From positions 562,672 through 626,671 of the forward strand of contig NC_012440.1 in the NCBI RefSeq assembly GCF_000021565.1: a DNA stretch of 64,000 nucleotides, read 5' to 3'. A program made the position numbers and the translations under genes. Positions 1-64,000 of the stretch are shown here, piece after piece (within the stretch, counting starts at the first letter, position 1; each line of letters begins with the position of its first letter). Source of the stretch: Persephonella marina EX-H1. GTDB taxonomy: Bacteria; Aquificota; Aquificia; Aquificales; Hydrogenothermaceae. A model generated the notes under the pieces. It ran no database searches, had not been told where the DNA came from, and saw only the letters and a list, made by a program, of their open reading frames with translations.

Positions 1-2
1 TA

Positions 3-425
3 GCAGAGGCCATATATCCTGCCGGATTTTACAGAAATAAGGCTAAGGTTATAAAGGAGATATCGGGAAAGATAGTAAAGGATTTTGGAGGAAAGGTTCC
101 TGACAGTATTGATGAGCTTCTGAAATTAAAAGGAGTTGGAAGAAAAACGGCAAACCTTGTTGTTGCCCTTGGATACGGAAAACCGGCGATATGTGTTGAT
201 ACTCATGTTCATAGAATATCAAACAGATTAGGCTTTGTTAAAACAAAAACAGCTGAAGAGACAGAGATGGCTTTAAGAAAAAAAGTTCCCAGGGAGTACT
301 GGAACGAGATAAACGATCTTTTTGTTGCCTTTGGACAGACCATATGCAAACCTGTCTCACCTAAATGTTCAGAATGTCCAGTATCGTCTTACTGCGAAAA
401 GGTTGGTGTTAAAAAACACAGATGA
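3..425 (+). CDS. nth: Endonuclease III, 3' part (DNA glycosylase/AP lyase)
   Basis: The gene is cut by the window start, so only the last 140 codons are visible. Endonuclease III removes oxidised pyrimidines from DNA and nicks the abasic site. The helix-hairpin-helix reads [12 protein letters not shown] and supplies the catalytic Lys. [13 protein letters not shown] carries the catalytic Asp. The C-terminal cysteines are spaced C-x6-C-x2-C-x5-C, the [4Fe-4S] loop of this family. The TGA at 423-425 directly abuts the stop codon of a small gene on the other strand. The family assignment is certain; the N-terminus is not seen. Confidence 0.96.
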
Positions 426-602
426 TCATATATCGTTCTTCATCCTGTTAAACTCTCTTATTACGTTTATAAGCTTACCTGTGTTTTCCTTTAAAAAGTC
501 CTGATCATCATCTTTTTGTATATCAATCTCAATGATCCTGTTTGAGAAAAGATAGTAAAATATCCCAAATGATGTCAGAAAAGAAAACAGAAATCTAAAC
601 AT
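426..602 (-). CDS. Small membrane-anchored protein of 58 residues, unknown function
   Basis: This short frame starts at ATG 602. It has an AAGGAG ribosome site overlapping the stop codon of nadE, so it is probably the last gene of the nadE transcript. The product begins MFRFLFSFLTSFGIFYYLFS, a single hydrophobic segment, followed by a charged, Asp-rich tail ending NRMKNDI. Its TGA is adjacent to, and does not overlap, the convergent nth stop. A good ribosome site, a membrane segment and exact packing between two real genes argue that it is coding. No family is recognised. It could be a membrane anchor peptide. Confidence 0.6.
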   Translation of the reverse strand: MFRFLFSFLTSFGIFYYLFSNRIIEIDIQKDDDQDFLKENTGKLINVIREFNRMKNDI

Positions 603-612
603 CTTCCACTCC

Positions 613-2337
613 TTATAATTCTCTGAATTTATTTGTTACAGGCATTCTTCTATCTTTACCAAAGGCTCTGTGTGTTATTCTAATACCAATAGGTGCCTGT
701 CTTCTCTTGTACTCATTCCTGTCTATCATTTTAACCACTTTTTCAACAGAATGTCTATCAAATCCCATTCTTATTATATCCTGAACGGGCATATCCTCCT
801 CAACATAAAGCATTATGATCTCATCAAGTATAGGATAAGGTAGAAGTTCATCCTCATCTCTCTGATCAGGCTTGAGTTCTGCTGAAGGTGGTTTCTCAAG
901 AACTCTCTGTGGAATAACGGGTGAGATACTGTTCCTGTACTGTGCAAGCTCGTAAACTTTTGTTTTAAGAACATCCTTTAAAACAGCGAAACCTCCAACC
1001 ATATCACCGTATAGGGTTGCGTAACCTACACTCATCTCAGATTTGTTACCGGTTGCCAGAACTATCCAGCCAAATTTGTTTGAGAGAGCCATAAGGAGAT
1101 TCCCTCTTATCCTTGCCTGAAGGTTCTCCTCAGTTGCATCAGGTTTCAGACCTGCAAATATATCTTTAAGCTCATCCTTATATTTTTCAAATATGTCCGT
1201 TATAGGAAGTGTAAATGTTTCAATACCAAGATTTTCTGCAAGCTCAAGGGCATCCTCAACACTCTCTTTTGATGTGAACTGTGAAGGCATCAGAACCCCT
1301 TTCACATTATCCTTTCCGAGTGCGTCAGTAGCTATTGTTGCGGTAAGGGAACTGTCTATCCCTCCGCTCAGTCCAATCACAACTTTCTCAAAGCCGTTTT
1401 TGTGTATGTAATCTCTCACACCTGTAACAAGAGCCTTGTATATCTCCTCTATCTCAGGTCTGTCAAGAATAGTCTTCTGGGGTATTGTCTCAAGTTTGTC
1501 CTTTATTTTGAAATCAAGGTGTATCTCTTTAACCTTCTCTTCCCTTTTATACATGGCTCTGAGATTTCTGAGTCTGTTGTCCTTTAACTGCTGTCTGAAT
1601 ATAGCATCAAGGTTTATATCGCACAGTACGATCTCCTCTTCAAAAGATCTGCCCTTTGTTAAAACGGATCCATCAGGACCTACGATAATACTGTTCCCAT
1701 CAAAAACAAGCTCATCCTGCCCTCCAACAAGGTTAACGTATGCTATAGATACAAGGTTGTCCCTCGCCCTCACCTTAAGCATATCCTCTCTGAACTTTCC
1801 TTTACCAATATGGTAAGGGGAGGCATTAATATTTATAATGAGCTCTGCCCCTTCAATAGCCTGTATATTTATAGGGTTTTCCGGATACCATATATCTTCA
1901 CAGATTGAGAGACCTATCTTGTAACCTTCAATATTCAGAAGTGTTATCTCATTACCCCTCTGGAAGTATCTAACCTCATCAAATACACCGTAGTTTGGTA
2001 GAAAGTTCTTATGGTATACAGCAACTATCTTCCCATTCAGAAGAACGGCAGCTGCGTTGTATATATCCTCAACCTTATCTACAAATCCAACTATAGTGAT
2101 AATATTCTCACTTGCCTGGGCTATCCTGTTTAGTGCCTGTAGATTTCTGTTTATAAAACTTGGTTTTAGTAAAAGATCCTCAGGGGGATATCCTGTTATA
2201 GCGAGCTCTGGAAAGGCTATAATATCGCACTCGTGGAGTTTTGCCTCCTTTATCGCTGATATTATCTTCTCAGTATTTCCCTCTATATCTCCAACGGTCA
2301 TATTTAGCTGTCCGAGGGCCAGTCTTAACTTTTTCAT
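613..2337 (-). CDS. nadE: Glutamine-dependent NAD+ synthetase
   Basis: The enzyme makes NAD+ from deamido-NAD+, ATP and glutamine-derived ammonia in the last step of NAD biosynthesis. The 574-residue length matches the two-domain form. The N-terminal nitrilase-type glutaminase domain (about 1-270) shows the Glu-Lys-Cys triad: E44 in [15 protein letters not shown]110 in [14 protein letters not shown] and C146 in SICEDIWYP. The C-terminal synthetase domain has the ATP PP-loop GLSGGIDSS near residue 322. The start ATG follows a short divergent region shared with the EAL-HDOD gene. A 58-residue gene follows immediately downstream. Confidence 0.97.
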
Positions 2338-2353
2338 CTTTTTACCCCATATT

Positions 2354-2372
2354 AATAATTGTATTAATTATT
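2354..2372. promoter_or_regulatory. AT-rich inverted repeat in the nadE/EAL-HDOD divergent region
   Basis: AATAATT is followed after five bases (GTATT) by AATTATT, a perfect 7-base inverted repeat in the middle of the 87-base gap between two divergent genes. It could be an operator. Such repeats arise easily by chance in AT-rich DNA, so confidence is low. Confidence 0.2.
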
Positions 2373-2424
2373 TTACACCTCTATACGAAAAGAGTTTTAA
2401 GTTATAAAGATGAAGGGTTTTTGA

Positions 2425-3648
2425 ATGGGAGAAGTATTTGTAGGAAGACAGCCAATACTTAATGAGAAAAATGAGATCTTTGGATATGAGCTTCTATTCA
2501 GGGATAGTGAAAAAAATTATGCGATCATAAAGGACAATATTGAGGCTACAGCAAGGGTCATACTTAACCTTCTTGTTTATATGGATTTTCACAAGATTAT
2601 AGGATCAAAAAAAGGCTTTATAAATGTTAATCCTGATATGCTTGAAGGGGATTTTATAGAACTTCTCCCTCCAAAATACACAGTATTTGAGATATCCAAC
2701 ATAACAAAGATAGATGAGTATCTGATCTCAACCTGTAAAAACCTCAAGGATAAAGGTTATGAGATAGCCCTTGATGGACTTGTATACTGTGATCTGATAT
2801 CACCATTTTTTGATTATATAGATTACGTGAAGGTATCAATACAGGGAAGTTACGAGGAGAACGATCTTTCCAAAACTGTAAAATTTCTAAAGAAGTTTGA
2901 TCTAAAGCTTATAGCACAGAAGGTTGAGACTGAAGAGGATTATGTTGTTGCTAAAGAGTTAGGTTTTGATTACTTTCAGGGCTTTTATTTTGAGGAGCCT
3001 GAGATATACAAGGACAGGCAGGTCTCATCATTCAAACTTACACTTATAAAACTCCTGAAATCAGCGATAACACATGAGGATCTATCAAAGATAGAGGATA
3101 TTTTTAAAGGAAATCCTGATCTAAGTTACAAACTTCTAAAGTTCATAAACTCTCCATTTTTCTACATAAGACAGAATATAAAATCTATAAAGCAGGCACT
3201 TTCCCTTTTAGGATACCAGAATCTCCAGAAATGGGTTCTCCTGCAGATATTCAGCCTTGACTGGACAGATATAAAATCAAACCCTATTCTTGAAAGGGCT
3301 GTTATAAGGGGAAGGATGCTTGAGGTTCTGATTGAAAAAAGTAAAGCTCCAAAGGAAACACATGAGAAGGCTTTTATAACAGGTATGCTATCACTTATGG
3401 ATACTGTTTTAGGTAAGCCGATGGATGAGATACTGTCCGAGCTAAAGATAGACCAGGAGATTAAAGATGCTATCCTTTCCTGTAAAGGTATACTTGGGGC
3501 TATACTGAAAGCTATAATTCTCTTAGAAAAGAATGAGATAAAAAGGATAAAAGCCGTTATAAAAAACACAGGTATAGGTGTTGAGGACGTACTCACAGCA
3601 GAGATAGAAGGGATAATATTCTACGAAAACCTTATAAATTCTTACTGA
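2425..3648 (+). CDS. EAL-HDOD signalling protein with degenerate EAL domain
   Basis: The 407-residue protein has an EAL-like domain (about 1-200) followed by an HDOD domain (about 205-390), the architecture of the YuxH group. The EAL signature is degraded. EAL reads ELL in GYELLFRD, the metal-binding DDFGTG motif reads DGLVYC, and the EGVET motif reads QKVET, although the downstream QG of the motif YFQGFYF is kept. Cyclic-di-GMP hydrolysis is therefore unlikely, and a binding or protein-interaction role is more likely. The start is supported by GAAGGG seven bases upstream. It is transcribed away from nadE and is followed 39 bases later by a secreted-protein gene. Confidence 0.85.
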   Translation: MGEVFVGRQPILNEKNEIFGYELLFRDSEKNYAIIKDNIEATARVILNLLVYMDFHKIIGSKKGFINVNPDMLEGDFIELLPPKYTVFEISNITKIDEYLISTCKNLKDKGYEIALDGLVYCDLISPFFDYIDYVKVSIQGSYEENDLSKTVKFLKKFDLKLIAQKVETEEDYVVAKELGFDYFQGFYFEEPEIYKDRQVSSFKLTLIKLLKSAITHEDLSKIEDIFKGNPDLSYKLLKFINSPFFYIRQNIKSIKQALSLLGYQNLQKWVLLQIFSLDWTDIKSNPILERAVIRGRMLEVLIEKSKAPKETHEKAFITGMLSLMDTVLGKPMDEILSELKIDQEIKDAILSCKGILGAILKAIILLEKNEIKRIKAVIKNTGIGVEDVLTAEIEGIIFYENLINSY

Positions 3649-3693
3649 TCTTATCTGTTATAATAATTCATCAATCTTTTATCTGGAGTGCTT

Positions 3694-4590
3694 ATGGTCA
3701 GGCTGGTAATATTTTTACTGTTTTTTCTGTACTCTTTTAACTCTAAAGGGGAGAATATAAACCAGATATACCTTAATGAGGGATTAACTGAAAATCAGGT
3801 TTACAATATCAGACTGTTTACCACAAGGGCGTTAAACCTTGTTCTTGATGCTTACTCCTCCCTGAATAAAAAGAGAATAATAAGGAAGGAGACATACACC
3901 TACCTTGATGCCTCATTATTTTTCCTTAATGAGGCTCACCAGTACTCACCTTCATACATCATTTACAGACAGATTGAGGCTCTTGAGAAAAGAATACAGC
4001 TTTATCCTGATGAGGATTATTCTGAGGATCTAAAAACACTTCTGATATACATAGAGGAGATCTCAGGAAATCTTGAGGATTATGATTATGTAAGGAAAAA
4101 GCTTGAGGATACGATAAAAAAGGCAGCATTCCTTGAGAACCAGTACGTTCTTGACAGTCTTGAGATAATAAAGGAGAAGGTGAGCATACCGCTTATAGAC
4201 GATCCTTTAACAGAGGCTAAGAATCTTATAGGGATAGCAAAGGATCATCTTAAGGCAAGGGAGTACAAAAAATCCAAACAGGCCCTTGAACTTGCTTTAA
4301 ACCCTCTGATTAACATATCATACAGGGAAAACCTTTATATGGCTTTAGTTAAGGAGTACATACACAAGGGAAAGGTGACTTACAATCTGAACAGAAGAAT
4401 ATCTTTAAGGTATCTTGAAGCATCACTTTATGCTGTAAATAAAGCATTTTATGTATCTTCAAGGGAAAACAGGGATCTTATAAAGATGCTGAGGGAGGAT
4501 ATAAGACTTATATTCAAGAATTTTTATGACGAAAAGAACACCGAGAAGATGCTAAATGATATAATAGAGAAGTTAAAAAATATCAGATAG
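3694..4590 (+). CDS. Exported alpha-helical protein, YfdX-like (tentative)
   Basis: The start is chosen at ATG 3694, with GGAG five bases upstream. The GTG at 3688 lies inside that ribosome site. The product has 298 residues. The N-terminus MVRLVIFLLFFLYSFNSKG looks like a signal peptide or anchor. The rest is rich in Leu, Lys and Glu and predicted helical, with a segment near residues 180-215 (AKDHLKAREYKKSKQALELA) resembling the paired-helix repeats of YfdX-type proteins. That match is weak and made by eye. It heads a three-gene run of unknowns before relA. No enzyme motif is visible. Confidence 0.6.
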   Translation: MVRLVIFLLFFLYSFNSKGENINQIYLNEGLTENQVYNIRLFTTRALNLVLDAYSSLNKKRIIRKETYTYLDASLFFLNEAHQYSPSYIIYRQIEALEKRIQLYPDEDYSEDLKTLLIYIEEISGNLEDYDYVRKKLEDTIKKAAFLENQYVLDSLEIIKEKVSIPLIDDPLTEAKNLIGIAKDHLKAREYKKSKQALELALNPLINISYRENLYMALVKEYIHKGKVTYNLNRRISLRYLEASLYAVNKAFYVSSRENRDLIKMLREDIRLIFKNFYDEKNTEKMLNDIIEKLKNIR

Positions 4591-4602
4591 AGAGGTCAGA
4601 TT

Positions 4603-4959
4603 ATGAAAAGAGTAACTGCTGCAGCTTTAATGTCCGCAGTTATAACCGGGAATGCCCTTGCTGTTGAAGGAGAGATCCTTTTCAGAGATGCGATGTTTGG
4701 GGTAGGTATTGGAGCGACTGCAGGACTTGCAGTTTATATGATTGACAGTGAAGATTTAGGAAAGAAGATAGGAGCTGGTGTTTTACTTGGACTTATAGGT
4801 GGTGTTGCTGTTGGTTTTTATGAGTCAAGTACCGCACTTGTTGAGATAGATGGCAATCAGATGAGATTTGGCATCCCTGAAATTCAGATAACAAGAATAG
4901 GTGATAAGAACGAAAGCTATACATACACAAAGGTAAATCTTTTAGAGGCAAAATTTTAG
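4603..4959 (+). CDS. Small exported protein with glycine-rich membrane segment, unknown
   Basis: The 118-residue product starts MKRVTAAALMSAVITGNALA, a typical cleavable signal peptide. It then shows two Gly-rich hydrophobic stretches (GVGIGATAGLAVYMI and IGAGVLLGLIGGVAVGF, about residues 33-70), like glycine-zipper membrane proteins, and ends in a polar tail. It lies 12 bases after the preceding helical protein and its stop codon abuts the next start, so the three form one transcript. It could insert into a membrane or oligomerise. No named family is recognised. Confidence 0.6.
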   Translation: MKRVTAAALMSAVITGNALAVEGEILFRDAMFGVGIGATAGLAVYMIDSEDLGKKIGAGVLLGLIGGVAVGFYESSTALVEIDGNQMRFGIPEIQITRIGDKNESYTYTKVNLLEAKF

Positions 4960-5253
4960 ATGTTAGATGATGATCTTTTAGAGAGGCTTTCACATCCTCC
5001 GAGAAAAAGCGTCAACCTTATGGTTAAGGTTGATCCTTCAAAACTTAATTTTATTTCTATGGTTGTTGACGGTCACGGCAGGATAGCACTGCCGAGAACA
5101 AGAAGTGGGAAACAGGGTATCCTTGATTTTTTAACATCCCCTGATTTTGTTGATGATCTCTATCTGATACTGGATGATATTAAGAAAAATTATGATCCAA
5201 CCCTTGAGATAGTTAAGGATTTAGGTGATAACTGGTTAGAGGCCGTAACATAA
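4960..5253 (+). CDS. Small cytosolic protein, possibly DUF4911-like
   Basis: The 97-residue protein begins immediately after the stop codon of the preceding gene (TAG then ATG), indicating translational coupling. The core, VKVDPSKLNFISMVVDGHG then RIALPRTRSGKQGILDF, resembles my recollection of the small DUF4911 domain, but this needs a profile search. There are no cysteines or catalytic motifs. The C-terminus is acidic. It sits between secreted unknowns and relA, and a 65-base gap to relA leaves room for a separate promoter. Confidence 0.6.
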   Translation: MLDDDLLERLSHPPRKSVNLMVKVDPSKLNFISMVVDGHGRIALPRTRSGKQGILDFLTSPDFVDDLYLILDDIKKNYDPTLEIVKDLGDNWLEAVT

Positions 5254-5318
5254 AGATTGCAAAACTCTGAAAAGGATCTAACTTTATCAGTAATTGATAT
5301 CATTTAAAGGAAATTATT

Positions 5319-7469
5319 ATGGCTGAAATTGCAGCTGGAGAGCTTGTTGAAGATCTGATTAAAAAGGTTGATTATCTGGAAGACCAGGATATACAGAAGA
5401 TCAGAGAGGCGGCATACTATATCATTGAAAAACATGAAGGTCAGTTCAGAAAATCAGGTGAGCCTTACTACATTCATCCTATTGAGGCTGCAAAGGTACT
5501 TGCAGATCTGAAGCTTGACAGAACAACGATAATAGCCGGGCTTCTCCATGATGTTGTGGAGGATACGGATACAACGATTGATGAGATAAAGGAAAGGTTC
5601 GGCGAAACTGTAGCTCTTATCGTTGATGGTGTTACAAAGATAGGTAAGTACAACTTTAACAGTAAGGAGGAGGCGGAGGCTGAAAATTTCAGAAAGATGC
5701 TTGTATCAATGGCTAAAGATATAAGAGTCATACTTGTAAAACTTGCAGACAGACTTCACAACATTAGAACACTTGACCCTCTACCTGAGTATAAACAGAA
5801 AAGGATAGCAAAGGAGACTCTTGATATATACGCACCGCTTGCCGCAAGACTCGGTCTCTGGAAGATAAAGGCTGAACTTGAGGACACATCTTTCAAATAC
5901 CTTTATCCAGAGGCTTACAAAAAGATAACCACATACCTTGCAGAATCAAAGACCGTACAGGAAAAATACCTGCAGGAGATAATATCCCAGATAAGGGATG
6001 TACTTGATAAACATAACATTAAAGCTGATATTCAGTACAGGGCAAAACATCTTTACAGTATATACGAGAAAACACTGAGAAAGGATCTATCATTATCCGA
6101 TATTTACGATGTTTACGGGGTAAGGGTTCTTGTTCATACTATCAAGGACTGTTATCTTGCACTCGGTCTGATACACTCCCTCTGGCCTCCAGTCCCAGGA
6201 AGGTTTAAGGACTATATCTCTCTCCCAAAATCCAATATGTATCAGGCTCTTCACACAACTGTTGTTGCACCAAAGGGAAAGTTTGTTGAGATACAGATAA
6301 AAACCTACAAGATGCACAGAATAGCAGAAGAGGGGATCGCAGCCCACTGGAGATACAAAGGTGGAAAGTATATATCAGAAAAAGATCTTAAATCATTTAC
6401 ATGGCTCAGGAATATACTTGAGTCAATAAAGGAGAACAAGGATACAGAGATCATATCAACTGTTAAAGGGGATCTCTCAAATGAAGAGGTTTATGTTTTT
6501 ACACCTAAGGGAGATCTTGTAAAGCTTCCTTTAGGTTCTACACCTGTTGATTTCGCTTACCAGATACATACTCAGGTTGGCCACAGAACCGCAGGGGCAA
6601 AGGTAAATGGAAAGATGGTTCCACTTGATACAAAGCTGAAAAATGGTGATGTTGTTGAGATAATAACGGCAAAATACCACAAGCCGAGCAGGGACTGGCT
6701 CAAGTTTGTTGTTTCATCAAAAGCAAAAACCAGCATAAAACAGTACTTTTCAAAGATAGACAGAAAAAGGGCTATAAAATTTGGTGAAAAGTTATTAGAC
6801 AAATTTCTGAAGAAGATAAACAAAAAAACATCAACACTGGATGAGAATGATATAAACAAACTCCTTGAAAGGTTCAGCTTTAAAACTTTTGATGATCTCC
6901 TTCATGCAGTAGGAGACGGTAAGCTCTCTCCCCAGAAGGTTGTAAGATTTTTAAAGGGAGATATTGAGAAAGCGAAATCCTCATCATCAACAGAATCCGT
7001 AAAGGATAAGGATCTTATAGTTGAGGTTGATGGTATATCAAATATTATGTCAACAATAGCTAAATGCTGCTGTCCCATACCTGGAGATGAGATAACAGGT
7101 GTTATACTTAAGGGAAGGGGAATATCGATACACGCTAAGAACTGTCCCAATGCTATAAAGGTTCAGGAGACAGAACCTGAGAGGATAATCGTTGCTAAAT
7201 GGAGTAGCGGTGATCTGAAACCTATATTCCCGTCCTATATAAGGATAATCTCCGAAGACAGACCAGGTCTTCTCGCTGAGATGTCATCTGCTGTTGCAAG
7301 TACAAAAACAAACATATCAGGTGCAAATGTTAAAACAAGAAGGGATGGAAAGGCTGTAACAGAGCTCAGGGTGAATGTTAAAGATATAGATCATCTCAAC
7401 AGGATAATATCCCTTATAAAGAGAGTTAAAGGTGTTGAGAGAGTTGATAGGATCTGTGTTAGAAGGTAG
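5319..7469 (+). CDS. Bifunctional (p)ppGpp synthetase/hydrolase, RelA/SpoT family
   Basis: The enzyme makes and degrades the stringent-response alarmone (p)ppGpp. The 716 residues hold the full long-form architecture. An HD hydrolase domain carries HDVVEDTD near residue 77. The synthetase domain (about 230-350) contains YGVRVLV and the substrate-binding stretch LPKSNMYQALHTTV. A TGS domain near 390-450 starts EVYVFTPKGDLVKLPLGSTP. A conserved Cys-rich zinc-finger segment reads AKCCCPIPGDEI. The C-terminal ACT domain contains DRPGLLAEMSSAV. The intact HD motif implies hydrolase activity, as in single-copy Rel enzymes. The start has AAAGGAAA upstream. Its stop codon abuts the convergent plsY stop. 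Confidence 0.96.
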   Translation: MAEIAAGELVEDLIKKVDYLEDQDIQKIREAAYYIIEKHEGQFRKSGEPYYIHPIEAAKVLADLKLDRTTIIAGLLHDVVEDTDTTIDEIKERFGETVALIVDGVTKIGKYNFNSKEEAEAENFRKMLVSMAKDIRVILVKLADRLHNIRTLDPLPEYKQKRIAKETLDIYAPLAARLGLWKIKAELEDTSFKYLYPEAYKKITTYLAESKTVQEKYLQEIISQIRDVLDKHNIKADIQYRAKHLYSIYEKTLRKDLSLSDIYDVYGVRVLVHTIKDCYLALGLIHSLWPPVPGRFKDYISLPKSNMYQALHTTVVAPKGKFVEIQIKTYKMHRIAEEGIAAHWRYKGGKYISEKDLKSFTWLRNILESIKENKDTEIISTVKGDLSNEEVYVFTPKGDLVKLPLGSTPVDFAYQIHTQVGHRTAGAKVNGKMVPLDTKLKNGDVVEIITAKYHKPSRDWLKFVVSSKAKTSIKQYFSKIDRKRAIKFGEKLLDKFLKKINKKTSTLDENDINKLLERFSFKTFDDLLHAVGDGKLSPQKVVRFLKGDIEKAKSSSSTESVKDKDLIVEVDGISNIMSTIAKCCCPIPGDEITGVILKGRGISIHAKNCPNAIKVQETEPERIIVAKWSSGDLKPIFPSYIRIISEDRPGLLAEMSSAVASTKTNISGANVKTRRDGKAVTELRVNVKDIDHLNRIISLIKRVKGVERVDRICVRR

Positions 7470-8063
7470 CTATCTGTGAAGAAATCTACTTTCAGTGCCT
7501 TTAATAAGCCTGTTTATATTTGATGAGTGTTTTAAAACGATTATGAATGATAAAAAGAGTGCGGCGAATGTGTAAAATACATTATCCTCAACATAAAATA
7601 TGATAATCCACGACATAAAGGCTGCAAAGATAGATGCGAAGGATACATAACCTGTTGTCAGGAAAGAACCTAGCCAGAGGAGGATTACAATAAACGCAGT
7701 TTTCCCGGAAAGGGCGAGGAGAACCCCTAATCCAGTTGCAACACCTTTACCACCTTTGAACTTCATAAATACAGAGAAGCAGTGACCTAAAACAGCTGTT
7801 ATTGCTATCATTGAAAGAATTCTGTCATCAAAGTACATATAATGTTTACCAAAGTAAACCGGAAAGTAACCTTTCAGCATATCTAAAATAAGTACAAGAG
7901 CTCCCGCCTTTTTCCCTATTGTTCTTGTTACATTTGTTGCTCCTATATTCCCAGAACCTTCCTTTGTTACATCTTTACCAAAAAGCTTACCTACAACATA
8001 ACCAAAAGGTATGGAAGCCAGTATGTATGTTCCTATTAGATACAGTATTACACTCAGCTCCAT
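7470..8063 (-). CDS. plsY: Acyl-phosphate:glycerol-3-phosphate acyltransferase
   Basis: PlsY transfers an acyl group from acyl phosphate to glycerol-3-phosphate, the first step of phospholipid synthesis, in the inner membrane. The 197-residue protein is mostly hydrophobic (about five membrane segments) and shows the family motifs GSGNIGATNVTRTIGKKAG, KGYFPVYFG and KFKGGKGVATGLGVLLAL. It overlaps the end of pgsA by 10 bases and closes the long murD-to-plsY transcript. Both downstream genes act in glycerolipid synthesis. Confidence 0.96.
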   Translation of the reverse strand: MELSVILYLIGTYILASIPFGYVVGKLFGKDVTKEGSGNIGATNVTRTIGKKAGALVLILDMLKGYFPVYFGKHYMYFDDRILSMIAITAVLGHCFSVFMKFKGGKGVATGLGVLLALSGKTAFIVILLWLGSFLTTGYVSFASIFAAFMSWIIIFYVEDNVFYTFAALFLSFIIVLKHSSNINRLIKGTESRFLHR

Positions 8064-8572
8064 GCTTTATCCTTTATAAAGATTTTTAGATAATCAAAGG
8101 CGGATATATAAGCGATTATTATTGAGATCCATAGAAGTATGCTTCCGTACATCACAATATTTACTGAGAGAAGGAATATTGCCGCAAGCTGGGCTGTTGT
8201 TTTCAGCTTTCCAAGGTATGATGCCGGTACAACGATACCTTTGCTTACCATAACGCTTCTGAACCATGTTACCAACATCTCCCTGGCCACTATAAGAAAA
8301 ACAACAAATGAGGAGATGTAATGTTTCTCAACAAAAGCGACAAGAACTGAAATCGTGAATATCTTGTCAACAGCAGGGTCTAAAAGCTCACCATGTTTCG
8401 TAACATCGTTGTACTTTCTCGCTATTACACCGTCAAGCCAGTCTGAAAGAATGGCAAGAAATACTAAAACTCCCGAGATTATATACCTGTCATTAAGTAT
8501 TGATAGTATTAAAAAAGGGGTAATCACCAACCTTGAAAGTGTAATAAGGTTGGCAAATCCCGTTAAATTCAA
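8054..8572 (-). CDS. pgsA: CDP-diacylglycerol-glycerol-3-phosphate 3-phosphatidyltransferase
   Basis: PgsA makes phosphatidylglycerol phosphate in the membrane. The 172-residue protein has the CDP-alcohol phosphotransferase signature D-G-x2-A-R-x8-G-x3-D-x3-D, visible as DWLDGVIARKYNDVTKHGEL followed by LDPAVDK, with several hydrophobic helices. Its start overlaps the end of ftsZ by 4 bases and its end overlaps plsY by 10, so expression is tied to the cell-division genes upstream. Confidence 0.94.
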   Translation of the reverse strand: MNLTGFANLITLSRLVITPFLILSILNDRYIISGVLVFLAILSDWLDGVIARKYNDVTKHGELLDPAVDKIFTISVLVAFVEKHYISSFVVFLIVAREMLVTWFRSVMVSKGIVVPASYLGKLKTTAQLAAIFLLSVNIVMYGSILLWISIIIAYISAFDYLKIFIKDKAWS

Positions 8573-9708
8573 TTAATCTCACCTTTCCTTTTTCTTATAT
8601 ATGCTGGTATATCAAGGTTATCATAAGATATCTCGTTTATAATTGGTTTTGGTATTATCTCTTCCTTTTCCTCTTTGGACTCTTTTGGGATCTCAGTTAT
8701 CTTTCTGTGTATCTTTCTGTCAACTGTTCTTTTTATCTTAGGTTCTTCTTTTTCACCTTCAAAATCTGTAGCAACAACCGTTATTCTTATCTCGTCCTCT
8801 ATATCAGGATTTAATGAAGCCCCAAATATTATATGGGATTCCTCGTGGGCCTGTTCTCTAATCTGGGCGATAGCATCCTCAACATCCGAGTATGAAAGGT
8901 CCATACTTACCTCAACATTTATGAGCAGTCTTCTTGAACCCTGAATTGATGTTCCTTCAAGAAGTGGAGATGTTGTTGCTGATATAACAGCCTCTTCAAT
9001 CTTACTCTCTCCCCTTCCGCTTCCAACACCTATAAGCGCTTTTCCACCATTTTCCATAACAGTTTTTACATCGGCAAAATCAACGTTAACAAGACCTGGA
9101 ACAAGTATAAGGTCTGTTATTCCTCTTACAGCCTTGTAAAGTATGCCGTCAACAAGTTTGAAAGCCTCACCAAATGTGAATCTTTTTCCGGCTATAGTGG
9201 CAAGTTTCTGGTTATGTATAACTATATATGTATCCACAACATCTTTAAGTTTTTTCAGTCCTTCTTCAGCTAAATTTGCTCTTCTTGGTCCTTCAAAATC
9301 AAATGGTTTTGTAACTACGGCGACAGTTAAAATACCGAGCTCTTTTGCAGCCTGTGCAATAACAGGTGATGCTCCCGTCCCGGTACCACCTCCAAGTCCT
9401 GCGGCTATAAATACCATATCCGCCCCTTCCATAGCCTCTTTAATTGTCTCCAGGTTTTCCTTTGCTGCCTCTTCACCTATTTCAGGTTTTGAACCTGCAC
9501 CGAGTCCCCTTGTTACGCTCTCACCTATATGTATCTTATTGGGAACAGGCAGGGAGTTCAGATGCTGCATATCTGTGTTTATTATATATAGCTCAACATC
9601 CTGAAGACCTTCCTGGAACATTCTGGCTACAGCGTTACTTCCACCACCACCTACACCAAACACTTTAATCTTAGATGGGTTTTTTGAATCAAAATCAAAG
9701 TTATCCAT
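8569..9708 (-). CDS. ftsZ: Cell division GTPase FtsZ
   Basis: FtsZ is the bacterial tubulin that forms the division ring. The 379-residue protein has the GTP-binding start FGVGGGGSNAVARM, the tubulin signature GGGTGTGASP near residue 107, and the T7-loop region. A variable acidic/basic linker (about 315-360) follows. The C-terminal conserved peptide LDIPAYIRKRKG, which docks FtsA and other division proteins, is present. The start has AGGAGT upstream. It follows ftsA by 19 bases. Confidence 0.98.
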   Translation of the reverse strand: MDNFDFDSKNPSKIKVFGVGGGGSNAVARMFQEGLQDVELYIINTDMQHLNSLPVPNKIHIGESVTRGLGAGSKPEIGEEAAKENLETIKEAMEGADMVFIAAGLGGGTGTGASPVIAQAAKELGILTVAVVTKPFDFEGPRRANLAEEGLKKLKDVVDTYIVIHNQKLATIAGKRFTFGEAFKLVDGILYKAVRGITDLILVPGLVNVDFADVKTVMENGGKALIGVGSGRGESKIEEAVISATTSPLLEGTSIQGSRRLLINVEVSMDLSYSDVEDAIAQIREQAHEESHIIFGASLNPDIEDEIRITVVATDFEGEKEEPKIKRTVDRKIHRKITEIPKESKEEKEEIIPKPIINEISYDNLDIPAYIRKRKGEIN

Positions 9709-9727
9709 AACTACTCCTCCTGAAAAC

Positions 9728-10966
9728 CTAAAAAAGGTTCTTTAACTTTTCAACAAATGATTTAAACATACCAAAAATGTCTATCTCGGAACTTGTTTCA
9801 GATGGAGTCAGACTGTGTCCCTGTGAGTTACTTTTTGTGAAAAGAAGCATACCTATCGCTGTAGCGTACTGGGGAAAAGCTATCTTATCGCTGAAGCCTT
9901 TGTAATCCTTAGGTTTTCCTATTCTCACATCCATGCCTATAATGTTCTCAGCAAGTTCCTTTATGTCAGGTGTGTTTGAAACTCCACCTGTTAATACTAT
10001 ACCACCATTTATTTTATTTATAAAACCTGTTTCTTCAAGTTCATTTTTGACTATCTCAAATATCTCACTCAGCCTTGCTTCTATTGTGTCTACAAGTTCA
10101 AACTGCTCAATCTGGATCGGTTCTTCACTTCCTCTAGGGAAGACCTCTATAACGTGATTTTCAGAAAGATCAGCGATAGCACCACCATACTCAATTTTTA
10201 GGTTCTCAGCTTCCTCCTTTGATACCTTAAATCTGTGGGCTATATCCATGGTTACCTGATTACCACCTACAGGAAATGATCTTATATGATCAATACTTCC
10301 TTCCCTGTAAACAGCCATATCTGTTGTTCCTGCACCTATGTCAAGAACTACAATACCCATATCCTTCTCTTCAGGATATAAAACAGCTGAAGCAGATGCA
10401 ACGGGATTTGCAACAAAGTTTGCAACCCTGACACCTGAAGACTCTATCACTTTTTTAAGGTTTGTGTATGCATTTATCTTATCCAGGATTATATGAAATT
10501 TTCCTTCTATTTTAGATCCCACAAGACCTACAGGATCTATAATCTCATCCTCTTCATCAAGTATGTATTTTTTGGGTATTATATGTATGATCTCATAATT
10601 TTCCCTTGGGAGTTTTGATGCTACTTTTTCTATAAGATCATCTATATCATGCTGTGTTATCGTTTTCTGGGACATACCAAAGTCTGTTTTTTCAGAATCG
10701 TTTCTGCACTCAAGATGGTATCCACCAACATTTGCTATTACACTTGTTATCTTTGATCCTGCAGTTGATTCTGCCATATCAATCGCTTCTTTTATTGATC
10801 TTATAGCATCTGAAGGTTTATTTATTATCCCCTTCTCTATCCCTTTTGATTTTGATTCCCCAAAGGCAACTATATGAAGATCGCCAACGTCATCTATCTC
10901 ACCAACAAGTATAGTAATCTTTGAAGTTCCTATATCCAGTGCTACAACCATTCTATCTTTACTCAT
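9728..10966 (-). CDS. ftsA: Cell division protein FtsA (actin-like)
   Basis: FtsA tethers FtsZ filaments to the membrane. The 412-residue protein shows the actin-fold phosphate-1 loop VALDIGTSKITILVG, the phosphate-2 motif VLDIGAGTTDMAV and the adenosine motif GGIVLTGGVSNTPDIKEL. The C-terminus ends in the hydrophobic/basic stretch MFKSFVEKLKNLF, a typical amphipathic membrane-targeting helix. It lies 3 bases after ftsQ and directly before ftsZ. Confidence 0.97.
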   Translation of the reverse strand: MSKDRMVVALDIGTSKITILVGEIDDVGDLHIVAFGESKSKGIEKGIINKPSDAIRSIKEAIDMAESTAGSKITSVIANVGGYHLECRNDSEKTDFGMSQKTITQHDIDDLIEKVASKLPRENYEIIHIIPKKYILDEEDEIIDPVGLVGSKIEGKFHIILDKINAYTNLKKVIESSGVRVANFVANPVASASAVLYPEEKDMGIVVLDIGAGTTDMAVYREGSIDHIRSFPVGGNQVTMDIAHRFKVSKEEAENLKIEYGGAIADLSENHVIEVFPRGSEEPIQIEQFELVDTIEARLSEIFEIVKNELEETGFINKINGGIVLTGGVSNTPDIKELAENIIGMDVRIGKPKDYKGFSDKIAFPQYATAIGMLLFTKSNSQGHSLTPSETSSEIDIFGMFKSFVEKLKNLF

Positions 10967-10969
10967 TAC

Positions 10970-11653
10970 CTATCTCCTTACAACAATCATTGATTCAAAA
11001 CTCAGATTTATATAGGAAAACTCATTGATATCTCTATTTTTAAAAAAGATCTTACCCCTTCTTATACTTTTATCTAAATCTTCAGTACTGAAAACAACCG
11101 TTTTGTCATTCTCAAGCACGCAGCTTATCTGACTTTTATTAACTATATACTTCTTAACCTTAAATATTTTACTGAAATTCTCATTTATCTTTTTTATCTT
11201 CCTCAATTTTTCAGAACGGATACTATTATCATTATATATTACTTTAGGCAGATGGGATATATTTACATCCCTGTAGTACCTCATATCTATAGGAATTCCA
11301 TCTTCGTCAATGACCTGTTTTTTTCCTCTGTGGTAGATGACAGCAAAAGGTTTTCTCTCAAGTATTACGAGATCAACGCTCCCTACAAAAAGCCTGTTTA
11401 TCTGTACCTCTTTTACAAAGTTGTACTTTAAAAGCTCCTCCCTTACCTTTTCTTTGTTAAGGAAAAACCAGTTTTCCTTCTCAAAAATTCTTTTTATATC
11501 CTCTTTTTTAAATTTATCCGTTCCAAGAACTGTTACTTTTTTAACAGAAAATATCTCTTTTACTACAGGGATTGTTGGTGAGAAATATCCGAAAAGTGCA
11601 CAGATCAAAATCCATACTGAAAGAATAAAGATCTTTATCCTACCCGTCTTCAT
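10970..11653 (-). CDS. ftsQ: Cell division protein FtsQ/DivIB
   Basis: The 227-residue protein has a short basic N-terminus and one membrane helix (IKIFILSVWILICALFGYF). It then has a POTRA-like segment beginning VKKVTVLGTDKFKKEDI and a beta-rich periplasmic domain with the family-typical KPFAVIYHRGKKQVIDEDG. It bridges the division ring and the septal wall machinery. It overlaps ddl by 14 bases and precedes ftsA by 3 bases, the expected dcw order. Identification rests on topology, motif and context, since FtsQ sequences diverge widely. Confidence 0.93.
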   Translation of the reverse strand: MKTGRIKIFILSVWILICALFGYFSPTIPVVKEIFSVKKVTVLGTDKFKKEDIKRIFEKENWFFLNKEKVREELLKYNFVKEVQINRLFVGSVDLVILERKPFAVIYHRGKKQVIDEDGIPIDMRYYRDVNISHLPKVIYNDNSIRSEKLRKIKKINENFSKIFKVKKYIVNKSQISCVLENDKTVVFSTEDLDKSIRRGKIFFKNRDINEFSYINLSFESMIVVRR

Positions 11654-12554
11654 TTAAAGCACCTTCAATAATTTTTAAAATCAAACTTTCAAAATTTATG
11701 CCCTTTACAGCAGCTGCTTTTGGTATGAGGCTGTGGTCTGTAAGACCGGGAATCGTATTCACTTCTAAAAAATAAGGTTTATCTTTATCAAGTATAAAGT
11801 CAACCCTTGCTACACCTTTACATCCCAGAATGTTGTATATTTTCAGTGCTGTGTTCTGTATCTTTCTGTAAAGTGAAGATTCTATCTCTGCCGGACATAT
11901 ATATTCAGTCTCCTGAGAAATGTACTTGTTATAGTAATCGTAAAAACCTTCTTTTACTTTAATCTCTATAATATCAAGAGGCTCTCCATTTAAAATTCCT
12001 ACCGTTATCTCTCTACCTTTGATAAATCTCTCAATAATAACCTTACTGTCTATCTTTAATATCTCTCCAACAGCTTTCCCAAGCTGATCCTCATTTTCTA
12101 CGATTTTAACTCCTATTGATGATCCTTCGCTGTTTGGTTTTACAACGACAGGATATCCTAATCTCAGATCATTTATCTGATCTAAATTCTGGATTGTGTA
12201 GCCTTCAGGGACTGTTATCCCTTCAGCTTTCAGTATATCTTTTGTGAGTGATTTGTCCATACAGATTGCACTTGTTTTGAGATCGGATCCTGTGTATTTT
12301 ATACCTAGGAACTCCAGTACACCCTGAATTGTACCGTCCTCTCCTATCTTCCCATGAAGGGCGATAAATGCAAGATCTGGATTGTAATCGGTTATCTTTT
12401 TTATAAAATCCTTTCCTTCCGCAGGATCAAAAACACTGTACTGAAAACCAAGTTTTTTTAAGGCATTTTCTACAGCTTTTCCAGATTTTATGGAAATCTC
12501 TCTTTCAGAAGAAGACCCTCCATATAAGAGTGCTATTTTGAGCTTATTCAACAA
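11640..12554 (-). CDS. ddl: D-alanine-D-alanine ligase
   Basis: Ddl joins two D-Ala for peptidoglycan. The open frame extends to 12572, but I place the start at TTG 12554 (304 residues, MLNKLKIALLYGGSSSEREI). GAAGGA lies eight bases upstream of that codon, and the upstream TTG at 12572 has no ribosome site. ATP-grasp features include KPNSEGSSIGVK, the GREITVGIL segment, RVDFILD, and the terminal ligand motif FLEVNTIPGLTDHSL. The gene overlaps the murB end by 11 bases. Confidence 0.95.
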   Translation of the reverse strand: MLNKLKIALLYGGSSSEREISIKSGKAVENALKKLGFQYSVFDPAEGKDFIKKITDYNPDLAFIALHGKIGEDGTIQGVLEFLGIKYTGSDLKTSAICMDKSLTKDILKAEGITVPEGYTIQNLDQINDLRLGYPVVVKPNSEGSSIGVKIVENEDQLGKAVGEILKIDSKVIIERFIKGREITVGILNGEPLDIIEIKVKEGFYDYYNKYISQETEYICPAEIESSLYRKIQNTALKIYNILGCKGVARVDFILDKDKPYFLEVNTIPGLTDHSLIPKAAAVKGINFESLILKIIEGALNEDG

Positions 12555-13410
12555 TCCTGATTTCCTTCTCAAGTTTTATTCCAAAATATTCTCCCACTAA
12601 CTTTTCGGCAGTTTCCAGCAGTTTCTTTAACTGATCGTAACTTCCATGACCGTAATTTACTGTAAAGTTTGCATGCTTTTCTGAAAAACCAACATCCCCC
12701 ACTCTGAATCCTTTAAGTCCAGCTTTATCAAGTAGATAACCTGCAGATATACCGTCAGGATTTTTAAAGGTGGATCCTGATGTTGGAAGATCAAGGGGCT
12801 GTTTTATATTTCTCTCCTTAAGATGTTCCTTTATGATCTGTGGTATATTCCTTTTTGATTTTCTTAGCTTTATCTTTACTCTGTATATAAAGCCCTCTTT
12901 CTGAAACTGGGTGTATCTGTACCCGTAATCTATCTCATCTTTAGATGAGACAGTAAGTTTTCCCTCACTGTCTATCCATTCAACCTGTTCAACAATATCA
13001 AATATCTCAGATCCAAATGCTCCAGCATTCATAGCGACAGCACCACCTACCGAAGCTGGTATTCCCGATAGATTCTCAAACCCTTCAAGATTGTATCTTT
13101 TAACCAAACTCACCAGTGTTTTAAAACTGACACCCGCTTCAGCTGTTATTACGGCGTGATCTTCAGATCTTTCTATCTCATACCTTTTGAGTTTTGATGT
13201 TGATACAAACAGATGATCAAGAATGCCGTCCCTGAAAACTGTGTTACTCCCCACACCAAGGGGAATTATCTTTTTTCCGCTGTCCTGTGATATCTTCAAA
13301 AGCTGTATAATATCTTCAACACTTTTTGGAAAGTAAACCCTTTTAGCTGTTCCACCGATTCTTATAGTACACAGCTTCGACAGGTCAACATTCTCTTCAT
13401 AATCTATCAT
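12544..13410 (-). CDS. murB: UDP-N-acetylenolpyruvoylglucosamine reductase
   Basis: MurB reduces the enolpyruvyl group to give UDP-MurNAc using FAD and NADPH. The 288-residue length and the motif set fit the type II enzyme. TIRIGGTAKRVYFPKSVEDI and PLGVGSNTVFRDG form the FAD domain. GIPASVGGAVAMNAGAFG and the catalytic-Ser region PTSGSTFKNPDG follow. It overlaps the murG end by 14 bases and ddl by 11. murC, which in many bacteria precedes murB, is not here. Confidence 0.97.
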   Translation of the reverse strand: MIDYEENVDLSKLCTIRIGGTAKRVYFPKSVEDIIQLLKISQDSGKKIIPLGVGSNTVFRDGILDHLFVSTSKLKRYEIERSEDHAVITAEAGVSFKTLVSLVKRYNLEGFENLSGIPASVGGAVAMNAGAFGSEIFDIVEQVEWIDSEGKLTVSSKDEIDYGYRYTQFQKEGFIYRVKIKLRKSKRNIPQIIKEHLKERNIKQPLDLPTSGSTFKNPDGISAGYLLDKAGLKGFRVGDVGFSEKHANFTVNYGHGSYDQLKKLLETAEKLVGEYFGIKLEKEIRIVE

Positions 13411-14449
13411 TCTCTATCTCTTTTAAAATTTTTTCTGCTGTATCAATAATACTATACTTTTTTATATTTCCCTGACTGTTTTTGTCCAGATATTCTCTAA
13501 TTTTTTTGTATAATAGCTCATCATCTAACTGATCATCCCTTATAATCTCAGCCTCACCTTTCTCTTCAAGCCATCTTACATTATAAAACTGATGATCTGA
13601 TGCTGCGTAAGGATATGGAACAAAGATAGCAGGTTTCCCGTAGTATACTATCTCCCAGACACTTCCAGCTCCTGCCCTTGATACCACTAGATCAGCAGCA
13701 GAGTATAAAACTCCCATCCTGTCGTAATACCTGTATATCTTTACATTCTCATTATTACTTGTATCTGTATACCCTTTTCCTGCAATAATTATAAACTGAA
13801 CATCCTTCATTCTCCCAGCCACTTTAAGGGCTGTTTCTGTAAGTTTTTTTGCTCCCTGACTTCCCCCAAAAACAAGGACTGTTTTTCTTTCACTGTCTAC
13901 ACCTAAAATATCCCTTGCTCTCTCTTTCCCAAGCTCTTTATCTTCAATAATATCCTTTCTCAGCGGAAAACCTGTAAGAACAGTTTTTTCTGCCGGGAAA
14001 TACCTTCTTGAGTGGTCAAATGTTATGAATACCTTTTTTGCAAACTTTGATAGTAAAAGGTTCGTGTAGGAAGGAACGGAGTTCTGTTCGTGTATGTAAA
14101 GATCCTTACCTGTCAGTAATGCTGATAACCCAAGTGGCAGGGATGCATACCCGCCAAATGTTATAACAAATTCAGGATCTTCCCTTTTTATAATACTTCT
14201 TATGCTTAGAGCTGTTTTTAAAAGCTTGAGTGATGAGACTATCTTACCTTTGAAAGATCTTCCCCTTACCCCTTTTATGTCATAAAGAAACACTTTTTCC
14301 GCTGGAAACTTTTTCTTCCCCTCTATACCGTTTTCTGTCCCAAAGTAGTACACACTGTATCCATTTTCTTTTAACTTTTCTGCAACCGAGACTGCAGGAT
14401 AGAAATGTCCTCCTGTTCCGCCTCCTGCTATAAAAACCTTACCTTTCAA
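13397..14449 (-). CDS. murG: UDP-GlcNAc:lipid I N-acetylglucosaminyltransferase
   Basis: MurG converts lipid I to lipid II on the inner face of the membrane. The 350-residue protein starts with the glycine-rich loop AGGGTGGHFYPAVSVAEKL. It has the second-domain loop VFGGSQGAKKL and the donor-binding segment SRAGAGSVWEIVYYGKPAIF. It overlaps ftsW by 4 bases and murB by 14 bases, so translation is coupled across the cluster. Confidence 0.97.
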   Translation of the reverse strand: MKGKVFIAGGGTGGHFYPAVSVAEKLKENGYSVYYFGTENGIEGKKKFPAEKVFLYDIKGVRGRSFKGKIVSSLKLLKTALSIRSIIKREDPEFVITFGGYASLPLGLSALLTGKDLYIHEQNSVPSYTNLLLSKFAKKVFITFDHSRRYFPAEKTVLTGFPLRKDIIEDKELGKERARDILGVDSERKTVLVFGGSQGAKKLTETALKVAGRMKDVQFIIIAGKGYTDTSNNENVKIYRYYDRMGVLYSAADLVVSRAGAGSVWEIVYYGKPAIFVPYPYAASDHQFYNVRWLEEKGEAEIIRDDQLDDELLYKKIREYLDKNSQGNIKKYSIIDTAEKILKEIENDRL

Positions 14450-15564
14450 TGCAGTCTCCTGTGGAAAGCTGTTTTAACAGGTTCTTTTGATAATCTTAAC
14501 AGTATCCCTGCAGAAAGGGACATAACAAACAGTGAGGTCCCCCCATAACTTACAAATGGAAGGGTAAAGCCTGTTGGTGGAAGAAGGCTTGTATTAACTG
14601 CAAAATGGAAAAATGCCTGAATGACTATCAGAAATGTCAAGCCAACTCCAAGAACCTGAGAAAATCTGTCCTCAAGCTTTATACTTATATTTATACCCTT
14701 CAGGAGTATAACAAGGAATATTATCACAAGAAATGAAGCTCCTAAGAATCCAGTCTCCTCTCCTATAAGGGCGTATATATAGTCTGTATGTATCTCAGGA
14801 AGATATCTGAGCTTCTGAGTTCCAGCTCCAATCCCTTCACCTGTTAAACCACCTTTAGAGAACGCAAGTATAGACTGGAAAACCTGATAGCTGAACTGTT
14901 CCTTATATCCCATAGGATCGATCAGAGCCAGTATTCTTTTGTATGCGTATTCGGATGAGAAAAATATATACAGGAAAACAGGTACTGCAACTACCGGGAA
15001 TATTACAAGTTTTTTCCAGTCAAAGTTGGCAGAAAACATTATCAGAAATGTGAGTATAAGTATAAAAAATGCAGCACCTTTATGAGGTTCAACAAGTATA
15101 AGAGCCGAGATTAAAGCAGGAACAGTAATTGCAGATATTATAGCCTCCCAGCTTTTAAGATACTTTTCCTTCCTGTGGATAAAGTTTGCAAGGAATAGAA
15201 CTGTTGATATCTTTGCCAGCTCTGAAGGCTGAAACTTAAAAAAACCTAAATCTAACCATCGTTTAACGGATGTTCCCTTTATCTCTGCAGGAAATATGAG
15301 AACCATTACAAGAAGTACTATGCTGATAATAACAGCTGGATATGAGATCTTCTTCCAGAAGTTTACAGGTGTAAGGTATGAAGCTACCATAACTGAGAAG
15401 CCTATAAATACCCACAGTATCTCTTTTTTTAGATAGAGATAAGGATCTTTATTGTTTATAAGTGAAGGGACTGATGTTGCACTGAAAACAAAAACTATAC
15501 CGTATATAAAAAGAATTATGAAACACAGGAGAAGTATCCTGTCAAAATAAAAATCCCTAACCAT
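14446..15564 (-). CDS. ftsW: Septal peptidoglycan glycosyltransferase FtsW (SEDS family)
   Basis: The 372-residue polytopic protein has about ten hydrophobic segments and SEDS motifs: KRWLDLGFFKFQPSELAK, the conserved VEPHKGAAFFI (family VxxQPDxGT region, here with H-K-G), and the C-terminal PPTGFTLPFVSYGGTSLFV. FtsW polymerises lipid II at the septum with a class b PBP. It could in principle be RodA, but the murG/murD neighbours favour FtsW. It overlaps murD by 8 bases and murG by 4. Confidence 0.93.
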   Translation of the reverse strand: MVRDFYFDRILLLCFIILFIYGIVFVFSATSVPSLINNKDPYLYLKKEILWVFIGFSVMVASYLTPVNFWKKISYPAVIISIVLLVMVLIFPAEIKGTSVKRWLDLGFFKFQPSELAKISTVLFLANFIHRKEKYLKSWEAIISAITVPALISALILVEPHKGAAFFILILTFLIMFSANFDWKKLVIFPVVAVPVFLYIFFSSEYAYKRILALIDPMGYKEQFSYQVFQSILAFSKGGLTGEGIGAGTQKLRYLPEIHTDYIYALIGEETGFLGASFLVIIFLVILLKGINISIKLEDRFSQVLGVGLTFLIVIQAFFHFAVNTSLLPPTGFTLPFVSYGGTSLFVMSLSAGILLRLSKEPVKTAFHRRLH

Positions 15565-16816
15565 CCTTTAATTTCCTTACTATACTTTTAAATATTTCCC
15601 CCCTTTCCTGGTAGTTTTTGAACATATCAAAACTTGCACAGCCGGGAGATAGAAGTATCACATCTCCTTTTTCGGCTTTTTTAAATGCGGTGTTAACAGC
15701 ATCTTCTAAACTTTCCTTGATCTCAGCCTTAACATAATCCTTTATCATACTGTAGATACTTTTCCTGTCCCTCCCTATGATAAAAACTTCCTTTACTGAG
15801 TTTAAAAGCTCATCCCTGAGATCTGAGAAATCGCCACCTTTGTTTATACCACCTGTTATAAGTATCACTCTTTTCCCATCAAAACTCTGGACAGCCTTCT
15901 TGACAGCCTGGACTGTTGTTGCTTTAGAGTCGTTGTAAAAATCAACACCATTTATACTCCCCACATACTCCATTCTGTGAGGTAGAGGTTTGAAGCTCTT
16001 TAATCTCTCCTCTATCGTTTCAGGATCAATGCCGTAAATGTATGCTGTTACAACTGATGCCATAATATTCTGAATGTTATGGATACCTTTTAGATGGATA
16101 TCAGATAGTCCGAACTTGAATTTAAAGCCGTTTATTTTTAAAACTATTTCCGAACCATCATAGTACGCCCCTTCAAGATTGTCAGGGAGAGGTGACAGTG
16201 AGAAATAGTACCTTTTTCCTTTTTTTGGGGTGTTTCTTACAACCTGATCATCAAAATTCAGAACGGCAGGATCTTCCTCTTTCATATTCCTGAAAAGTCT
16301 GTACTTTGAAAGTCTGTAATGTAAAAGCTTCTTATGCCAGTCAAGATGATCAGGATAAAAATTTAGGAATACAGCGATATCAGGCCTGAACATCTCTGTT
16401 GAGTAAATCTGGAAGGAAGAAAGCTCTAAAACAACTGTATCTTTCCCTTCTGAAACTATATCACTGAAAGGAGTACCGTAATTACCACCTATATCAGCTT
16501 TTTCTTCCCCTATTATATGGTGTATAAGTTTTGATGTTGTTGATTTTCCATCTGTACCAGTAACAGCTATTACACTTCCATCAAAAAATCTGTAAGAAAA
16601 CTCTATCTCCCCTACAACAGGTATCTTTCTTATTCTTGCTTCTTTATAAATCCTGTGAAAAAAAGGGATTCCAGGAGATACAACTATAAGATCAGTATTC
16701 TCAAGTAGGTCTGTGTTGAAATCTGTATCATCCGTTATTTTATAGGGTATACTCTTTTTCTTTAAAAGCCTTTCAACCCCTTTACCTGTTTTTCCCTTAC
16801 CGTAAATGAGAATCAA
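15557..16816 (-). CDS. murD: UDP-N-acetylmuramoylalanine-D-glutamate ligase
   Basis: MurD adds D-Glu to UDP-MurNAc-L-Ala. The 419-residue protein shows an N-terminal Rossmann-like UDP domain, the Mur-ligase ATP loop VTGTDGKSTTSKLIHHII, the conserved NFYPDHLDWH and the motif YNDSKATTVQAVKKAV. It is the first gene of the minus-strand dcw run. Its start lies 44 bases from the divergent pyruvate carboxylase gene. Confidence 0.96.
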   Translation of the reverse strand: MILIYGKGKTGKGVERLLKKKSIPYKITDDTDFNTDLLENTDLIVVSPGIPFFHRIYKEARIRKIPVVGEIEFSYRFFDGSVIAVTGTDGKSTTSKLIHHIIGEEKADIGGNYGTPFSDIVSEGKDTVVLELSSFQIYSTEMFRPDIAVFLNFYPDHLDWHKKLLHYRLSKYRLFRNMKEEDPAVLNFDDQVVRNTPKKGKRYYFSLSPLPDNLEGAYYDGSEIVLKINGFKFKFGLSDIHLKGIHNIQNIMASVVTAYIYGIDPETIEERLKSFKPLPHRMEYVGSINGVDFYNDSKATTVQAVKKAVQSFDGKRVILITGGINKGGDFSDLRDELLNSVKEVFIIGRDRKSIYSMIKDYVKAEIKESLEDAVNTAFKKAEKGDVILLSPGCASFDMFKNYQERGEIFKSIVRKLKDG

Positions 16817-16830
16817 TTAAAAACCCTTAA

Positions 16831-16858
16831 TTTTCATATTTCCAAAATATTGTATAAT
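16831..16858 (+). promoter_or_regulatory. Sigma-70-type promoter of the pycB gene
   Basis: A perfect -10 hexamer TATAAT (16853-16858) has TTTTCA (four of six matches to TTGACA) 16 bases upstream. Transcription would start near 16865, inside the open frame upstream of ATG 16903. This supports the internal start chosen for the following gene. Confidence 0.5.
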
Positions 16859-16902
16859 ATATGAAATCTTTTGAGGGTAACAATTATTTAGGGAGAAACA
16901 GA

Positions 16903-18744
16903 ATGGGAAGAGTTATAGAGTTTACAGATGTTACACTTAGAGATGGACAGCAGAGCTTGCTTGCAACAAGGGTAAGAACTGAGGATTTACTGCCTGCTGC
17001 TGAAAAACTTGATAAGGCAGGTTTCTGGTCACTTGAGGTATGGGGTGGAGCAACATTTGATGTATGTCTCAGATACCTTAAGGAAGATCCCTGGGAAAGA
17101 CTGAGAAAGTTCAAAGAAGCTGCCCCAAACACAAAACTTGAGATGCTTTTAAGGGGGCAGAATATAGTAGGTTACAGACATTACCCTGATGATGTTGTAG
17201 AGGCTTTTGTTAGAAAAGCTGCAGAGAACGGTATAGATGTTTTCAGGATATTTGATGCTTTAAATGATGTGAGAAATATGGAGGTTGCCATATCTGTAGC
17301 CAAGGAAGAGGGAAAGATAGTAAAGGGTGTTCTTTCATACACAATAAGCCCTGTCCATACTGTTGATTACTTTGTAGGTATAGCAAAGCAGCTAAGAGAT
17401 CTTGGTGTTGACATAATATCAATTAAGGATCAGGCCGGCATACTTTCACCAAAGATAGCATATGAGCTTGTTGGAAGACTTAAAGAGGAAGTAAAGCTTC
17501 CTGTTCACCTTCATGCTCAGACAACGTCAGGGATGGCAGAGATGACCTGCCTAAAGGCTGTTGAGGCTGGCTGTGATATTATTGATACCGACGTCTCAAC
17601 GTGGTCATGGCTTACAGCCCATCCTGCAAATGAAACGATGGTTTATGTTCTTAAAGAGTTTGGTTATGAGACAAAGATAGATCTCTCTATAATAGAGGAG
17701 GTTGCAGAATACCTGAAAGAGGTAAGAAAGAAGTACAAGAAGTACGACACAGCGGAGAAATGGCCAGATTCACAGGTCTTAATACATCAGATACCTGGTG
17801 GTATGATGTCAAACTTTATAAATCAGCTTAAAGAGAATGACGCCCTTGATAAACTTGAGGATGTTAAGAAAGAGGTTGCAAAGGTAAGGGAAGATCTTGG
17901 ATATCCTCCACTTGTGACACCTACAAGTCAGATTGTTGGCACACAGGCTCTTTTAAATGTTCTTCAGGGTGAAAGATACAAGGTAGTGACTAAGGAAACA
18001 AGGGATTATGTGAAAGGGCTTTACGGAAGACCACCTGCTCCAATAAAACCAGAGATAATAGAGAAGATTATAGATGGCGAGGAGCCAATACAGGTAAGAC
18101 CTGCTGATCTACTTGAGCCAGAGCTTGATAAATGCAGTGAAGAAGCACAGAAAGTGGGAGCAAGAAGTGAGGAAGATATACTCTCTTACTGTCTTTTCCC
18201 TCAGGTTGCCAAGGAGTTCTTTGAGTGGAGAGAGAAGTATGAAAAAGGAGAGGCTTTACCGCCAGAGGTGGAAGAGATAACAGAAGAGGAAGCGTGTGTG
18301 ACAAAAGCTCCTATAGAGTTTAATATCACCCTCCACGGTGAGGTCTACCATATACAGATCGCAGGTGTTGGAAGTCCAGTTGAAGGTGGAACACCTTATT
18401 TTGTGAGGGTAGACGGAAGACTTGAAGAGACTATTGTCCAGCCTATAAGGGAGATTGAGGTTGGCGAGAGGATGGAAACCTTACCTGAGGGAGGTGTTCC
18501 TGCTGGAAAGAGGCCTAAGGCAAAGGATATGGGAGATGTAAGCTCACCAATGCCAGGTAAGGTTGTTTCTGTGAAGGTATCTCCAGGAGACAGTGTGAAG
18601 AAGGGAGATGTCCTCCTGGTTGTTGAAGCTATGAAGATGGAAAATGAGATACACTCACCTATAGATGGTACCGTTGAAGAGGTTTATGTAAGGGAAGGGG
18701 ATCAGGTTAACCCTGATGAATGTCTCATAAGGATTACACCTTAG
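16903..18744 (+). CDS. pycB: Pyruvate carboxylase subunit B (biotin-carrier carboxyltransferase)
   Basis: The carboxyltransferase domain opens with FTDVTLRDGQQSLLATRVRT, and the C-terminal biotinyl domain holds the biotin-acceptor Lys in VEAMKMENEIHSP. This is the PycB/OadA family. In Aquificota close relatives serve as pyruvate carboxylase or 2-oxoglutarate carboxylase large subunits, feeding anaplerosis or the reductive TCA cycle. Which of these applies is not decidable here, and no biotin carboxylase partner lies in the window. The frame opens at ATG 16861, but the start is placed at ATG 16903 (613 residues). GGGAGAA precedes 16903, and a TATAAT box abuts 16861. A hairpin terminator follows the stop. 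Confidence 0.92.
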   Translation: MGRVIEFTDVTLRDGQQSLLATRVRTEDLLPAAEKLDKAGFWSLEVWGGATFDVCLRYLKEDPWERLRKFKEAAPNTKLEMLLRGQNIVGYRHYPDDVVEAFVRKAAENGIDVFRIFDALNDVRNMEVAISVAKEEGKIVKGVLSYTISPVHTVDYFVGIAKQLRDLGVDIISIKDQAGILSPKIAYELVGRLKEEVKLPVHLHAQTTSGMAEMTCLKAVEAGCDIIDTDVSTWSWLTAHPANETMVYVLKEFGYETKIDLSIIEEVAEYLKEVRKKYKKYDTAEKWPDSQVLIHQIPGGMMSNFINQLKENDALDKLEDVKKEVAKVREDLGYPPLVTPTSQIVGTQALLNVLQGERYKVVTKETRDYVKGLYGRPPAPIKPEIIEKIIDGEEPIQVRPADLLEPELDKCSEEAQKVGARSEEDILSYCLFPQVAKEFFEWREKYEKGEALPPEVEEITEEEACVTKAPIEFNITLHGEVYHIQIAGVGSPVEGGTPYFVRVDGRLEETIVQPIREIEVGERMETLPEGGVPAGKRPKAKDMGDVSSPMPGKVVSVKVSPGDSVKKGDVLLVVEAMKMENEIHSPIDGTVEEVYVREGDQVNPDECLIRITP

Positions 18745-18762
18745 GGGATTTCTCCCCTTTTT
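18743..18762 (+). terminator. Rho-independent terminator after pycB
   Basis: The stem AGGGGA/TCCCCT with loop TTTC is followed by TTTTT, overlapping the pycB stop codon. It separates pycB from the convergent unknown gene. Confidence 0.8.
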
Positions 18763-19378
18763 ATCTTATGTACTCCCTGAAGCTCTCACTCTTTATAACA
18801 GCCCATTTTCCAAGGGATGAACACAATGTATGTTCCTTTCCTTTTATGAACCATCCTAAGAGCGGATACCATATCAACCCTGAGACTACAGAGAGCATAT
18901 CAGCCTGGAGTTTAAAGAGAATATCGTTTGTGTTGACAATACTGTCAAAAATCTTTATCTCCTCATCTGTAAAATCGCCTTTATAATCAATAATGTCCCC
19001 GTACTCAGAGACAGAGCCTGCAGCTTCCACACTCTCTTCAAGGATAAGTTTATCAAGTGGCGTTTCTTTTATCTTCTTATAAAGATCTTTCAGTTTATCA
19101 GATGTTTTAACGAGGACTGTGTACTTATCATCAAAGAATATGGAGTATTTTTCACTTGAAGCGCTACAGAAATCAATTGGGATTATATCGTACTTCCCTG
19201 ATATAAATTTCCACCCCTCTGCTTCTAAAAGGGCTATATTGTAGTTTATCAGACTCATTGAATGTATAAACCTTTCATGATCCTTTGGGAGACCCTCGAG
19301 TGATAACAGAACCTTTTTTGACTCTTTATCAAGGATGAACATAGTGTCCGGATGTTTTAGAAAATCCTCAAATCTCAT
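18761..19378 (-). CDS. Conserved-looking protein of unknown function, 205 residues
   Basis: No family is recognised. The frame opens at ATG 19402, but the better start is ATG 19378, with GAGGG just upstream (MRFEDFLKHPDTMFILD). The upstream ATG has no ribosome site. The body is mixed alpha/beta and acidic. One short hydrophobic stretch near the C-terminus (SVVSGLIWYPLLGWFIKG) contains two Trp and may be a buried helix. There are only two Cys and no catalytic pattern. It stands alone between two terminators, convergent with pycB, so it is probably transcribed separately. Confidence 0.65.
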   Translation of the reverse strand: MRFEDFLKHPDTMFILDKESKKVLLSLEGLPKDHERFIHSMSLINYNIALLEAEGWKFISGKYDIIPIDFCSASSEKYSIFFDDKYTVLVKTSDKLKDLYKKIKETPLDKLILEESVEAAGSVSEYGDIIDYKGDFTDEEIKIFDSIVNTNDILFKLQADMLSVVSGLIWYPLLGWFIKGKEHTLCSSLGKWAVIKSESFREYIR

Positions 19379-19442
19379 ACCGCCCTCTTTGTAATAGTAC
19401 ATTTAATATTAAAAGATAGAGACTGTAGATCATTATGGCAAT

Positions 19443-19468
19443 AAAAAAAGGGGCTTTAAAGCCCCTTT
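19443..19468 (-). terminator. Rho-independent terminator after the gltD-like gene
   Basis: A perfect 22-base palindrome (19447-19468, core GGGGCTTTAAAGCCCC) is followed on the minus strand by a run of Ts. It ends the rpe-to-gltD transcript. Confidence 0.85.
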
Positions 19469-19472
19469 ATCT

Positions 19473-20927
19473 TTAGTTTTCCTTTTCGTATTCCCACTTA
19501 CCAGTCATCAGGTACTCATGTATTGCGTCAGCAGCATCTCTTCCATGTCTTATTGCTGTAACAACTGTATCACCACCGTTAACTACATCACCACCTGCAA
19601 ATATCCCCTCAATATTCGTTCTGTATCTTTTATCAACAGTTGAGAGGTTATTCCATTTATCAATGGCAAGTCCTTCAACATTTTTATAGGCCGTAGGGTT
19701 GTCTCCCTGTCCAACAGCCATAATAACAACATCACACTCTATTGTATGTTCTGATCCTTCAATAGGTTTTGGTCTTGGTCTTCCTCCTTTTTCATCAGGA
19801 ACAAGCTCCATCTTTATACATTTTAGACCCACAACCTCACCTTTCTCGTTTCCTATAACCTCAACAGGCTGTGTTAACCAGTGAAGGTGACAGCCTTCCT
19901 CAGCGAGGTGATCCCATTCTTCGTCCCTTGCAGAGGATGTATCTCTTGTTCTTCTGTAAACAACATGTGTTTCATTTCCAAGTCTTATTGAGACTATCGC
20001 ACAGTCAACAGCTGTAAATCCACCACCTATAACAGCCACTCTTTTACCTTTTGGTATCTCAACATCCTCGTCTGGCGCGAGTAACGGATGAACCTCACCA
20101 GTATTTACCTTCATTAAAAATCCTATAGCTGTGTAAACACCTTTCAGATCCTCTCCAGGGATTCCCATCTTCTTTCCTCTACCTGAACCGACACCTATGA
20201 ATATAGCGTCGTAATCCCTTCTGAGATCATTTATGGTGATATCCTCACCAATTATCACACCGGTTTTTATCTCAACACCAAGCTTCTTTATAAGTTCTAT
20301 CTCATAATCAAGGGCTTCCCTTGTAAGTCTTGGCTCAGGTATGCCGTATCTCATAACACCACCTGTATAAGGGAGAGCCTCAAATATTGTTACACTGTGC
20401 CCTTTTCTCGCAAGGAAGTAAGCTGCAGCAAGACCTGCAGGACCAGCCCCTATTACAGCAACTTTTTTACCTGTTGGTGGTTCTTTCTCATCTACCCATT
20501 CTATTCCAGATGTTCTCACACTGTCAGCAACAAATCTCTCAAGGGCTCCTATAGCAACTGAAAGACCGTTGTCTTTAAATGTGAGAACACATGTACTTTC
20601 ACAAAGTCTGTCTACAGGACAGACCCTACCACATACCGAACTGAAAGGAGATGTCTGTCTCAGTATTTTATATGCATCAAAAACCCTGTTCTGCTGTATA
20701 GCTTCAATCCATTTAGGCATATCATTTTCTACAGGACATGACTCAACACATGTAGGTCTGTTACATAGAAGGCATCTGAAAGCCTCGTCCTTGGCAACTG
20801 TATGCCCATATCCAAATGTGAACTCTTTAAATGTTTTTGCCCTTACATCAGGTGGAAGCATGGGCATCGGATTTCTGTCGTGTCTTCTATATACCTTCTT
20901 CTGTCTTTTTCTCTTCTCCTGCGCCAT
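19473..20927 (-). CDS. gltD: Glutamate synthase small-subunit-like NADPH oxidoreductase
   Basis: The 484-residue flavoprotein has an N-terminal Fe-S region with cysteines in FRCLLCNRPTCVESCPVE and SSVCGRVCPVDRLCESTC. An FAD Rossmann loop VAVIGAGPAGLAAAYFLA and a second nucleotide loop VAVIGGGFTAVDCA follow. The C-terminal motif is GIFAGGDVVNGGDTVVTAIRHG. This family supplies NADPH electrons to glutamate synthase, but also covers NfnB-like and DPD-like enzymes. The large glutamate synthase subunit lies about 12 kb away in the same window, supporting the GltD role by inference. It follows argF by 13 bases. Confidence 0.88.
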   Translation of the reverse strand: MAQEKRKRQKKVYRRHDRNPMPMLPPDVRAKTFKEFTFGYGHTVAKDEAFRCLLCNRPTCVESCPVENDMPKWIEAIQQNRVFDAYKILRQTSPFSSVCGRVCPVDRLCESTCVLTFKDNGLSVAIGALERFVADSVRTSGIEWVDEKEPPTGKKVAVIGAGPAGLAAAYFLARKGHSVTIFEALPYTGGVMRYGIPEPRLTREALDYEIELIKKLGVEIKTGVIIGEDITINDLRRDYDAIFIGVGSGRGKKMGIPGEDLKGVYTAIGFLMKVNTGEVHPLLAPDEDVEIPKGKRVAVIGGGFTAVDCAIVSIRLGNETHVVYRRTRDTSSARDEEWDHLAEEGCHLHWLTQPVEVIGNEKGEVVGLKCIKMELVPDEKGGRPRPKPIEGSEHTIECDVVIMAVGQGDNPTAYKNVEGLAIDKWNNLSTVDKRYRTNIEGIFAGGDVVNGGDTVVTAIRHGRDAADAIHEYLMTGKWEYEKEN

Positions 20928-20940
20928 TACAAACCTCCTT

Positions 20941-21849
20941 TTATTTGAATAGTAAGCTCATTAATGCTTTCTGTGCATGAAGTCTGTTTTCAGCTTCATC
21001 AAAGATAACATCCGAATACTTCTCAAATATATCCTCGGTTATCTCCTCACCTTTGTGTGCAGGTAAGCAGTGCATAACAATAACATTCTTGGATGCGTGT
21101 GATAAAAGATCACTGTTTACTGTGAAACCTTTGAAGAGCTCTTTTTTCTCTTTCTCTCCTTCCTGACCCATACTAACCCAGACATCTGTGTAAACAACAT
21201 CAGCCTCCTTTACAGCCTCAACAGGATCGTTTGTTATCTGAATCTCTGCTCCAGACTTCTCAGAGAGCTTGAAAGCTTCATAAACGGCCTTTCCTGATGG
21301 CTCATACCCTTCAGGCGTCGCAACAGAAACATTAAAACCTACAAGACCTCCAGCTATAAGCCATGTGTTTGCAACATTGTTCCCATCTCCAACAAACGCA
21401 ACCTTTATACCTTCAATCTTCCCAAGTCTCTCGTATATCGTCTGGAGATCGGCAAGTATCTGACAGGGATGGAGATAGTCTGTAAGGGCATTTATAACAG
21501 GTTTATCAAAATATCTTGATAGCTCCTCAACCTCGCTGTGAGAGTACGTTCTTATAACTATACCGTCAAGGTATCTTGACATAACCCTTCCGGTATCTTT
21601 TATGTCCTCACCTCTGCTCATCTGTGTTGAGGATCCCTGAATGTATATAGGCTGTCCACCCATCTGGTAGACACCTACCTCAAAGGAGAGCCTTGTTCTT
21701 GTTGAAGGTTTCATAAATATAAGACCTATAGACTTTCCCTTTAATGTCTGATCTTTTATCTCACCTTTTTTTAGTTTTACTGCGTACTCTATTATCTGGA
21801 ATATCTCATCTCTGTTAAGGTCTGAGATATTTAAAAAATCCCTTTTCAA
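20941..21849 (-). CDS. argF: Ornithine carbamoyltransferase
   Basis: The enzyme makes citrulline from ornithine and carbamoyl phosphate in arginine synthesis. The 302-residue length is typical. The carbamoyl-phosphate loop reads FMKPSTRTRLSFEVG, HPCQILADL lies mid-protein, and the ornithine-side motif HCLPAHKGEEI with the catalytic Cys is intact. This separates it from aspartate carbamoyltransferase, encoded just upstream in the same direction. Its start lies 90 bases after pyrB, enough for a separate promoter. Confidence 0.97.
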   Translation of the reverse strand: MKRDFLNISDLNRDEIFQIIEYAVKLKKGEIKDQTLKGKSIGLIFMKPSTRTRLSFEVGVYQMGGQPIYIQGSSTQMSRGEDIKDTGRVMSRYLDGIVIRTYSHSEVEELSRYFDKPVINALTDYLHPCQILADLQTIYERLGKIEGIKVAFVGDGNNVANTWLIAGGLVGFNVSVATPEGYEPSGKAVYEAFKLSEKSGAEIQITNDPVEAVKEADVVYTDVWVSMGQEGEKEKKELFKGFTVNSDLLSHASKNVIVMHCLPAHKGEEITEDIFEKYSDVIFDEAENRLHAQKALMSLLFK

Positions 21850-21939
21850 CGGTTATTCCTCCAATATATTAGGTAAAAAATATAACATTGTTTGATTTTT
21901 TATTCAAGAATGGGTGCAGTACAGGGATTTTATTGTTGT

Positions 21940-22848
21940 TTAGTTCTGTAGTAGATATCTGTATATAGCCATTCTTGTGAAAAGACCGTTTTCCACCTGA
22001 TCCAGTATAAGACTTCTATCCCCATACACAAGTTCACTCTGCATCTCAATACCTCTGTTTACAGGACCTGGATGCATTATGACGGCATCCTCTTTGAGAA
22101 GGTTAACCCTTTCCTGATTAAGCCCATACCTTATTGAGTACTCGTTTAATGTTGAGAAGAACACCTTTTTCTGTCTTTCAAGCTGTATCCTCAGGAATAT
22201 AGCCACATCTTTCCCCTTCAATGCCTCATTAACATCTGTTGTGACGTAGTCAACCTCAAAAACCTCAAGATGTCTCGGAAGCATGGTCTGTGGGCCGCAT
22301 ATCGTTATTTCTGCACCTAACATCTTTAAAAGCTTTATGTCTGATCTTGCCACCCTGCTGTGAAGTATATCCCCAACTATTACAATCTTCAGTCCTTCTA
22401 TCTTCCCTTTCTTTTCAAGAATGGTAAAGGCATCTAAAAGAGCCTGTGAAGGATGCTCATGTGTTCCGTCCCCTGCATTTATAACTCTGGATTTTACTTT
22501 GTTTGCTACGATATGTGCAGCGCCTGACATATAATGTCTTAAAACTATAAAGTCTGCATTCATAGCCTCAAGGGTTTTTATTGTGTCGTAAAGTGTTTCC
22601 CCTTTTTTTACAGAGCTTGAAGATCCTGATATATTTATCGTATCGGCTCCTAATATCTTGCCTGCAAGTTCAAATGATGTTCTTGTTCTTGTTGAGCTTT
22701 CAAAAAATGGGAGGAGTATTGAGTATCCTCTAAGGTCTGTAAACTTTGTTTCCCCGTTTTTATATTTTTCCTTGTAATCTCTGAACAGTTTATATATACC
22801 TTCAAAATCCTTCAGTTCAATATTATTTACAGATATTAAGTTTTTCAA
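21940..22848 (-). CDS. pyrB: Aspartate carbamoyltransferase catalytic subunit
   Basis: PyrB forms carbamoyl-aspartate in pyrimidine synthesis. The 302-residue protein shows the substrate loop FESSTRTRTSFELAG, GDGTHEHPSQALLDAFT, and the C-terminal HPGPVNRGIEM. The start is a TTG codon at 22848 with GGAG seven bases upstream. No regulatory PyrI partner is adjacent. Dihydroorotase (pyrC) lies about 7 kb upstream in another transcript. Confidence 0.96.
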   Translation of the reverse strand: MKNLISVNNIELKDFEGIYKLFRDYKEKYKNGETKFTDLRGYSILLPFFESSTRTRTSFELAGKILGADTINISGSSSSVKKGETLYDTIKTLEAMNADFIVLRHYMSGAAHIVANKVKSRVINAGDGTHEHPSQALLDAFTILEKKGKIEGLKIVIVGDILHSRVARSDIKLLKMLGAEITICGPQTMLPRHLEVFEVDYVTTDVNEALKGKDVAIFLRIQLERQKKVFFSTLNEYSIRYGLNQERVNLLKEDAVIMHPGPVNRGIEMQSELVYGDRSLILDQVENGLFTRMAIYRYLLQN

Positions 22849-22896
22849 ACCTCTTCTCCGTATTTTTTATAAATATTATAAACTGATGGAGAAGTA

Positions 22897-24864
22897 TTAA
22901 TCTATAACTTCCATTATTTTATCCTCTGGAACGGGTTTCCCAAAGTAGTAACCCTGTCCGTAGTCACATCCGTTTTCTATGAGAAATCTAAGCTGTTCTT
23001 CAGTCTCAACACCCTCAGCTATCGTTTTAAGATTCATACTTTTTGCCATTGATATGATCGTTTTCACTATCATCTCATCATTTCTATCTCTGCCAATACC
23101 TTTTACAAATGATCTGTCTATCTTTAGGAAATCAACAGGAAGTATCTTCAGGTAGTTCAATGATGAGTAACCTGTTCCAAAATCATCTATGGCTATCTTT
23201 ATCCCTTTTTCCTTCAGATTTCTGAGTTTTGTAATATTTTCTGATACACTGTCCATAATCGCCGTTTCTGTTAGCTCTATAACTATCCTGTCTGGAGGTA
23301 TATCTGAGTTCTCCAACGATAATAGAAAGTCTCTGTCAAACATAGGCTTGTTCAGCTGTATAGATGATATGTTAACAGACAGTTTTATATTCTGGGGTAC
23401 TTTTTTTGAGAATTTTAGAACAGAGTTAAGTATTCTCTCGCCAAGTTCCACAATCAGTCCCGTCTCTTCAGCAACAGGTATTATGTCTTTAGGAAGAATT
23501 ACTGTTTCGTTACCATCATTAAGCCTGAAAAGTGCTTCAAGACTGTCAATCTCACCTGTTTTCAGGTTTATTATTGGCTGGTAGTAAATCAGAATATTGT
23601 TTTCCTCTATAACCTTTCTTATCTTCTCCTTAAGGTTTAGTATCCTTGTTATCTCGGAGTATATATTCTTTGAGAAAAACTCAAAGCTTTTGCCAGGTGT
23701 TCTTTTGGCCTTAAGTAATGCTATCTCTGCATTTTTATAAAGATCATCAGGATAAACACCATCTTTGGGAAATACGGACACACCCATCTTTATCTCAACG
23801 AATATCTTAAAACCGTTTATGCTGTACTCACCCTCAACAGAGTTGAAAACATCCTCTATCTTTCCTGTCAGCTTCTCAAAACTTCTGAATGCGTAAAGTA
23901 AGATACCAAACTTGTCATCACCTACCCTTGCTACAGAATCAACATCTGTCATTAACTCTTCAAGTTTTTTTGATATTGATATAAGAACCTTGTCACCTGT
24001 TTCATACCCATACTGTTTGTTTATTATCTTAAAGTCCTTTATGTCAATAAGGATAACTGCAACGAGATGGTTATTTTTCCTTGCATAATCAAGGGCTTTT
24101 TTGAGATTTTCTATAAACTTTTTTCTGTTAGGAAGTCCTGTAAGCTCATCATGGCTGTAAAGATAGTTCAGCCTTTTTTCAAGCTCAACCTTTTCCGTCC
24201 TGTCAACGCAGACACCCATCCCTGCATACTTTCCCTGATATTTTATCGTTGTTGTAATAAGTTCAAGATGCTTTTCTTTCCCGTCTTTTGATATTATTGT
24301 CAGAAGGTCGTAATGCTTGTCCATCATCTTTCCTGACAGTCTATCATTTATCGTTTTTATAACATCCTCTCTGAATTTTGGATGAACTATCTCCCACGGT
24401 CTTATCTTTTTCAGCTCCTCTTCAGAAAAACCTGTTATCTCCTGGAATGTTCTGTTTGAGAATATAAATGTCTCCCTGTATATGAAGCTTCCTGCCGGTG
24501 ATTTTTCTATCAGTGTGTTAAGCAACTCTCTCATCTCCTGTATGTCCTTCTGTGTTGCCTCAACAAGGAACACAAGAAGCCTGTTTTTTAGTTTATCTAT
24601 TACCGGAAAAACAAAAACAGCAAAGTTCTTATCGTTTATTTTTATCTTCTGTGCAAAATATCTGTTTTTTTCAAATGACCTTTTTAATCTATCAAATATA
24701 ATGTCTTTAAATATTTCTACTATATTCTTACCCTTCAGATGATTCTCTTCTTTTTGCAGAAATCTTTTAAACATCTCATTTGAGAACAGATAGTCTCCAC
24801 CTTCAGTAAAAAAAGCTATACCGTTTAGATGATTTTCCATAATGTCACTGTCTAACTCCATCAA
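22897..24864 (-). CDS. PAS-GGDEF-EAL cyclic-di-GMP phosphodiesterase
   Basis: The 655-residue soluble protein carries N-terminal PAS-type sensing regions (about 10-115 and 120-230), a GGDEF domain (about 235-395) and an EAL domain (about 405-650). The cyclase signature is degenerate, reading GDDKF in ARVGDDKFGILL with the catalytic Glu replaced by Lys, so diguanylate cyclase activity is doubtful. The EAL domain looks complete: SLEALFRL, VNISSIQL, ELTETAI, IDDFGTGYSSLNYL, AEGVETEEQL and GQGYYFGKPV. It most likely hydrolyses c-di-GMP in response to a PAS-bound signal. It sits between truB (9 bases) and pyrB. Confidence 0.9.
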   Translation of the reverse strand: MMELDSDIMENHLNGIAFFTEGGDYLFSNEMFKRFLQKEENHLKGKNIVEIFKDIIFDRLKRSFEKNRYFAQKIKINDKNFAVFVFPVIDKLKNRLLVFLVEATQKDIQEMRELLNTLIEKSPAGSFIYRETFIFSNRTFQEITGFSEEELKKIRPWEIVHPKFREDVIKTINDRLSGKMMDKHYDLLTIISKDGKEKHLELITTTIKYQGKYAGMGVCVDRTEKVELEKRLNYLYSHDELTGLPNRKKFIENLKKALDYARKNNHLVAVILIDIKDFKIINKQYGYETGDKVLISISKKLEELMTDVDSVARVGDDKFGILLYAFRSFEKLTGKIEDVFNSVEGEYSINGFKIFVEIKMGVSVFPKDGVYPDDLYKNAEIALLKAKRTPGKSFEFFSKNIYSEITRILNLKEKIRKVIEENNILIYYQPIINLKTGEIDSLEALFRLNDGNETVILPKDIIPVAEETGLIVELGERILNSVLKFSKKVPQNIKLSVNISSIQLNKPMFDRDFLLSLENSDIPPDRIVIELTETAIMDSVSENITKLRNLKEKGIKIAIDDFGTGYSSLNYLKILPVDFLKIDRSFVKGIGRDRNDEMIVKTIISMAKSMNLKTIAEGVETEEQLRFLIENGCDYGQGYYFGKPVPEDKIMEVID

Positions 24865-24872
24865 CCCTCCAG

Positions 24873-25760
24873 TTAAATAAAAACTTTAACTGGCTGTAGG
24901 ATCTGGTTTTCTTTAATCTCCCCGATACCAAGAAATCTCTTATTTTTATCAAGTACTTTAACTAAACCTTTAATACTGTAAGGAACCTTAAATCTCTGCC
25001 CTTTTATAAATCTTTCGTCAAAAACAGGATCTAATAAAATCTCTGTAAAAAAATATAAAGCATCTTTTATATCTATTAATCTACTTTCTATATCCTGTTC
25101 TGTCATCCTTAGAAGTTCTTCTAATTTAATAGCGTTTTCAACACTAAAAATGCCAACCTTAGTTCTCCTCAGGCTTTTTACATATGCCCCACATCCTGCT
25201 TTATCACCTATCTCTTTTACAAGACTTCTTATGTACGTTCCTGAACTGCAGTGAACTTTTATTGTGAAAAAGGGCATCTCAATTTTTAATATCTGAATGC
25301 TGTAAATTGTAACCTCCTTTGGCTTTAACTTCACCTGAATGCCTTTCTTTGCTAGCTGGTATGCCCTTTTACCTTCAATCCTTTTTGATGAATAGGGGGG
25401 AGGGGTCTGGAGGTATCTTTTTTTAAATGAAAGTATGATATCCTTCAACTGGTCTTCGTCTATTTTACACTCCTTCTCTTCTATCACTCTACCCTGCCTG
25501 TCGTATGTATCTGTTATCTTCCCGAGCTCTCCTGTTGCTATGTACTCCTTATCAAGTCCCTGAAAGTACTCTGTAAGTCTTGTTGCTTTCCCAACTGTTA
25601 TGACCATAAGACCTGATGCGAAATAATCAAGCGTCCCGGTATGACCAACCTTTATCTCTTTTCCGGTTATCTGTTTAAAATGCTTTTTTATCTTCTGAAC
25701 AAGATGATTTGATGTTATATTTTCAGGTTTATCAACCAGAAGTATCCCGTCCATGCCCAC
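24873..25760 (-). CDS. truB: tRNA pseudouridine-55 synthase
   Basis: TruB modifies U55 in the T loop of tRNAs. The 295-residue protein starts DGILLVDKPENITSNHLVQ and has the catalytic Asp motif VGHTGTLDYFASGLMVITVG, then KATRLTEYFQGLDKEY and the C-terminal CSSGTYIRSLVKEIGDKAG. It starts six bases after folC and is followed nine bases later by the c-di-GMP gene. Confidence 0.97.
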   Translation of the reverse strand: MGMDGILLVDKPENITSNHLVQKIKKHFKQITGKEIKVGHTGTLDYFASGLMVITVGKATRLTEYFQGLDKEYIATGELGKITDTYDRQGRVIEEKECKIDEDQLKDIILSFKKRYLQTPPPYSSKRIEGKRAYQLAKKGIQVKLKPKEVTIYSIQILKIEMPFFTIKVHCSSGTYIRSLVKEIGDKAGCGAYVKSLRRTKVGIFSVENAIKLEELLRMTEQDIESRLIDIKDALYFFTEILLDPVFDERFIKGQRFKVPYSIKGLVKVLDKNKRFLGIGEIKENQILQPVKVFI

Positions 25761-25766
25761 CTTCTT

Positions 25767-26987
25767 TTACTTTATTTTTTTCAGGATCTCCCCTGCAAGA
25801 TAAAGTGATCCTGTTATTAGAACAACAGATTTACTGTCGGCTTCTTCTATAGCCTTCTTTAAAGCTCCATCTATATCCGGTATAAAATCTATATCTTTAA
25901 ACTGTGATATCTCATCTTCTGTTATAGAACGTGAAAAAGGTAACTTTGTTGCTATAACCCTGTCTGATGAGGATCTTATTATATGAATAATACTCTTATA
26001 ATCCTTATCTTTCATACAGCTGAAAACTGTTATTATCTTTCTGCCTGGATATAATCTTTTTACCTCTTCTACCGTTTTTGAGACAGCATCTAAGTTGTGA
26101 GCCCCATCCACTATAACAGGTGGCTCTTCCTTTAATATCTGCATCCTTCCAGGGATAAAACTCCCTGAGATAGCTTTTTTCACTTTTTCATCATCCACTT
26201 TTATACCTTTTCTTTCAGAGTAAAGTAAAAATGCTGTTAGAGCTGTTGCAGCATTTGAGAGCTGTCTGTCGCCTAAGATTGATGTTCTGATATCCCTGAT
26301 CTCTTTACCCTTAAATATGTAATCCATACTTCTATCTTTTATCTGGTATGTAAAGCCTATAGGGTAGTGGTATATCTCCTTTATACCTTTCATCACAGCC
26401 TGTGATATTATCTCCATCTGGTCAGTTCCTATAACAACAGGTCTGTCTTTCCTTGTTATCCCGAGCTTTTCCCTTGCTATCTCCATAAGACTGTTTCCAA
26501 GAAGATCTGTATGATCAAGTGATACATTTGTTATAACTGAGATCTCCGGGTAAACGACATTTGTTGCATCCCATCTCCCACCAAGACCGACCTCAAGAAC
26601 GGCTATATCAACATTCTCATCTAAAAAGTATCTGAATGCTATAACAGCTGAAGCCTCAAAGTATGTAAGATCGTACCTTTTTATAAGATCCTCTATCTCT
26701 TTAATATATCTATCAAGCTTATCAACTTCTATACTTTTCCTGTTCACCTGCCATCTTTCATTCTCTTCCATTATGTGAGGTGATGTAAAAAGGCCGGTTT
26801 TAAGGCCGTGATACCTTAAAAGAGATTCCAGGTATACAGCTGTTGATCCTTTACCGTTAGTTCCTGATATAAGTATAGAAGGAAATTCTTTTTGAGGTTC
26901 TCCTATCTCTTCCAGCGCCTTTTTTATCCTTTCAAGATCAGGCTGTATATGGAAGACCTTTCTGTTGAAAAGTCTGTAAAGCTTCAT
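25767..26987 (-). CDS. folC: Folylpolyglutamate synthase/dihydrofolate synthase
   Basis: FolC adds Glu residues to folates. The 406-residue protein has the Mur-ligase-like ATP loop LISGTNGKGSTAVYLESLLR, the FTSPHIMEENERW motif, EVGLGGRWDATNVV and the C-terminal DGAHNLDAVSKTVEE. Whether it also acts on dihydropteroate cannot be told from the sequence. Its start overlaps lgt by 4 bases. Confidence 0.95.
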   Translation of the reverse strand: MKLYRLFNRKVFHIQPDLERIKKALEEIGEPQKEFPSILISGTNGKGSTAVYLESLLRYHGLKTGLFTSPHIMEENERWQVNRKSIEVDKLDRYIKEIEDLIKRYDLTYFEASAVIAFRYFLDENVDIAVLEVGLGGRWDATNVVYPEISVITNVSLDHTDLLGNSLMEIAREKLGITRKDRPVVIGTDQMEIISQAVMKGIKEIYHYPIGFTYQIKDRSMDYIFKGKEIRDIRTSILGDRQLSNAATALTAFLLYSERKGIKVDDEKVKKAISGSFIPGRMQILKEEPPVIVDGAHNLDAVSKTVEEVKRLYPGRKIITVFSCMKDKDYKSIIHIIRSSSDRVIATKLPFSRSITEDEISQFKDIDFIPDIDGALKKAIEEADSKSVVLITGSLYLAGEILKKIK

Positions 26988-27760
26988 CTTTTTTTCCTTT
27001 TAAGTCCGTATAGGAGAATAACAACCCCTGCTACAACCATTCCTGCTGTCACTATCTGATTCCATGTAAGACCTATAACAGGCAGAGGTGGTGTTACACC
27101 TCTCCAGAACTCAAGGAGAAACCTCTCAATCCCGTAAAGTATCAGGTAGATTGAGAATATCTGTCCATCAAAGGATTTTTTTCTATAAATATAAAAAAGT
27201 ACTCCAAATATAAGGAAGTTTCCTAAAGCCTCTGCCGGCTGTGTCGGATAAAGTGGAAATCCATGTGGTGCAGCTGTGTGAGGATGATCTGGGAATGTTA
27301 TCCCTATAGATCTGAAGATAGAGTCTTCAGGAACAGGCTTTCCGTAACAGCATCCTGCTGCTGTGCATCCAAGCCTTCCTATACCGTGACCAAGTACCAC
27401 AGATATTCCAGCTATATCTGCAGCTTTAAGCACAGGGATTGAGTATTTTTTCAGAAGAAGGTAAAGAACTATCGCTCCACCTATGAATGCACCAAACCAG
27501 TCAATACCACCTTTCCATACAGCTATATAATCAATAAGTGATCTGAACTCATCCGGATGTTCCAGTATATAGGCTATCCTTGCCCCAACAAGACCACCTA
27601 AAACAGTGAAAAGAAAGAGATTTTCCACATTTTTTACATTAAGTCCTTCTTTTTTCCCAAAGTATGTGGCTGTATAGAATGAAGCTATCATACCTAACGC
27701 AACAAGAAGTCCGTAGGTATGAATAACAAAATCACCTATCTTTATCAGATCAGGAAACAT
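26984..27760 (-). CDS. lgt: Phosphatidylglycerol-prolipoprotein diacylglyceryl transferase
   Basis: Lgt attaches diacylglycerol from phosphatidylglycerol to the lipobox Cys of prolipoproteins. The 258-residue polytopic protein has about seven hydrophobic segments, the early motif HTYGLLVALGMIASFY and the signature GHGIGRLGCTAAGCCYGKPV, with the conserved Arg in GLVGARIAYILEH. It overlaps folC by 4 bases and follows def by 12. Confidence 0.96.
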   Translation of the reverse strand: MFPDLIKIGDFVIHTYGLLVALGMIASFYTATYFGKKEGLNVKNVENLFLFTVLGGLVGARIAYILEHPDEFRSLIDYIAVWKGGIDWFGAFIGGAIVLYLLLKKYSIPVLKAADIAGISVVLGHGIGRLGCTAAGCCYGKPVPEDSIFRSIGITFPDHPHTAAPHGFPLYPTQPAEALGNFLIFGVLFYIYRKKSFDGQIFSIYLILYGIERFLLEFWRGVTPPLPVIGLTWNQIVTAGMVVAGVVILLYGLKRKKR

Positions 27761-27772
27761 ATACTCTCCTTT

Positions 27773-28303
27773 TTATCTTGCTTTTAAAGCCTCTTTTTTT
27801 CTGCTTTTCATATACTTCTCAAGTACCATTCTTTTCTTAACAGGCGGGAGATAGTTTATAAAAGGTATACCGTTTATATGGTCTATCTCATGCTGAAGAA
27901 CAACAGAGAGAAAATCCTTTCCCTCAATCTCTATATCATTTCCGTTTATATCCTTTGCCTTTACCTTTACCCTTTCAGCCCTTGGTATTGTTATCTGAAC
28001 ACCTGGAAAACTGAGGCATCCCTCGGTTGACTCAATCTCACCTTCTTTTTCAACGATCTGAGGATTTATTAGAACAAGTTTAACACCTTTTTCACCTTCT
28101 TCCTCACGTACTGTTGTATCTATAACGATAATCCTGTAAGGAATGCCTATCTGGTTCGCTGCAAGTCCAACACCATCAAGCTCATACATCTTTTTGAACA
28201 TCACATCAACATACTCTTTTAGCTTCCCATCTGAGAAAAAATCAACCTCTTTCATCTTCTGCTTAAGTATCTTATCAGGCCATGTTCTTATCTCGTATGT
28301 CAT
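27773..28303 (-). CDS. def: Peptide deformylase
   Basis: Def removes the formyl group from new proteins. The 176-residue metalloenzyme has all three motifs: GVGLAANQIG, EGCLSFPG (metal Cys) and QHEIDHINGIPF (two metal His and the catalytic Glu). It starts two bases after the rpe stop codon. Confidence 0.97.
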   Translation of the reverse strand: MTYEIRTWPDKILKQKMKEVDFFSDGKLKEYVDVMFKKMYELDGVGLAANQIGIPYRIIVIDTTVREEEGEKGVKLVLINPQIVEKEGEIESTEGCLSFPGVQITIPRAERVKVKAKDINGNDIEIEGKDFLSVVLQHEIDHINGIPFINYLPPVKKRMVLEKYMKSRKKEALKAR

Positions 28304-28305
28304 AA

Positions 28306-28989
28306 CTAAACCTCTATATATAAAGCTTTTTCTTTAAGCTTTCTTACCATCTCTGCTGGATCTTCAGCTTTGAAAATGGAACTTCCAGCTACAAATATAT
28401 TAACTCCAGCAGAGGAAACATCACCTATATTGTTAATATTTATACCACCGTCAATCTCAATTAATATATCCGTCCTTCCTGTTTCTTCCATGAGCTTTTT
28501 CAGTTTTTTAACCTTGTTTAATGTCTCAGGTATAAATTTCTGACCACCAAAACCTGGATTTACAGACATTATCAGTACATAGTCTATATAATAAATTATC
28601 TCCTCAAGTGTGTTAACAGGTGTTGAAGGGTTAAGAACAACGCCTGCTTTAACATTCTGAGACTTTATATAATCAACAAGTCTGTGTGAATGGATACATG
28701 CATCCATATGGAATGAGATCATATCACATCCTGCTTTTATAAAATCCGGGACATACCTCTCAGGTTCAACAATCATAAGGTGTGCATCAAATGGCAGATC
28801 TGTTATAGATCTTAAGCTCTCTATCACAGGAGGACCTATAGTTATATTTGGAACATACCTCCCATCCATAACATCAAGGTGTATTATATCTGCTCCGCCT
28901 TTTTCCACTTTCCTTATCTCCTCACCGAGCTTTGAAAAGTCCGCTGAGAGTATAGAAGGTGCTATAAGTTTTGTTTCTGCCAAGTCCAT
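28306..28989 (-). CDS. rpe: Ribulose-phosphate 3-epimerase
   Basis: Rpe interconverts ribulose-5-phosphate and xylulose-5-phosphate. The 227-residue TIM barrel has the family motifs IAPSILSADFSKLGEEI, IIHLDVMDGRYVPNITIGPP, DAHLMIVEPERYV, VLIMSVNPGFGGQKFI and EIDGGININNI. It is the first gene of a long minus-strand run that continues through def, lgt, folC and truB. Its start faces the divergent lipid-kinase gene across a 79-base AT-rich gap. Confidence 0.97.
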   Translation of the reverse strand: MDLAETKLIAPSILSADFSKLGEEIRKVEKGGADIIHLDVMDGRYVPNITIGPPVIESLRSITDLPFDAHLMIVEPERYVPDFIKAGCDMISFHMDACIHSHRLVDYIKSQNVKAGVVLNPSTPVNTLEEIIYYIDYVLIMSVNPGFGGQKFIPETLNKVKKLKKLMEETGRTDILIEIDGGININNIGDVSSAGVNIFVAGSSIFKAEDPAEMVRKLKEKALYIEV

Positions 28990-29068
28990 CCTCCAGTTTT
29001 TTTAATTATCTAAATAATTATATATATTTATCTTTTATAATGTTTAGTAAATAAAGATAAGGTATGCT

Positions 29069-29695
29069 ATGGAAGTAAAAAAGGAGATATACAGAAAGGT
29101 ATTCCATATAGTATCCACGCTGTCCATGATAATCCCTGTTGAGATTTTTGGTAAGTACTCTGTATCCATTATAATGGCTGTAATGCTGTTATCTCTTATA
29201 CCAATCTCTTATTTCAGGATAAGGAATATATTTACAGATTGGTACTGGAAGATTATTGATCTTGTTGAGAGGGAAAGAAATATAAGAATAATGCCTGCCC
29301 GTCAGGCTTTTTCCCTGTCTGTAGGACTGCTGATTGTGTCTCTTTTTTTCAGTGAGGAGATACTTAAGATCTCAATCGTATCTGTTGCTGTTTATGATGG
29401 TTTTGCAACTATAACAGGTATTCTATTTGGGAAGCATAAGATACTTGGAACCAAAAAGAGTGTTGAGGGGGTTATAGGTGGGTTTATACCGAATTTTATA
29501 GCGCTTCTGTTTTTATTAGATCCTTTTAATGCTCTCTCAGTTACAGTCTTTACAGCTTTTATAGAACTTTTAAGTTCTGATAGGAGATGGTTCTTAGATG
29601 ATAATCTGACAATTCCTTTATCTGTTGCATTTTTTTCCGTTTTTGTCCTAAACCTTCCAGCCAAGGCTTCTCAGTTTTTCCTTTCCTTCTTCTGA
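29069..29695 (+). CDS. Membrane lipid kinase of the dolichol/phytol/DAG kinase family
   Basis: The 208-residue polytopic protein has about six hydrophobic segments. The early motif is KEIYRKVFHIVSTLSMIIP. The signature VYDGFATITGILFGKHKILG followed by TKKSVEGVIGGF matches the CTP-dependent SEC59/DGK1/VTE5 group, and is also close to the CdsA fold. In bacteria the substrate is usually unknown; polyprenol or diacylglycerol are likely. It is monocistronic, and its 3' end overlaps the convergent SufT-like gene by 48 bases. Confidence 0.8.
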   Translation: MEVKKEIYRKVFHIVSTLSMIIPVEIFGKYSVSIIMAVMLLSLIPISYFRIRNIFTDWYWKIIDLVERERNIRIMPARQAFSLSVGLLIVSLFFSEEILKISIVSVAVYDGFATITGILFGKHKILGTKKSVEGVIGGFIPNFIALLFLLDPFNALSVTVFTAFIELLSSDRRWFLDDNLTIPLSVAFFSVFVLNLPAKASQFFLSFF

Positions 29696-29971
29696 TATCA
29701 TTTTTGTGTTCCAGGGCTTTGAGAAATCAAACCTTATACTTACCTCTGTCATTCCATCCAGCCTTTTGCTCAGCTTGTTGATTATTGATCTTGTTATGAG
29801 ATCTTCAAGGGGACAGTTTGGTGTTGTGAGGGTTAAAACGATCTCTATCTTACCGTCATCAATTATTATTCTCCTCACAAGTCCAAGATTTACAATATCA
29901 AGTGGTATTTCTGGATCATAAACCTCTTTAAGAAGCTTCAGTATCTCTACTTCAGATATTAACTTACCCAT
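29648..29971 (-). CDS. MIP18/DUF59-family Fe-S assembly protein (SufT-like)
   Basis: The 107-residue protein is a single MIP18-type domain. It has the typical start LKEVYDPEIPLDIVNLGLV, the conserved Cys motif LTLTTPNCPLEDLI, and a C-terminal extension containing the conserved SIRFDFSKPWNTKMISEEG. Such proteins assist Fe-S cluster delivery, which fits a genome rich in ferredoxin subunits. It starts four bases after pyrC and its 3' end overlaps the lipid-kinase gene. Confidence 0.88.
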   Translation of the reverse strand: MGKLISEVEILKLLKEVYDPEIPLDIVNLGLVRRIIIDDGKIEIVLTLTTPNCPLEDLITRSIINKLSKRLDGMTEVSIRFDFSKPWNTKMISEEGKEKLRSLGWKV

Positions 29972-29974
29972 CTG

Positions 29975-31252
29975 TTAATCCTTAAAAACGATCTTTCCGT
30001 TATAAAATGTATACTTTACCTTTCCTATAAGCTTTCTGCCTATCAATGGGGTGTTCTTGCTCTTAGATTTTATAACCTCCTCTGTAACTTCCCAGCTCTC
30101 TGTAGGATCAAACACTGTAAGTTCTGCTTTAACACCTTCCTTTATCTGGGGAGGATCTATACCTATTCTCTCAGCAGGTTTTGTAGATAAAACCTCAATT
30201 GCTCTAAATATATCAAAATAATCCTTTCTTACAAGCTCAAGTATTATTGGGAGAGAGAACTGTAACCCTATCATACCTGGTGGACAGTGCTGATGTTCAA
30301 GCATCTTTTCCTGATGGGCGTGTGGTGCGTGGTCTGTTGCAACAAAATCTATGATACCTGATGCTAAAGCCCATCTTAATGCCTCTATATCTTCATGTTC
30401 CCTTAGTGGTGGTGATACCTTTGCCTTACAGTCAAAATCAAGCCATTCCTCATCTGTAAGGTATAAGTGGTGAGGTGTAACCTCCGCTGTAACAGGAGCT
30501 CCCATAGCCTTAGCCCATGTTATAACCTCAACGGCAACCTTTGTTGAAACGTGACATATATGGACGGGCATACCTGTATGAAGTGATAGAACACAATCCC
30601 TTGCGACCATTGTGTCTTCAGCTTCAGGTGGAAGTGGAGGGAGTCCTAAAGCTGCAGATATCTCACCTTCATGTGCAACGCCATCCTGTGAAAGGTTAAG
30701 ATCCTCACAGTGATCAGCAACAAAACTTCCTATTGATCCTGCGAACTCCATCGCCTTTCTCATCACGTGTGCGTCCATAACAGGTGCACCATCATCGGTG
30801 AAATAAACAGCTCCAGCCTCTTTTAGAAGGGACATCTCTGTTAGCTTTTTCCCTTCACGACCTTTTGTTATGGCAGCTGCCGGAAGCACTCTGCATAGAC
30901 CTATCTCTTCACCTTTTTCAACAATGTATCTCACAAGAGAAGGCTCATCTAAAGCAGGTATAGTGTTTGGCATACATACAACGGTTGTGTATCCACCTGC
31001 TACAGCTGATAAAGATCCTGTATAAAGATCTTCCTTATATGTCTGTCCAGGATCTCTAAAATGAACATGTATATCAACAAATGATGGGGATACTATACAG
31101 TTTGTTGCATCTATGATCTCACATCCAGGAAAGGGCTGAATATCTTTATCTATCTTTTTTATAACACCGTTTTCTATAAGTATGTCCAGCTCTTTCTTTA
31201 TATTCTGCTTCGGATCCACTATAAAACCGTTTTTTATCAGAATAGATCCCAA
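29975..31252 (-). CDS. pyrC: Dihydroorotase
   Basis: The enzyme closes carbamoyl-aspartate to dihydroorotate. The 425-residue amidohydrolase has the zinc motif VDIHVHFRDPGQTYKEDLY, the second-metal region HCEDLNLS, HICHVSTK, TPHHLYLTDEEW and the catalytic Asp in DFVATDHAPHA. The sequence fits the type I (AllB/PyrC long) form. It lies within gltB-purE-nuclease-lepB-pyrC-sufT, preceded by a 54-base gap after lepB. Confidence 0.97.
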   Translation of the reverse strand: MGSILIKNGFIVDPKQNIKKELDILIENGVIKKIDKDIQPFPGCEIIDATNCIVSPSFVDIHVHFRDPGQTYKEDLYTGSLSAVAGGYTTVVCMPNTIPALDEPSLVRYIVEKGEEIGLCRVLPAAAITKGREGKKLTEMSLLKEAGAVYFTDDGAPVMDAHVMRKAMEFAGSIGSFVADHCEDLNLSQDGVAHEGEISAALGLPPLPPEAEDTMVARDCVLSLHTGMPVHICHVSTKVAVEVITWAKAMGAPVTAEVTPHHLYLTDEEWLDFDCKAKVSPPLREHEDIEALRWALASGIIDFVATDHAPHAHQEKMLEHQHCPPGMIGLQFSLPIILELVRKDYFDIFRAIEVLSTKPAERIGIDPPQIKEGVKAELTVFDPTESWEVTEEVIKSKSKNTPLIGRKLIGKVKYTFYNGKIVFKD

Positions 31253-31306
31253 TTCCTGCCTCCTGTTTTCATATAAATTTAGAAGTTCAAAGATTTTTAT
31301 TCAAGC

Positions 31307-32008
31307 TTACCAGATCACCTTACCGATCCTGTCAAATCTGATAGCCGGTTTTTGAGGATCAAAGGAAAAATAGATTACAAATGCCTGACCTATTATAAAA
31401 TCATCTGGAACAAAGCCCCAGAACCTGCTGTCCCTACTGTTGTCCCTGTTATCTCCCATAACGAAGTAATAACCTTCCGGTACCTCTACAGGTCCAAAAT
31501 CCTTACCCTCACCATCAAATATCTCCATAACTGTGTATTTATGTAGTTTCCCATCTGATCTCGGGATGTACTCGTAATACATCTTTGCCCTCGCATTTGG
31601 CTCCCTGAACTCACCTGCCTCTTCCCTCTTTAAAGGTTCACCATTCAGGTATACAGTATCGTTTTTAACCTCAACTATATCTCCAGGGAGAGCTATTATC
31701 CTTTTTATAAAGTCTATATCAGGATTTTCAGGGTACTTGAAAACGATAATATCTCCTCTATCAGGCTTTACTATACGGTTTTTGTATGTGTAAAAATCAA
31801 TATTTGTAAAGGGAATACCTATAGTCCAGTCCCCGTAAACCAGTTTGTTAACAAGTATAAAATCACCTACAAGAAGTGTAGGTTTCATTGATCCTGATGG
31901 TATATTAAAAGCCTGTGCAAAGAAAACCCTTATTATAGATACAACAACAACAATAAATATTATCGTTTTCGCAAACTCTTTTATATCTTTTTTCTTTTTC
32001 TCCGCCAT
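31307..32008 (-). CDS. lepB: Signal peptidase I
   Basis: LepB cleaves signal peptides on the outer face of the inner membrane. The 233-residue protein has one N-terminal membrane helix (IIFIVVVVSIIRVFFAQAF). The catalytic Ser lies in NIPSGSMKPTLLVGD, the catalytic Lys in DFIKRIIALPGDIVE, and box E reads GYYFVMGDNRDNSRDSRFWG. It starts 16 bases after the secreted-nuclease gene. Confidence 0.97.
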   Translation of the reverse strand: MAEKKKKDIKEFAKTIIFIVVVVSIIRVFFAQAFNIPSGSMKPTLLVGDFILVNKLVYGDWTIGIPFTNIDFYTYKNRIVKPDRGDIIVFKYPENPDIDFIKRIIALPGDIVEVKNDTVYLNGEPLKREEAGEFREPNARAKMYYEYIPRSDGKLHKYTVMEIFDGEGKDFGPVEVPEGYYFVMGDNRDNSRDSRFWGFVPDDFIIGQAFVIYFSFDPQKPAIRFDRIGKVIW

Positions 32009-32024
32009 CTAACCTCTCTCTAAC

Positions 32025-32627
32025 CTATTTTTTCCACAGTCCTCTCTGTTTTTCCCTTGCTTCTCTAAAACATTTTAGAAATCTGTCTTTGTACTTAACA
32101 TTGGGAGGGATTGTCAGAGGGTATGCGTACCCTGAACATATTATAATCTCATTCAACATCTTTCCGTCAGGAAGCCATACGTATGCCAACAGTCTTCCAT
32201 ACCTGTCCTGGGGCTGTACATCAAACTCAAGGAATACAGTTCTGAACAATCTTTTTTTACCTTTTTTTCTTAAAACACTCTGTGTAAACTCCTTAGCCTT
32301 TTTACCAAGCTGAATTATAGTTTTAATATCTTTTTTTGTGTGCTCAGACTGTATCTTTGATCTTCTGTTGGGTCTGCTTTCAGGTGTGTCTATACCTATT
32401 AATCTGACTGTAAACCTTAGATTTTTCAGTTTTTTTCTGTTGTTAAACTTCACTTCAGGGATTGAGACAACAACAGTATCCCCATCAATAACCCTTAAAA
32501 CCTTCGCCTTAACAAACTCCTTCGGAGGTTTCCATACCTCTTTACCCTCAGATAAGGTTATGATAGCCAGAAAACAGAGAAAAAATAAGATCTTAACCTT
32601 CATAGCTGTAAGCTTTTGCCTCTTCAT
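32025..32627 (-). CDS. Exported thermonuclease-family (SNase-like) nuclease
   Basis: The 200-residue protein has a signal peptide (KILFFLCFLAIITLSEG) and a staphylococcal-nuclease fold. AKVLRVIDGDTVVVSIPEVK carries the metal Asp, RLIGIDTPESRP the catalytic Arg and Glu region, and DRYGRLLAYVWLPDG the second Arg. The C-terminal ends KQRGLWKK, typical of the family. The start may be ATG 32627 or ATG 32603. The second gives a cleaner signal peptide (MKVKILFF) but a distant ribosome site. Either way the start overlaps purE. A role in degrading external nucleic acid is likely from the family. Confidence 0.88.
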   Translation of the reverse strand: MKRQKLTAMKVKILFFLCFLAIITLSEGKEVWKPPKEFVKAKVLRVIDGDTVVVSIPEVKFNNRKKLKNLRFTVRLIGIDTPESRPNRRSKIQSEHTKKDIKTIIQLGKKAKEFTQSVLRKKGKKRLFRTVFLEFDVQPQDRYGRLLAYVWLPDGKMLNEIIICSGYAYPLTIPPNVKYKDRFLKCFREAREKQRGLWKK

Positions 32628-33093
32628 TTGCCTTTAAAACTTTTTCTCTCATCTGGACCTTGTACTCTCTGAGCTTATCTCTCACTTCTGGATATCCTAT
32701 GGAAAGTATCTGTGCTGCTAAAACAGCAGCATTAACAGCTCCAGCCTTTCCAGTTGTGACCGTTGCAACAGGAACACCTGGAGGCATCATAACTGTTGAA
32801 AGTAGAGAATCAAGACCTTTAAATGATGAGTTATCAACAGGTATTCCTATAACAGGTATTGTTACCTTTCCTGCGATCGTTCCTGCCAGATGTGCTGCAA
32901 ATCCTGCTGCAGCTATTATGACGCCATAATTCTCCTCAGCTGTTTTACATACCTGTGCAACCTCATCAGGTGTTCTATGAGCTGAAAGGATATAAACATC
33001 AAATGGAATATCAAATTTTTTTAATGTCTCAAAACAGCTTTCCATAATATCAAGATCTGATTTACTTCCCATAAATACAGCTACCTTCTTCAT
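32593..33093 (-). CDS. purE: N5-carboxyaminoimidazole ribonucleotide mutase
   Basis: PurE rearranges N5-CAIR to CAIR in purine synthesis. The 166-residue protein shows the class I motifs VAVFMGSKSDLDIMESC, SAHRTPDEV, AAAGFAAHLAGTIAG and VPVATVTTGKAGAVNAA. It starts 11 bases after gltB, and its end overlaps the nuclease gene start. No purK is adjacent. Confidence 0.97.
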   Translation of the reverse strand: MKKVAVFMGSKSDLDIMESCFETLKKFDIPFDVYILSAHRTPDEVAQVCKTAEENYGVIIAAAGFAAHLAGTIAGKVTIPVIGIPVDNSSFKGLDSLLSTVMMPPGVPVATVTTGKAGAVNAAVLAAQILSIGYPEVRDKLREYKVQMREKVLKANEEAKAYSYEG

Positions 33094-33104
33094 ACATCCT
33101 CCTT

Positions 33105-36100
33105 TTATTTTTTCTCTATTTTTGCCTCATCTGTTTCTGGAGCCGGTTTTTTGATCTCAACAGGAGAGATCTTAACAAAGTTGTTTATCTCCTCATCAAA
33201 GTTATCAAGTATCTTTGTAGCTATCTTACTCTCTGTGTAGGCTTTATGTTTTGTGATAAGTCTTTTTATCTCCTCAACATCCTCTTCGTCAAGCTCGTCT
33301 ATAAATACATATGAGCTGTTTATATTTCTCTCCATCTCTCCGTCTGGATCGTAAACATAGGCAACACCACCTGTCATACCTGCACCAAAGTTGACACCAG
33401 TCTTTCCAAGTATAACAACCGTTCCGTTTGTCATATACTCACAGCCGTGATCTCCAACCCCTTCAACAACAGCTGTTGCACCGCTGTTTCTTACAGCAAA
33501 TCTCTCTCCGGCTATACCTGATGCGAAAAGCTGTCCTCCTGTCGCTCCGTAAAGGCATGTATTACCCATGATAACGTTCTCATGTGGGTTTCCTCTGAAC
33601 TCCTTAGGTGGTTTTAGAACTATAAGTCCACCTGTCATACCTTTTCCAACATAGTCGTTTGCATCACCTATAAGGATCAGGTTCAGCCCTGGAACGCAGA
33701 ACGCACCGAAGCTCTGACCTGCAGTTCCAACAAGGTTAAGTTCTATTTTCGCAAGTCTTAAACCTTTATCACCGTATCTCTTTGTTATCTCATGGGCTAT
33801 CCTTGTTCCTACAGTTCTGTAGACATTCTTTATCACATAAAATCCTGCGAAGTTCTCCTGTTTTTCTATGTAAGGAAGGGCATCTTTAAGTATCTCCTCA
33901 TCAAAAGGTTTTGATGGAGGATCATTCCTGTCCTTCATAGCCCTTCTTGGTTTCTTACCTGTAGGATCAGGATCCTTAAGTATGTATCCAAGATCAACAA
34001 ATTTTGCCTTGTAGTGGTCTGATGGTATCTTTGGTTTTATAAGATCAACCCTTCCTATTATCTCATCAAGATGTCTGTAACCCATATCTGCAAGCCACTG
34101 TCTAACATCATGGGCCAGGAACATAAGATATCTTATTACATGTTCAGGCTGTCCAGGGAATTTCTCCCTCAATCTTTCATCCTGTGTTGCAACACCGACA
34201 GGACATGTGTTTAGATGGCACTGCCTTGCCATGACACATCCTTCAGCTACCATAAGTGATGTTCCAAGTCCGAACTCCTCTGCCCCAAGAAGAGCTCCTA
34301 TTATAATGTCCCTGCCTGTTTTTATCTGACCGTCAACTCTAAGTCTTACCCTGTCTCTAAGATCGTTCTCAATGAGGACCCTCTGTACCTCGGAAAGACC
34401 AAGCTCCCATATTGTTCCAGCATTTTTTATTGATACCAGCGGTGAAGCACCTGTTCCACCGTCATGTCCTGATATATGAATGATATCAGCAAATGCCTTT
34501 GCAACACCTGATGCAATCGTTCCTATTCCTGTTTCTGCAACAAGCTTTACTATAACTTTTGCCCTTGGGTTTATCATCTTCAGATCGTAAATAAGCTGGG
34601 CAAGATCCTCAATTGAGTATATATCGTGGTGTGGAGGTGGAGATATAAGTGTTGTTCCAGGTCTTGCCCTTCTTAAGAATGCTATATATGCGTTAACCTT
34701 TTTACCTGGAAGCTGTCCACCTTCTCCTGGTTTTGCACCCTGTGCTATCTTTATCTCTATCTCTTCCGCTGAGTTCAGGTACTCTGCTGTTACACCGAAT
34801 CTTCCAGATGCAACCTGTTTTATCTTTGAGTTCTTTATCGTTCCATATCTTGCAGGATCCTCACCACCTTCTCCTGAGTTTGATTTAGCTCCAACCCTGT
34901 TCATCGCCTCAGCTATTGTCTCATGGGCTTCCTTACTTAAAGCCCCTATTGACATCGCAGCACCAACAAACCTCTTTACTATCTCCTCAGCAGGTTCAAC
35001 CTCATCAACAGGTATAGGAGGTCTGTCGCTCTGTATCTCAAACAGATCTCTTATCGTTACAGGTTTTTCCTTCCATGCATCCTCGGTGAACTTCTTGTAT
35101 TCCTCCCAGCTCTCACCTCTTACAGCCCTGTGGAGATCTCTTACAGCGTTAGGGTTCCATGAGTGAAACTCTCCATCCCTTCTGTGTCTGAACTCACCAC
35201 CCTGAGGAAGAGTTACCTTTTCTTCAAAGAAAGCTTTATTAAATCTTATAAGTGTCTCCTGTGCTATCTGTTTTACACCTATACCACCTATCTGTGATGG
35301 TGTTCCAGGGAAATACTTATCTATAACTTCCTTACCTATACCGAGAGCCTCAAAAAGTCCTGAACCTCTGTAACTTTTTATTGTTGCAATTCCCATCTTA
35401 GACATTATCTTTAAAAGACCTTCATTTACAGCCTTACGGTAGTTCTTTATGGCTTCTTCAAAGGAGAGATTGAACTTCTTATCTTCCTCAACAAGATTTC
35501 TTATTATCTGGACTACCATATAAGGATTTACAAGAGTCGCACCGTACCCTATCAGGAATGCTATAGAGTGTGTATCCCTTGCTTCTCCTGTGTCTGCTAT
35601 AAGTGAGAATCTGCTTCTCTTTCCTTTTCTTCCCATATAACTGTTTATAGCAGCAACAGCAAGACCTATAGGTATAGGAGCACCTTCAATCGATACACCT
35701 CTGTCTGTTACAACTATAAGCTCCTTTCCATTATCTACAGCTTCCTCAACCCTTTTACATATATCTTCAAGTGCAGGTTCAAGGGCGTCATCGTAAGGAT
35801 CAAATATCGCAGGAATGATCTGTGCTTTATCTCCATAAAGATTTATAAGCTCTTCCATCTCATTATCAAATATCAGTGGGGAGGGGAATAGGAGCTGTTT
35901 TGCATGTTCTGGGGTTTCTTTAAGGAAGTTCTCCTTTTTCCCGACGTATGTGTTCAGGGACATAACCTTTTTTTCTCTTATAGGGTCTATAGGAGGATTT
36001 GTAACCTGTGCAAATCTCTGTTTGAAGTATGAAGGAAGAAGTTTTGGTCTTTTTGATAGAACCGATAGAGGTGTGTCATTTCCCATAGAGTAAACAGGAT

Positions 36101-37508
36101 CAACACCTTTCTCAGCCATAGGCTTTATAAGCATATTTATCTGATCAAGATCGTAACCAAAAACTATAAGCTCCCTTGTTACATCCTTTTTCTCAACTTC
36201 AGGGATTTCCTTAACAGGGATAAACTCCTTTAGATTCTCCTCAACCCATTCCTTATAAGGCTTCCCTTCTGCTGCTTTTTCTATAATATCCTTTGAGAAG
36301 TATATCTTTCCTTCTGTTATATCAACAGCTATCTTATCACCTGGACCAAGTCTTCCCTTTTTCAGAATCTTCTCTTCCGGGATATCAACAGTTCCAACCT
36401 CTGAAGCCATTATAACAGTATCTTCTGTTATCACATACCTTGCGGGTCTGAGGCCGTTTCTGTCAAGCTTTCCTATAACAACATTGCCATCTGTAAACGC
36501 TATAGCAGCTGGACCATCCCATGCCTCAAATATACAGGAGAAGTACTCATAAAAAGCTCTTTCCTTTGGTGTTAATCTGTCATCATTTTCCCAGGCCCTT
36601 GGTATCAGGGCGTTTATCGCAACAAAAGGATCTTTACCTGACATAACGAGAAACTCAAGGGCGTTATCAAGGGATGCTGAGTCTGAGTCATCGTACCTGA
36701 CAACAGGGAGTATCTCCTCAGCAAGCTCACCCCACAGCTCTCTTATATCCTCAGCTTTTGCGTTTATCCAGTTTCTGTTAGCTGATATAGTGTTTATCTC
36801 CCCATTATGGGCTAACATTCTGAAAGGCTGTGCAAGCTTCCACTGTGGAAATGTGTTTGTTGAGAATCTCTGGTGGAAGATAGCAACAGCACTTTCGTAA
36901 CTCTCATCCTGAAGATCAGGATAGAAATACTTTAATCTTGGAGCTGTTACCATACCCTTGTAAACGATAATCCTGTTTGAAAGTGACGGTATGTAAAAAT
37001 CCTCGTATCCTTCCCTCTGTGATAGCTTCTCAAGTTTTTTTCTTAAGATAAAAAGATCTCTCTCAAAGTTTTCAGACTGTATCCCTTCCTTTGAGATAAA
37101 TCCGTGCCATATCTCAGGCATATTTGATTTTGCTATAACACCGAGCTCTTCCTCAACAATAGGAACTTTTCTCCATCCCAAAAATCTGAATTTTTCGTCT
37201 ATTATTTCCTGAATCTCTTTTTTAATCTCTTCTTTACCCTGCGGAATAAAAAAGACACCAACTGCAAAATCTTTTGAATCAGGTATATTTATACCTTCTT
37301 TTTTTAGCTCTTTCTCAAAAAATCTGTAAGGAATATGTGTTAGAATCCCTGCACCATCACCTGTCTTACCATCTGCACTTACGGCTCCTCTGTGGTCAAG
37401 ATTTTTTAATGATTCAAGTGCATCAGAGACAAGTTTATGGCTTTTTATTCCTTTTATATTTACAATAAAACCTACACCGCAGGAATCTCTTTCCAGAATA
37501 TTTAACAT
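33105..37508 (-). CDS. gltB: Glutamate synthase large subunit
   Basis: GltB converts 2-oxoglutarate and glutamine to two glutamates. The 1467-residue length and the domain order match the family. An N-terminal glutaminase domain begins after a nine-residue propeptide (MLNILERDS, then C10-GVGFI as the nucleophile). A central domain and an FMN domain follow, with SNSGEGGEDPARYG and ISGHDGGTGASPLVSIKNAG. The 3Fe-4S cysteines lie in CVMARQCHLNTCPVGVAT. The C-terminal GXGXG beta-helix contains GKGMTGGLIVL and GATGGQLFASGIAGERFAVR. It heads the minus transcript leading to purE. Confidence 0.98.
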   Translation of the reverse strand: MLNILERDSCGVGFIVNIKGIKSHKLVSDALESLKNLDHRGAVSADGKTGDGAGILTHIPYRFFEKELKKEGINIPDSKDFAVGVFFIPQGKEEIKKEIQEIIDEKFRFLGWRKVPIVEEELGVIAKSNMPEIWHGFISKEGIQSENFERDLFILRKKLEKLSQREGYEDFYIPSLSNRIIVYKGMVTAPRLKYFYPDLQDESYESAVAIFHQRFSTNTFPQWKLAQPFRMLAHNGEINTISANRNWINAKAEDIRELWGELAEEILPVVRYDDSDSASLDNALEFLVMSGKDPFVAINALIPRAWENDDRLTPKERAFYEYFSCIFEAWDGPAAIAFTDGNVVIGKLDRNGLRPARYVITEDTVIMASEVGTVDIPEEKILKKGRLGPGDKIAVDITEGKIYFSKDIIEKAAEGKPYKEWVEENLKEFIPVKEIPEVEKKDVTRELIVFGYDLDQINMLIKPMAEKGVDPVYSMGNDTPLSVLSKRPKLLPSYFKQRFAQVTNPPIDPIREKKVMSLNTYVGKKENFLKETPEHAKQLLFPSPLIFDNEMEELINLYGDKAQIIPAIFDPYDDALEPALEDICKRVEEAVDNGKELIVVTDRGVSIEGAPIPIGLAVAAINSYMGRKGKRSRFSLIADTGEARDTHSIAFLIGYGATLVNPYMVVQIIRNLVEEDKKFNLSFEEAIKNYRKAVNEGLLKIMSKMGIATIKSYRGSGLFEALGIGKEVIDKYFPGTPSQIGGIGVKQIAQETLIRFNKAFFEEKVTLPQGGEFRHRRDGEFHSWNPNAVRDLHRAVRGESWEEYKKFTEDAWKEKPVTIRDLFEIQSDRPPIPVDEVEPAEEIVKRFVGAAMSIGALSKEAHETIAEAMNRVGAKSNSGEGGEDPARYGTIKNSKIKQVASGRFGVTAEYLNSAEEIEIKIAQGAKPGEGGQLPGKKVNAYIAFLRRARPGTTLISPPPHHDIYSIEDLAQLIYDLKMINPRAKVIVKLVAETGIGTIASGVAKAFADIIHISGHDGGTGASPLVSIKNAGTIWELGLSEVQRVLIENDLRDRVRLRVDGQIKTGRDIIIGALLGAEEFGLGTSLMVAEGCVMARQCHLNTCPVGVATQDERLREKFPGQPEHVIRYLMFLAHDVRQWLADMGYRHLDEIIGRVDLIKPKIPSDHYKAKFVDLGYILKDPDPTGKKPRRAMKDRNDPPSKPFDEEILKDALPYIEKQENFAGFYVIKNVYRTVGTRIAHEITKRYGDKGLRLAKIELNLVGTAGQSFGAFCVPGLNLILIGDANDYVGKGMTGGLIVLKPPKEFRGNPHENVIMGNTCLYGATGGQLFASGIAGERFAVRNSGATAVVEGVGDHGCEYMTNGTVVILGKTGVNFGAGMTGGVAYVYDPDGEMERNINSSYVFIDELDEEDVEEIKRLITKHKAYTESKIATKILDNFDEEINNFVKISPVEIKKPAPETDEAKIEKK

Positions 37509-37545
37509 ACTTGTTACCTCGTTTTTATTTTACAGGTAACTATTT

Positions 37546-37551
37546 ATTATA
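37546..37551 (-). promoter_or_regulatory. Candidate -10 box of the gltB transcript
   Basis: A perfect TATAAT on the minus strand lies 38 bases before the gltB start, with a weak -35 (TTGTAT) 18 bases further upstream. The divergent truA side also carries a TATAAT at 37635-37640. Only the -10 elements are convincing. Confidence 0.35.
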
Positions 37552-37634
37552 TATCTGTTAACCTCTTTAATACAAATTCAGGTGTATTTTTAAAATTTCT
37601 GTGATTTTTCACATTTTGTTTGTATAAAAATGCA

Positions 37635-37640
37635 TATAAT
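37635..37640 (+). promoter_or_regulatory. Candidate -10 box of the truA-era-mgtE transcript
   Basis: A perfect TATAAT lies 25 bases before the truA ATG, with no good -35 hexamer at the usual distance. The position suits a short leader carrying the AAGGAT ribosome site. Confidence 0.35.
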
Positions 37641-37665
37641 AAAAACAAAAAGATAAGGATAGACG

Positions 37666-38400
37666 ATGAAAAAGAACCATAACTACAAGTTAGTAATAAT
37701 GTATATAGGGAAAAACTATCACGGATGGCAGAAACAGCCAAAACATAGAACTGTCCAGGGTGTTCTGGAAGAAAAACTGAAGGTTTTATTTAAGGAAGAT
37801 ATTGTTCTGATAGGTTCAGGAAGGACAGATGCAGGTGTTCACGCCCTCGGACAGGTGGCTAACTTTAAAACGATCTCCTACAGAAAACCTGAGGAGATAT
37901 ACAGATATCTTAATGCAACACTGCCGAGGGATATATCTGTAAAGTCTGTTGAGGAGGTTCCTCTATCCTTTCACGCCCGTTTCAGTGCAAAAGGAAAAAC
38001 ATATATCTACAGGATATACACAAAACCGGATCCTTTCCTGCACGGTTTTGGGTGGTATATATCTAAGAAGCTTGATCTAAAAGGTATGTTAGAGGCTTTA
38101 GAGATAGTCAAAAAAAGCAAAGATTTAAGATCTCTATCAAAAAAAGGTGAGTATCTGAGAGAGGATGTTGAGATAAGGGAGTTAAGTATGACCTATGATG
38201 GTAAGATCATTGAGATACAGATAACAGCCTCACATTTTCTCAGATATATGGTTAGAAAGATTGTAGGTCATGTTGTTCAGATAGGACTTGGATCCTTGAG
38301 TATACAGGAGTTTGAGAATATAATAGAAGCAAAAGACCCTACAAAAGGACTTTTCATAGCACCCCCAGAAGGTCTATTTTTAAAAGAGGTTTACTACTAA
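37666..38400 (+). CDS. truA: tRNA pseudouridine(38-40) synthase
   Basis: TruA modifies the anticodon stem of tRNAs. The 244-residue protein starts YKLVIMYIGKNYHGWQKQP. It has the catalytic Asp motif GSGRTDAGVHALGQVANF and the C-terminal SHFLRYMVRKIVGHVVQIG. It begins the plus transcript truA-era-mgtE, 11 bases before era. Confidence 0.97.
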   Translation: MKKNHNYKLVIMYIGKNYHGWQKQPKHRTVQGVLEEKLKVLFKEDIVLIGSGRTDAGVHALGQVANFKTISYRKPEEIYRYLNATLPRDISVKSVEEVPLSFHARFSAKGKTYIYRIYTKPDPFLHGFGWYISKKLDLKGMLEALEIVKKSKDLRSLSKKGEYLREDVEIRELSMTYDGKIIEIQITASHFLRYMVRKIVGHVVQIGLGSLSIQEFENIIEAKDPTKGLFIAPPEGLFLKEVYY

Positions 38401-38411
38401 GGAGAAAAAAA

Positions 38412-39329
38412 ATGACAGAAGAAAAGGAGTTCAGGGCAGGCTTTGTTGCTCTGATCGGTCGTCCAAATGTTGGAAAATCAACTATTATGAACAACATTTT
38501 AGGGACAAAACTGTCCATAGTAAGTCCAAAACCGCAGACAACAAGGATGAGGATACTGGGTGTTAAACATAATAAGGATGCCCAGATAATATTCCTTGAC
38601 ACACCTGGTATCCAGAAGGGAAAAGATCTGCTTACAAAAACAGTAGTTGAGTCTGCTGTAAGCAGTATGGAAGAGGCTGACGTTCTTGTGATGATAATAG
38701 AAGCTGATAAGGGATGGACCAAGGAGGATGAGCAGCTGCTCCACAACTATATTGAGAAGCTGAATAAACCCACAATCCTCGTTATAAACAAGATAGATAA
38801 GATGAAAGATAAAAGACTTCTCCTCCCACTTATAGAGGAAAGTGCCAAAAAGTATAATTTTGTTGAGATAATACCTGTTTCTGCTATAAAAGGTCAGAAT
38901 CTTGACGATTTTGTTCAGACGTTGAAAAAATACCTTCCTCCATCCCCTCCTCTATTCCCTGAAGATCAGATAACAGATCTTCCCATCAAGTTCTATATCG
39001 CAGAGATAATAAGGGAGAAGGTATTCCAGAACACAAAAAAAGAGATACCTTACTCGGCAGCTGTTGAGGTTGAGAGTATTGAAGAAGGAAAGGTGAAAAA
39101 AGATCTTCTTATAATAAGGGCAAACATATACGTTGAGAAGGAAAACCACAAGGCTATAATTATTGGGAAGAAAGGTCAGATGTTGAAAAAGATCGGCAAA
39201 GAGGCAAGGGAGGAGCTTGAACATCTACTGGGTAAAAAGATCCATCTTGAGCTCTGGGTTAAGGTAAAGCCGAGATGGAAGGAGGATATAAGACTTCTTA
39301 AGGTTTTAGGTTACCAGTATATATCATGA
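38412..39329 (+). CDS. era: GTPase Era
   Basis: Era binds 16S rRNA during 30S maturation. The 305-residue protein has the G1 loop ALIGRPNVGKSTIMN, the switch region PKPQTTRMRILGV, G3 in FLDTPGIQ and G4 NKID. The KH domain contains IIGKKGQMLKKIGKEAREEL. Its stop codon overlaps the ribosome site of mgtE. Confidence 0.98.
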   Translation: MTEEKEFRAGFVALIGRPNVGKSTIMNNILGTKLSIVSPKPQTTRMRILGVKHNKDAQIIFLDTPGIQKGKDLLTKTVVESAVSSMEEADVLVMIIEADKGWTKEDEQLLHNYIEKLNKPTILVINKIDKMKDKRLLLPLIEESAKKYNFVEIIPVSAIKGQNLDDFVQTLKKYLPPSPPLFPEDQITDLPIKFYIAEIIREKVFQNTKKEIPYSAAVEVESIEEGKVKKDLLIIRANIYVEKENHKAIIIGKKGQMLKKIGKEAREELEHLLGKKIHLELWVKVKPRWKEDIRLLKVLGYQYIS

Positions 39330-39337
39330 GGTAGATT

Positions 39338-40708
39338 TTGACACCTACATTAAATGTTTTAAAAGAAACTATAAAGAGGCTTATCTATAAGGGTAATTAC
39401 AGAGCTTTAGAAAGGATACTTGAGAAAAGTCATAAGGGAGATATTGTAGCCATATTCAGGTATCTCTCCCATCATGAGAAGATAAAAACCTTCCAGATTC
39501 TTATGGATGTAGATATAGAAAAAGCATCTGACGTTCTTTATGATCTTGATGAGGATCTCCAGCTTGAGATACTCAGATCCCTTCCTTTAAAAGAGGCTGT
39601 AAGGATACTTCTCACTTTCTCAACAGGAGAGATAGCAAAGATCATTGATAAACTCCCTGATGAGTTACAGAAACATCTACTTGAAAAACTTGAGGAGGAA
39701 GAGAGGGAGGAACTTGAAAAATACATATCCTACGGTGAGTCAAGTGTTGCTTCTCTTATAAGTGAGGATTTTATATCCGTTTTTGAGGAAAGGACTGTTG
39801 AAGAGGTTTTGAGCATAATAAAAACAGCTCCAGAGGACATAGAGATCGTCTATATATACGTCACAGATAAAAAAGAGAGGCTTGTAGGTGTTACCTCAAT
39901 AAAGGAGATCCTTACAGCACCTGGAAGCGTTCAGATAAAGGATATTATGGAAAGTGATGTTATATCAATAAAGAGTAATGCAACAAAGGAAGAGGCCATT
40001 GATATATTTCGCAGATACGATCTCTTTATCCTACCCGTTGTTGATGAGGAAGATGTACTGATAGGTGTTATATACATAGATGATATCCTTGATGCTATCA
40101 CAGAGAAAACGACTGAAGATATATTTAAAATGGCAGGTGCCCAGGAAGAGGAACTTTTTTACACAAACCAGATCATAAAGATAGCTAAGCTCAGACTTCC
40201 ATGGCTTTTAGTTTCGGTTTTTGGGGAGATCATAACAGCATTTATCATAAGTATATTTGATTTCACTATAAAAGAGTTTCTCCCTATTATATTCTTTCTT
40301 CCCCTTCTTGCAGCCATAAGCGGTAACATCAGTTCACAGTCTGCAATCATCATATCAAGAGGTCTTGTAACGGGAAAGATTATGGAGAGCTTTAAGGACT
40401 TCCTTTATTACCTTTACAGAGAGGTTAAGGTAGCCATAGTTCTTGCATTTATAATTAGTGGCATAGTTGGAGTTATAGCCACATTATGGCTATCTCATCA
40501 TATTATGGGAATGGTTATATCACTTGCTATATTCATAAATATGGTTCTTGCTGCATTTTCAGGTGGACTTTTACCTTACATACTTTTAAGAATGAACAGA
40601 GATCCTTTACTTGCAACAGGCCCTATAGTTCTTACAGTTAATGATATATTTGGGATACTTATATACCTTGGAACGGCAACATTCTTCCTTCAGTACCTTA
40701 AATTGTGA
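39338..40708 (+). CDS. mgtE: Magnesium transporter MgtE
   Basis: MgtE is an inner-membrane Mg2+ channel gated by its cytosolic domains. The 456-residue protein has an acidic N domain (about 1-130), two CBS domains (about 130-260) and five C-terminal membrane helices containing FFLPLLAAISGNISSQSAII and DPLLATGPIVLTVNDIFGI. The start is a TTG at 39338 with GAGGT upstream. There is no Mg2+ riboswitch because it is internal to the truA-era transcript. The stop abuts the convergent chemoreceptor stop. Confidence 0.96.
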   Translation: MTPTLNVLKETIKRLIYKGNYRALERILEKSHKGDIVAIFRYLSHHEKIKTFQILMDVDIEKASDVLYDLDEDLQLEILRSLPLKEAVRILLTFSTGEIAKIIDKLPDELQKHLLEKLEEEEREELEKYISYGESSVASLISEDFISVFEERTVEEVLSIIKTAPEDIEIVYIYVTDKKERLVGVTSIKEILTAPGSVQIKDIMESDVISIKSNATKEEAIDIFRRYDLFILPVVDEEDVLIGVIYIDDILDAITEKTTEDIFKMAGAQEEELFYTNQIIKIAKLRLPWLLVSVFGEIITAFIISIFDFTIKEFLPIIFFLPLLAAISGNISSQSAIIISRGLVTGKIMESFKDFLYYLYREVKVAIVLAFIISGIVGVIATLWLSHHIMGMVISLAIFINMVLAAFSGGLLPYILLRMNRDPLLATGPIVLTVNDIFGILIYLGTATFFLQYLKL

Positions 40709-41980
40709 TCAGGAGACCTGTCTGTAAAGTTTGAACAGTAGCTTTACTATCTTCTCAGATGAGTCCAGCATATCTTCTATAAGCTCATACGCCTCTTCTT
40801 TTTTCCCCTCTTCATAGATCTTGATTGCATTAATACCGAGTGTGTGAAGTCTCTTGTGGGCTGGTTCAATCTCGTTGAAAGTACTCAGAGCCTCATTGCC
40901 ATAACCGGATATAACCTCCTTTCCCTTTGAGTAGTACCATTTTCCAAGGTTACACTGGGTGTGGTCTGTTGGACGCCAGTCCGTTTTACCTTCTATAGCT
41001 TTTATAACATTGTCCATCCAGACTGCATGATCAACAACCCTTCTGAGTAGTTCCGCTCTTATATCTTTCTTGTTTGTACACATCCTGTTCCATACTGATA
41101 GCTGGAGATTCATACATTCATCGGATAAAGAGTTTATCGTCTTCTGTAGTCTGTCTATATCAACAAGAGCAGAGGAGAGGGTGCTTATATGATCAAATAT
41201 ACTGTCAAATCTCTCAATATGTATCTTAAAAACCTCAAGCTGTTCATTCATCATAGCCGATATCTTTCTGTTTTCATCTAAAAGCTGTGAAAGTATGTGG
41301 CGTATCTCTTCTGAGTTTTTGAAGTTCTCATCTATTATATCCACAGAGCTTTTCATGTTTTCTTCAGTATTTTTCATCTCTTCAAAAACCTTTGATATTA
41401 TCTCCTTCACGTCATTTGCACTTGATGATGTTTTCTCTGCCAGATTTCTAACCTCTTCAGCAACAACGGAAAAACCTCTTCCTATCTCTCCTGCCCTTGC
41501 CGCTTCAATAGCAGCATTTAAAGCTAAAAGGTTTGTCTGTGTTGTGATATCAAGTATAACACCCAGAACGCTGTCTATATTTGAGAGACTCTGCTTGAGT
41601 CTGTTTAATGAATCTGAAAGTTCATTTACGGACTGGATAGACCTTTTTGCTATCTCCTGTGAGCTTTTTGATATCTGACTTCCATTTTCTATAAGCTCAT
41701 CAATCTCGGACTGTATATTTTTTATATGGGATATCTCATCAAGTATCTTTTTTGAATCTGCATTGACTTTTTCCAGAAAAACAGAGATGTCTGACATTTT
41801 ATCTTTCAGAATATAGAGAGTTTCTCTCGGTTTAAAGGTTTTTCCTTTAATAATAGATGCTATATATATTGATCTGACAAAATCGGGGGCTGTCTCATAA
41901 AACTCCTCGTACCTCTCCTCTTTTTCAACTGGCTGGTCAGATCTTATCTCTTCCTTCCTGCTCTTAAAAAAGGAAAACAT
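40709..41980 (-). CDS. Soluble methyl-accepting chemotaxis protein with CZB domain
   Basis: The 423-residue protein lacks any membrane helix or HAMP domain. A long coiled coil (about 60-290) contains the receptor hairpin tip, seen as [21 protein letters not shown] then [10 protein letters not shown], which binds CheA/CheW. The C-terminal CZB domain (about 310-420) shows its zinc ligands: HAVWMDNV, the [11 protein letters not shown] motif and HKRLHTLG. In known CZB proteins this domain senses zinc or oxidants by Cys chemistry. It is therefore a cytosolic receptor. No other chemotaxis gene is in the window. Confidence 0.9.
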
Positions 41981-42038
41981 CTAAAAACCCCAGAAAAATA
42001 CAGTATTTATAAAAAGTTCGGTTTTTTAACGCCTTTCT

Positions 42039-43334
42039 TTAATCTGTCAGCTTGCCCTCCAGATACTGCTGGTATGCTGAAAGATCTAAAAGTCCATGCC
42101 CACTTAGATTGAAGAGTATTACTTTTTCCTCACCTGTTTCCCTGCATCTTAAAGCTTCGTCAATAGCTGCCCTGACAGCATGTGCAGATTCAGGAGCTGG
42201 AATAATACCTTCAGTTCTTGCGAAATCAACAGCCGCTTTGAATATTGCTGTCTGTGGAACAGCGACAGCCTCTATAATTTTCTCTTCGTACAGTTTTGAG
42301 ATAATAGGTGCCATCCCGTGATATCTCAGTCCACCTGCATGTATTGATGGTGGAATAAAATCATGTCCAAGTGTGTGCATCTTCATAAGGGGGGTCATAC
42401 CTGCTGTATCTCCAAAATCATACTCATATCTGCCTTTTGTTAATGTCGGACATGATGAAGGCTCAACAGCTATAAATCTGGGATTTTTAGAGCCTTCAAG
42501 TTTATCCATAACAAATGGGAGGGATAGACCTGCAAAATTACTTCCACCTCCTGCAGATCCTATAACTATATCAGGATACTGACCTACTTTTTCAAGTTGT
42601 TTTTTAGCTTCAAGTCCTATAACCGTCTGGTGAAGTAAAACGTGGTTTAGAACACTTCCAAGAGAGTAATGTGTATCTTCTCTGCTTAACGCTTCCTCAA
42701 CAGCTTCACTTATTGCAATACCGAGACTTCCAGGATTATCAGGATCTTCCTCAAGTATCCTCTTACCTGTTTCAGTGTAAGGGCTGGGACTTGGTATCAC
42801 CTTTGCTCCCCATGTCTCCATAAGTACTCTTCTGTATGGCTTCTGGTGATAGCTCACCTTAACCATATATACCTTTATCTCTATACCAAAATACTGTCCT
42901 GCAAACGCAAGAGAACTCCCCCACTGCCCTGCACCTGTCTCTGTTGTTAACCTTTTTACCCCTTCCTTTGCATTATAGTAAGCCTGTGCAACAGCTGTAT
43001 TGGGTTTATGACTTCCTGCAGGACTTACTCCTTCATACTTGTAGTATATTTTCGCAGGTGTATCTAAAAACTCCTCAAGCCTGTCTGCCCTTATCAGTGG
43101 TGTTGGTCTCCATATAGAGTAAATATCAAGAACCTCAGGTGGTATATCTATCCATCTTTTATCTGAAACCTCCTGTTCAATAAGGGCTTCAGGGAATAAA
43201 GCTTTAAGCTTCTCAGGACTCATAGGCTGATTTGTCTGTGGATCAAGAGGTGGTTCAAGAGGTGAGGGTAAATCTGGCAGAATGTTGTACCACTGTTTTG
43301 GTATCTCATGATCTTCAAGTAAGATCTTTTTCAT
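42039..43334 (-). CDS. trpB: Tryptophan synthase beta chain, TrpB2 type
   Basis: The 431-residue PLP enzyme belongs to the longer TrpB2 group found in archaea and thermophiles. The N-terminus is long ([20 protein letters not shown]). The PLP Lys lies in [34 protein letters not shown] follows, and the phosphate-binding loop is [12 protein letters not shown]. TrpB2 proteins may work without TrpA or as serine deaminases, so the exact role is uncertain. The gene is monocistronic on the minus strand and its start faces fabD. Confidence 0.92.
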
Positions 43335-43454
43335 ATCTCAAACCTCATACCTTATTTAGATATTAATAATAGTGAACCTGGAATAGTTTTGACAACAGTG
43401 TATAGATATGATCTGTATCTTCCTGATAAAATAAAAACAAAAAAGGAGAAAGAG

Positions 43455-44369
43455 ATGGGTAAAATAGCTTTTGTATTTCCTGGTCAGGGATCACAGTATA
43501 AAGGAATGGGTAGGGATATATATGAGAGCTACCCACAGATCAGGGAACTTCATGAGAAGGTAAATGAGAGACTTGGTTTTGATCTTACAGAGATAATTTT
43601 TGAGGATGATCAGAAAATAAATCTGACACAGTTTACGCAGCCGGCACTCGTTCTAACATCTTACTCGGTATTTTATGCATTAAAGGATAAAAAGCCTGAC
43701 CTTCTTCCTGATTATTTAGCGGGACATTCACTTGGTGAATTTACAGCACTTGCTGTAGGTGGAAGTATCGATCCTGTTGATGCTGTCTGGATAACACATA
43801 TTAGGGGAAAGCTTATGCAGGAGGCTGTTCCTGAGGGTGTGGGAGGAATGGCAGCAATTATAGGATTAAAGTCCGAGGATATAGAGAAGATTATAAAGGA
43901 TATAAATGGGGTTGTTGAGATCGCAAACTACAACTCATATGAACAGACTGTTATATCAGGAGAGAAAGAGGCTGTCGAGAAGGCAATGAAGATACTTAAA
44001 GAGAAAGGAGCCAAGAAGGTTGTTCCACTTGCTGTTTCAGTTCCTGCCCACTCATCACTTTTAAGGGATAAAGCTGAGGAATTTGGGAAGTATCTTGATG
44101 AGATACAGATAAAAGATTTAAAAATACCTGTTGTTTCAAATGTTACAGCAAGACCTATAAAGGGATCTGATGAGATAAAGGAGGAGCTTAAGGTTCACTT
44201 CTACTCTCCTGTCAGGTGGGTTCAGTCTGTAGAGTTCATGATAAAAGATGGTGTAAACAGCTTTTATGAGATAGGACCTAAAAAGGTTCTGTCTGGACTA
44301 ATTAAGAGAATTGATAGATCTTTAAATATAAAAAATGTTGAAAATTTAGAGGATATTGAAAAGTTATGA
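43455..44369 (+). CDS. fabD: Malonyl-CoA:ACP transacylase
   Basis: FabD loads malonyl groups onto acyl carrier protein for fatty-acid synthesis. The frame opens at 43389, but the start is placed at ATG 43455 (304 residues). There AAGGAG sits six bases upstream and the family N-terminus MGKIAFVFPGQGSQYKGMG begins. The nucleophile motif LAGHSLGEFTALAVGG and the catalytic His segment VSVPAHSSLLRDKAEEF are present. It overlaps bioD by 4 bases. Confidence 0.96.
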   Translation: MGKIAFVFPGQGSQYKGMGRDIYESYPQIRELHEKVNERLGFDLTEIIFEDDQKINLTQFTQPALVLTSYSVFYALKDKKPDLLPDYLAGHSLGEFTALAVGGSIDPVDAVWITHIRGKLMQEAVPEGVGGMAAIIGLKSEDIEKIIKDINGVVEIANYNSYEQTVISGEKEAVEKAMKILKEKGAKKVVPLAVSVPAHSSLLRDKAEEFGKYLDEIQIKDLKIPVVSNVTARPIKGSDEIKEELKVHFYSPVRWVQSVEFMIKDGVNSFYEIGPKKVLSGLIKRIDRSLNIKNVENLEDIEKL

Positions 44370-45043
44370 ACAAAACTGTTTTTATAACGGCAACGGACAC
44401 AGGTGTTGGAAAGACCATAGTCTCAGCTGCTCTTGCATCAATACTGAGAAGTCAGGGAAAGAATGTAGGTTATTTTAAGCCTGTAGAGACAGGATGTGAT
44501 CCCCTGTGTCCTGACGCCCTCCTTCTATCAAAGATAACAGGCCAGCATTACGATGAGGTTGTTCTATACAGATTTAAAGAGGCTGTTGCACCTTATGTCG
44601 CAGAAAGGGAGGAGGGAAAACATATAAAGATAGATCTTATATCTGAAAAGATAAAACATCTTCAGCAGATCTATGAGTATCTTATTATTGAAGGGGCTGG
44701 TGGTGTTGCTGTTCCAATAACATACCACAGGGATAAGATATACACATACCTTGATCTTATCTCGGATCTAGATCTGGGTGCAGTAGTGGTCTCAAGGGCC
44801 TCTCTGGGAACTATAAATCATACTTATCTGACAGTAGAATCAATGAAAAGAAGAAATATAAGAATAAAAGGGATAATCCTGAATGAAAGGTCAGAATCCC
44901 CTTCTCTTGCAGAGCAGACAAACCCAAAGATAATTGAAAAGATGACAGGTGTTCCGGTTATAACGATCTGTGAAAAAGGTAAGATACCTCTTCTGATATG
45001 TATAGAAAGGCTTAAAGCAAAGATAGAAGAGATATTTGGATGA
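44366..45043 (+). CDS. bioD: ATP-dependent dethiobiotin synthetase
   Basis: BioD closes the ureido ring in biotin synthesis. The 225-residue protein has the P-loop TATDTGVGKTIVSAALAS, the KPVETGCD substrate motif and EGAGGVAVPIT. Biotin is needed by the PycB subunit and by fatty-acid synthesis, the pathway of the upstream gene fabD. It overlaps both neighbours by 4 bases. Confidence 0.96.
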   Translation: MNKTVFITATDTGVGKTIVSAALASILRSQGKNVGYFKPVETGCDPLCPDALLLSKITGQHYDEVVLYRFKEAVAPYVAEREEGKHIKIDLISEKIKHLQQIYEYLIIEGAGGVAVPITYHRDKIYTYLDLISDLDLGAVVVSRASLGTINHTYLTVESMKRRNIRIKGIILNERSESPSLAEQTNPKIIEKMTGVPVITICEKGKIPLLICIERLKAKIEEIFG

Positions 45044-45765
45044 TGTTCTATATAGGCTGTTCAGGATATTTTTACTGGGGATGGAAAGGAAAGTTTTATC
45101 CTCCTGAGATAAAACCTTCAAACTGGTTTGATTATTATTCTGATTTTTTCAATACTGTTGAGATAAACTCAACATTTTATAACTTTCCAAAGGAAAAAAA
45201 TCTCAAAAACTGGTATAGAAAAGCCCCAGAGAATTTTATTTTCAGCGTTAAGGTCCACAGATCAATAACCCATCTGAAAAAGTTTAAAGACACTAAAGAT
45301 ACCCTTGATGAATTTTACTCTGTTGTGAAAAACAGTCTGAAAGAGAAATTAGGAGCTGTTCTCTTTCAGCTTCCTCCATCCTTCAGGTATTCCGATGAAA
45401 ATCTCAGAATAATTATAGATCAGCTTGATCCTGATTTTATAAATGTTGTTGAGTTCAGGGAGAAAAGCTGGTGGAATGATAATGTTTACGATACACTTGA
45501 TAATCATAATATAATCTTCTGCAGTGTAAGTGCACCTGGACTTCCTGATGATATTATAAAAACAGGAAACGGCATATACATTAGATTTCACGGCGTGGAT
45601 AGCTGGTACAGATATGACTATTCAGATGATCAGCTTGAGTCCTGGGCGAAAAGAATCTTAGAGATTAAAGCTGATAAAAACTTCATATATTTCAACAATG
45701 ATTTTAATGCCTACGCACCAAAAAATGCATTAAAGCTAAAAGAGTTAATAGATAAATATAAATAG
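45040..45765 (+). CDS. DUF72-family TIM-barrel protein
   Basis: The 241-residue protein shows the DUF72 pattern: YIGCSGYFYWGWKGKFYPP, the NTVEINSTFYNFP motif, FSVKVHRSITHLKKF, LFQLPPSFRY and YIRFHGVDSWYRYDYS near the C-terminus. The family function is not established. It is the last gene of fabD-bioD-DUF72, and its 3' end overlaps the MgtC-like gene on the other strand by 21 bases. Confidence 0.9.
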   Translation: MMFYIGCSGYFYWGWKGKFYPPEIKPSNWFDYYSDFFNTVEINSTFYNFPKEKNLKNWYRKAPENFIFSVKVHRSITHLKKFKDTKDTLDEFYSVVKNSLKEKLGAVLFQLPPSFRYSDENLRIIIDQLDPDFINVVEFREKSWWNDNVYDTLDNHNIIFCSVSAPGLPDDIIKTGNGIYIRFHGVDSWYRYDYSDDQLESWAKRILEIKADKNFIYFNNDFNAYAPKNALKLKELIDKYK

Positions 45766-47004
45766 AGCTGTTATAAAAGCTGTTGATAAAAGAAGGTAAA
45801 GCATAACTTTTGTTATGTATTTATCACCAAAGATGTATATATAAACAAATTTAAAAAAGCTGTTAGACAGAACAGCAATCAGTATACCTTTGATAGCTAT
45901 AACCTGTGCTAAACCTTCCTTGGCCATAACTGAAAGGGAAAGTGTTATAGCATCAACATCTATAACTCCCGATATGAAGCTCGCCATATATATTCCTTTT
46001 TCTCCGTAAAAGTGCTGGAGGAGCTTTGTTATAAACATTATAAGACCGTAAATGATTCCAAACTGGAGTGCTGATGTTATCTCAAATGGGTTTGAAAATG
46101 AGATATCCTTACTTGATGCCTCAATGATCTTTTCCTTATTTCTGATAAAAACGTAAAGTATTATAACTATATAGACAGATGATATTGCTATCATAGGTAT
46201 TATAAGATGGATAACAAGATCAAGATTTATTATTCCTGAAAGTATCAGAACTCTGAAGTTCATAATAAGCCATGCCAGTATGATACCAAAAAGAGCAGAG
46301 TATAAAACGGCAGAGTACTTTTTAGAAAGCTTTGAAAGCTCAAAGCTCACAGCTGTGGAAGAGATAAGACCACCTATAACTCCGGTCAGCCAGAGCTGTT
46401 TTGTTCCTTTCCACCTTAATATAACGTAGGATATAAAATCAAGTGATGATACTATAACAACCATCTTCCATATCTCTTTAGGATTGAAGGCGTTTAAAGG
46501 TCCCATATACCTGTCAGGAAGTAAGGGGTATATAATCACGGTGATAAGGGCGAATTTAAGTATAGCCTTTATATCTTCCTGTGATAACTTCTTTGCAAAA
46601 TCTTCCAGAGTTTTTTTCAGTGCAAGAAGGATTGTTGTTATTACAGCGATAAATGCTGCAACATAGTAATGCTCATAGTAGATAATAACTCCCATCATAA
46701 ATGTTATTATTGTTGCTATCTCAGTTGTAGCACCTATATCCTTCTGGTATTCAAGATAAAAGTTGAGTATTGTAAGTAAAACAAGACCTCCAAAAACTAT
46801 GTAGAGTATTCCAGACCAGTAGACATCATTTATATATGCTGATAATGTTCCCATTATGGATATAAGGGGGAATGTCCTTATTCCTGCAAAAGTTTCCTCT
46901 TTAGTTCTGTGTTCCCTTTCAAGACCTATTATCAGACCTGTTGAGAGTGAGAATAAAATCTTGAATATCAGGCTGTACGTCTGGATATCAATCATTATTT
47001 CCAT
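45745..47004 (-). CDS. MgtC/DUF4010-family inner-membrane protein
   Basis: The 419-residue polytopic protein has an N-terminal MgtC-like domain (about 1-150) with the signature STGLIIGLEREHRTKEETFAGIRTFPL (positions about 20-45; key residues G-LEREH and R-TFPL). A C-terminal DUF4010-type membrane domain follows, with GVIGGLISSTAVSFELSKL and FISGVIDVDAITLSLS. Related proteins are linked to Mg2+ or ion stress, but transport has not been shown for this architecture. Its start overlaps rusA by 17 bases. Confidence 0.85.
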   Translation of the reverse strand: MEIMIDIQTYSLIFKILFSLSTGLIIGLEREHRTKEETFAGIRTFPLISIMGTLSAYINDVYWSGILYIVFGGLVLLTILNFYLEYQKDIGATTEIATIITFMMGVIIYYEHYYVAAFIAVITTILLALKKTLEDFAKKLSQEDIKAILKFALITVIIYPLLPDRYMGPLNAFNPKEIWKMVVIVSSLDFISYVILRWKGTKQLWLTGVIGGLISSTAVSFELSKLSKKYSAVLYSALFGIILAWLIMNFRVLILSGIINLDLVIHLIIPMIAISSVYIVIILYVFIRNKEKIIEASSKDISFSNPFEITSALQFGIIYGLIMFITKLLQHFYGEKGIYMASFISGVIDVDAITLSLSVMAKEGLAQVIAIKGILIAVLSNSFFKFVYIYIFGDKYITKVMLYLLLSTAFITALFIFIY

Positions 47005-47434
47005 CTATCATCCTCTTGAATCCTTCAAGCTTATTTAGCTCTTTTTCCGATAATCTCCTTTCGTTATATTTTTTTAATCTGATAATAACCCCCTCTTTTC
47101 CTTTAATTATATGTTTTTCAAGAGTCTGTTTAAATATAAGATTGTCATCTTCTATTATTCCAGCGTATACGAGACAGTCACCAAGGGTTTTCATTATATT
47201 ATCAAGATCCCTTCTCCTTCTATCAGGAAGTATAAAATCAATCTTTATCTCTACGGGATCCTTTAAGGGTTCTCCACTACTCTGTTTCTGTAACTCCCAT
47301 ATAGCTCTGTTTATTTTCAGTGAAACATCTTTGGGAACAATGTATCTCTTCCCAGATTTTGAAAAAGCTCTTAAATTTATTTTTACCCTGTTAGCCTTTG
47401 AGGGAGGAATAAAGGATAAAAAGTATATATTCAT
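46988..47434 (-). CDS. rusA: RusA-family Holliday junction resolvase
   Basis: RusA cleaves four-way DNA junctions. The start is placed at ATG 47434 (148 residues, MNIYFLSFIPPSKANRVKIN) because AAGGAG lies just upstream; the frame is open to 47473. The catalytic acidic cluster is clear in DRRRRDLDNIMKTLGDCLVY and GIIEDDNL, with the DxDN-type motif of the family. RusA is often phage-borne, but Aquifex aeolicus is known to encode a functional RusA, so it is probably a normal chromosomal gene here. It is co-transcribed with the MgtC-like gene. Confidence 0.9.
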   Translation of the reverse strand: MNIYFLSFIPPSKANRVKINLRAFSKSGKRYIVPKDVSLKINRAIWELQKQSSGEPLKDPVEIKIDFILPDRRRRDLDNIMKTLGDCLVYAGIIEDDNLIFKQTLEKHIIKGKEGVIIRLKKYNERRLSEKELNKLEGFKRMIDGNND

Positions 47435-47541
47435 TTCATACTCCTTTTCATTTTGAAATTTTTTCCATTTCAATCTGAAAATTATCTTGCTTTTAATATA
47501 AAAAAATATTCGTATTTTAGAATAAGACCCGCTTTAAAAAA

Positions 47542-47555
47542 TTGATCTAAATCAA
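47542..47555. promoter_or_regulatory. FNR/CRP-family binding site, perfect consensus
   Basis: TTGATCTAAATCAA matches the FNR consensus TTGAT-N4-ATCAA at all ten defined positions. The site lies about 46 bases upstream of the start predicted for the sigma-54-like element at 47569-47586. It suggests that an FNR/CRP-type redox regulator controls the molybdoenzyme genes downstream. Confidence 0.65.
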
Positions 47556-47568
47556 TATTCAATTTGTT

Positions 47569-47586
47569 TTGGCATACTTATTGCTA
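47569..47586 (+). promoter_or_regulatory. Sigma-54-type (-24/-12) promoter
   Basis: TTGGCATACTTATTGCTA contains TGGCA and TTGCT with exactly ten bases between the -24 GG (47571-47572) and the -12 GC (47583-47584), as required for RpoN promoters. Five of seven bases of the -24 block and all of the -12 block fit the consensus. It points to the rhodanese gene and would start transcription near 47595. Confidence 0.55.
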
Positions 47587-47620
47587 TATTAAAAATATCA
47601 TCAGAATAAGAAGTTTCAAC

Positions 47621-47700
47621 GGTTAGATGTTGTTAACCTAAACTTTTTACTATATATTAATGTCGTTATATTTTATTAACAGTTAAGGATGGTTATTAAC
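47621..47700. repeat. Cluster of GTTA/TAAC inverted half sites upstream of the sulfur island
   Basis: Four palindromic units follow each other: GGTTAGATGTTGTTAACC (47621-47638), GTTATATTTTATTAAC, TTAACAGTTAA (47676-47686) and GTTATTAAC (47692-47700). They share GTTA...TAAC arms and may be operators for one regulator. A second copy of the first unit lies before the FadL gene. Confidence 0.4.
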
Positions 47701-47750
47701 ACGTAAAAAATCTTAAGAAGGAATATATACTAAAAACAGGAGGTATATTC

Positions 47751-48716
47751 ATGAAGAAATTAAAATTTCTCGTCGCCTCGGTGGCAGGATCATTAACATT
47801 CTCTATGGCAGCATCAGCTGCAGACTTCCTGATCTGGGTGGATGACGCTCACAAGCTATTAGGAAAGCCTGACGTCAGGTTTGTTGATGGGGATTCACCT
47901 AAAAAGTTCAAGGAAGGACATATCCCTGGATCTGTAAATGCATTTGCTCACGATCTCCACTACCTTGAGGATATCAGAAAGTGTGACGGTCTCCCTATGT
48001 GTCCTGATAGAGCTGCTGAGTTTATAGGAAAGGTTCTTGGCATTGATAACAATACAACTGTGATAGCTTATGATGATGGTAGAGGCCCTAACGCATCAGG
48101 TGTATGGTTTTTCCTCTCCCTCTACGGTGTTAAAGATGTAAAAATGATGGATGGTGGATTTGCCACATGGGAAAGTAAAGGTTATGAAGTTGAAAAAGGT
48201 GAAGGCAAAAAGCCATCTCCAAAAACATTCAAGGTTAATGTTAACAGAGATATGATCGCTACTAAAGAGGAAGTTTTAAAGGCTGTTGAGGACATAAAGA
48301 AGAACGGAAAGAACAGCCAGTACTTCATACTTGATGCGAGAAGGTTTGCAGAATATACAGGTAAAAAGCTTTTAGATGCCCTTGAAAAACCAGGAAAGCA
48401 TATAACTGTTGCTAGAGGTGGGCATATTCCAGGAGCTGTTTTCTTTGAGTGGAAAAAGGTTGCTGGAAACTCAAAAGGAAAGCCAGGGAAACATCTTTTC
48501 AAACCATTAAAGAAACTCAAAAAAGCATTTTATAAAAAGTTAGGTAAAAAGGGTCTCACTCCTGACAAAACTGTTATCACATACTGCCATGTTGGTCTCG
48601 GAAGAGGATCGTTTATCTACGCAGCACTTAAACTTGTTGGACATAAGAAGGCTAAAGTTTATGTAGGATCATGGGACGAATGGGGTAACACTCCAGAACT
48701 TCCAGTTGAAAAATAA
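47751..48716 (+). CDS. Exported two-domain rhodanese (thiosulfate sulfurtransferase)
   Basis: The 321-residue protein has a signal peptide (LVASVAGSLTFSMAASAA) and two rhodanese domains, so it works in the periplasm. The C-terminal domain carries the catalytic Cys, C279 in VITYCHVGLGRGS, an unusual loop compared with the common CRxGxT. The N-terminal domain is inactive, with Asp in place of Cys (VIAYDDGRGP near 105-112), as in classical tandem rhodaneses. Two further Cys (C78, C84) lie in KCDGLPMCPD and may form a disulfide. Lys-rich inserts are present near 150-160 and 240-268. It is the first gene of the island, with AGGAGGT six bases before the start. The natural sulfur donor is not known. 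Confidence 0.88.
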   Translation: MKKLKFLVASVAGSLTFSMAASAADFLIWVDDAHKLLGKPDVRFVDGDSPKKFKEGHIPGSVNAFAHDLHYLEDIRKCDGLPMCPDRAAEFIGKVLGIDNNTTVIAYDDGRGPNASGVWFFLSLYGVKDVKMMDGGFATWESKGYEVEKGEGKKPSPKTFKVNVNRDMIATKEEVLKAVEDIKKNGKNSQYFILDARRFAEYTGKKLLDALEKPGKHITVARGGHIPGAVFFEWKKVAGNSKGKPGKHLFKPLKKLKKAFYKKLGKKGLTPDKTVITYCHVGLGRGSFIYAALKLVGHKKAKVYVGSWDEWGNTPELPVEK

Positions 48717-48720
48717 AATC

Positions 48721-48743
48721 AGGGGGGAACTCCCCCTTCCTTT
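48721..48743 (+). terminator. Weak hairpin terminator or processing hairpin after the rhodanese
   Basis: The stem AGGGGG/CCCCCT with a five-base loop is followed by a broken T tract (TTCCTTT). The stem is identical to the strong terminator at 61238. It could lower expression of downstream genes or stabilise the rhodanese mRNA. Confidence 0.5.
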
Positions 48744-48762
48744 AACTAAAAGGAGGTAAAAG

Positions 48763-49902
48763 ATGGAACATATAGATCATCTCTTGATGGGACTGTTGAC
48801 AGGAGCCCTTTTCGGAATAGTGCTTCACAAGGTAGGAGCAATAAGATACTCACGTGTAGAAGGGATGCTTCTTCTCAGAGATCTGAAAATAATGAAATTC
48901 GCATTTATGGGAATAGCAACAGCCTCTCTAATATATGGACTGGCAGATATATTTGGTTTTGCAGAACAGGCTAATCTTATCCCAAGGGTTATGCCTTATA
49001 TGGGAATTGCTCATGTTGTTGGGGGATTTTTATTTGGAATTGCTATGGCATCTGCTGGATTCTGTCCAGGAACATGTGTTGCAAGGGTTGGAGCTGGTAA
49101 ATTCATCTCTATTGCTGGCGTAATTGGATTGATACTTGGTATCATTATCTATGCAAATATACAGCCTATGCTGGTTGAAGTTGGTATTCTTGGTTCAAAG
49201 GAGAAGATAACACTCCACGGTGTTCTCGGTGTTCCTTACGGTGCTCTTGCAGTTGTCTGGGGAGTGCTTTTTATCATATTTGCCCTCCTCGCTGACTGGT
49301 TAGATCCAGCGAGAAAGATGGGACTTGACAGAACTGATGAAAATCTCTCATTAACCGAAAAAGTAATAAAAGGTGAGTGGCACTGGGCTGTATCAGGAGT
49401 TCTTGCAGGATCAATAATTGCATGGGCTACAGCTCAGGGAGAGTATCTTGGGTTTTCCGGTGGTGCTCTTGCTTTTGTAGGCTGGATGTCCCATCTGATA
49501 GGATACCCGATCTCAATAGTTCCAAAGGTTAACGAGACAATTTTATGGCATGCAGGACTGATAATGGGTGTTATACCTGGAGCATTTTTAAGTGCGATAA
49601 TCTCAAGAACATTTAAGTTTGATCCTGTTCCACCTGCTTTTGCAAAGGGAGTGGCTCCATTTCCATGGGTAAGGATGATTCTTGTTTTCTTTGCAGGTAT
49701 TTTCCTGGCACTTGGAGCTATGATAGGTGGTGGATGTACAACAGGTGCTTTCCTTTCAGCATATCCGACACTTTCAGTAGGACCTATGGCAATGTCAGCC
49801 ACATACTTTGCTGTCGGTGTGTTAACAGCGAACCTTATATACTTTGGAAGGTGGAGCAGATTTATTCAGGCTAAGAAAGAGTCTGATCAGGTATATGATT
49901 AA
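48763..49902 (+). CDS. YeeE/YedE-family sulfur-compound transporter
   Basis: The 379-residue polytopic protein has paired repeats of the family. SAGFCPGTCVARVGAGKF (C101, C105) and GGGCTTGAFLSAYPTLSVG are the Cys-containing signatures that guide sulfur species through the pore in thiosulfate-transporting relatives (TsuA). It therefore probably moves thiosulfate or another sulfur anion across the inner membrane. AAGGAGGT precedes the start. Position between two rhodaneses supports the substrate class by inference. Confidence 0.88.
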   Translation: MEHIDHLLMGLLTGALFGIVLHKVGAIRYSRVEGMLLLRDLKIMKFAFMGIATASLIYGLADIFGFAEQANLIPRVMPYMGIAHVVGGFLFGIAMASAGFCPGTCVARVGAGKFISIAGVIGLILGIIIYANIQPMLVEVGILGSKEKITLHGVLGVPYGALAVVWGVLFIIFALLADWLDPARKMGLDRTDENLSLTEKVIKGEWHWAVSGVLAGSIIAWATAQGEYLGFSGGALAFVGWMSHLIGYPISIVPKVNETILWHAGLIMGVIPGAFLSAIISRTFKFDPVPPAFAKGVAPFPWVRMILVFFAGIFLALGAMIGGGCTTGAFLSAYPTLSVGPMAMSATYFAVGVLTANLIYFGRWSRFIQAKKESDQVYD

Positions 49903-49920
49903 GATTGGAGAGGTAGGAAG

Positions 49921-50079
49921 ATGAGCATGATTGAAAGACTGCTTTTCTGGATAGCAATTTTGATCCTTTCAGTAGCTGTAATCGGTCTGAAAATAGATCT
50001 CTCAAAGCTGGAACAGAAGGCAAAAGAAACTTCCTCTTACACCGTTTCCTCTGAGGATGAAGGAGGTGAAGAAGAATGA
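49921..50079 (+). CDS. 52-residue membrane peptide, unknown
   Basis: A short frame starts at ATG 49921 after GGTAGG and ends with a TGA that overlaps the ATG of the next gene (ATGA, 50076-50079), a sign of translational coupling. The product, MSMIERLLFWIAILILSVAV then IGLKIDLS, has one membrane helix and an acidic tail ending SSEDEGGEEE. It has no Cys. It may be an accessory subunit of the transporter or of the anchored rhodanese. No family is recognised. Confidence 0.7.
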   Translation: MSMIERLLFWIAILILSVAVIGLKIDLSKLEQKAKETSSYTVSSEDEGGEEE

Positions 50080-50576
50080 ATCCTAAGATAGAGAGAATAA
50101 TATACATATCAATTATAGCTATCCTTTCCATTGTACTTTTAGGTTACGGTAAGAAAGAGATAGAACTCCAGAAACAGATACCATTAACAGCTGAGGAACT
50201 TTATAAGAAACTCAGCAATCCAAAAGTCACAATACAGATAATAGATGTTAGACCTTATGAGGTTCCTGAAGAGGAAGAGGATGAAGCTGAAGAGATAGAT
50301 TACTACACAGGAGCTCATATACCAGGTGCGATCCCATTTCCCGATTGTGATGAGTCAAAAACACCTGAAGAGGCTCTTGAGCAGATAAATCCTTATCTTC
50401 CAACTGTTATAGTCTCAAGAGATGGAGATCCTGAAATATTCAAGAGATGTGCCCAGAAGTTCTCTATAGCCCAGAATTTAGCAGGAGGTATAGCAGCCTG
50501 GGATGATGAAGGATATCCTGAGGATGAAGGAGAGTACGAACCACCTAAAGCCGGTGGCGGCGGTGGATGTCTATAA
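50076..50576 (+). CDS. Membrane-anchored rhodanese-like protein with C-terminal Gly5-Cys-Leu tail
   Basis: The 166-residue protein has one N-terminal helix (IIYISIIAILSIVLLGYG), then a rhodanese fold: QIIDVRPYEVP, GAHIPGAIPFPD and NLAGGIAAWDDEGYP. The active loop reads VIVSRDGDP (114-118), with Ser instead of the catalytic Cys, so ordinary sulfurtransferase chemistry is unlikely. An acidic insert (EEEEDEAEE, 65-73) is present. The C-terminus is PPKAGGGGGCL with C165 penultimate, resembling the flexible Cys arm of SoxY or DsrC carriers. It directly precedes the molybdoenzyme alpha gene and probably hands sulfur to it, which is inference. Confidence 0.8.
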   Translation: MNPKIERIIYISIIAILSIVLLGYGKKEIELQKQIPLTAEELYKKLSNPKVTIQIIDVRPYEVPEEEEDEAEEIDYYTGAHIPGAIPFPDCDESKTPEEALEQINPYLPTVIVSRDGDPEIFKRCAQKFSIAQNLAGGIAAWDDEGYPEDEGEYEPPKAGGGGGCL

Positions 50577-50604
50577 AAAAGAAGATAAAAAGGAGGTAAG
50601 ATAT

Positions 50605-53514
50605 ATGGCTTTGACAAGAAGGGAGTTTCTAAAAGCCCTGAGCATAACAGGAGCTGGAATCTCAGTTGGTGGAAATGCAGCTTTCGCTAAGGATGCCATG
50701 ATTGTAGAAGATCCAAGAGCTTCATACCCTAACAGCTCCTTTACAGAAAGTATGTACAGAAAAGAGTTCGCCTATACTTACGGAAAGAAAGAGGAACACG
50801 GAACAGCTTACCACTGTGTTAACTGTCAGGGTAACTGTGCATGGGATGTATGGGTAAACAACGGAATCATAACAAGGGAAAATCAGGTTGCTAACTACAC
50901 ACCTATCAATCCTAAAATTCCTGATTTTAACCCGAGAGGTTGTAACAAGGGAGTTCAGCACTCACAGGTTACATATGAAAAGGACAGAATACTCTATCCT
51001 CTGAAAAGGGTTGGAAAAAGAGGAGAAGGAAAATGGAAAAGAATAAGCTGGGATGAGGCTATAACTGAGATAGCACAGAATATATACAGAACAATGCTGG
51101 AAAAAGGACCGGAAGGTCTTTATATCCACGTTGGAGCCGGAATGCTTACAGAAGCAAGAGGTGCAGCTGGAAAAAGACTCGGAACACTTCTTGGAGCTGT
51201 CAGACCTTACATAGCATCTTATGTTGGTGATATGTTCCCGGGAGTTTCGCTTGTCTACGGTGAAGGTAATATAGGATGTTCTTACGACTTCTTCTACACA
51301 ACAGATGTTAATATCTGGTGGGGTCAGGATCCAAATAAAACAAGAATTCCTGATGCCCATTTCGTATGGGAAGGAAAGTACAACGGATCAAAACAGATTG
51401 TTATAACACCTGACTTTAACTCAACATGTATTCATGCAGACCTCTGGGTACCTGTTAAAGCGGGATATGACGGATTTCTCGCAATGTCTATAATAAATGA
51501 GATTCTCGAGAAGAAACTTTACAAACCTAAATTCATAAAAACATTCACCGATCTTCCATTCCTTGTAAGACTTGATAATAAAAAGCTCCTAAGACTTGAG
51601 GATATAGATCTTGAAAATCCGCCTGAGATATTTGATGAAGAGGTTTACCACATTTTTGAAGAAAAAGGCGAGGGTAAAGAGTTTCACCCTGAAGAGACTT
51701 TCTTCGCATGGAACTTAAATAACAACAAGCTTACAGTTATGCCTGGATCTGAAGGTTCACCTGTAAAAACATTAAGACTGAAAGATGTAGGCTGGGATAT
51801 AGATCCTGCACTTGAAGGAGAGTGGGAAGTTAAGCTTAAAGATGGAAAGACTGTAAAAGTAACAACGGTATTTGAGCTTTTAAAGAGAGAAGCTGCAAAA
51901 TTCCCTGCGGAGAAAACATGGAAACTTACAGGGGTTCATCCAAAGATTGTTGAAGAGCTTGCCAAGGATATAGCTCTTCCAAAGGTTGTTATGATATCTA
52001 TGGGATTCACAATCGGTAAGTATTTCAACGGTCTCCTCGCACAGAGAGCTATAGCATCAATACCAGGTCTTGTAGGAAGACTTGGACCTTATGGTGGATT
52101 TAACACAGAAAACGAGTGGTCAATATCAGGAATGGGTAAACTATCGGGATTTTCAGGTAAGTACAAGCAGAGATTTGCCTCAGGATTTACAAGTGAGTTT
52201 GTTTTAGGAGAGATGTTAAAGGATGTTGAAAAACTTTACTCTGATGAGGATATAAGAAGAGCTACAGGTCTTTCTAAAGATGAGTATCTGAAGAAAGTAA
52301 AAGATATGCTAAACAACTACGGAACAGACGAGAAATGGAAGGATAGTATAGGTAAAAAGGACGGTAAACCATACTGGGATACTGTAGAAACATTCCTCAT
52401 ATTTGCTGACTCAAGATTCAGAAGAAATAAAGGTGATACATACAGAGAGGCATTCCTTAAAAAGGCTAAATTCTTTGCGTACGTTGACTGGAGAATGAAC
52501 TCAACTGCTCAGTATGCTGATATCGTTCTTCCTGCAAAGTCTATGTATGAGGTATGGGATATAAGAACAAACCCTGGATACCACAGATATGCCAATATGG
52601 CTCAGCCGCCACAGAATCTTAAACCTGTTGGAGAATCAAAATCGGAATGGGAGATCTGTACACTTATAGTTGAGAAACTTGAGGAGATAGCAAAGAAGAA
52701 GTATGAGGAAACAGGAGATGAGAGATACATAAAAATACCTGATCCAACGCACTCTAAAACAGGATACAGAGAGCTTGATAAGGTTGTTAAGGAGTTCACA
52801 CTTGACGGACATCTCAGAACTGATAAAGATGCTGTTCATCTTGCACTTGAAAATGTTGAGCAGTTTAAACCTAACACATTTGAGACTGTAAGAAAGAGAG
52901 GAGGTTTCCTCCAGCTTAACGAAAAAGGTGGAAAAACATCTCCACTTTATCCAGATAAACCTTACAACTCTTTTGAGAACAACCTTTACCTCTTTGAAAG
53001 ATTTGAAACACTTTCAGGAAGATTAACCTACTATGTTGATCATGATCTCTGGATTGAGGCAGGAGTAGCAGTACCTACAGCGCATGAGCCTATAAGACCA
53101 AGAAGATATCCGTTTGTACTGATGTCACCACACGCAAGATGGTCGATACACTCAACATACAAAACATCAACAATACTTATGAGACTCCAAAGGGGTGTTC
53201 CTTACGTTATGATAAATCCAGAGATAGCTGAGAAGAAGGGAATAAAAGATGGTGACGAGATAAAAGTATTTAACGACCTTGGTGAGTTTTACGCCATGGC
53301 AAAGGTTTATCCATCATGTCCTAAGGATGCGATCATAATAGAGCATGGATGGGAACCTTTCATGTTCAAAGGCAATAAATCTCACAACACTGTTGTTGCT
53401 TCTCCATTAAATCTTCTTGAGCTTTCAGACGGATGGGGACATCTGAAGTTTGGTGGAAACTGGGATGGTAATCAGCACGCATACACAACATCTGTGGATA
53501 TAGAAAAAGCATAA
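50605..53514 (+). CDS. Type II DMSO-reductase-family molybdoenzyme, alpha subunit
   Basis: The frame is open from 50503, but the start is placed at ATG 50605 (969 residues), with AGGAGGT seven bases upstream. There the protein begins with a Tat signal (MALTRREFLKALSITGAGIS). The Fe-S ligands appear as H70/C71, C74, C78 and C113. The Mo ligand is probably D209 in SYVGDMFPGV, matching the NarG/SerA/DdhA/EbdA/ClrA group, whose GQDPNKTRIPDAHF motif is also present. Substrate is unknown; nitrate, selenate, chlorate, dimethylsulfide and hydrocarbons are handled by relatives. The rhodanese and transporter neighbours suggest a sulfur compound. The TAT signal places it in the periplasm. Confidence 0.9.
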   Translation: MALTRREFLKALSITGAGISVGGNAAFAKDAMIVEDPRASYPNSSFTESMYRKEFAYTYGKKEEHGTAYHCVNCQGNCAWDVWVNNGIITRENQVANYTPINPKIPDFNPRGCNKGVQHSQVTYEKDRILYPLKRVGKRGEGKWKRISWDEAITEIAQNIYRTMLEKGPEGLYIHVGAGMLTEARGAAGKRLGTLLGAVRPYIASYVGDMFPGVSLVYGEGNIGCSYDFFYTTDVNIWWGQDPNKTRIPDAHFVWEGKYNGSKQIVITPDFNSTCIHADLWVPVKAGYDGFLAMSIINEILEKKLYKPKFIKTFTDLPFLVRLDNKKLLRLEDIDLENPPEIFDEEVYHIFEEKGEGKEFHPEETFFAWNLNNNKLTVMPGSEGSPVKTLRLKDVGWDIDPALEGEWEVKLKDGKTVKVTTVFELLKREAAKFPAEKTWKLTGVHPKIVEELAKDIALPKVVMISMGFTIGKYFNGLLAQRAIASIPGLVGRLGPYGGFNTENEWSISGMGKLSGFSGKYKQRFASGFTSEFVLGEMLKDVEKLYSDEDIRRATGLSKDEYLKKVKDMLNNYGTDEKWKDSIGKKDGKPYWDTVETFLIFADSRFRRNKGDTYREAFLKKAKFFAYVDWRMNSTAQYADIVLPAKSMYEVWDIRTNPGYHRYANMAQPPQNLKPVGESKSEWEICTLIVEKLEEIAKKKYEETGDERYIKIPDPTHSKTGYRELDKVVKEFTLDGHLRTDKDAVHLALENVEQFKPNTFETVRKRGGFLQLNEKGGKTSPLYPDKPYNSFENNLYLFERFETLSGRLTYYVDHDLWIEAGVAVPTAHEPIRPRRYPFVLMSPHARWSIHSTYKTSTILMRLQRGVPYVMINPEIAEKKGIKDGDEIKVFNDLGEFYAMAKVYPSCPKDAIIIEHGWEPFMFKGNKSHNTVVASPLNLLELSDGWGHLKFGGNWDGNQHAYTTSVDIEKA

Positions 53515-53531
53515 CAAGGAGGTAAAGATAG

Positions 53532-54674
53532 ATGTCTAAAAGACAGCTTGCGATGGTTATGGATTTAAATAAATGTATAGGATGTCAGACATGTACAGTT
53601 GCCTGCAAAACACAGTGGACAAACAGAAACGGCAGGGAGTACATGTACTGGAACAATGTTGAAACACAGCCTGGAACAGGATATCCAAGGAACTGGATGG
53701 AAGCAGGAGGTGGATTTGATTCTGAAGGGAATCTGAAAGACGGTATTATCCCTGATATGGTTCTTGATTATGGTGTTCCGTGGGATTATAACCATGATGA
53801 GCTTTTTGGTAATGCTGATCAGACAGTTCTTTCACCTAATACTGACCCTGTTTGGGGACCTAACTGGGATGAGGATGTGGGAGAAGGAGACTGGCCGAAC
53901 TCATACTTCTTCTATCTCCCAAGGATATGCAACCACTGTTCAAACCCCGGCTGTCTTGCTGCATGTCCAAGGGAAGCGATATTCAAAAGAGAGCAGGATG
54001 GTATAGTTCTCGTTGATCTTGATAGATGTCAGGGATACAGATACTGTATAGCAGGTTGTCCTTATAAAAAGATCTACTTTAATCCAAAAATATCAAAATC
54101 AGAAAAATGTATATTCTGTTTCCCAAGAATAGAAAGGGGACTTCCACCGGCATGTGCCCATCAGTGTGTTGGTAGAATAAGATTTGTAGGATTCCTTGAT
54201 GATCAGGAATCTCAGGTTTACAAACTTGTCCATAAGTACAAGGTCGCACTTCCCCTCAGACCAGATTTTGGAACACAGCCAAACGTTTACTATGTTCCAC
54301 CTCTTGAAGGTCCACCGAAGTTTGATGACGAAGGAAAGCCAATAGAGGGAAGTGGAAGAATACCTGTTGAGTTCCTTGAAAAACTTTTCGGACCGGAAGT
54401 TCATCAGGCTCTTAAAACACTTAAAGAAGAGATGGAGAAAAGAAAGAGAGGAGAAGAATCAGAACTTATGGATATTCTTATAGCTTACAACCATGCTGAC
54501 ATGTTCAGACTTGATGAGAACTACTACCAGGGTATAGCTGAGCAGAAAGGCCTTAAAGGAACGGAGTTCTTCAGAATTATTGATGAGAGGTACATTCAGG
54601 GGGCTAACACGCAGAAAGTAGAGGTAAAACAGTACTTTAATGTATCCGGTGTAAATCACAAAGAAAACCATTAA
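53532..54674 (+). CDS. Type II molybdoenzyme Fe-S beta subunit (SerB/DdhB/NarH-like)
   Basis: The 380-residue protein holds four cluster motifs. The first is CIGCQTCTVACKT (C15-C25). CNHCSNPGCLAACP follows, then CQGYRYCIAGCPYKKIYFN with Tyr replacing one Cys (the 3Fe-4S site, Trp in NarH), and CIFCFPRIERG with CAHQCVGRIRFVG. There is no export signal, so it is expected to travel with the alpha subunit through Tat. It passes electrons between the alpha FeS cluster and the haem gamma subunit. It follows alpha by 17 bases. Confidence 0.93.
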   Translation: MSKRQLAMVMDLNKCIGCQTCTVACKTQWTNRNGREYMYWNNVETQPGTGYPRNWMEAGGGFDSEGNLKDGIIPDMVLDYGVPWDYNHDELFGNADQTVLSPNTDPVWGPNWDEDVGEGDWPNSYFFYLPRICNHCSNPGCLAACPREAIFKREQDGIVLVDLDRCQGYRYCIAGCPYKKIYFNPKISKSEKCIFCFPRIERGLPPACAHQCVGRIRFVGFLDDQESQVYKLVHKYKVALPLRPDFGTQPNVYYVPPLEGPPKFDDEGKPIEGSGRIPVEFLEKLFGPEVHQALKTLKEEMEKRKRGEESELMDILIAYNHADMFRLDENYYQGIAEQKGLKGTEFFRIIDERYIQGANTQKVEVKQYFNVSGVNHKENH

Positions 54675-54700
54675 AAGAAGGATTAAGGAGGAAAGAGATA

Positions 54701-55906
54701 ATGAATAGAGGCTTAAAAGCTGGGTTACTTGGATTATCACTGATAGCCTTCACAGCTACAGCCGGAGAAAAGGAGTTTTTTAAGTACGAGGTTATAAATG
54801 GAAAGTACGTTGAGGGAGAGATATCCGCTGATCCGGATGATAAGATCTGGAAAACGGCAAGAGGTAAAGATGTTTATCTCTACCCTCAGATAACTGTAAG
54901 GCTGAACGATAAAAAGGCAAACAGCCTGATACCAAAGAAGAAAAAGGTAACAGCAAGAGTTAAAGTTGTTTATAACAGTAAAAATATAGCTGTTTATGTA
55001 AGATGGAAGGATGATACACCTTCTATCCAGCCTGTTTACGATACAGATGCCTTTGGTGATGGTGTCAGTGTTGAGTTTCCAAACAGGTTTGGAAAAGGTA
55101 TATCACTGCCGTATGTTGGGATGGGTGATGAGAACCATCCTGTAACTGTGTATCTCCAGAAAAATGTGGCAGGAAGGGATTACCAGAAGGTATTTATCTC
55201 TAAAGGTTTTGGATCGCTGACGGAGATAGAGGAAGATGGTGTTGAGATATCAATGAAGTACAATGAAGAAACGAAGGAATGGACAGCTGTTTTCAAAAGA
55301 CCTTTAAAAACGGATATCAGCAATCTGAAATCAGGTCTCGTACCAGTTGCTTTTGCAATCTGGGATGGAGATAAATACGAGAGAGACGGAAACAAGGTTC
55401 TTTCAAGATGGAAGTTTATAAAACTCGGAAAGTTCCCTATAAATGAGGATTATGTAAAGTATGTATCCTGGGGAACACCTTATATTGACTGGTATAGAAA
55501 GGACAGAAAAGAGGATATAGGAGATCCTGTAAGAGGTAAAAAGCTTGCTATAGAAAATGGCTGTAACTCCTGCCACAGATTTGATGACCAGAGGATAGCC
55601 CCTGCCGGTATGGCTCCTGACCTGTCAAATATAGGAGTTATAGCAAATGCTGTATATATAAAAGAATCCATAATCAACCCTAACGATGTGATAATCAGAA
55701 ACCTGAATCTTAACAGACATTACAACAAAGGGGCACAGCCTGATAAATTCAGAGCATACCCTAACAACGATATGTACCAGTGGTACATAATGATGGATGG
55801 CAAAAGACAGTCAAAGATGCCGCCTTTTGATTATCTATCCCAGCAAGATATAAACGATATAGTAGCCTATCTAAAAACATTAAAAAGCTGGAAAAAATTT
55901 AAGTAG
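54701..55906 (+). CDS. Fused haem b gamma subunit and monohaem cytochrome c
   Basis: The 401-residue protein has an N-terminal signal peptide. An ethylbenzene-dehydrogenase gamma-type haem b domain (about 75-255, ARVKVVYNSKNIAVYVRWKD through VPVAFAIWDGDKYERDG) comes next. A C-terminal cytochrome c domain then has the haem motif CNSCH (starting at residue 288) and a likely Met ligand in SKMPPFDYLS. Normal gamma subunits (SerC, DdhC, EbdC) lack the c domain, so this fusion would move electrons from haem b straight to a periplasmic c haem. Genes for the alpha and beta subunits lie just upstream. Confidence 0.88.
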   Translation: MNRGLKAGLLGLSLIAFTATAGEKEFFKYEVINGKYVEGEISADPDDKIWKTARGKDVYLYPQITVRLNDKKANSLIPKKKKVTARVKVVYNSKNIAVYVRWKDDTPSIQPVYDTDAFGDGVSVEFPNRFGKGISLPYVGMGDENHPVTVYLQKNVAGRDYQKVFISKGFGSLTEIEEDGVEISMKYNEETKEWTAVFKRPLKTDISNLKSGLVPVAFAIWDGDKYERDGNKVLSRWKFIKLGKFPINEDYVKYVSWGTPYIDWYRKDRKEDIGDPVRGKKLAIENGCNSCHRFDDQRIAPAGMAPDLSNIGVIANAVYIKESIINPNDVIIRNLNLNRHYNKGAQPDKFRAYPNNDMYQWYIMMDGKRQSKMPPFDYLSQQDINDIVAYLKTLKSWKKFK

Positions 55907-55920
55907 CCGGAGGTATAGGA

Positions 55921-56394
55921 ATGAAAAGGATATTTGCATACATACTCAGCCTTGCATTTCTTTTCTCAGTAAGTCCGGCTGTGGTTTATGCACAGCAGGA
56001 TGTAGCCGTAGATGAATCTGAAGATGATGAAGAAGATACAGTTGAACTTACAAGTGCCGTTATAACCGCTCTCTCCTGTGCAAAAGAAGCTGAGGAAAGT
56101 GGAGAGTTTGAGGTTCTGTCTTCATGCCCACCTATAAAAGCCTGGGAAGGTGTTGAGGATATATATACTCAGCCTCCAAAGATAGTTGTTTTTGATGTTA
56201 CTGAAGGAGAGTACTACTACGTTCAGGCTTCAAAAGACAGTGTTTACTACTCTGATCTTCTTGAGGGTTTTGGTGGAAGTATAGATGGTGAAGGTTCTTT
56301 TGTTGGAGAGAAAGACGGGATAAAGGTTGTTAAGTTTGAGGAGTTTGAGATAACACCTAAACCTAAACCAGGATTCTTTAAAGGCTGTCTTTAA
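55921..56394 (+). CDS. Exported acidic protein with C-terminal Gly-Cys-Leu, unknown
   Basis: The 157-residue protein has a signal peptide (ILSLAFLFSVSPAVVYA), then a strongly acidic stretch (DESEDDEEDT). Three cysteines remain: C53, C69 and C156. The C-terminus reads PKPKPGFFKGCL. The GCL ending is shared with the anchored rhodanese in the same operon. No family is recognised. The flexible Pro/Lys segment before the penultimate Cys could be a carrier arm for sulfur. It lies between the type II gamma subunit and the second molybdoenzyme. AAGTAGCCGGAGG precedes the start. Confidence 0.7.
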   Translation: MKRIFAYILSLAFLFSVSPAVVYAQQDVAVDESEDDEEDTVELTSAVITALSCAKEAEESGEFEVLSSCPPIKAWEGVEDIYTQPPKIVVFDVTEGEYYYVQASKDSVYYSDLLEGFGGSIDGEGSFVGEKDGIKVVKFEEFEITPKPKPGFFKGCL

Positions 56395-56417
56395 TAAATA
56401 CATAAGGAGGGTTATCT

Positions 56418-57053
56418 ATGAGACTGGGCTTTTTGGTTGATCTAAGTAGATGTATGGGGTGTATGGCCTGTGCTGTTGCCTGTAAGGCAGAGAATGACGT
56501 TCCGCTACACAGCTGGAGGTTAAGGGTTAAGTACATAGATCAGGGTGAGTTTCCGGATGTAAAAAGGCATTTTGTTCCTTTAAGGTGCAATCACTGTGAA
56601 AACGCACCATGTGAAAGGATATGTCCTGTAGGAGCTCTCCACTACCTGCCAAACGGGATTGTGAATGTGGATCACAACAGATGTATAGGATGTGCTTCAT
56701 GTATGATGGCATGTCCATACAACGCTATATACCTTGATCCTGTAACCAACTCAGCTGACAAATGTACATACTGTGCACACAGAATTGAAGTTGGAATGAT
56801 GCCTGCATGTGTGGTTGCTTGTCCAACACATGCGAACATCTTTGGAGACCTTGATGATCCTGAGAGTGAGATATCAAAATACCTTAAATCACACAGGGAT
56901 GTTATGGTGAGAAAGCCTGAACTTGGCACAAAACCAAAACATTTCTACGTTAGAGGTTCAACTGTTGCTCTTGATCCTCTTGCTTCTGAAAGACCTGAAG
57001 GATTTACACTGTTTACAGAAGTTAAGTTTTTAGACCATATAGGAGGGCATTAA
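56418..57053 (+). CDS. NrfC/TtrB/PsrB-type Fe-S subunit
   Basis: The 211-residue protein carries four [4Fe-4S] motifs: C12-C22 (CMGCMACAVACKAE), C57-C69, C89-C99 (CIGCASCMMACPY) and C116/C119 with C131/C135. It has no leader peptide. In this family it links a membrane NrfD-type subunit to a molybdoenzyme catalytic subunit. The following two genes provide exactly these partners. AAGGAGGG precedes the start, and the stop codon is 2 bases from the NrfD gene. Confidence 0.93.
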   Translation: MRLGFLVDLSRCMGCMACAVACKAENDVPLHSWRLRVKYIDQGEFPDVKRHFVPLRCNHCENAPCERICPVGALHYLPNGIVNVDHNRCIGCASCMMACPYNAIYLDPVTNSADKCTYCAHRIEVGMMPACVVACPTHANIFGDLDDPESEISKYLKSHRDVMVRKPELGTKPKHFYVRGSTVALDPLASERPEGFTLFTEVKFLDHIGGH

Positions 57054-57055
57054 TA

Positions 57056-57940
57056 ATGTTAGGAGCTGAAGTTACCTTTGATGTTGCATTACCTAAGGTT
57101 ATATGGGGATGGCTTGTTTCAACAAATATGTGGGCTAAAAGTATAGCCACAGGTACGTTCCTTGTTGGACTTTACTTTGTGATCAGATATCCTGAAAAGG
57201 ACAACTTCTTCAGAAAATGGATTCCTATCCTTGGACTTATATTCATAGGTATAACTTTACTTGTTACAGTTCTTGATCTTCACCATATGTTCAGATTCTG
57301 GAAGATATTTGTTCATGCCCACTTCACATCAGCTGTAACACTTGGGGCATGGGTTGTTTCAGGATTTGTGATAGTTCTTCTTTTATCTTTCTGGTCATGG
57401 GCAACAGGAAACAGAAAACTGTTTGACAGAATAATGATCCCTGGATTCATACTTGCATTTTTCTCAACAATATACACAGCAGGTATTATGGGACAGGCAA
57501 CAGGAAGGGAGATATGGGTTTTTCCTGCTGAGATGATATCAATGCTTTTAAGTGCGACACTTGCAGGATCTGCAGCATTCCTCTTTATTGACAGAATCTA
57601 TAAGTATGTGCTTGATGATCAGATAAGAAGAGAGCTTGGATATATACTCTTCTCAAGTGCAGGTCTGCTTTCAGCACTCTATATTGGGGAGCTTTTCTTT
57701 GCAAAGATGCACAGTGAGTTTTCCTACGAGGTTGTTAAAATACTTGCATTCGGAGATGTTGCTCCATTTTTCTGGTTAGGTCTGGTGTTTGGGTTTATAA
57801 TCCCGATGATTTTAGTAGGTGTAGCTACAGAGAAGAGAAAAGGTCAGTATGCTTTCCTTGGATCTCTGAGTGCTTTAATTGGTCTGTGGCTTATAAAACA
57901 TGCATGGTTAATAGCACCACAATATTTACCACTAAGTTAA
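57056..57940 (+). CDS. NrfD/PsrC-family membrane quinone subunit
   Basis: The 294-residue protein has about eight hydrophobic helices and an NrfD layout: WLVSTNMWAKSIATGTFLVG near the N-terminus, a conserved HHMFRFWKIF segment, and IPMILVGVATEKRK near the end. It exchanges electrons with the quinone pool and anchors the complex. No haem-binding His pairs typical of NarI-type cytochromes are needed. It lies between its Fe-S subunit and catalytic subunit, the B-C-A order also seen in ttrBCA. Confidence 0.9.
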   Translation: MLGAEVTFDVALPKVIWGWLVSTNMWAKSIATGTFLVGLYFVIRYPEKDNFFRKWIPILGLIFIGITLLVTVLDLHHMFRFWKIFVHAHFTSAVTLGAWVVSGFVIVLLLSFWSWATGNRKLFDRIMIPGFILAFFSTIYTAGIMGQATGREIWVFPAEMISMLLSATLAGSAAFLFIDRIYKYVLDDQIRRELGYILFSSAGLLSALYIGELFFAKMHSEFSYEVVKILAFGDVAPFFWLGLVFGFIIPMILVGVATEKRKGQYAFLGSLSALIGLWLIKHAWLIAPQYLPLS

Positions 57941-57958
57941 TCAGGAGGGTTTTAGAAT

Positions 57959-60900
57959 ATGAGAACGAGCAGGAGAGATTTTTTAAAAGGTGTTGCCACT
58001 GTAATTGGTGGAGCAGCATTTGCTAAAGGTGTTGTTGAAAAAACTGTAAGTACAGCAAATGCCGGTGTTAAAGAAGATATAACATTCTTCCCTGAACATA
58101 TAGATTACTATCCACCATTTGAGAAATGGAATGACTGGAAAGAGCCGGAAGGTGCATACTGGAAACAGAAAGGTGGTGCACTGAGAGATGGTGTGAAGAT
58201 GATCAACTATATGATAGTTCCAACTGTGTGTAACAACTGTGAGGCTGCATGTGGTCTTACAGCGTGGATTGATAAGGACAATATGGTTATAAAGAAATTT
58301 ATGGGTAACCCTTTCCACTCTGGAAGTAGGGGAAGAAACTGTGCAAAGGGTTATGCAACATTAGCACAGACATACGATCCTGATAGAATACCTTTCCCAT
58401 TAAAAAGAGCTCCCGGATCTAAAAGGGGAGAAGGGAAATGGGTTAGAACTACATGGGATGAAGCGTTAGAAACAATAGGAAAAAGAATGAGGGAGACCCT
58501 GAAAAGGGCTATAAAGGAAGGAGATGAACTTGCTAAAAAGATGGTTATGTACCATGTTGGAAGACCGAACGAGTCAGGTGGTTTTACAGCGAGGGTAGTC
58601 TGGTCTTGGGGTGTTGATGGACATAACTCTCACACAAATATATGTTCAGCAGGTGGAAGACTGGGTGCTATAGCATGGAGTGGTGATGACAGACCTTCGC
58701 CTGATTTTGCAAACTCAAGACTTATATTCCTTTCTGCTTCACATGCAGCAGATGCAGGGCACTACTTCCAGCAGCATGCGGGATACATAGCTGATGCAAG
58801 GGCAAAAGGTGCAAAACTTGTTATAATGGATCCAAGACTTTCAAACTCTGCCGGAATGGCTGATCTTTGGCTTCCAGTATGGCCTGGAACAGAGGCTGCT
58901 GTTTATCTCTCAATGATAAGCAGGCTGCTTCAGGAAGATAAGTACAACAGAAAATTTATGGAAAGATGGGTAAACTGGAAAACATTTATAAAGGACAAAG
59001 AGTATCTTAACTACCTTCTAAAAGAGGGAAGAATATCAAAACTTCCTGAAGGTGAAACATTTGATGATTTTATAGCTGTTTTAAAGGATCTTTACAAAGA
59101 TTACACATTTGAGTGGGCTGCTGAAGAGACAAAAGTTCCTATAGAGAGACTTGAAAAACTTTATGAGCTTATACTCTGGGCAGGAGACAGGATAACATCT
59201 TACTTCTGGAGAGCTCAGGCTGCAGGTAACAGAGGAGGATGGATGTCAGCAGGTAGGACAGGATACTTCCTCCTTGTTGTTACAGGCTCAATAGGTGGTG
59301 TTGGTGCAAATGGATGGCATCACTGGCATGTCCTCGGTGTTGGTGGAAAAGGTGGAAAGGCTACATTAAAGGAAAAGCCTGATCCTGTTGATGCCTGGAA
59401 TGAGCTTTTATGGCCACCAGAATGGCCTTTATCAACATACGAACTTTCATTCCTGCTTCCACATCTTCTAACAGACGATCAGTGGAGAAAGAAATGGGCT
59501 GAAAGAGGCCTTAAGATACCTGACAAGCTTGATGTATGGATCTTTAAAATCTACAACCCTGTATGGATTAACCCTGATGGATTTAAATGGATAGAGGTTC
59601 TCAAAGATGAGAACAAGATGGGACTTACTGTAAACCTATCCCCAACGTGGTCTGAGACAAACTGGTTTGTTGATTATATACTTCCTGTTGGTCTGGCAGG
59701 TGAGAGACATGACAACCAGTCAGCTGAAACAAAACCTGAAAGATGGACGGCTTTCAGACAGCCTGTCTTAAGGGTGGCTCTCAAGAAGATGGGATGGGAA
59801 CCTAAGGTTCCGTGGAGAGCAACACTTGAAGCCCATAAAAAGGTTGGACTCGGTGAGGTATGGGAGGAAAATGAGTTCTGGATAAATCTTGCATGGGCTA
59901 TAGACCCTGATGGTGAGCTTGGAATAAGAAAGTTCTATGAATCAAAGAAAAATCCAGGAAAACCTGTAACTATAGAAGAGTGGTACGACGCAGCATTCGG
60001 AACACTTCCAAACCTCAAGAAAATCTGTGAAAAACTTGGAACATCTCCATATGAGTATATGAGAGATAGAGGGGCCTGGACTGAAGAGACAGATGTTTAC
60101 AATGTTCATGAAAGGGAGATCCCTTACGATCCAGAGAAGGATGCATACAAATATAAAGGAAAATGGATACCAAGAAGCAAACTTGCTGTTGATCCTGACT
60201 CAGGAGCTGTTTATATAAAAGGACATGGAGATGAACTCCACTCTGAAAGACACACAATAGGTGTTATGAGAGATGGTAAACTCCTTAAAGGATTCCACAC
60301 ACCAACAGGTCTTTTAGAGTTCTACTCAAAAACATTTGTTGAGTGGAACTGGCCTGAGTACGCAATCCCTTATTATCCAAGAAACAGAGAGGAGAGAAAG
60401 AAACTTGTCCATGTTGTTACACATGTCCACCATGATTATATGACTGAGCCAAACGCATTTGTTCTCAACCCGATTTACAGACTTCCTTACAACATCCATA
60501 CAAGGTCTGTTAACGCAAAATGGCTTATGGAGATATCACAGAACCACAACCCTGTCTGGATAAACGAGGCTGACGCTAAAAGACTCGGTATAAAGAGAGG
60601 AGATGCTATAAAACTCCGTGTAGTTGATACAGTGTCAGGTATAGAGGTTGGATACTTTGTGGGAATGGCAATACCTACACAGGCTACAAGACCGGGAGTT
60701 CTCGCATGTTCTCACCACTCAGGAAGATGGAGAGTTGTAGACACAGTAAAAGTGGATGGATTTAACCAGGAACTTGGATTTAACAGATACGGAACAGCTT
60801 TAGTTGAGATCCATAACTCCGGACCTGTCTGGGCTGCAAGATGGAAGTCAGGTGTTAGATCATTCAAGGTAGAGAGAAAACATGGAGATAAAAATCTGAA

Positions 60901-61234
60901 ATGGCCATATCCAGAGTTTAACAAGGATATGAAAGAGGTATGGTGGAATGGTGCTTCAGGTGTATGGCAGAATGCTGTCTTCCCTGCAAACCCAGACCCA
61001 CTTTCAGGAATGCACTGCTGGCATAAAAAGGTTCTTGTAGAAAAAGCAGGTCCTAACGATAAGATAGGAGATGTTGTTGTAAACACAGAAGCGACATTTA
61101 AGGTATATCAGGCATGGAGAGATCAGCTCACAAGACCAGCACCGGGTCCAAACGGTCTGAGAAGACCAAAGTGGTTCAAAAGACCTTGGTATCCACACAC
61201 TGACAGTGCTTACAGAATGAAAAAATCACATTAA
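57959..61234 (+). CDS. Tat-exported molybdopterin oxidoreductase catalytic subunit (TtrA/PsrA/SoeA-like)
   Basis: The 1091-residue protein starts with a Tat signal (MRTSRRDFLKGVATVIGGAA). The FeS cluster ligands are C91, C94, C98 and C128 (CNNCEAACG and GRNCAKG). The probable Mo ligand is C229 in THTNICSAGGRLG-like SHTNICSAGG, so the ligand is Cys, unlike the Asp type upstream. A molybdopterin-dinucleotide domain follows (ETKPERWTAF, NPVWINEADAKRLG). Family membership is clear, but tetrathionate, polysulfide, sulfite and arsenic enzymes all share this outline. A terminator hairpin follows the stop. Confidence 0.9.
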   Translation: MRTSRRDFLKGVATVIGGAAFAKGVVEKTVSTANAGVKEDITFFPEHIDYYPPFEKWNDWKEPEGAYWKQKGGALRDGVKMINYMIVPTVCNNCEAACGLTAWIDKDNMVIKKFMGNPFHSGSRGRNCAKGYATLAQTYDPDRIPFPLKRAPGSKRGEGKWVRTTWDEALETIGKRMRETLKRAIKEGDELAKKMVMYHVGRPNESGGFTARVVWSWGVDGHNSHTNICSAGGRLGAIAWSGDDRPSPDFANSRLIFLSASHAADAGHYFQQHAGYIADARAKGAKLVIMDPRLSNSAGMADLWLPVWPGTEAAVYLSMISRLLQEDKYNRKFMERWVNWKTFIKDKEYLNYLLKEGRISKLPEGETFDDFIAVLKDLYKDYTFEWAAEETKVPIERLEKLYELILWAGDRITSYFWRAQAAGNRGGWMSAGRTGYFLLVVTGSIGGVGANGWHHWHVLGVGGKGGKATLKEKPDPVDAWNELLWPPEWPLSTYELSFLLPHLLTDDQWRKKWAERGLKIPDKLDVWIFKIYNPVWINPDGFKWIEVLKDENKMGLTVNLSPTWSETNWFVDYILPVGLAGERHDNQSAETKPERWTAFRQPVLRVALKKMGWEPKVPWRATLEAHKKVGLGEVWEENEFWINLAWAIDPDGELGIRKFYESKKNPGKPVTIEEWYDAAFGTLPNLKKICEKLGTSPYEYMRDRGAWTEETDVYNVHEREIPYDPEKDAYKYKGKWIPRSKLAVDPDSGAVYIKGHGDELHSERHTIGVMRDGKLLKGFHTPTGLLEFYSKTFVEWNWPEYAIPYYPRNREERKKLVHVVTHVHHDYMTEPNAFVLNPIYRLPYNIHTRSVNAKWLMEISQNHNPVWINEADAKRLGIKRGDAIKLRVVDTVSGIEVGYFVGMAIPTQATRPGVLACSHHSGRWRVVDTVKVDGFNQELGFNRYGTALVEIHNSGPVWAARWKSGVRSFKVERKHGDKNLKWPYPEFNKDMKEVWWNGASGVWQNAVFPANPDPLSGMHCWHKKVLVEKAGPNDKIGDVVVNTEATFKVYQAWRDQLTRPAPGPNGLRRPKWFKRPWYPHTDSAYRMKKSH

Positions 61235-61237
61235 TAC

Positions 61238-61259
61238 AGGGGGTTTATCCCCCTTTTTT
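61238..61259 (+). terminator. Rho-independent terminator between the second catalytic subunit and torD
   Basis: The stem AGGGGG/CCCCCT with loop TTTAT is followed by TTTTT. It lies between the catalytic gene and torD, so it probably attenuates rather than ends transcription of the island. Confidence 0.8.
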
Positions 61260-61270
61260 AGAGGTGGAAG

Positions 61271-61900
61271 ATGGAAAAGTTTAATGAGCTACAGGCAAGA
61301 ATAAATATGTACGGTTTCCTTTCAAGACTTCTCATTGAGGAGATAGACGCTGAAACATTAAGGAAGATCAAAAATAACGAGGAGATACTTGATCTATTCC
61401 CAAATACAAAACAGTGGGATCTTTTCTGGGAGAAAGACGAGAAAAAGCTTATAGAAGAGGATCTTAATGTTGATTTTACAACGGTGTTTTTACTTAATGT
61501 ATATCCGTATGAATCGGTTTTTATACATGATGAAGGACATATAAATCCAACTGTAACGAATCCTACACTTATCTTTTACAGAGAACATGGGTATTCCATT
61601 GATCTGAATAAAACAAGAGCCCTCTCTCCTGATCACATAGCTGTTGAGATGGAATTTATGATGAACCTTATTCAGGAAGAGCTTGATTCTTTAAAAAAAG
61701 AGAATGAGAATGAAGCAAAAAGATTAAGAAATATACAGAAGAGATTCCTTGAAGAGCATCTTGGAAGCTGGGGACCTGTCTATCTTATGGCTGCAAGAGA
61801 TATGGCTGAAACACCTTTTTACTACGATGTATGCCAGCTTGCACTTGATTTTATCCTCTCTGATTACGAGTACCTGGCTGAGGAGATGGAGGTTGTATAG
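61271..61900 (+). CDS. TorD/DmsD-family molybdoenzyme chaperone
   Basis: The 209-residue all-helical protein shows the TorD-family signature, with ALSPDHIAVEMEFMMNLIQE at about 116-135, and a C-terminal acidic helix. Such chaperones bind Tat signals and guard molybdenum-cofactor insertion. Two Tat-exported molybdoenzymes precede it in the same direction, so either or both may be its client. GAGGTGG precedes the start codon. It lies after the terminator hairpin. Confidence 0.88.
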   Translation: MEKFNELQARINMYGFLSRLLIEEIDAETLRKIKNNEEILDLFPNTKQWDLFWEKDEKKLIEEDLNVDFTTVFLLNVYPYESVFIHDEGHINPTVTNPTLIFYREHGYSIDLNKTRALSPDHIAVEMEFMMNLIQEELDSLKKENENEAKRLRNIQKRFLEEHLGSWGPVYLMAARDMAETPFYYDVCQLALDFILSDYEYLAEEMEVV

Positions 61901-61935
61901 CAATAGCAGGTAATAAAATGTAAGAGGATTTTGCG

Positions 61936-63018
61936 ATGAGCCAGTTGAGAGTAAGTCTTAATTTCCATAACTGTACACATGTCTACTACAGGGACTCCTC
62001 ATGCTCAAAATGTGTGGATGTCTGTCCTGTAAAAGATGCCATATATTTTGATGAGGGAAAATTAAAGATAGATGATGAAAAGTGTGTTAACTGTGGTGCC
62101 TGTTTTGGTATCTGTCCTACAGAAGCTTTCTCCGTTAATGGTTTCTCCCCAGAGAAATTACTGGATCATCTTGTAAAATCAGGAGAAACGGTTATAAGCT
62201 GTAGGGTTAATGTTCCATGTATAGCAGCCCTCGATTCCCAGTATCTTATATCTCTGGTTTTAAGATCTGAGAAAGACATTTTTCTTGATATATCAAGGTG
62301 TGATGAATGTGGTATATCATCATTAAAAGGAAGAATACAGGATATCGTAAATGAAACAAACTACTTCCTTGAATCAGCAGGTGTTGACAGAAAGGTTTTA
62401 CTCAGCAGAGAGGATATACAGCTAAAAAGATCTGAAACTAAAGATAGAAGGGGATTTTTAAAAGATTTTGGTAAGATCTCAGCCGGTCTTGCATTCTGGG
62501 CTTTAATGCCTGAGATTGACCATGAAGAGAAGGAAGAGGAGGATTTTAAAAATATAGTTGAGGAAAAGGTTCTTCCTGAGAAAAGGAAGATTTTAATAAA
62601 AACATTAAAAAACTGTGGTGATGCCCTAGAAAATAGAGTTCTGGAAGTGGACAGGATCTCTTTCTGTTCTGATAAATGGATAGATAACAGGCTGTGTACA
62701 AACTGTTCAGTATGTTACAACATATGTCCAACAGGTGCTTTAAAACCTGGAAGAGACAGACTCCAGATACTTTTTGAACCTTCACTGTGCGTAAAATGTA
62801 AGATATGCCATGAGTCCTGTCCTGAGAACTGTCTTCATCTAGAGGAAAAGCTCAGCTTTGATACATTTCTAAATGGAATGAAAATTCTTGCTGAACATGT
62901 GATGATACCATGTGAAGAATGTCTTGTTCCTTTTTCATACAAAGGTGATTCAACGGTCTGCCCGCGGTGTAAACAGCTTGATGACGAGATAAGGGATCTT
63001 CTTAAAATAGGAGACTGA
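61936..63018 (+). CDS. Polyferredoxin with internal twin-arginine-like motif
   Basis: The 360-residue protein has two ferredoxin halves. The first (CSKCVDVCP and CVNCGACFGICP) lies at about 23-60. The second (CTNCSVCYNICP and CVKCKICHESCP) lies at about 255-300. The C-terminal segment contains two CxxC pairs (CEEC and CPRC), like a rubredoxin-type knuckle. Between the halves, RRGFLKDFGKISAGLAFWAL at 171-190 looks like a Tat signal but is internal, which is odd. It may be a membrane hook or a remnant. It probably passes electrons for the molybdoenzymes. It is the last gene before a 136-base gap. Confidence 0.78.
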   Translation: MSQLRVSLNFHNCTHVYYRDSSCSKCVDVCPVKDAIYFDEGKLKIDDEKCVNCGACFGICPTEAFSVNGFSPEKLLDHLVKSGETVISCRVNVPCIAALDSQYLISLVLRSEKDIFLDISRCDECGISSLKGRIQDIVNETNYFLESAGVDRKVLLSREDIQLKRSETKDRRGFLKDFGKISAGLAFWALMPEIDHEEKEEEDFKNIVEEKVLPEKRKILIKTLKNCGDALENRVLEVDRISFCSDKWIDNRLCTNCSVCYNICPTGALKPGRDRLQILFEPSLCVKCKICHESCPENCLHLEEKLSFDTFLNGMKILAEHVMIPCEECLVPFSYKGDSTVCPRCKQLDDEIRDLLKIGD

Positions 63019-63041
63019 TCTAATTAAGAATAATTATTAAA

Positions 63042-63059
63042 GGTTAGTAGTTGACAACC
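63042..63059. promoter_or_regulatory. Operator-like motif shared with the rhodanese control region
   Basis: GGTTAGTAGTTGACAACC matches the unit at 47621 at 14 of 18 positions (GGTTAG-N2-GTTG-N2-AACC). It lies 21 bases upstream of a perfect TATAAT (63081-63086), so its centre is near -42, a common activator position. Confidence 0.45.
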
Positions 63060-63080
63060 ATGAATAATAACATATTTACT

Positions 63081-63086
63081 TATAAT
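63081..63086 (+). promoter_or_regulatory. Candidate -10 box of the FadL gene
   Basis: A perfect TATAAT has no convincing -35 at 16-18 bases; the shared motif occupies the -42 region instead. This is the arrangement of an activator-dependent promoter. Confidence 0.4.
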
Positions 63087-63114
63087 GGACATCTTAAATA
63101 CATGAATATATATA

Positions 63115-63140
63115 AATATGTTTATTATAATAAATATATT
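63115..63140. repeat. AT-only palindrome before the FadL ribosome site
   Basis: The core TTTATTATAATAAA (63121-63134) is a perfect 14-base palindrome, with flanks extending it to 26 bases with one mismatched pair. It ends two bases before the AGGAGGT ribosome site and would form a 5' leader hairpin or an operator. Confidence 0.35.
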
Positions 63141-63154
63141 CAGGAGGTAGCCCT

Positions 63155-64000
63155 ATGAAAAAAGTAGTTGGTTTAGCAGCAGTTTTAAGCTCAGCGTTAC
63201 TCACCACATCAGCTTTTGCAACCAATGGAGACAACATGATCGGTGTTTCTCCAGCTTCAAGAGCTATGGGTGGAATTGGTGTTGGTATGTGCGTAGGCCC
63301 TACAGATGCGATCTTCAGGAACCCAGCATGGCTCAGCAGAGAAAAAGGATTCAATGTTAGCTTTGGTGGGATATTATTTATGCCTCATGTGAAGGGAAGA
63401 TCAAAGGGATACTTTGATACAGATCCTGCCAATCCAGGTGGAGTTGTTTCTACAGATACAGGGTATGTGACAAGTAAGGCTGATACATTCATGATTCCTG
63501 AGATAGCTATCACGAACCAGATAAGTGATAACGTGGTTATAGGTATAGGTGCGTATGGTGTTTCCGGAATGGGTGTTGATTACAGGGACAAAAATCTTGC
63601 CCTTGGACCTGATGGAAAGTATCATAACGGACTTGCAAAGATGCACACTACACTCCAGTTCATGAGAATAGTTCCTGCAGTAGGGTATAAAGTCAATGAA
63701 GCTCTCACGGTAGGTGGAGCATTACATCTCGCATGGGGATCTTTGGATCTTGGAGCTGAACTCGGTTATGACTCAGATGGAGATGGAATTCCTGATACAT
63801 TCTTTAATGCTGGTGGTGGTCAGTCACAGTCCTACGGTATAGGAGCATCATTAGGGATAAACTTCAAACCAACTGAGAATATCTGTATTGGTGCTTCATA
63901 CCAGTCTTCAGTAAAAATGACATATAAAAATGTTTTTGATTCAAATGGTGATGGAAAGTTTGAAGACCTTAAACTTGAGCAGCCTCAGGAGTTCGCTGTA
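63155..64000 (+). CDS. FadL/TodX-family outer-membrane channel, 5' part
   Basis: The gene runs off the window after 282 codons. The product has a signal peptide (VVGLAAVLSSALLTTSAFA). The FadL-family start (TNGDNMIGVSPASRAMGGIG, then DAIFRNPAWLS) follows, and after it beta-barrel repeats. FadL channels take hydrophobic molecules across the outer membrane. Behind a sulfur island the cargo could be elemental sulfur or organic compounds, which is inference. Two Ca2+-loop-like motifs occur in extracellular-type loops (DSDGDGIPD and DSNGDGKFED). AGGAGGT lies six bases upstream. Confidence 0.85.
   Translation, partial: MKKVVGLAAVLSSALLTTSAFATNGDNMIGVSPASRAMGGIGVGMCVGPTDAIFRNPAWLSREKGFNVSFGGILFMPHVKGRSKGYFDTDPANPGGVVSTDTGYVTSKADTFMIPEIAITNQISDNVVIGIGAYGVSGMGVDYRDKNLALGPDGKYHNGLAKMHTTLQFMRIVPAVGYKVNEALTVGGALHLAWGSLDLGAELGYDSDGDGIPDTFFNAGGGQSQSYGIGASLGINFKPTENICIGASYQSSVKMTYKNVFDSNGDGKFEDLKLEQPQEFAV

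Follow-up and report, generated by a model that had tools for sequence, protein, structure and literature searches.

Two unrelated proteins encoded in one operon of Persephonella marina EX-H1 were found to end in similar, invariant arms with a penultimate cysteine, one on an anchored rhodanese-fold protein without catalytic cysteine (RhdG, a working name) and the other on the exported protein P157. Judged from their sequences, they suggest a new pair of sulfur-carrying arms that work outside the cytoplasm and serve molybdenum enzymes in these thermophilic bacteria, which use sulfur; this is plausible but unproven. The window to which coordinates refer is the whole stretch of 64,000 nucleotides analyzed.

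RhdG and its C-terminal arm

The features of RhdG are as follows.

50076..50576, forward strand: RhdG, TM-anchored rhodanese-fold protein of 166 aa with Ser in the active loop and a Gly5-Cys-Leu tail
50097..50150, forward strand: predicted membrane helix, approximately residues 8-25 (helix predicted 3-34), hydrophobic stretch IIYISIIAILSIVLLGYG
50346..50348, forward strand: Cys91 (P-[DNG]-C-D), body Cys, invariant in orthologues
50415..50429, forward strand: active-site loop S114-R-D-G-D118, Ser at the position of the catalytic Cys
50448..50450, forward strand: Cys125, body Cys, invariant in orthologues
50553..50573, forward strand: arm G160-G164-Cys165-Leu166, invariant, model pLDDT ~36 (disordered)

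The Rhodanese family of Pfam (PF00581) matched residues 38-144 above its cut-off (E=3.4e-9), and comparison of the predicted model with rhodaneses gave a Foldseek E of ~1e-5 at a probability of 1.00. The body is a confident rhodanese fold. The active loop reads VSRDGD and contains no cysteine, and the chain ends in PPKAGGGGGCL with Cys165 as the penultimate residue. Translation, predicted N-terminal helix, cysteine-free loop and Gly5-Cys-Leu end all agree with a preliminary description of this frame as an anchored rhodanese lacking its catalytic cysteine. From the N-terminal helix and the exported partners we infer that the domain faces outward from the cytoplasmic membrane.

Orthologues gathered from two genome collections comprised 30 distinct sequences, all from Hydrogenothermaceae, with pairwise identities of 47-100%. 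Serine is found at position 114 in 30/30 of them, where an active sulfurtransferase requires the catalytic cysteine that heads the loop, and Gly117 is equally invariant. The two cysteines present besides Cys165, C91 and C125, which the preliminary description left out, are both invariant as well and could form a disulfide in an exported domain. The five glycines G160-G164, C165 and L166 are 100% invariant, with exactly five glycines preceding Cys-Leu in every sequence; no orthologue was found to lack the cysteine or the glycine arm on which the preliminary description had built its proposal of a sulfur carrier. Nowhere else in the protein is an invariant run as long as these terminal seven columns, and an all-invariant end would be expected by chance at ~5e-5, given 43/166 invariant columns. 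Three to four synonymous codons are used at each of the five Gly positions, two at Cys and three at Leu, and since the codons vary in this manner, selection acts on the peptide and not on the DNA. On the evidence of this alignment the arm is under purifying selection at the peptide level. The same synonymous variation rules out a DNA-level repeat as the origin of the Gly run. An origin of the tail as by-product of an overlap with the frame of the following gene, MoA, was also ruled out, as the MoA frame opens only after the RhdG stop in relatives, loci L002 and L004 among them.

Among 391 genomes from 261 genera, no homologue of RhdG or P157 was found outside Hydrogenothermaceae, and a search of a plasmid collection likewise gave none. 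One weak match (genome G086) was rejected, being a 313-aa rhodanese frame not accompanied by the operon. The depth of conservation is limited, because every homologue belongs to one bacterial family (lowest pairwise identity 47%). Literature searches of open-licence papers retrieved no description of the operon or of the tails.

The operon and its second arm

RhdG is gene 4 in a run of 13 genes, the order of which is the same in every relative with a sufficiently long locus. The genes are, in order:

47751..48716, forward strand: Rhd2, exported two-domain rhodanese, catalytic C279 (CHVGLGRG) invariant in 28/28
48763..49902, forward strand: YeeE/TsuA-like sulfur channel, C101, C105 and C325 invariant in 29/29
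49921..50079, forward strand: 52-aa single-TM peptide, Cys-free, its stop overlapping the RhdG start
50076..50576, forward strand: RhdG
50605..53514, forward strand: MoA, Tat-exported catalytic subunit of the type II DMSO-reductase (DMSOR) family; nearest solved relatives 4ydd chain A and ethylbenzene dehydrogenase
53532..54674, forward strand: MoB, type II DMSOR iron-sulfur subunit (TIGR03478, above cut-off)
54701..55906, forward strand: fusion of an EB_dh heme-b domain and a c-type cytochrome (CNSCH)
55921..56394, forward strand: P157, exported, family without match, with C53, C69 and a C-terminal PKPKPGFFKGC156-L (arm GFFKGCL at 56371..56391, forward strand, invariant in orthologues)
56418..57053, forward strand: four-cluster Fe-S subunit, TtrB/ArrB/NrfC-like
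57056..57940, forward strand: NrfD-like quinone-interacting membrane subunit, assigned from position and multi-TM sequence
57959..61234, forward strand: Mo2, Tat-exported molybdoenzyme of a PhsA-like complex; nearest solved structure thiosulfate/polysulfide reductase 2vpw
61271..61900, forward strand: TorD/DmsD-type chaperone, assigned from position and size
61936..63018, forward strand: ferredoxin-type multi-cluster protein, assigned from Cys motifs

As assigned here, the setting of RhdG is one of sulfur trafficking plus molybdoenzymes. MoA retains the H-x3-C-x3-C...C cluster site. In Rhd2, which is periplasmic, Asp replaces the catalytic Cys of the first domain and the second domain is intact. 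The channel gene occurs in tandem in two relatives, with two copies at L010 7550-9800 and three at L012 6398-9800 instead of one. G+C-rich hairpins with T-rich tails after Rhd2 (48722-48735) and after Mo2 (61238-61254) are possible attenuators, on the basis of a consensus scan only.

P157 has a signal-peptide-like N-terminus and ends in PKPKPGFFKGCL. It has no match in Pfam or NCBIfam; its model is confident, small and beta-rich and found no counterpart in the PDB at E<0.001. Sequence and fold comparisons gave no support to P157 being a diverged rhodanese. Across 32 distinct orthologues GFFKGCL is invariant, together with P146, K147, P148, K149, C53 and C69, and the tail follows the pattern PKPK(P/A)GFFKGCL. 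When the tails of RhdG and P157 are aligned at their C-termini they have G-x3-G-C-L in common, extended to P-K-A-G-x3-G-C-L in some relatives. A DNA pattern search of the genome (1.98 Mb, two contigs) for G-x3-G-C-L followed by a stop gave six matches, of which only RhdG and P157 lie in real genes, the remaining four falling in frames shorter than 45 aa or with an internal stop. By a post hoc estimate, such an end would be expected at ~1e-5 per protein. Like arms on two unrelated proteins of one operon are best accounted for by a partner or a chemistry that both share. The arm of P157, which goes beyond the preliminary description, is in our view the strongest new evidence for a function common to both arms.

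One relative (G025, locus L101 9394-12022, G025:C1) carries a deletion of ~970 bp that fuses codon 23 of the TM peptide to codon 122 of MoA, removing all of RhdG and the first 121 MoA codons, including the Tat signal and the cluster region. The channel, Rhd2, the second Mo complex and an intact P157 with its tail are retained. In another relative (G031, L102 13522-15631) MoA is rearranged, and P157 and the second Mo complex are intact.

Possible functions of the two arms

Based on these features, the C-termini of RhdG and P157 are most likely mobile persulfide (or sulfonate) arms. More specifically, RhdG may be a silenced rhodanese turned membrane-tethered sulfur carrier that is loaded by Rhd2 and docks onto MoA, with P157 as a second carrier; we hold this full scheme to be evenly poised between right and wrong. 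The anchor would keep RhdG in the cytoplasmic membrane with its domain outside, where Rhd2 would use its intact site, Cys279, to load sulfane sulfur onto Cys165. On the disordered Gly5 arm, Cys165-S-SH could then enter a narrow active site, and of the possible hosts of this site the type II DMSOR-family enzyme encoded next to RhdG is the most likely. The sulfur would be oxidized at MoA, and the electrons would exit via a chain of Fe-S clusters, heme b and cytochrome c. P157, encoded between both Mo complexes, would be the second carrier and probably either shuttles sulfur between the two or supplies the PhsA-like complex. MoA is favored as the dock of RhdG because it is adjacent, because the cytochrome c domain suits an oxidation, and because the deletion in G025 takes both; this last point is weak support, as it concerns a single event in which RhdG was perhaps lost merely as the neighbor of MoA. 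To our knowledge, no member of the type II DMSOR clade that has EB_dh subunits is known to use sulfur bound to a protein carrier as substrate. The proposal of the preliminary description, a sulfur carrier that docks onto a molybdoenzyme, is partly supported.

The strongest rival to a dock at MoA is delivery to the YeeE/TsuA-like channel, where Cys165 would exchange sulfane sulfur at the periplasmic mouth and RhdG would feed or unload sulfur import, as part of one membrane unit with the channel and the 52-aa TM peptide. RhdG follows directly after channel and TM peptide, the start of its gene being overlapped by the stop of the latter, the channel has the invariant Cys 101, 105 and 325, and similar gene company is seen at SoxT1A of Hyphomicrobium (PMC11582611). 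Gene order cannot pick the dock, because MoA is equally adjacent. However, P157 has the same kind of arm and its gene lies between those of the two Mo complexes, and G025 keeps the channel and Rhd2 but loses RhdG with the start of MoA; we regard delivery to the channel as possible but unlikely. Lower probabilities are given to two further possibilities. The tails may be structural, with Cys165 and Cys156 of P157 joined by a disulfide across the two proteins, serving jointly as ligands of a metal or heme, or attached covalently in some other way, so that the exported complex is held together, as would suit the same terminal motif on two operon proteins with exported partners, each with two invariant body cysteines. 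A disordered five-Gly arm would, however, be unusual as a rigid ligand, P157 has an intact tail in G025 despite the loss of RhdG (a loss that looks recent), and we know of no C-terminal sorting or lipidation signal that ends right after Cys-Leu without a following TM, which makes this explanation a rather improbable one. Slightly less credible still is a relocated nucleophile, whereby the arm folds back and Cys165 takes the role of the missing cysteine in the loop with Ser114 on the same domain, making RhdG a rhodanese with a tethered nucleophile. The rhodanese core shows no decay and has kept Ser114 and Gly117, and ~15 linker residues would be long enough to cross the domain, but the model places the tail nowhere with confidence (pLDDT ~36) and the arm of P157, a protein without rhodanese fold, would be left unexplained. 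Finally, the last residues could be a processing or recognition peptide that is removed, as in sulfur-carrier precursors exposing a Gly-Gly end, and some ubiquitin-like sulfur carriers do end in Gly-Gly-Cys-hydrophobic. Yet RhdG has no ubiquitin-like fold, and the equally invariant F-K-G-C-L end of P157 has no Gly-Gly, so removal of the tail is highly improbable.

If RhdG and P157 are sulfur carriers as proposed, a rhodanese domain would have been converted from an enzyme into a carrier, and the penultimate-Cys arm would have arisen on two or more unrelated folds in addition to those of SoxY and DsrC. In truncated Sox systems without SoxCD, the fate of the carrier-bound sulfane sulfur is open. 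None of 41 genomes of the family (0/41) has a SoxC above the family cut-off, and SoxY was found in 27/41, including P. marina EX-H1, where it is encoded elsewhere in the genome; there is thus a real gap for an alternative sulfane-oxidizing Mo enzyme. A conserved operon that encodes two putative carriers with such arms as well as two molybdoenzymes, and occurs in a family lacking a recognizable SoxC, is a concrete candidate for the fate of this sulfur. The larger claim, that in Hydrogenothermaceae a two-carrier extracytoplasmic system, in which the arms of RhdG and P157 deliver to DMSOR-family molybdoenzymes, functionally replaces SoxYZ-SoxCD, is plausible but unproven, and we consider it doubtful at present.

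Comparison with known systems

The parallel drawn in the preliminary description with the C-terminal Cys arms of SoxY and DsrC holds in its geometry and extends to TusE, since the cysteine is penultimate in the chain ends of DsrC/TusE (PKPTGCV in solved DsrC chains aligned with TusE, and PKPVKCI) and in the SoxY end of the family (VTIGGCG). In DsrC, persulfuration occurs exclusively at the penultimate cysteine, and the protein itself shows no rhodanese activity (PMC3397948), while the swinging arm of SoxY bears the intermediates of the Sox pathway (PMC5336275). As in DsrC/TusE (PF04358), the chains of RhdG and P157 close with a hydrophobic residue preceded by the Cys of a probably mobile C-terminal arm, P157 also showing the pattern PKP...GC[LVI]. 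However, DsrC/TusE proteins have another fold and are cytoplasmic, whereas RhdG is anchored, probably exported and has only a Rhodanese match in Pfam, and the second cysteine of DsrC, 11 residues before the penultimate one, is missing in both P157 and RhdG (invariant Tyr154). SoxY of SoxYZ (PF13501) is a periplasmic carrier with a single, penultimate Cys on a Gly-rich arm (GGGGGCL in RhdG, VTIGGCG in SoxY), but it too has another fold; RhdG and P157 do not match PF13501, and no SoxZ was found among the operon genes scanned. The sulfane dehydrogenase SoxCD is a Mo and cytochrome c enzyme that oxidizes sulfur bound to a carrier arm, in principle the same job as proposed for the MoA complex. SoxC, however, is a sulfite oxidase family protein, and MoA is a type II DMSOR-family protein and not a SoxC. 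With single-domain sulfurtransferases (PF00581; SseA 1urh, BH2092 3nhv) RhdG shares fold and core motifs, but differs by the invariant Ser in place of the loop Cys, the anchor and the Gly5-Cys-Leu arm. A metallopterin-dependent ergothioneine synthase, considered as a parallel, was rejected for its different architecture.

Among gene neighborhoods, that of the YeeE-like SoxT1A of Hyphomicrobium denitrificans includes a 56-aa TM protein without Cys together with a rhodanese and a periplasmic thioredoxin whose very C-terminus bears a Cys motif, and SoxT1A was proposed to receive sulfur from a periplasmic carrier (PMC11582611). The channel of the present operon similarly adjoins a 52-aa Cys-free TM peptide; in the SoxT1A neighborhood, however, molybdoenzymes of the kind found with RhdG are not described, the rhodanese is cytoplasmic, and the protein with the C-terminal Cys is a thioredoxin with Cys-x2-Cys. 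Sulfur disproportionators have MOLY and YTD clusters that also resemble the operon, the former in exported molybdoenzymes with TorD and the latter in a YedE channel with sulfur carriers, but YTD has TusA and DsrE, an arm-bearing rhodanese is described in neither, and both were described in other phyla (PMC12998232). By its sequence, RhdG is not a homologue of SoxY or DsrC; its arm is convergent with theirs and sits on a rhodanese body that has fallen catalytically silent. Together with P157 it is a putative addition to the already known class of sulfur carriers with a C-terminal Cys arm.
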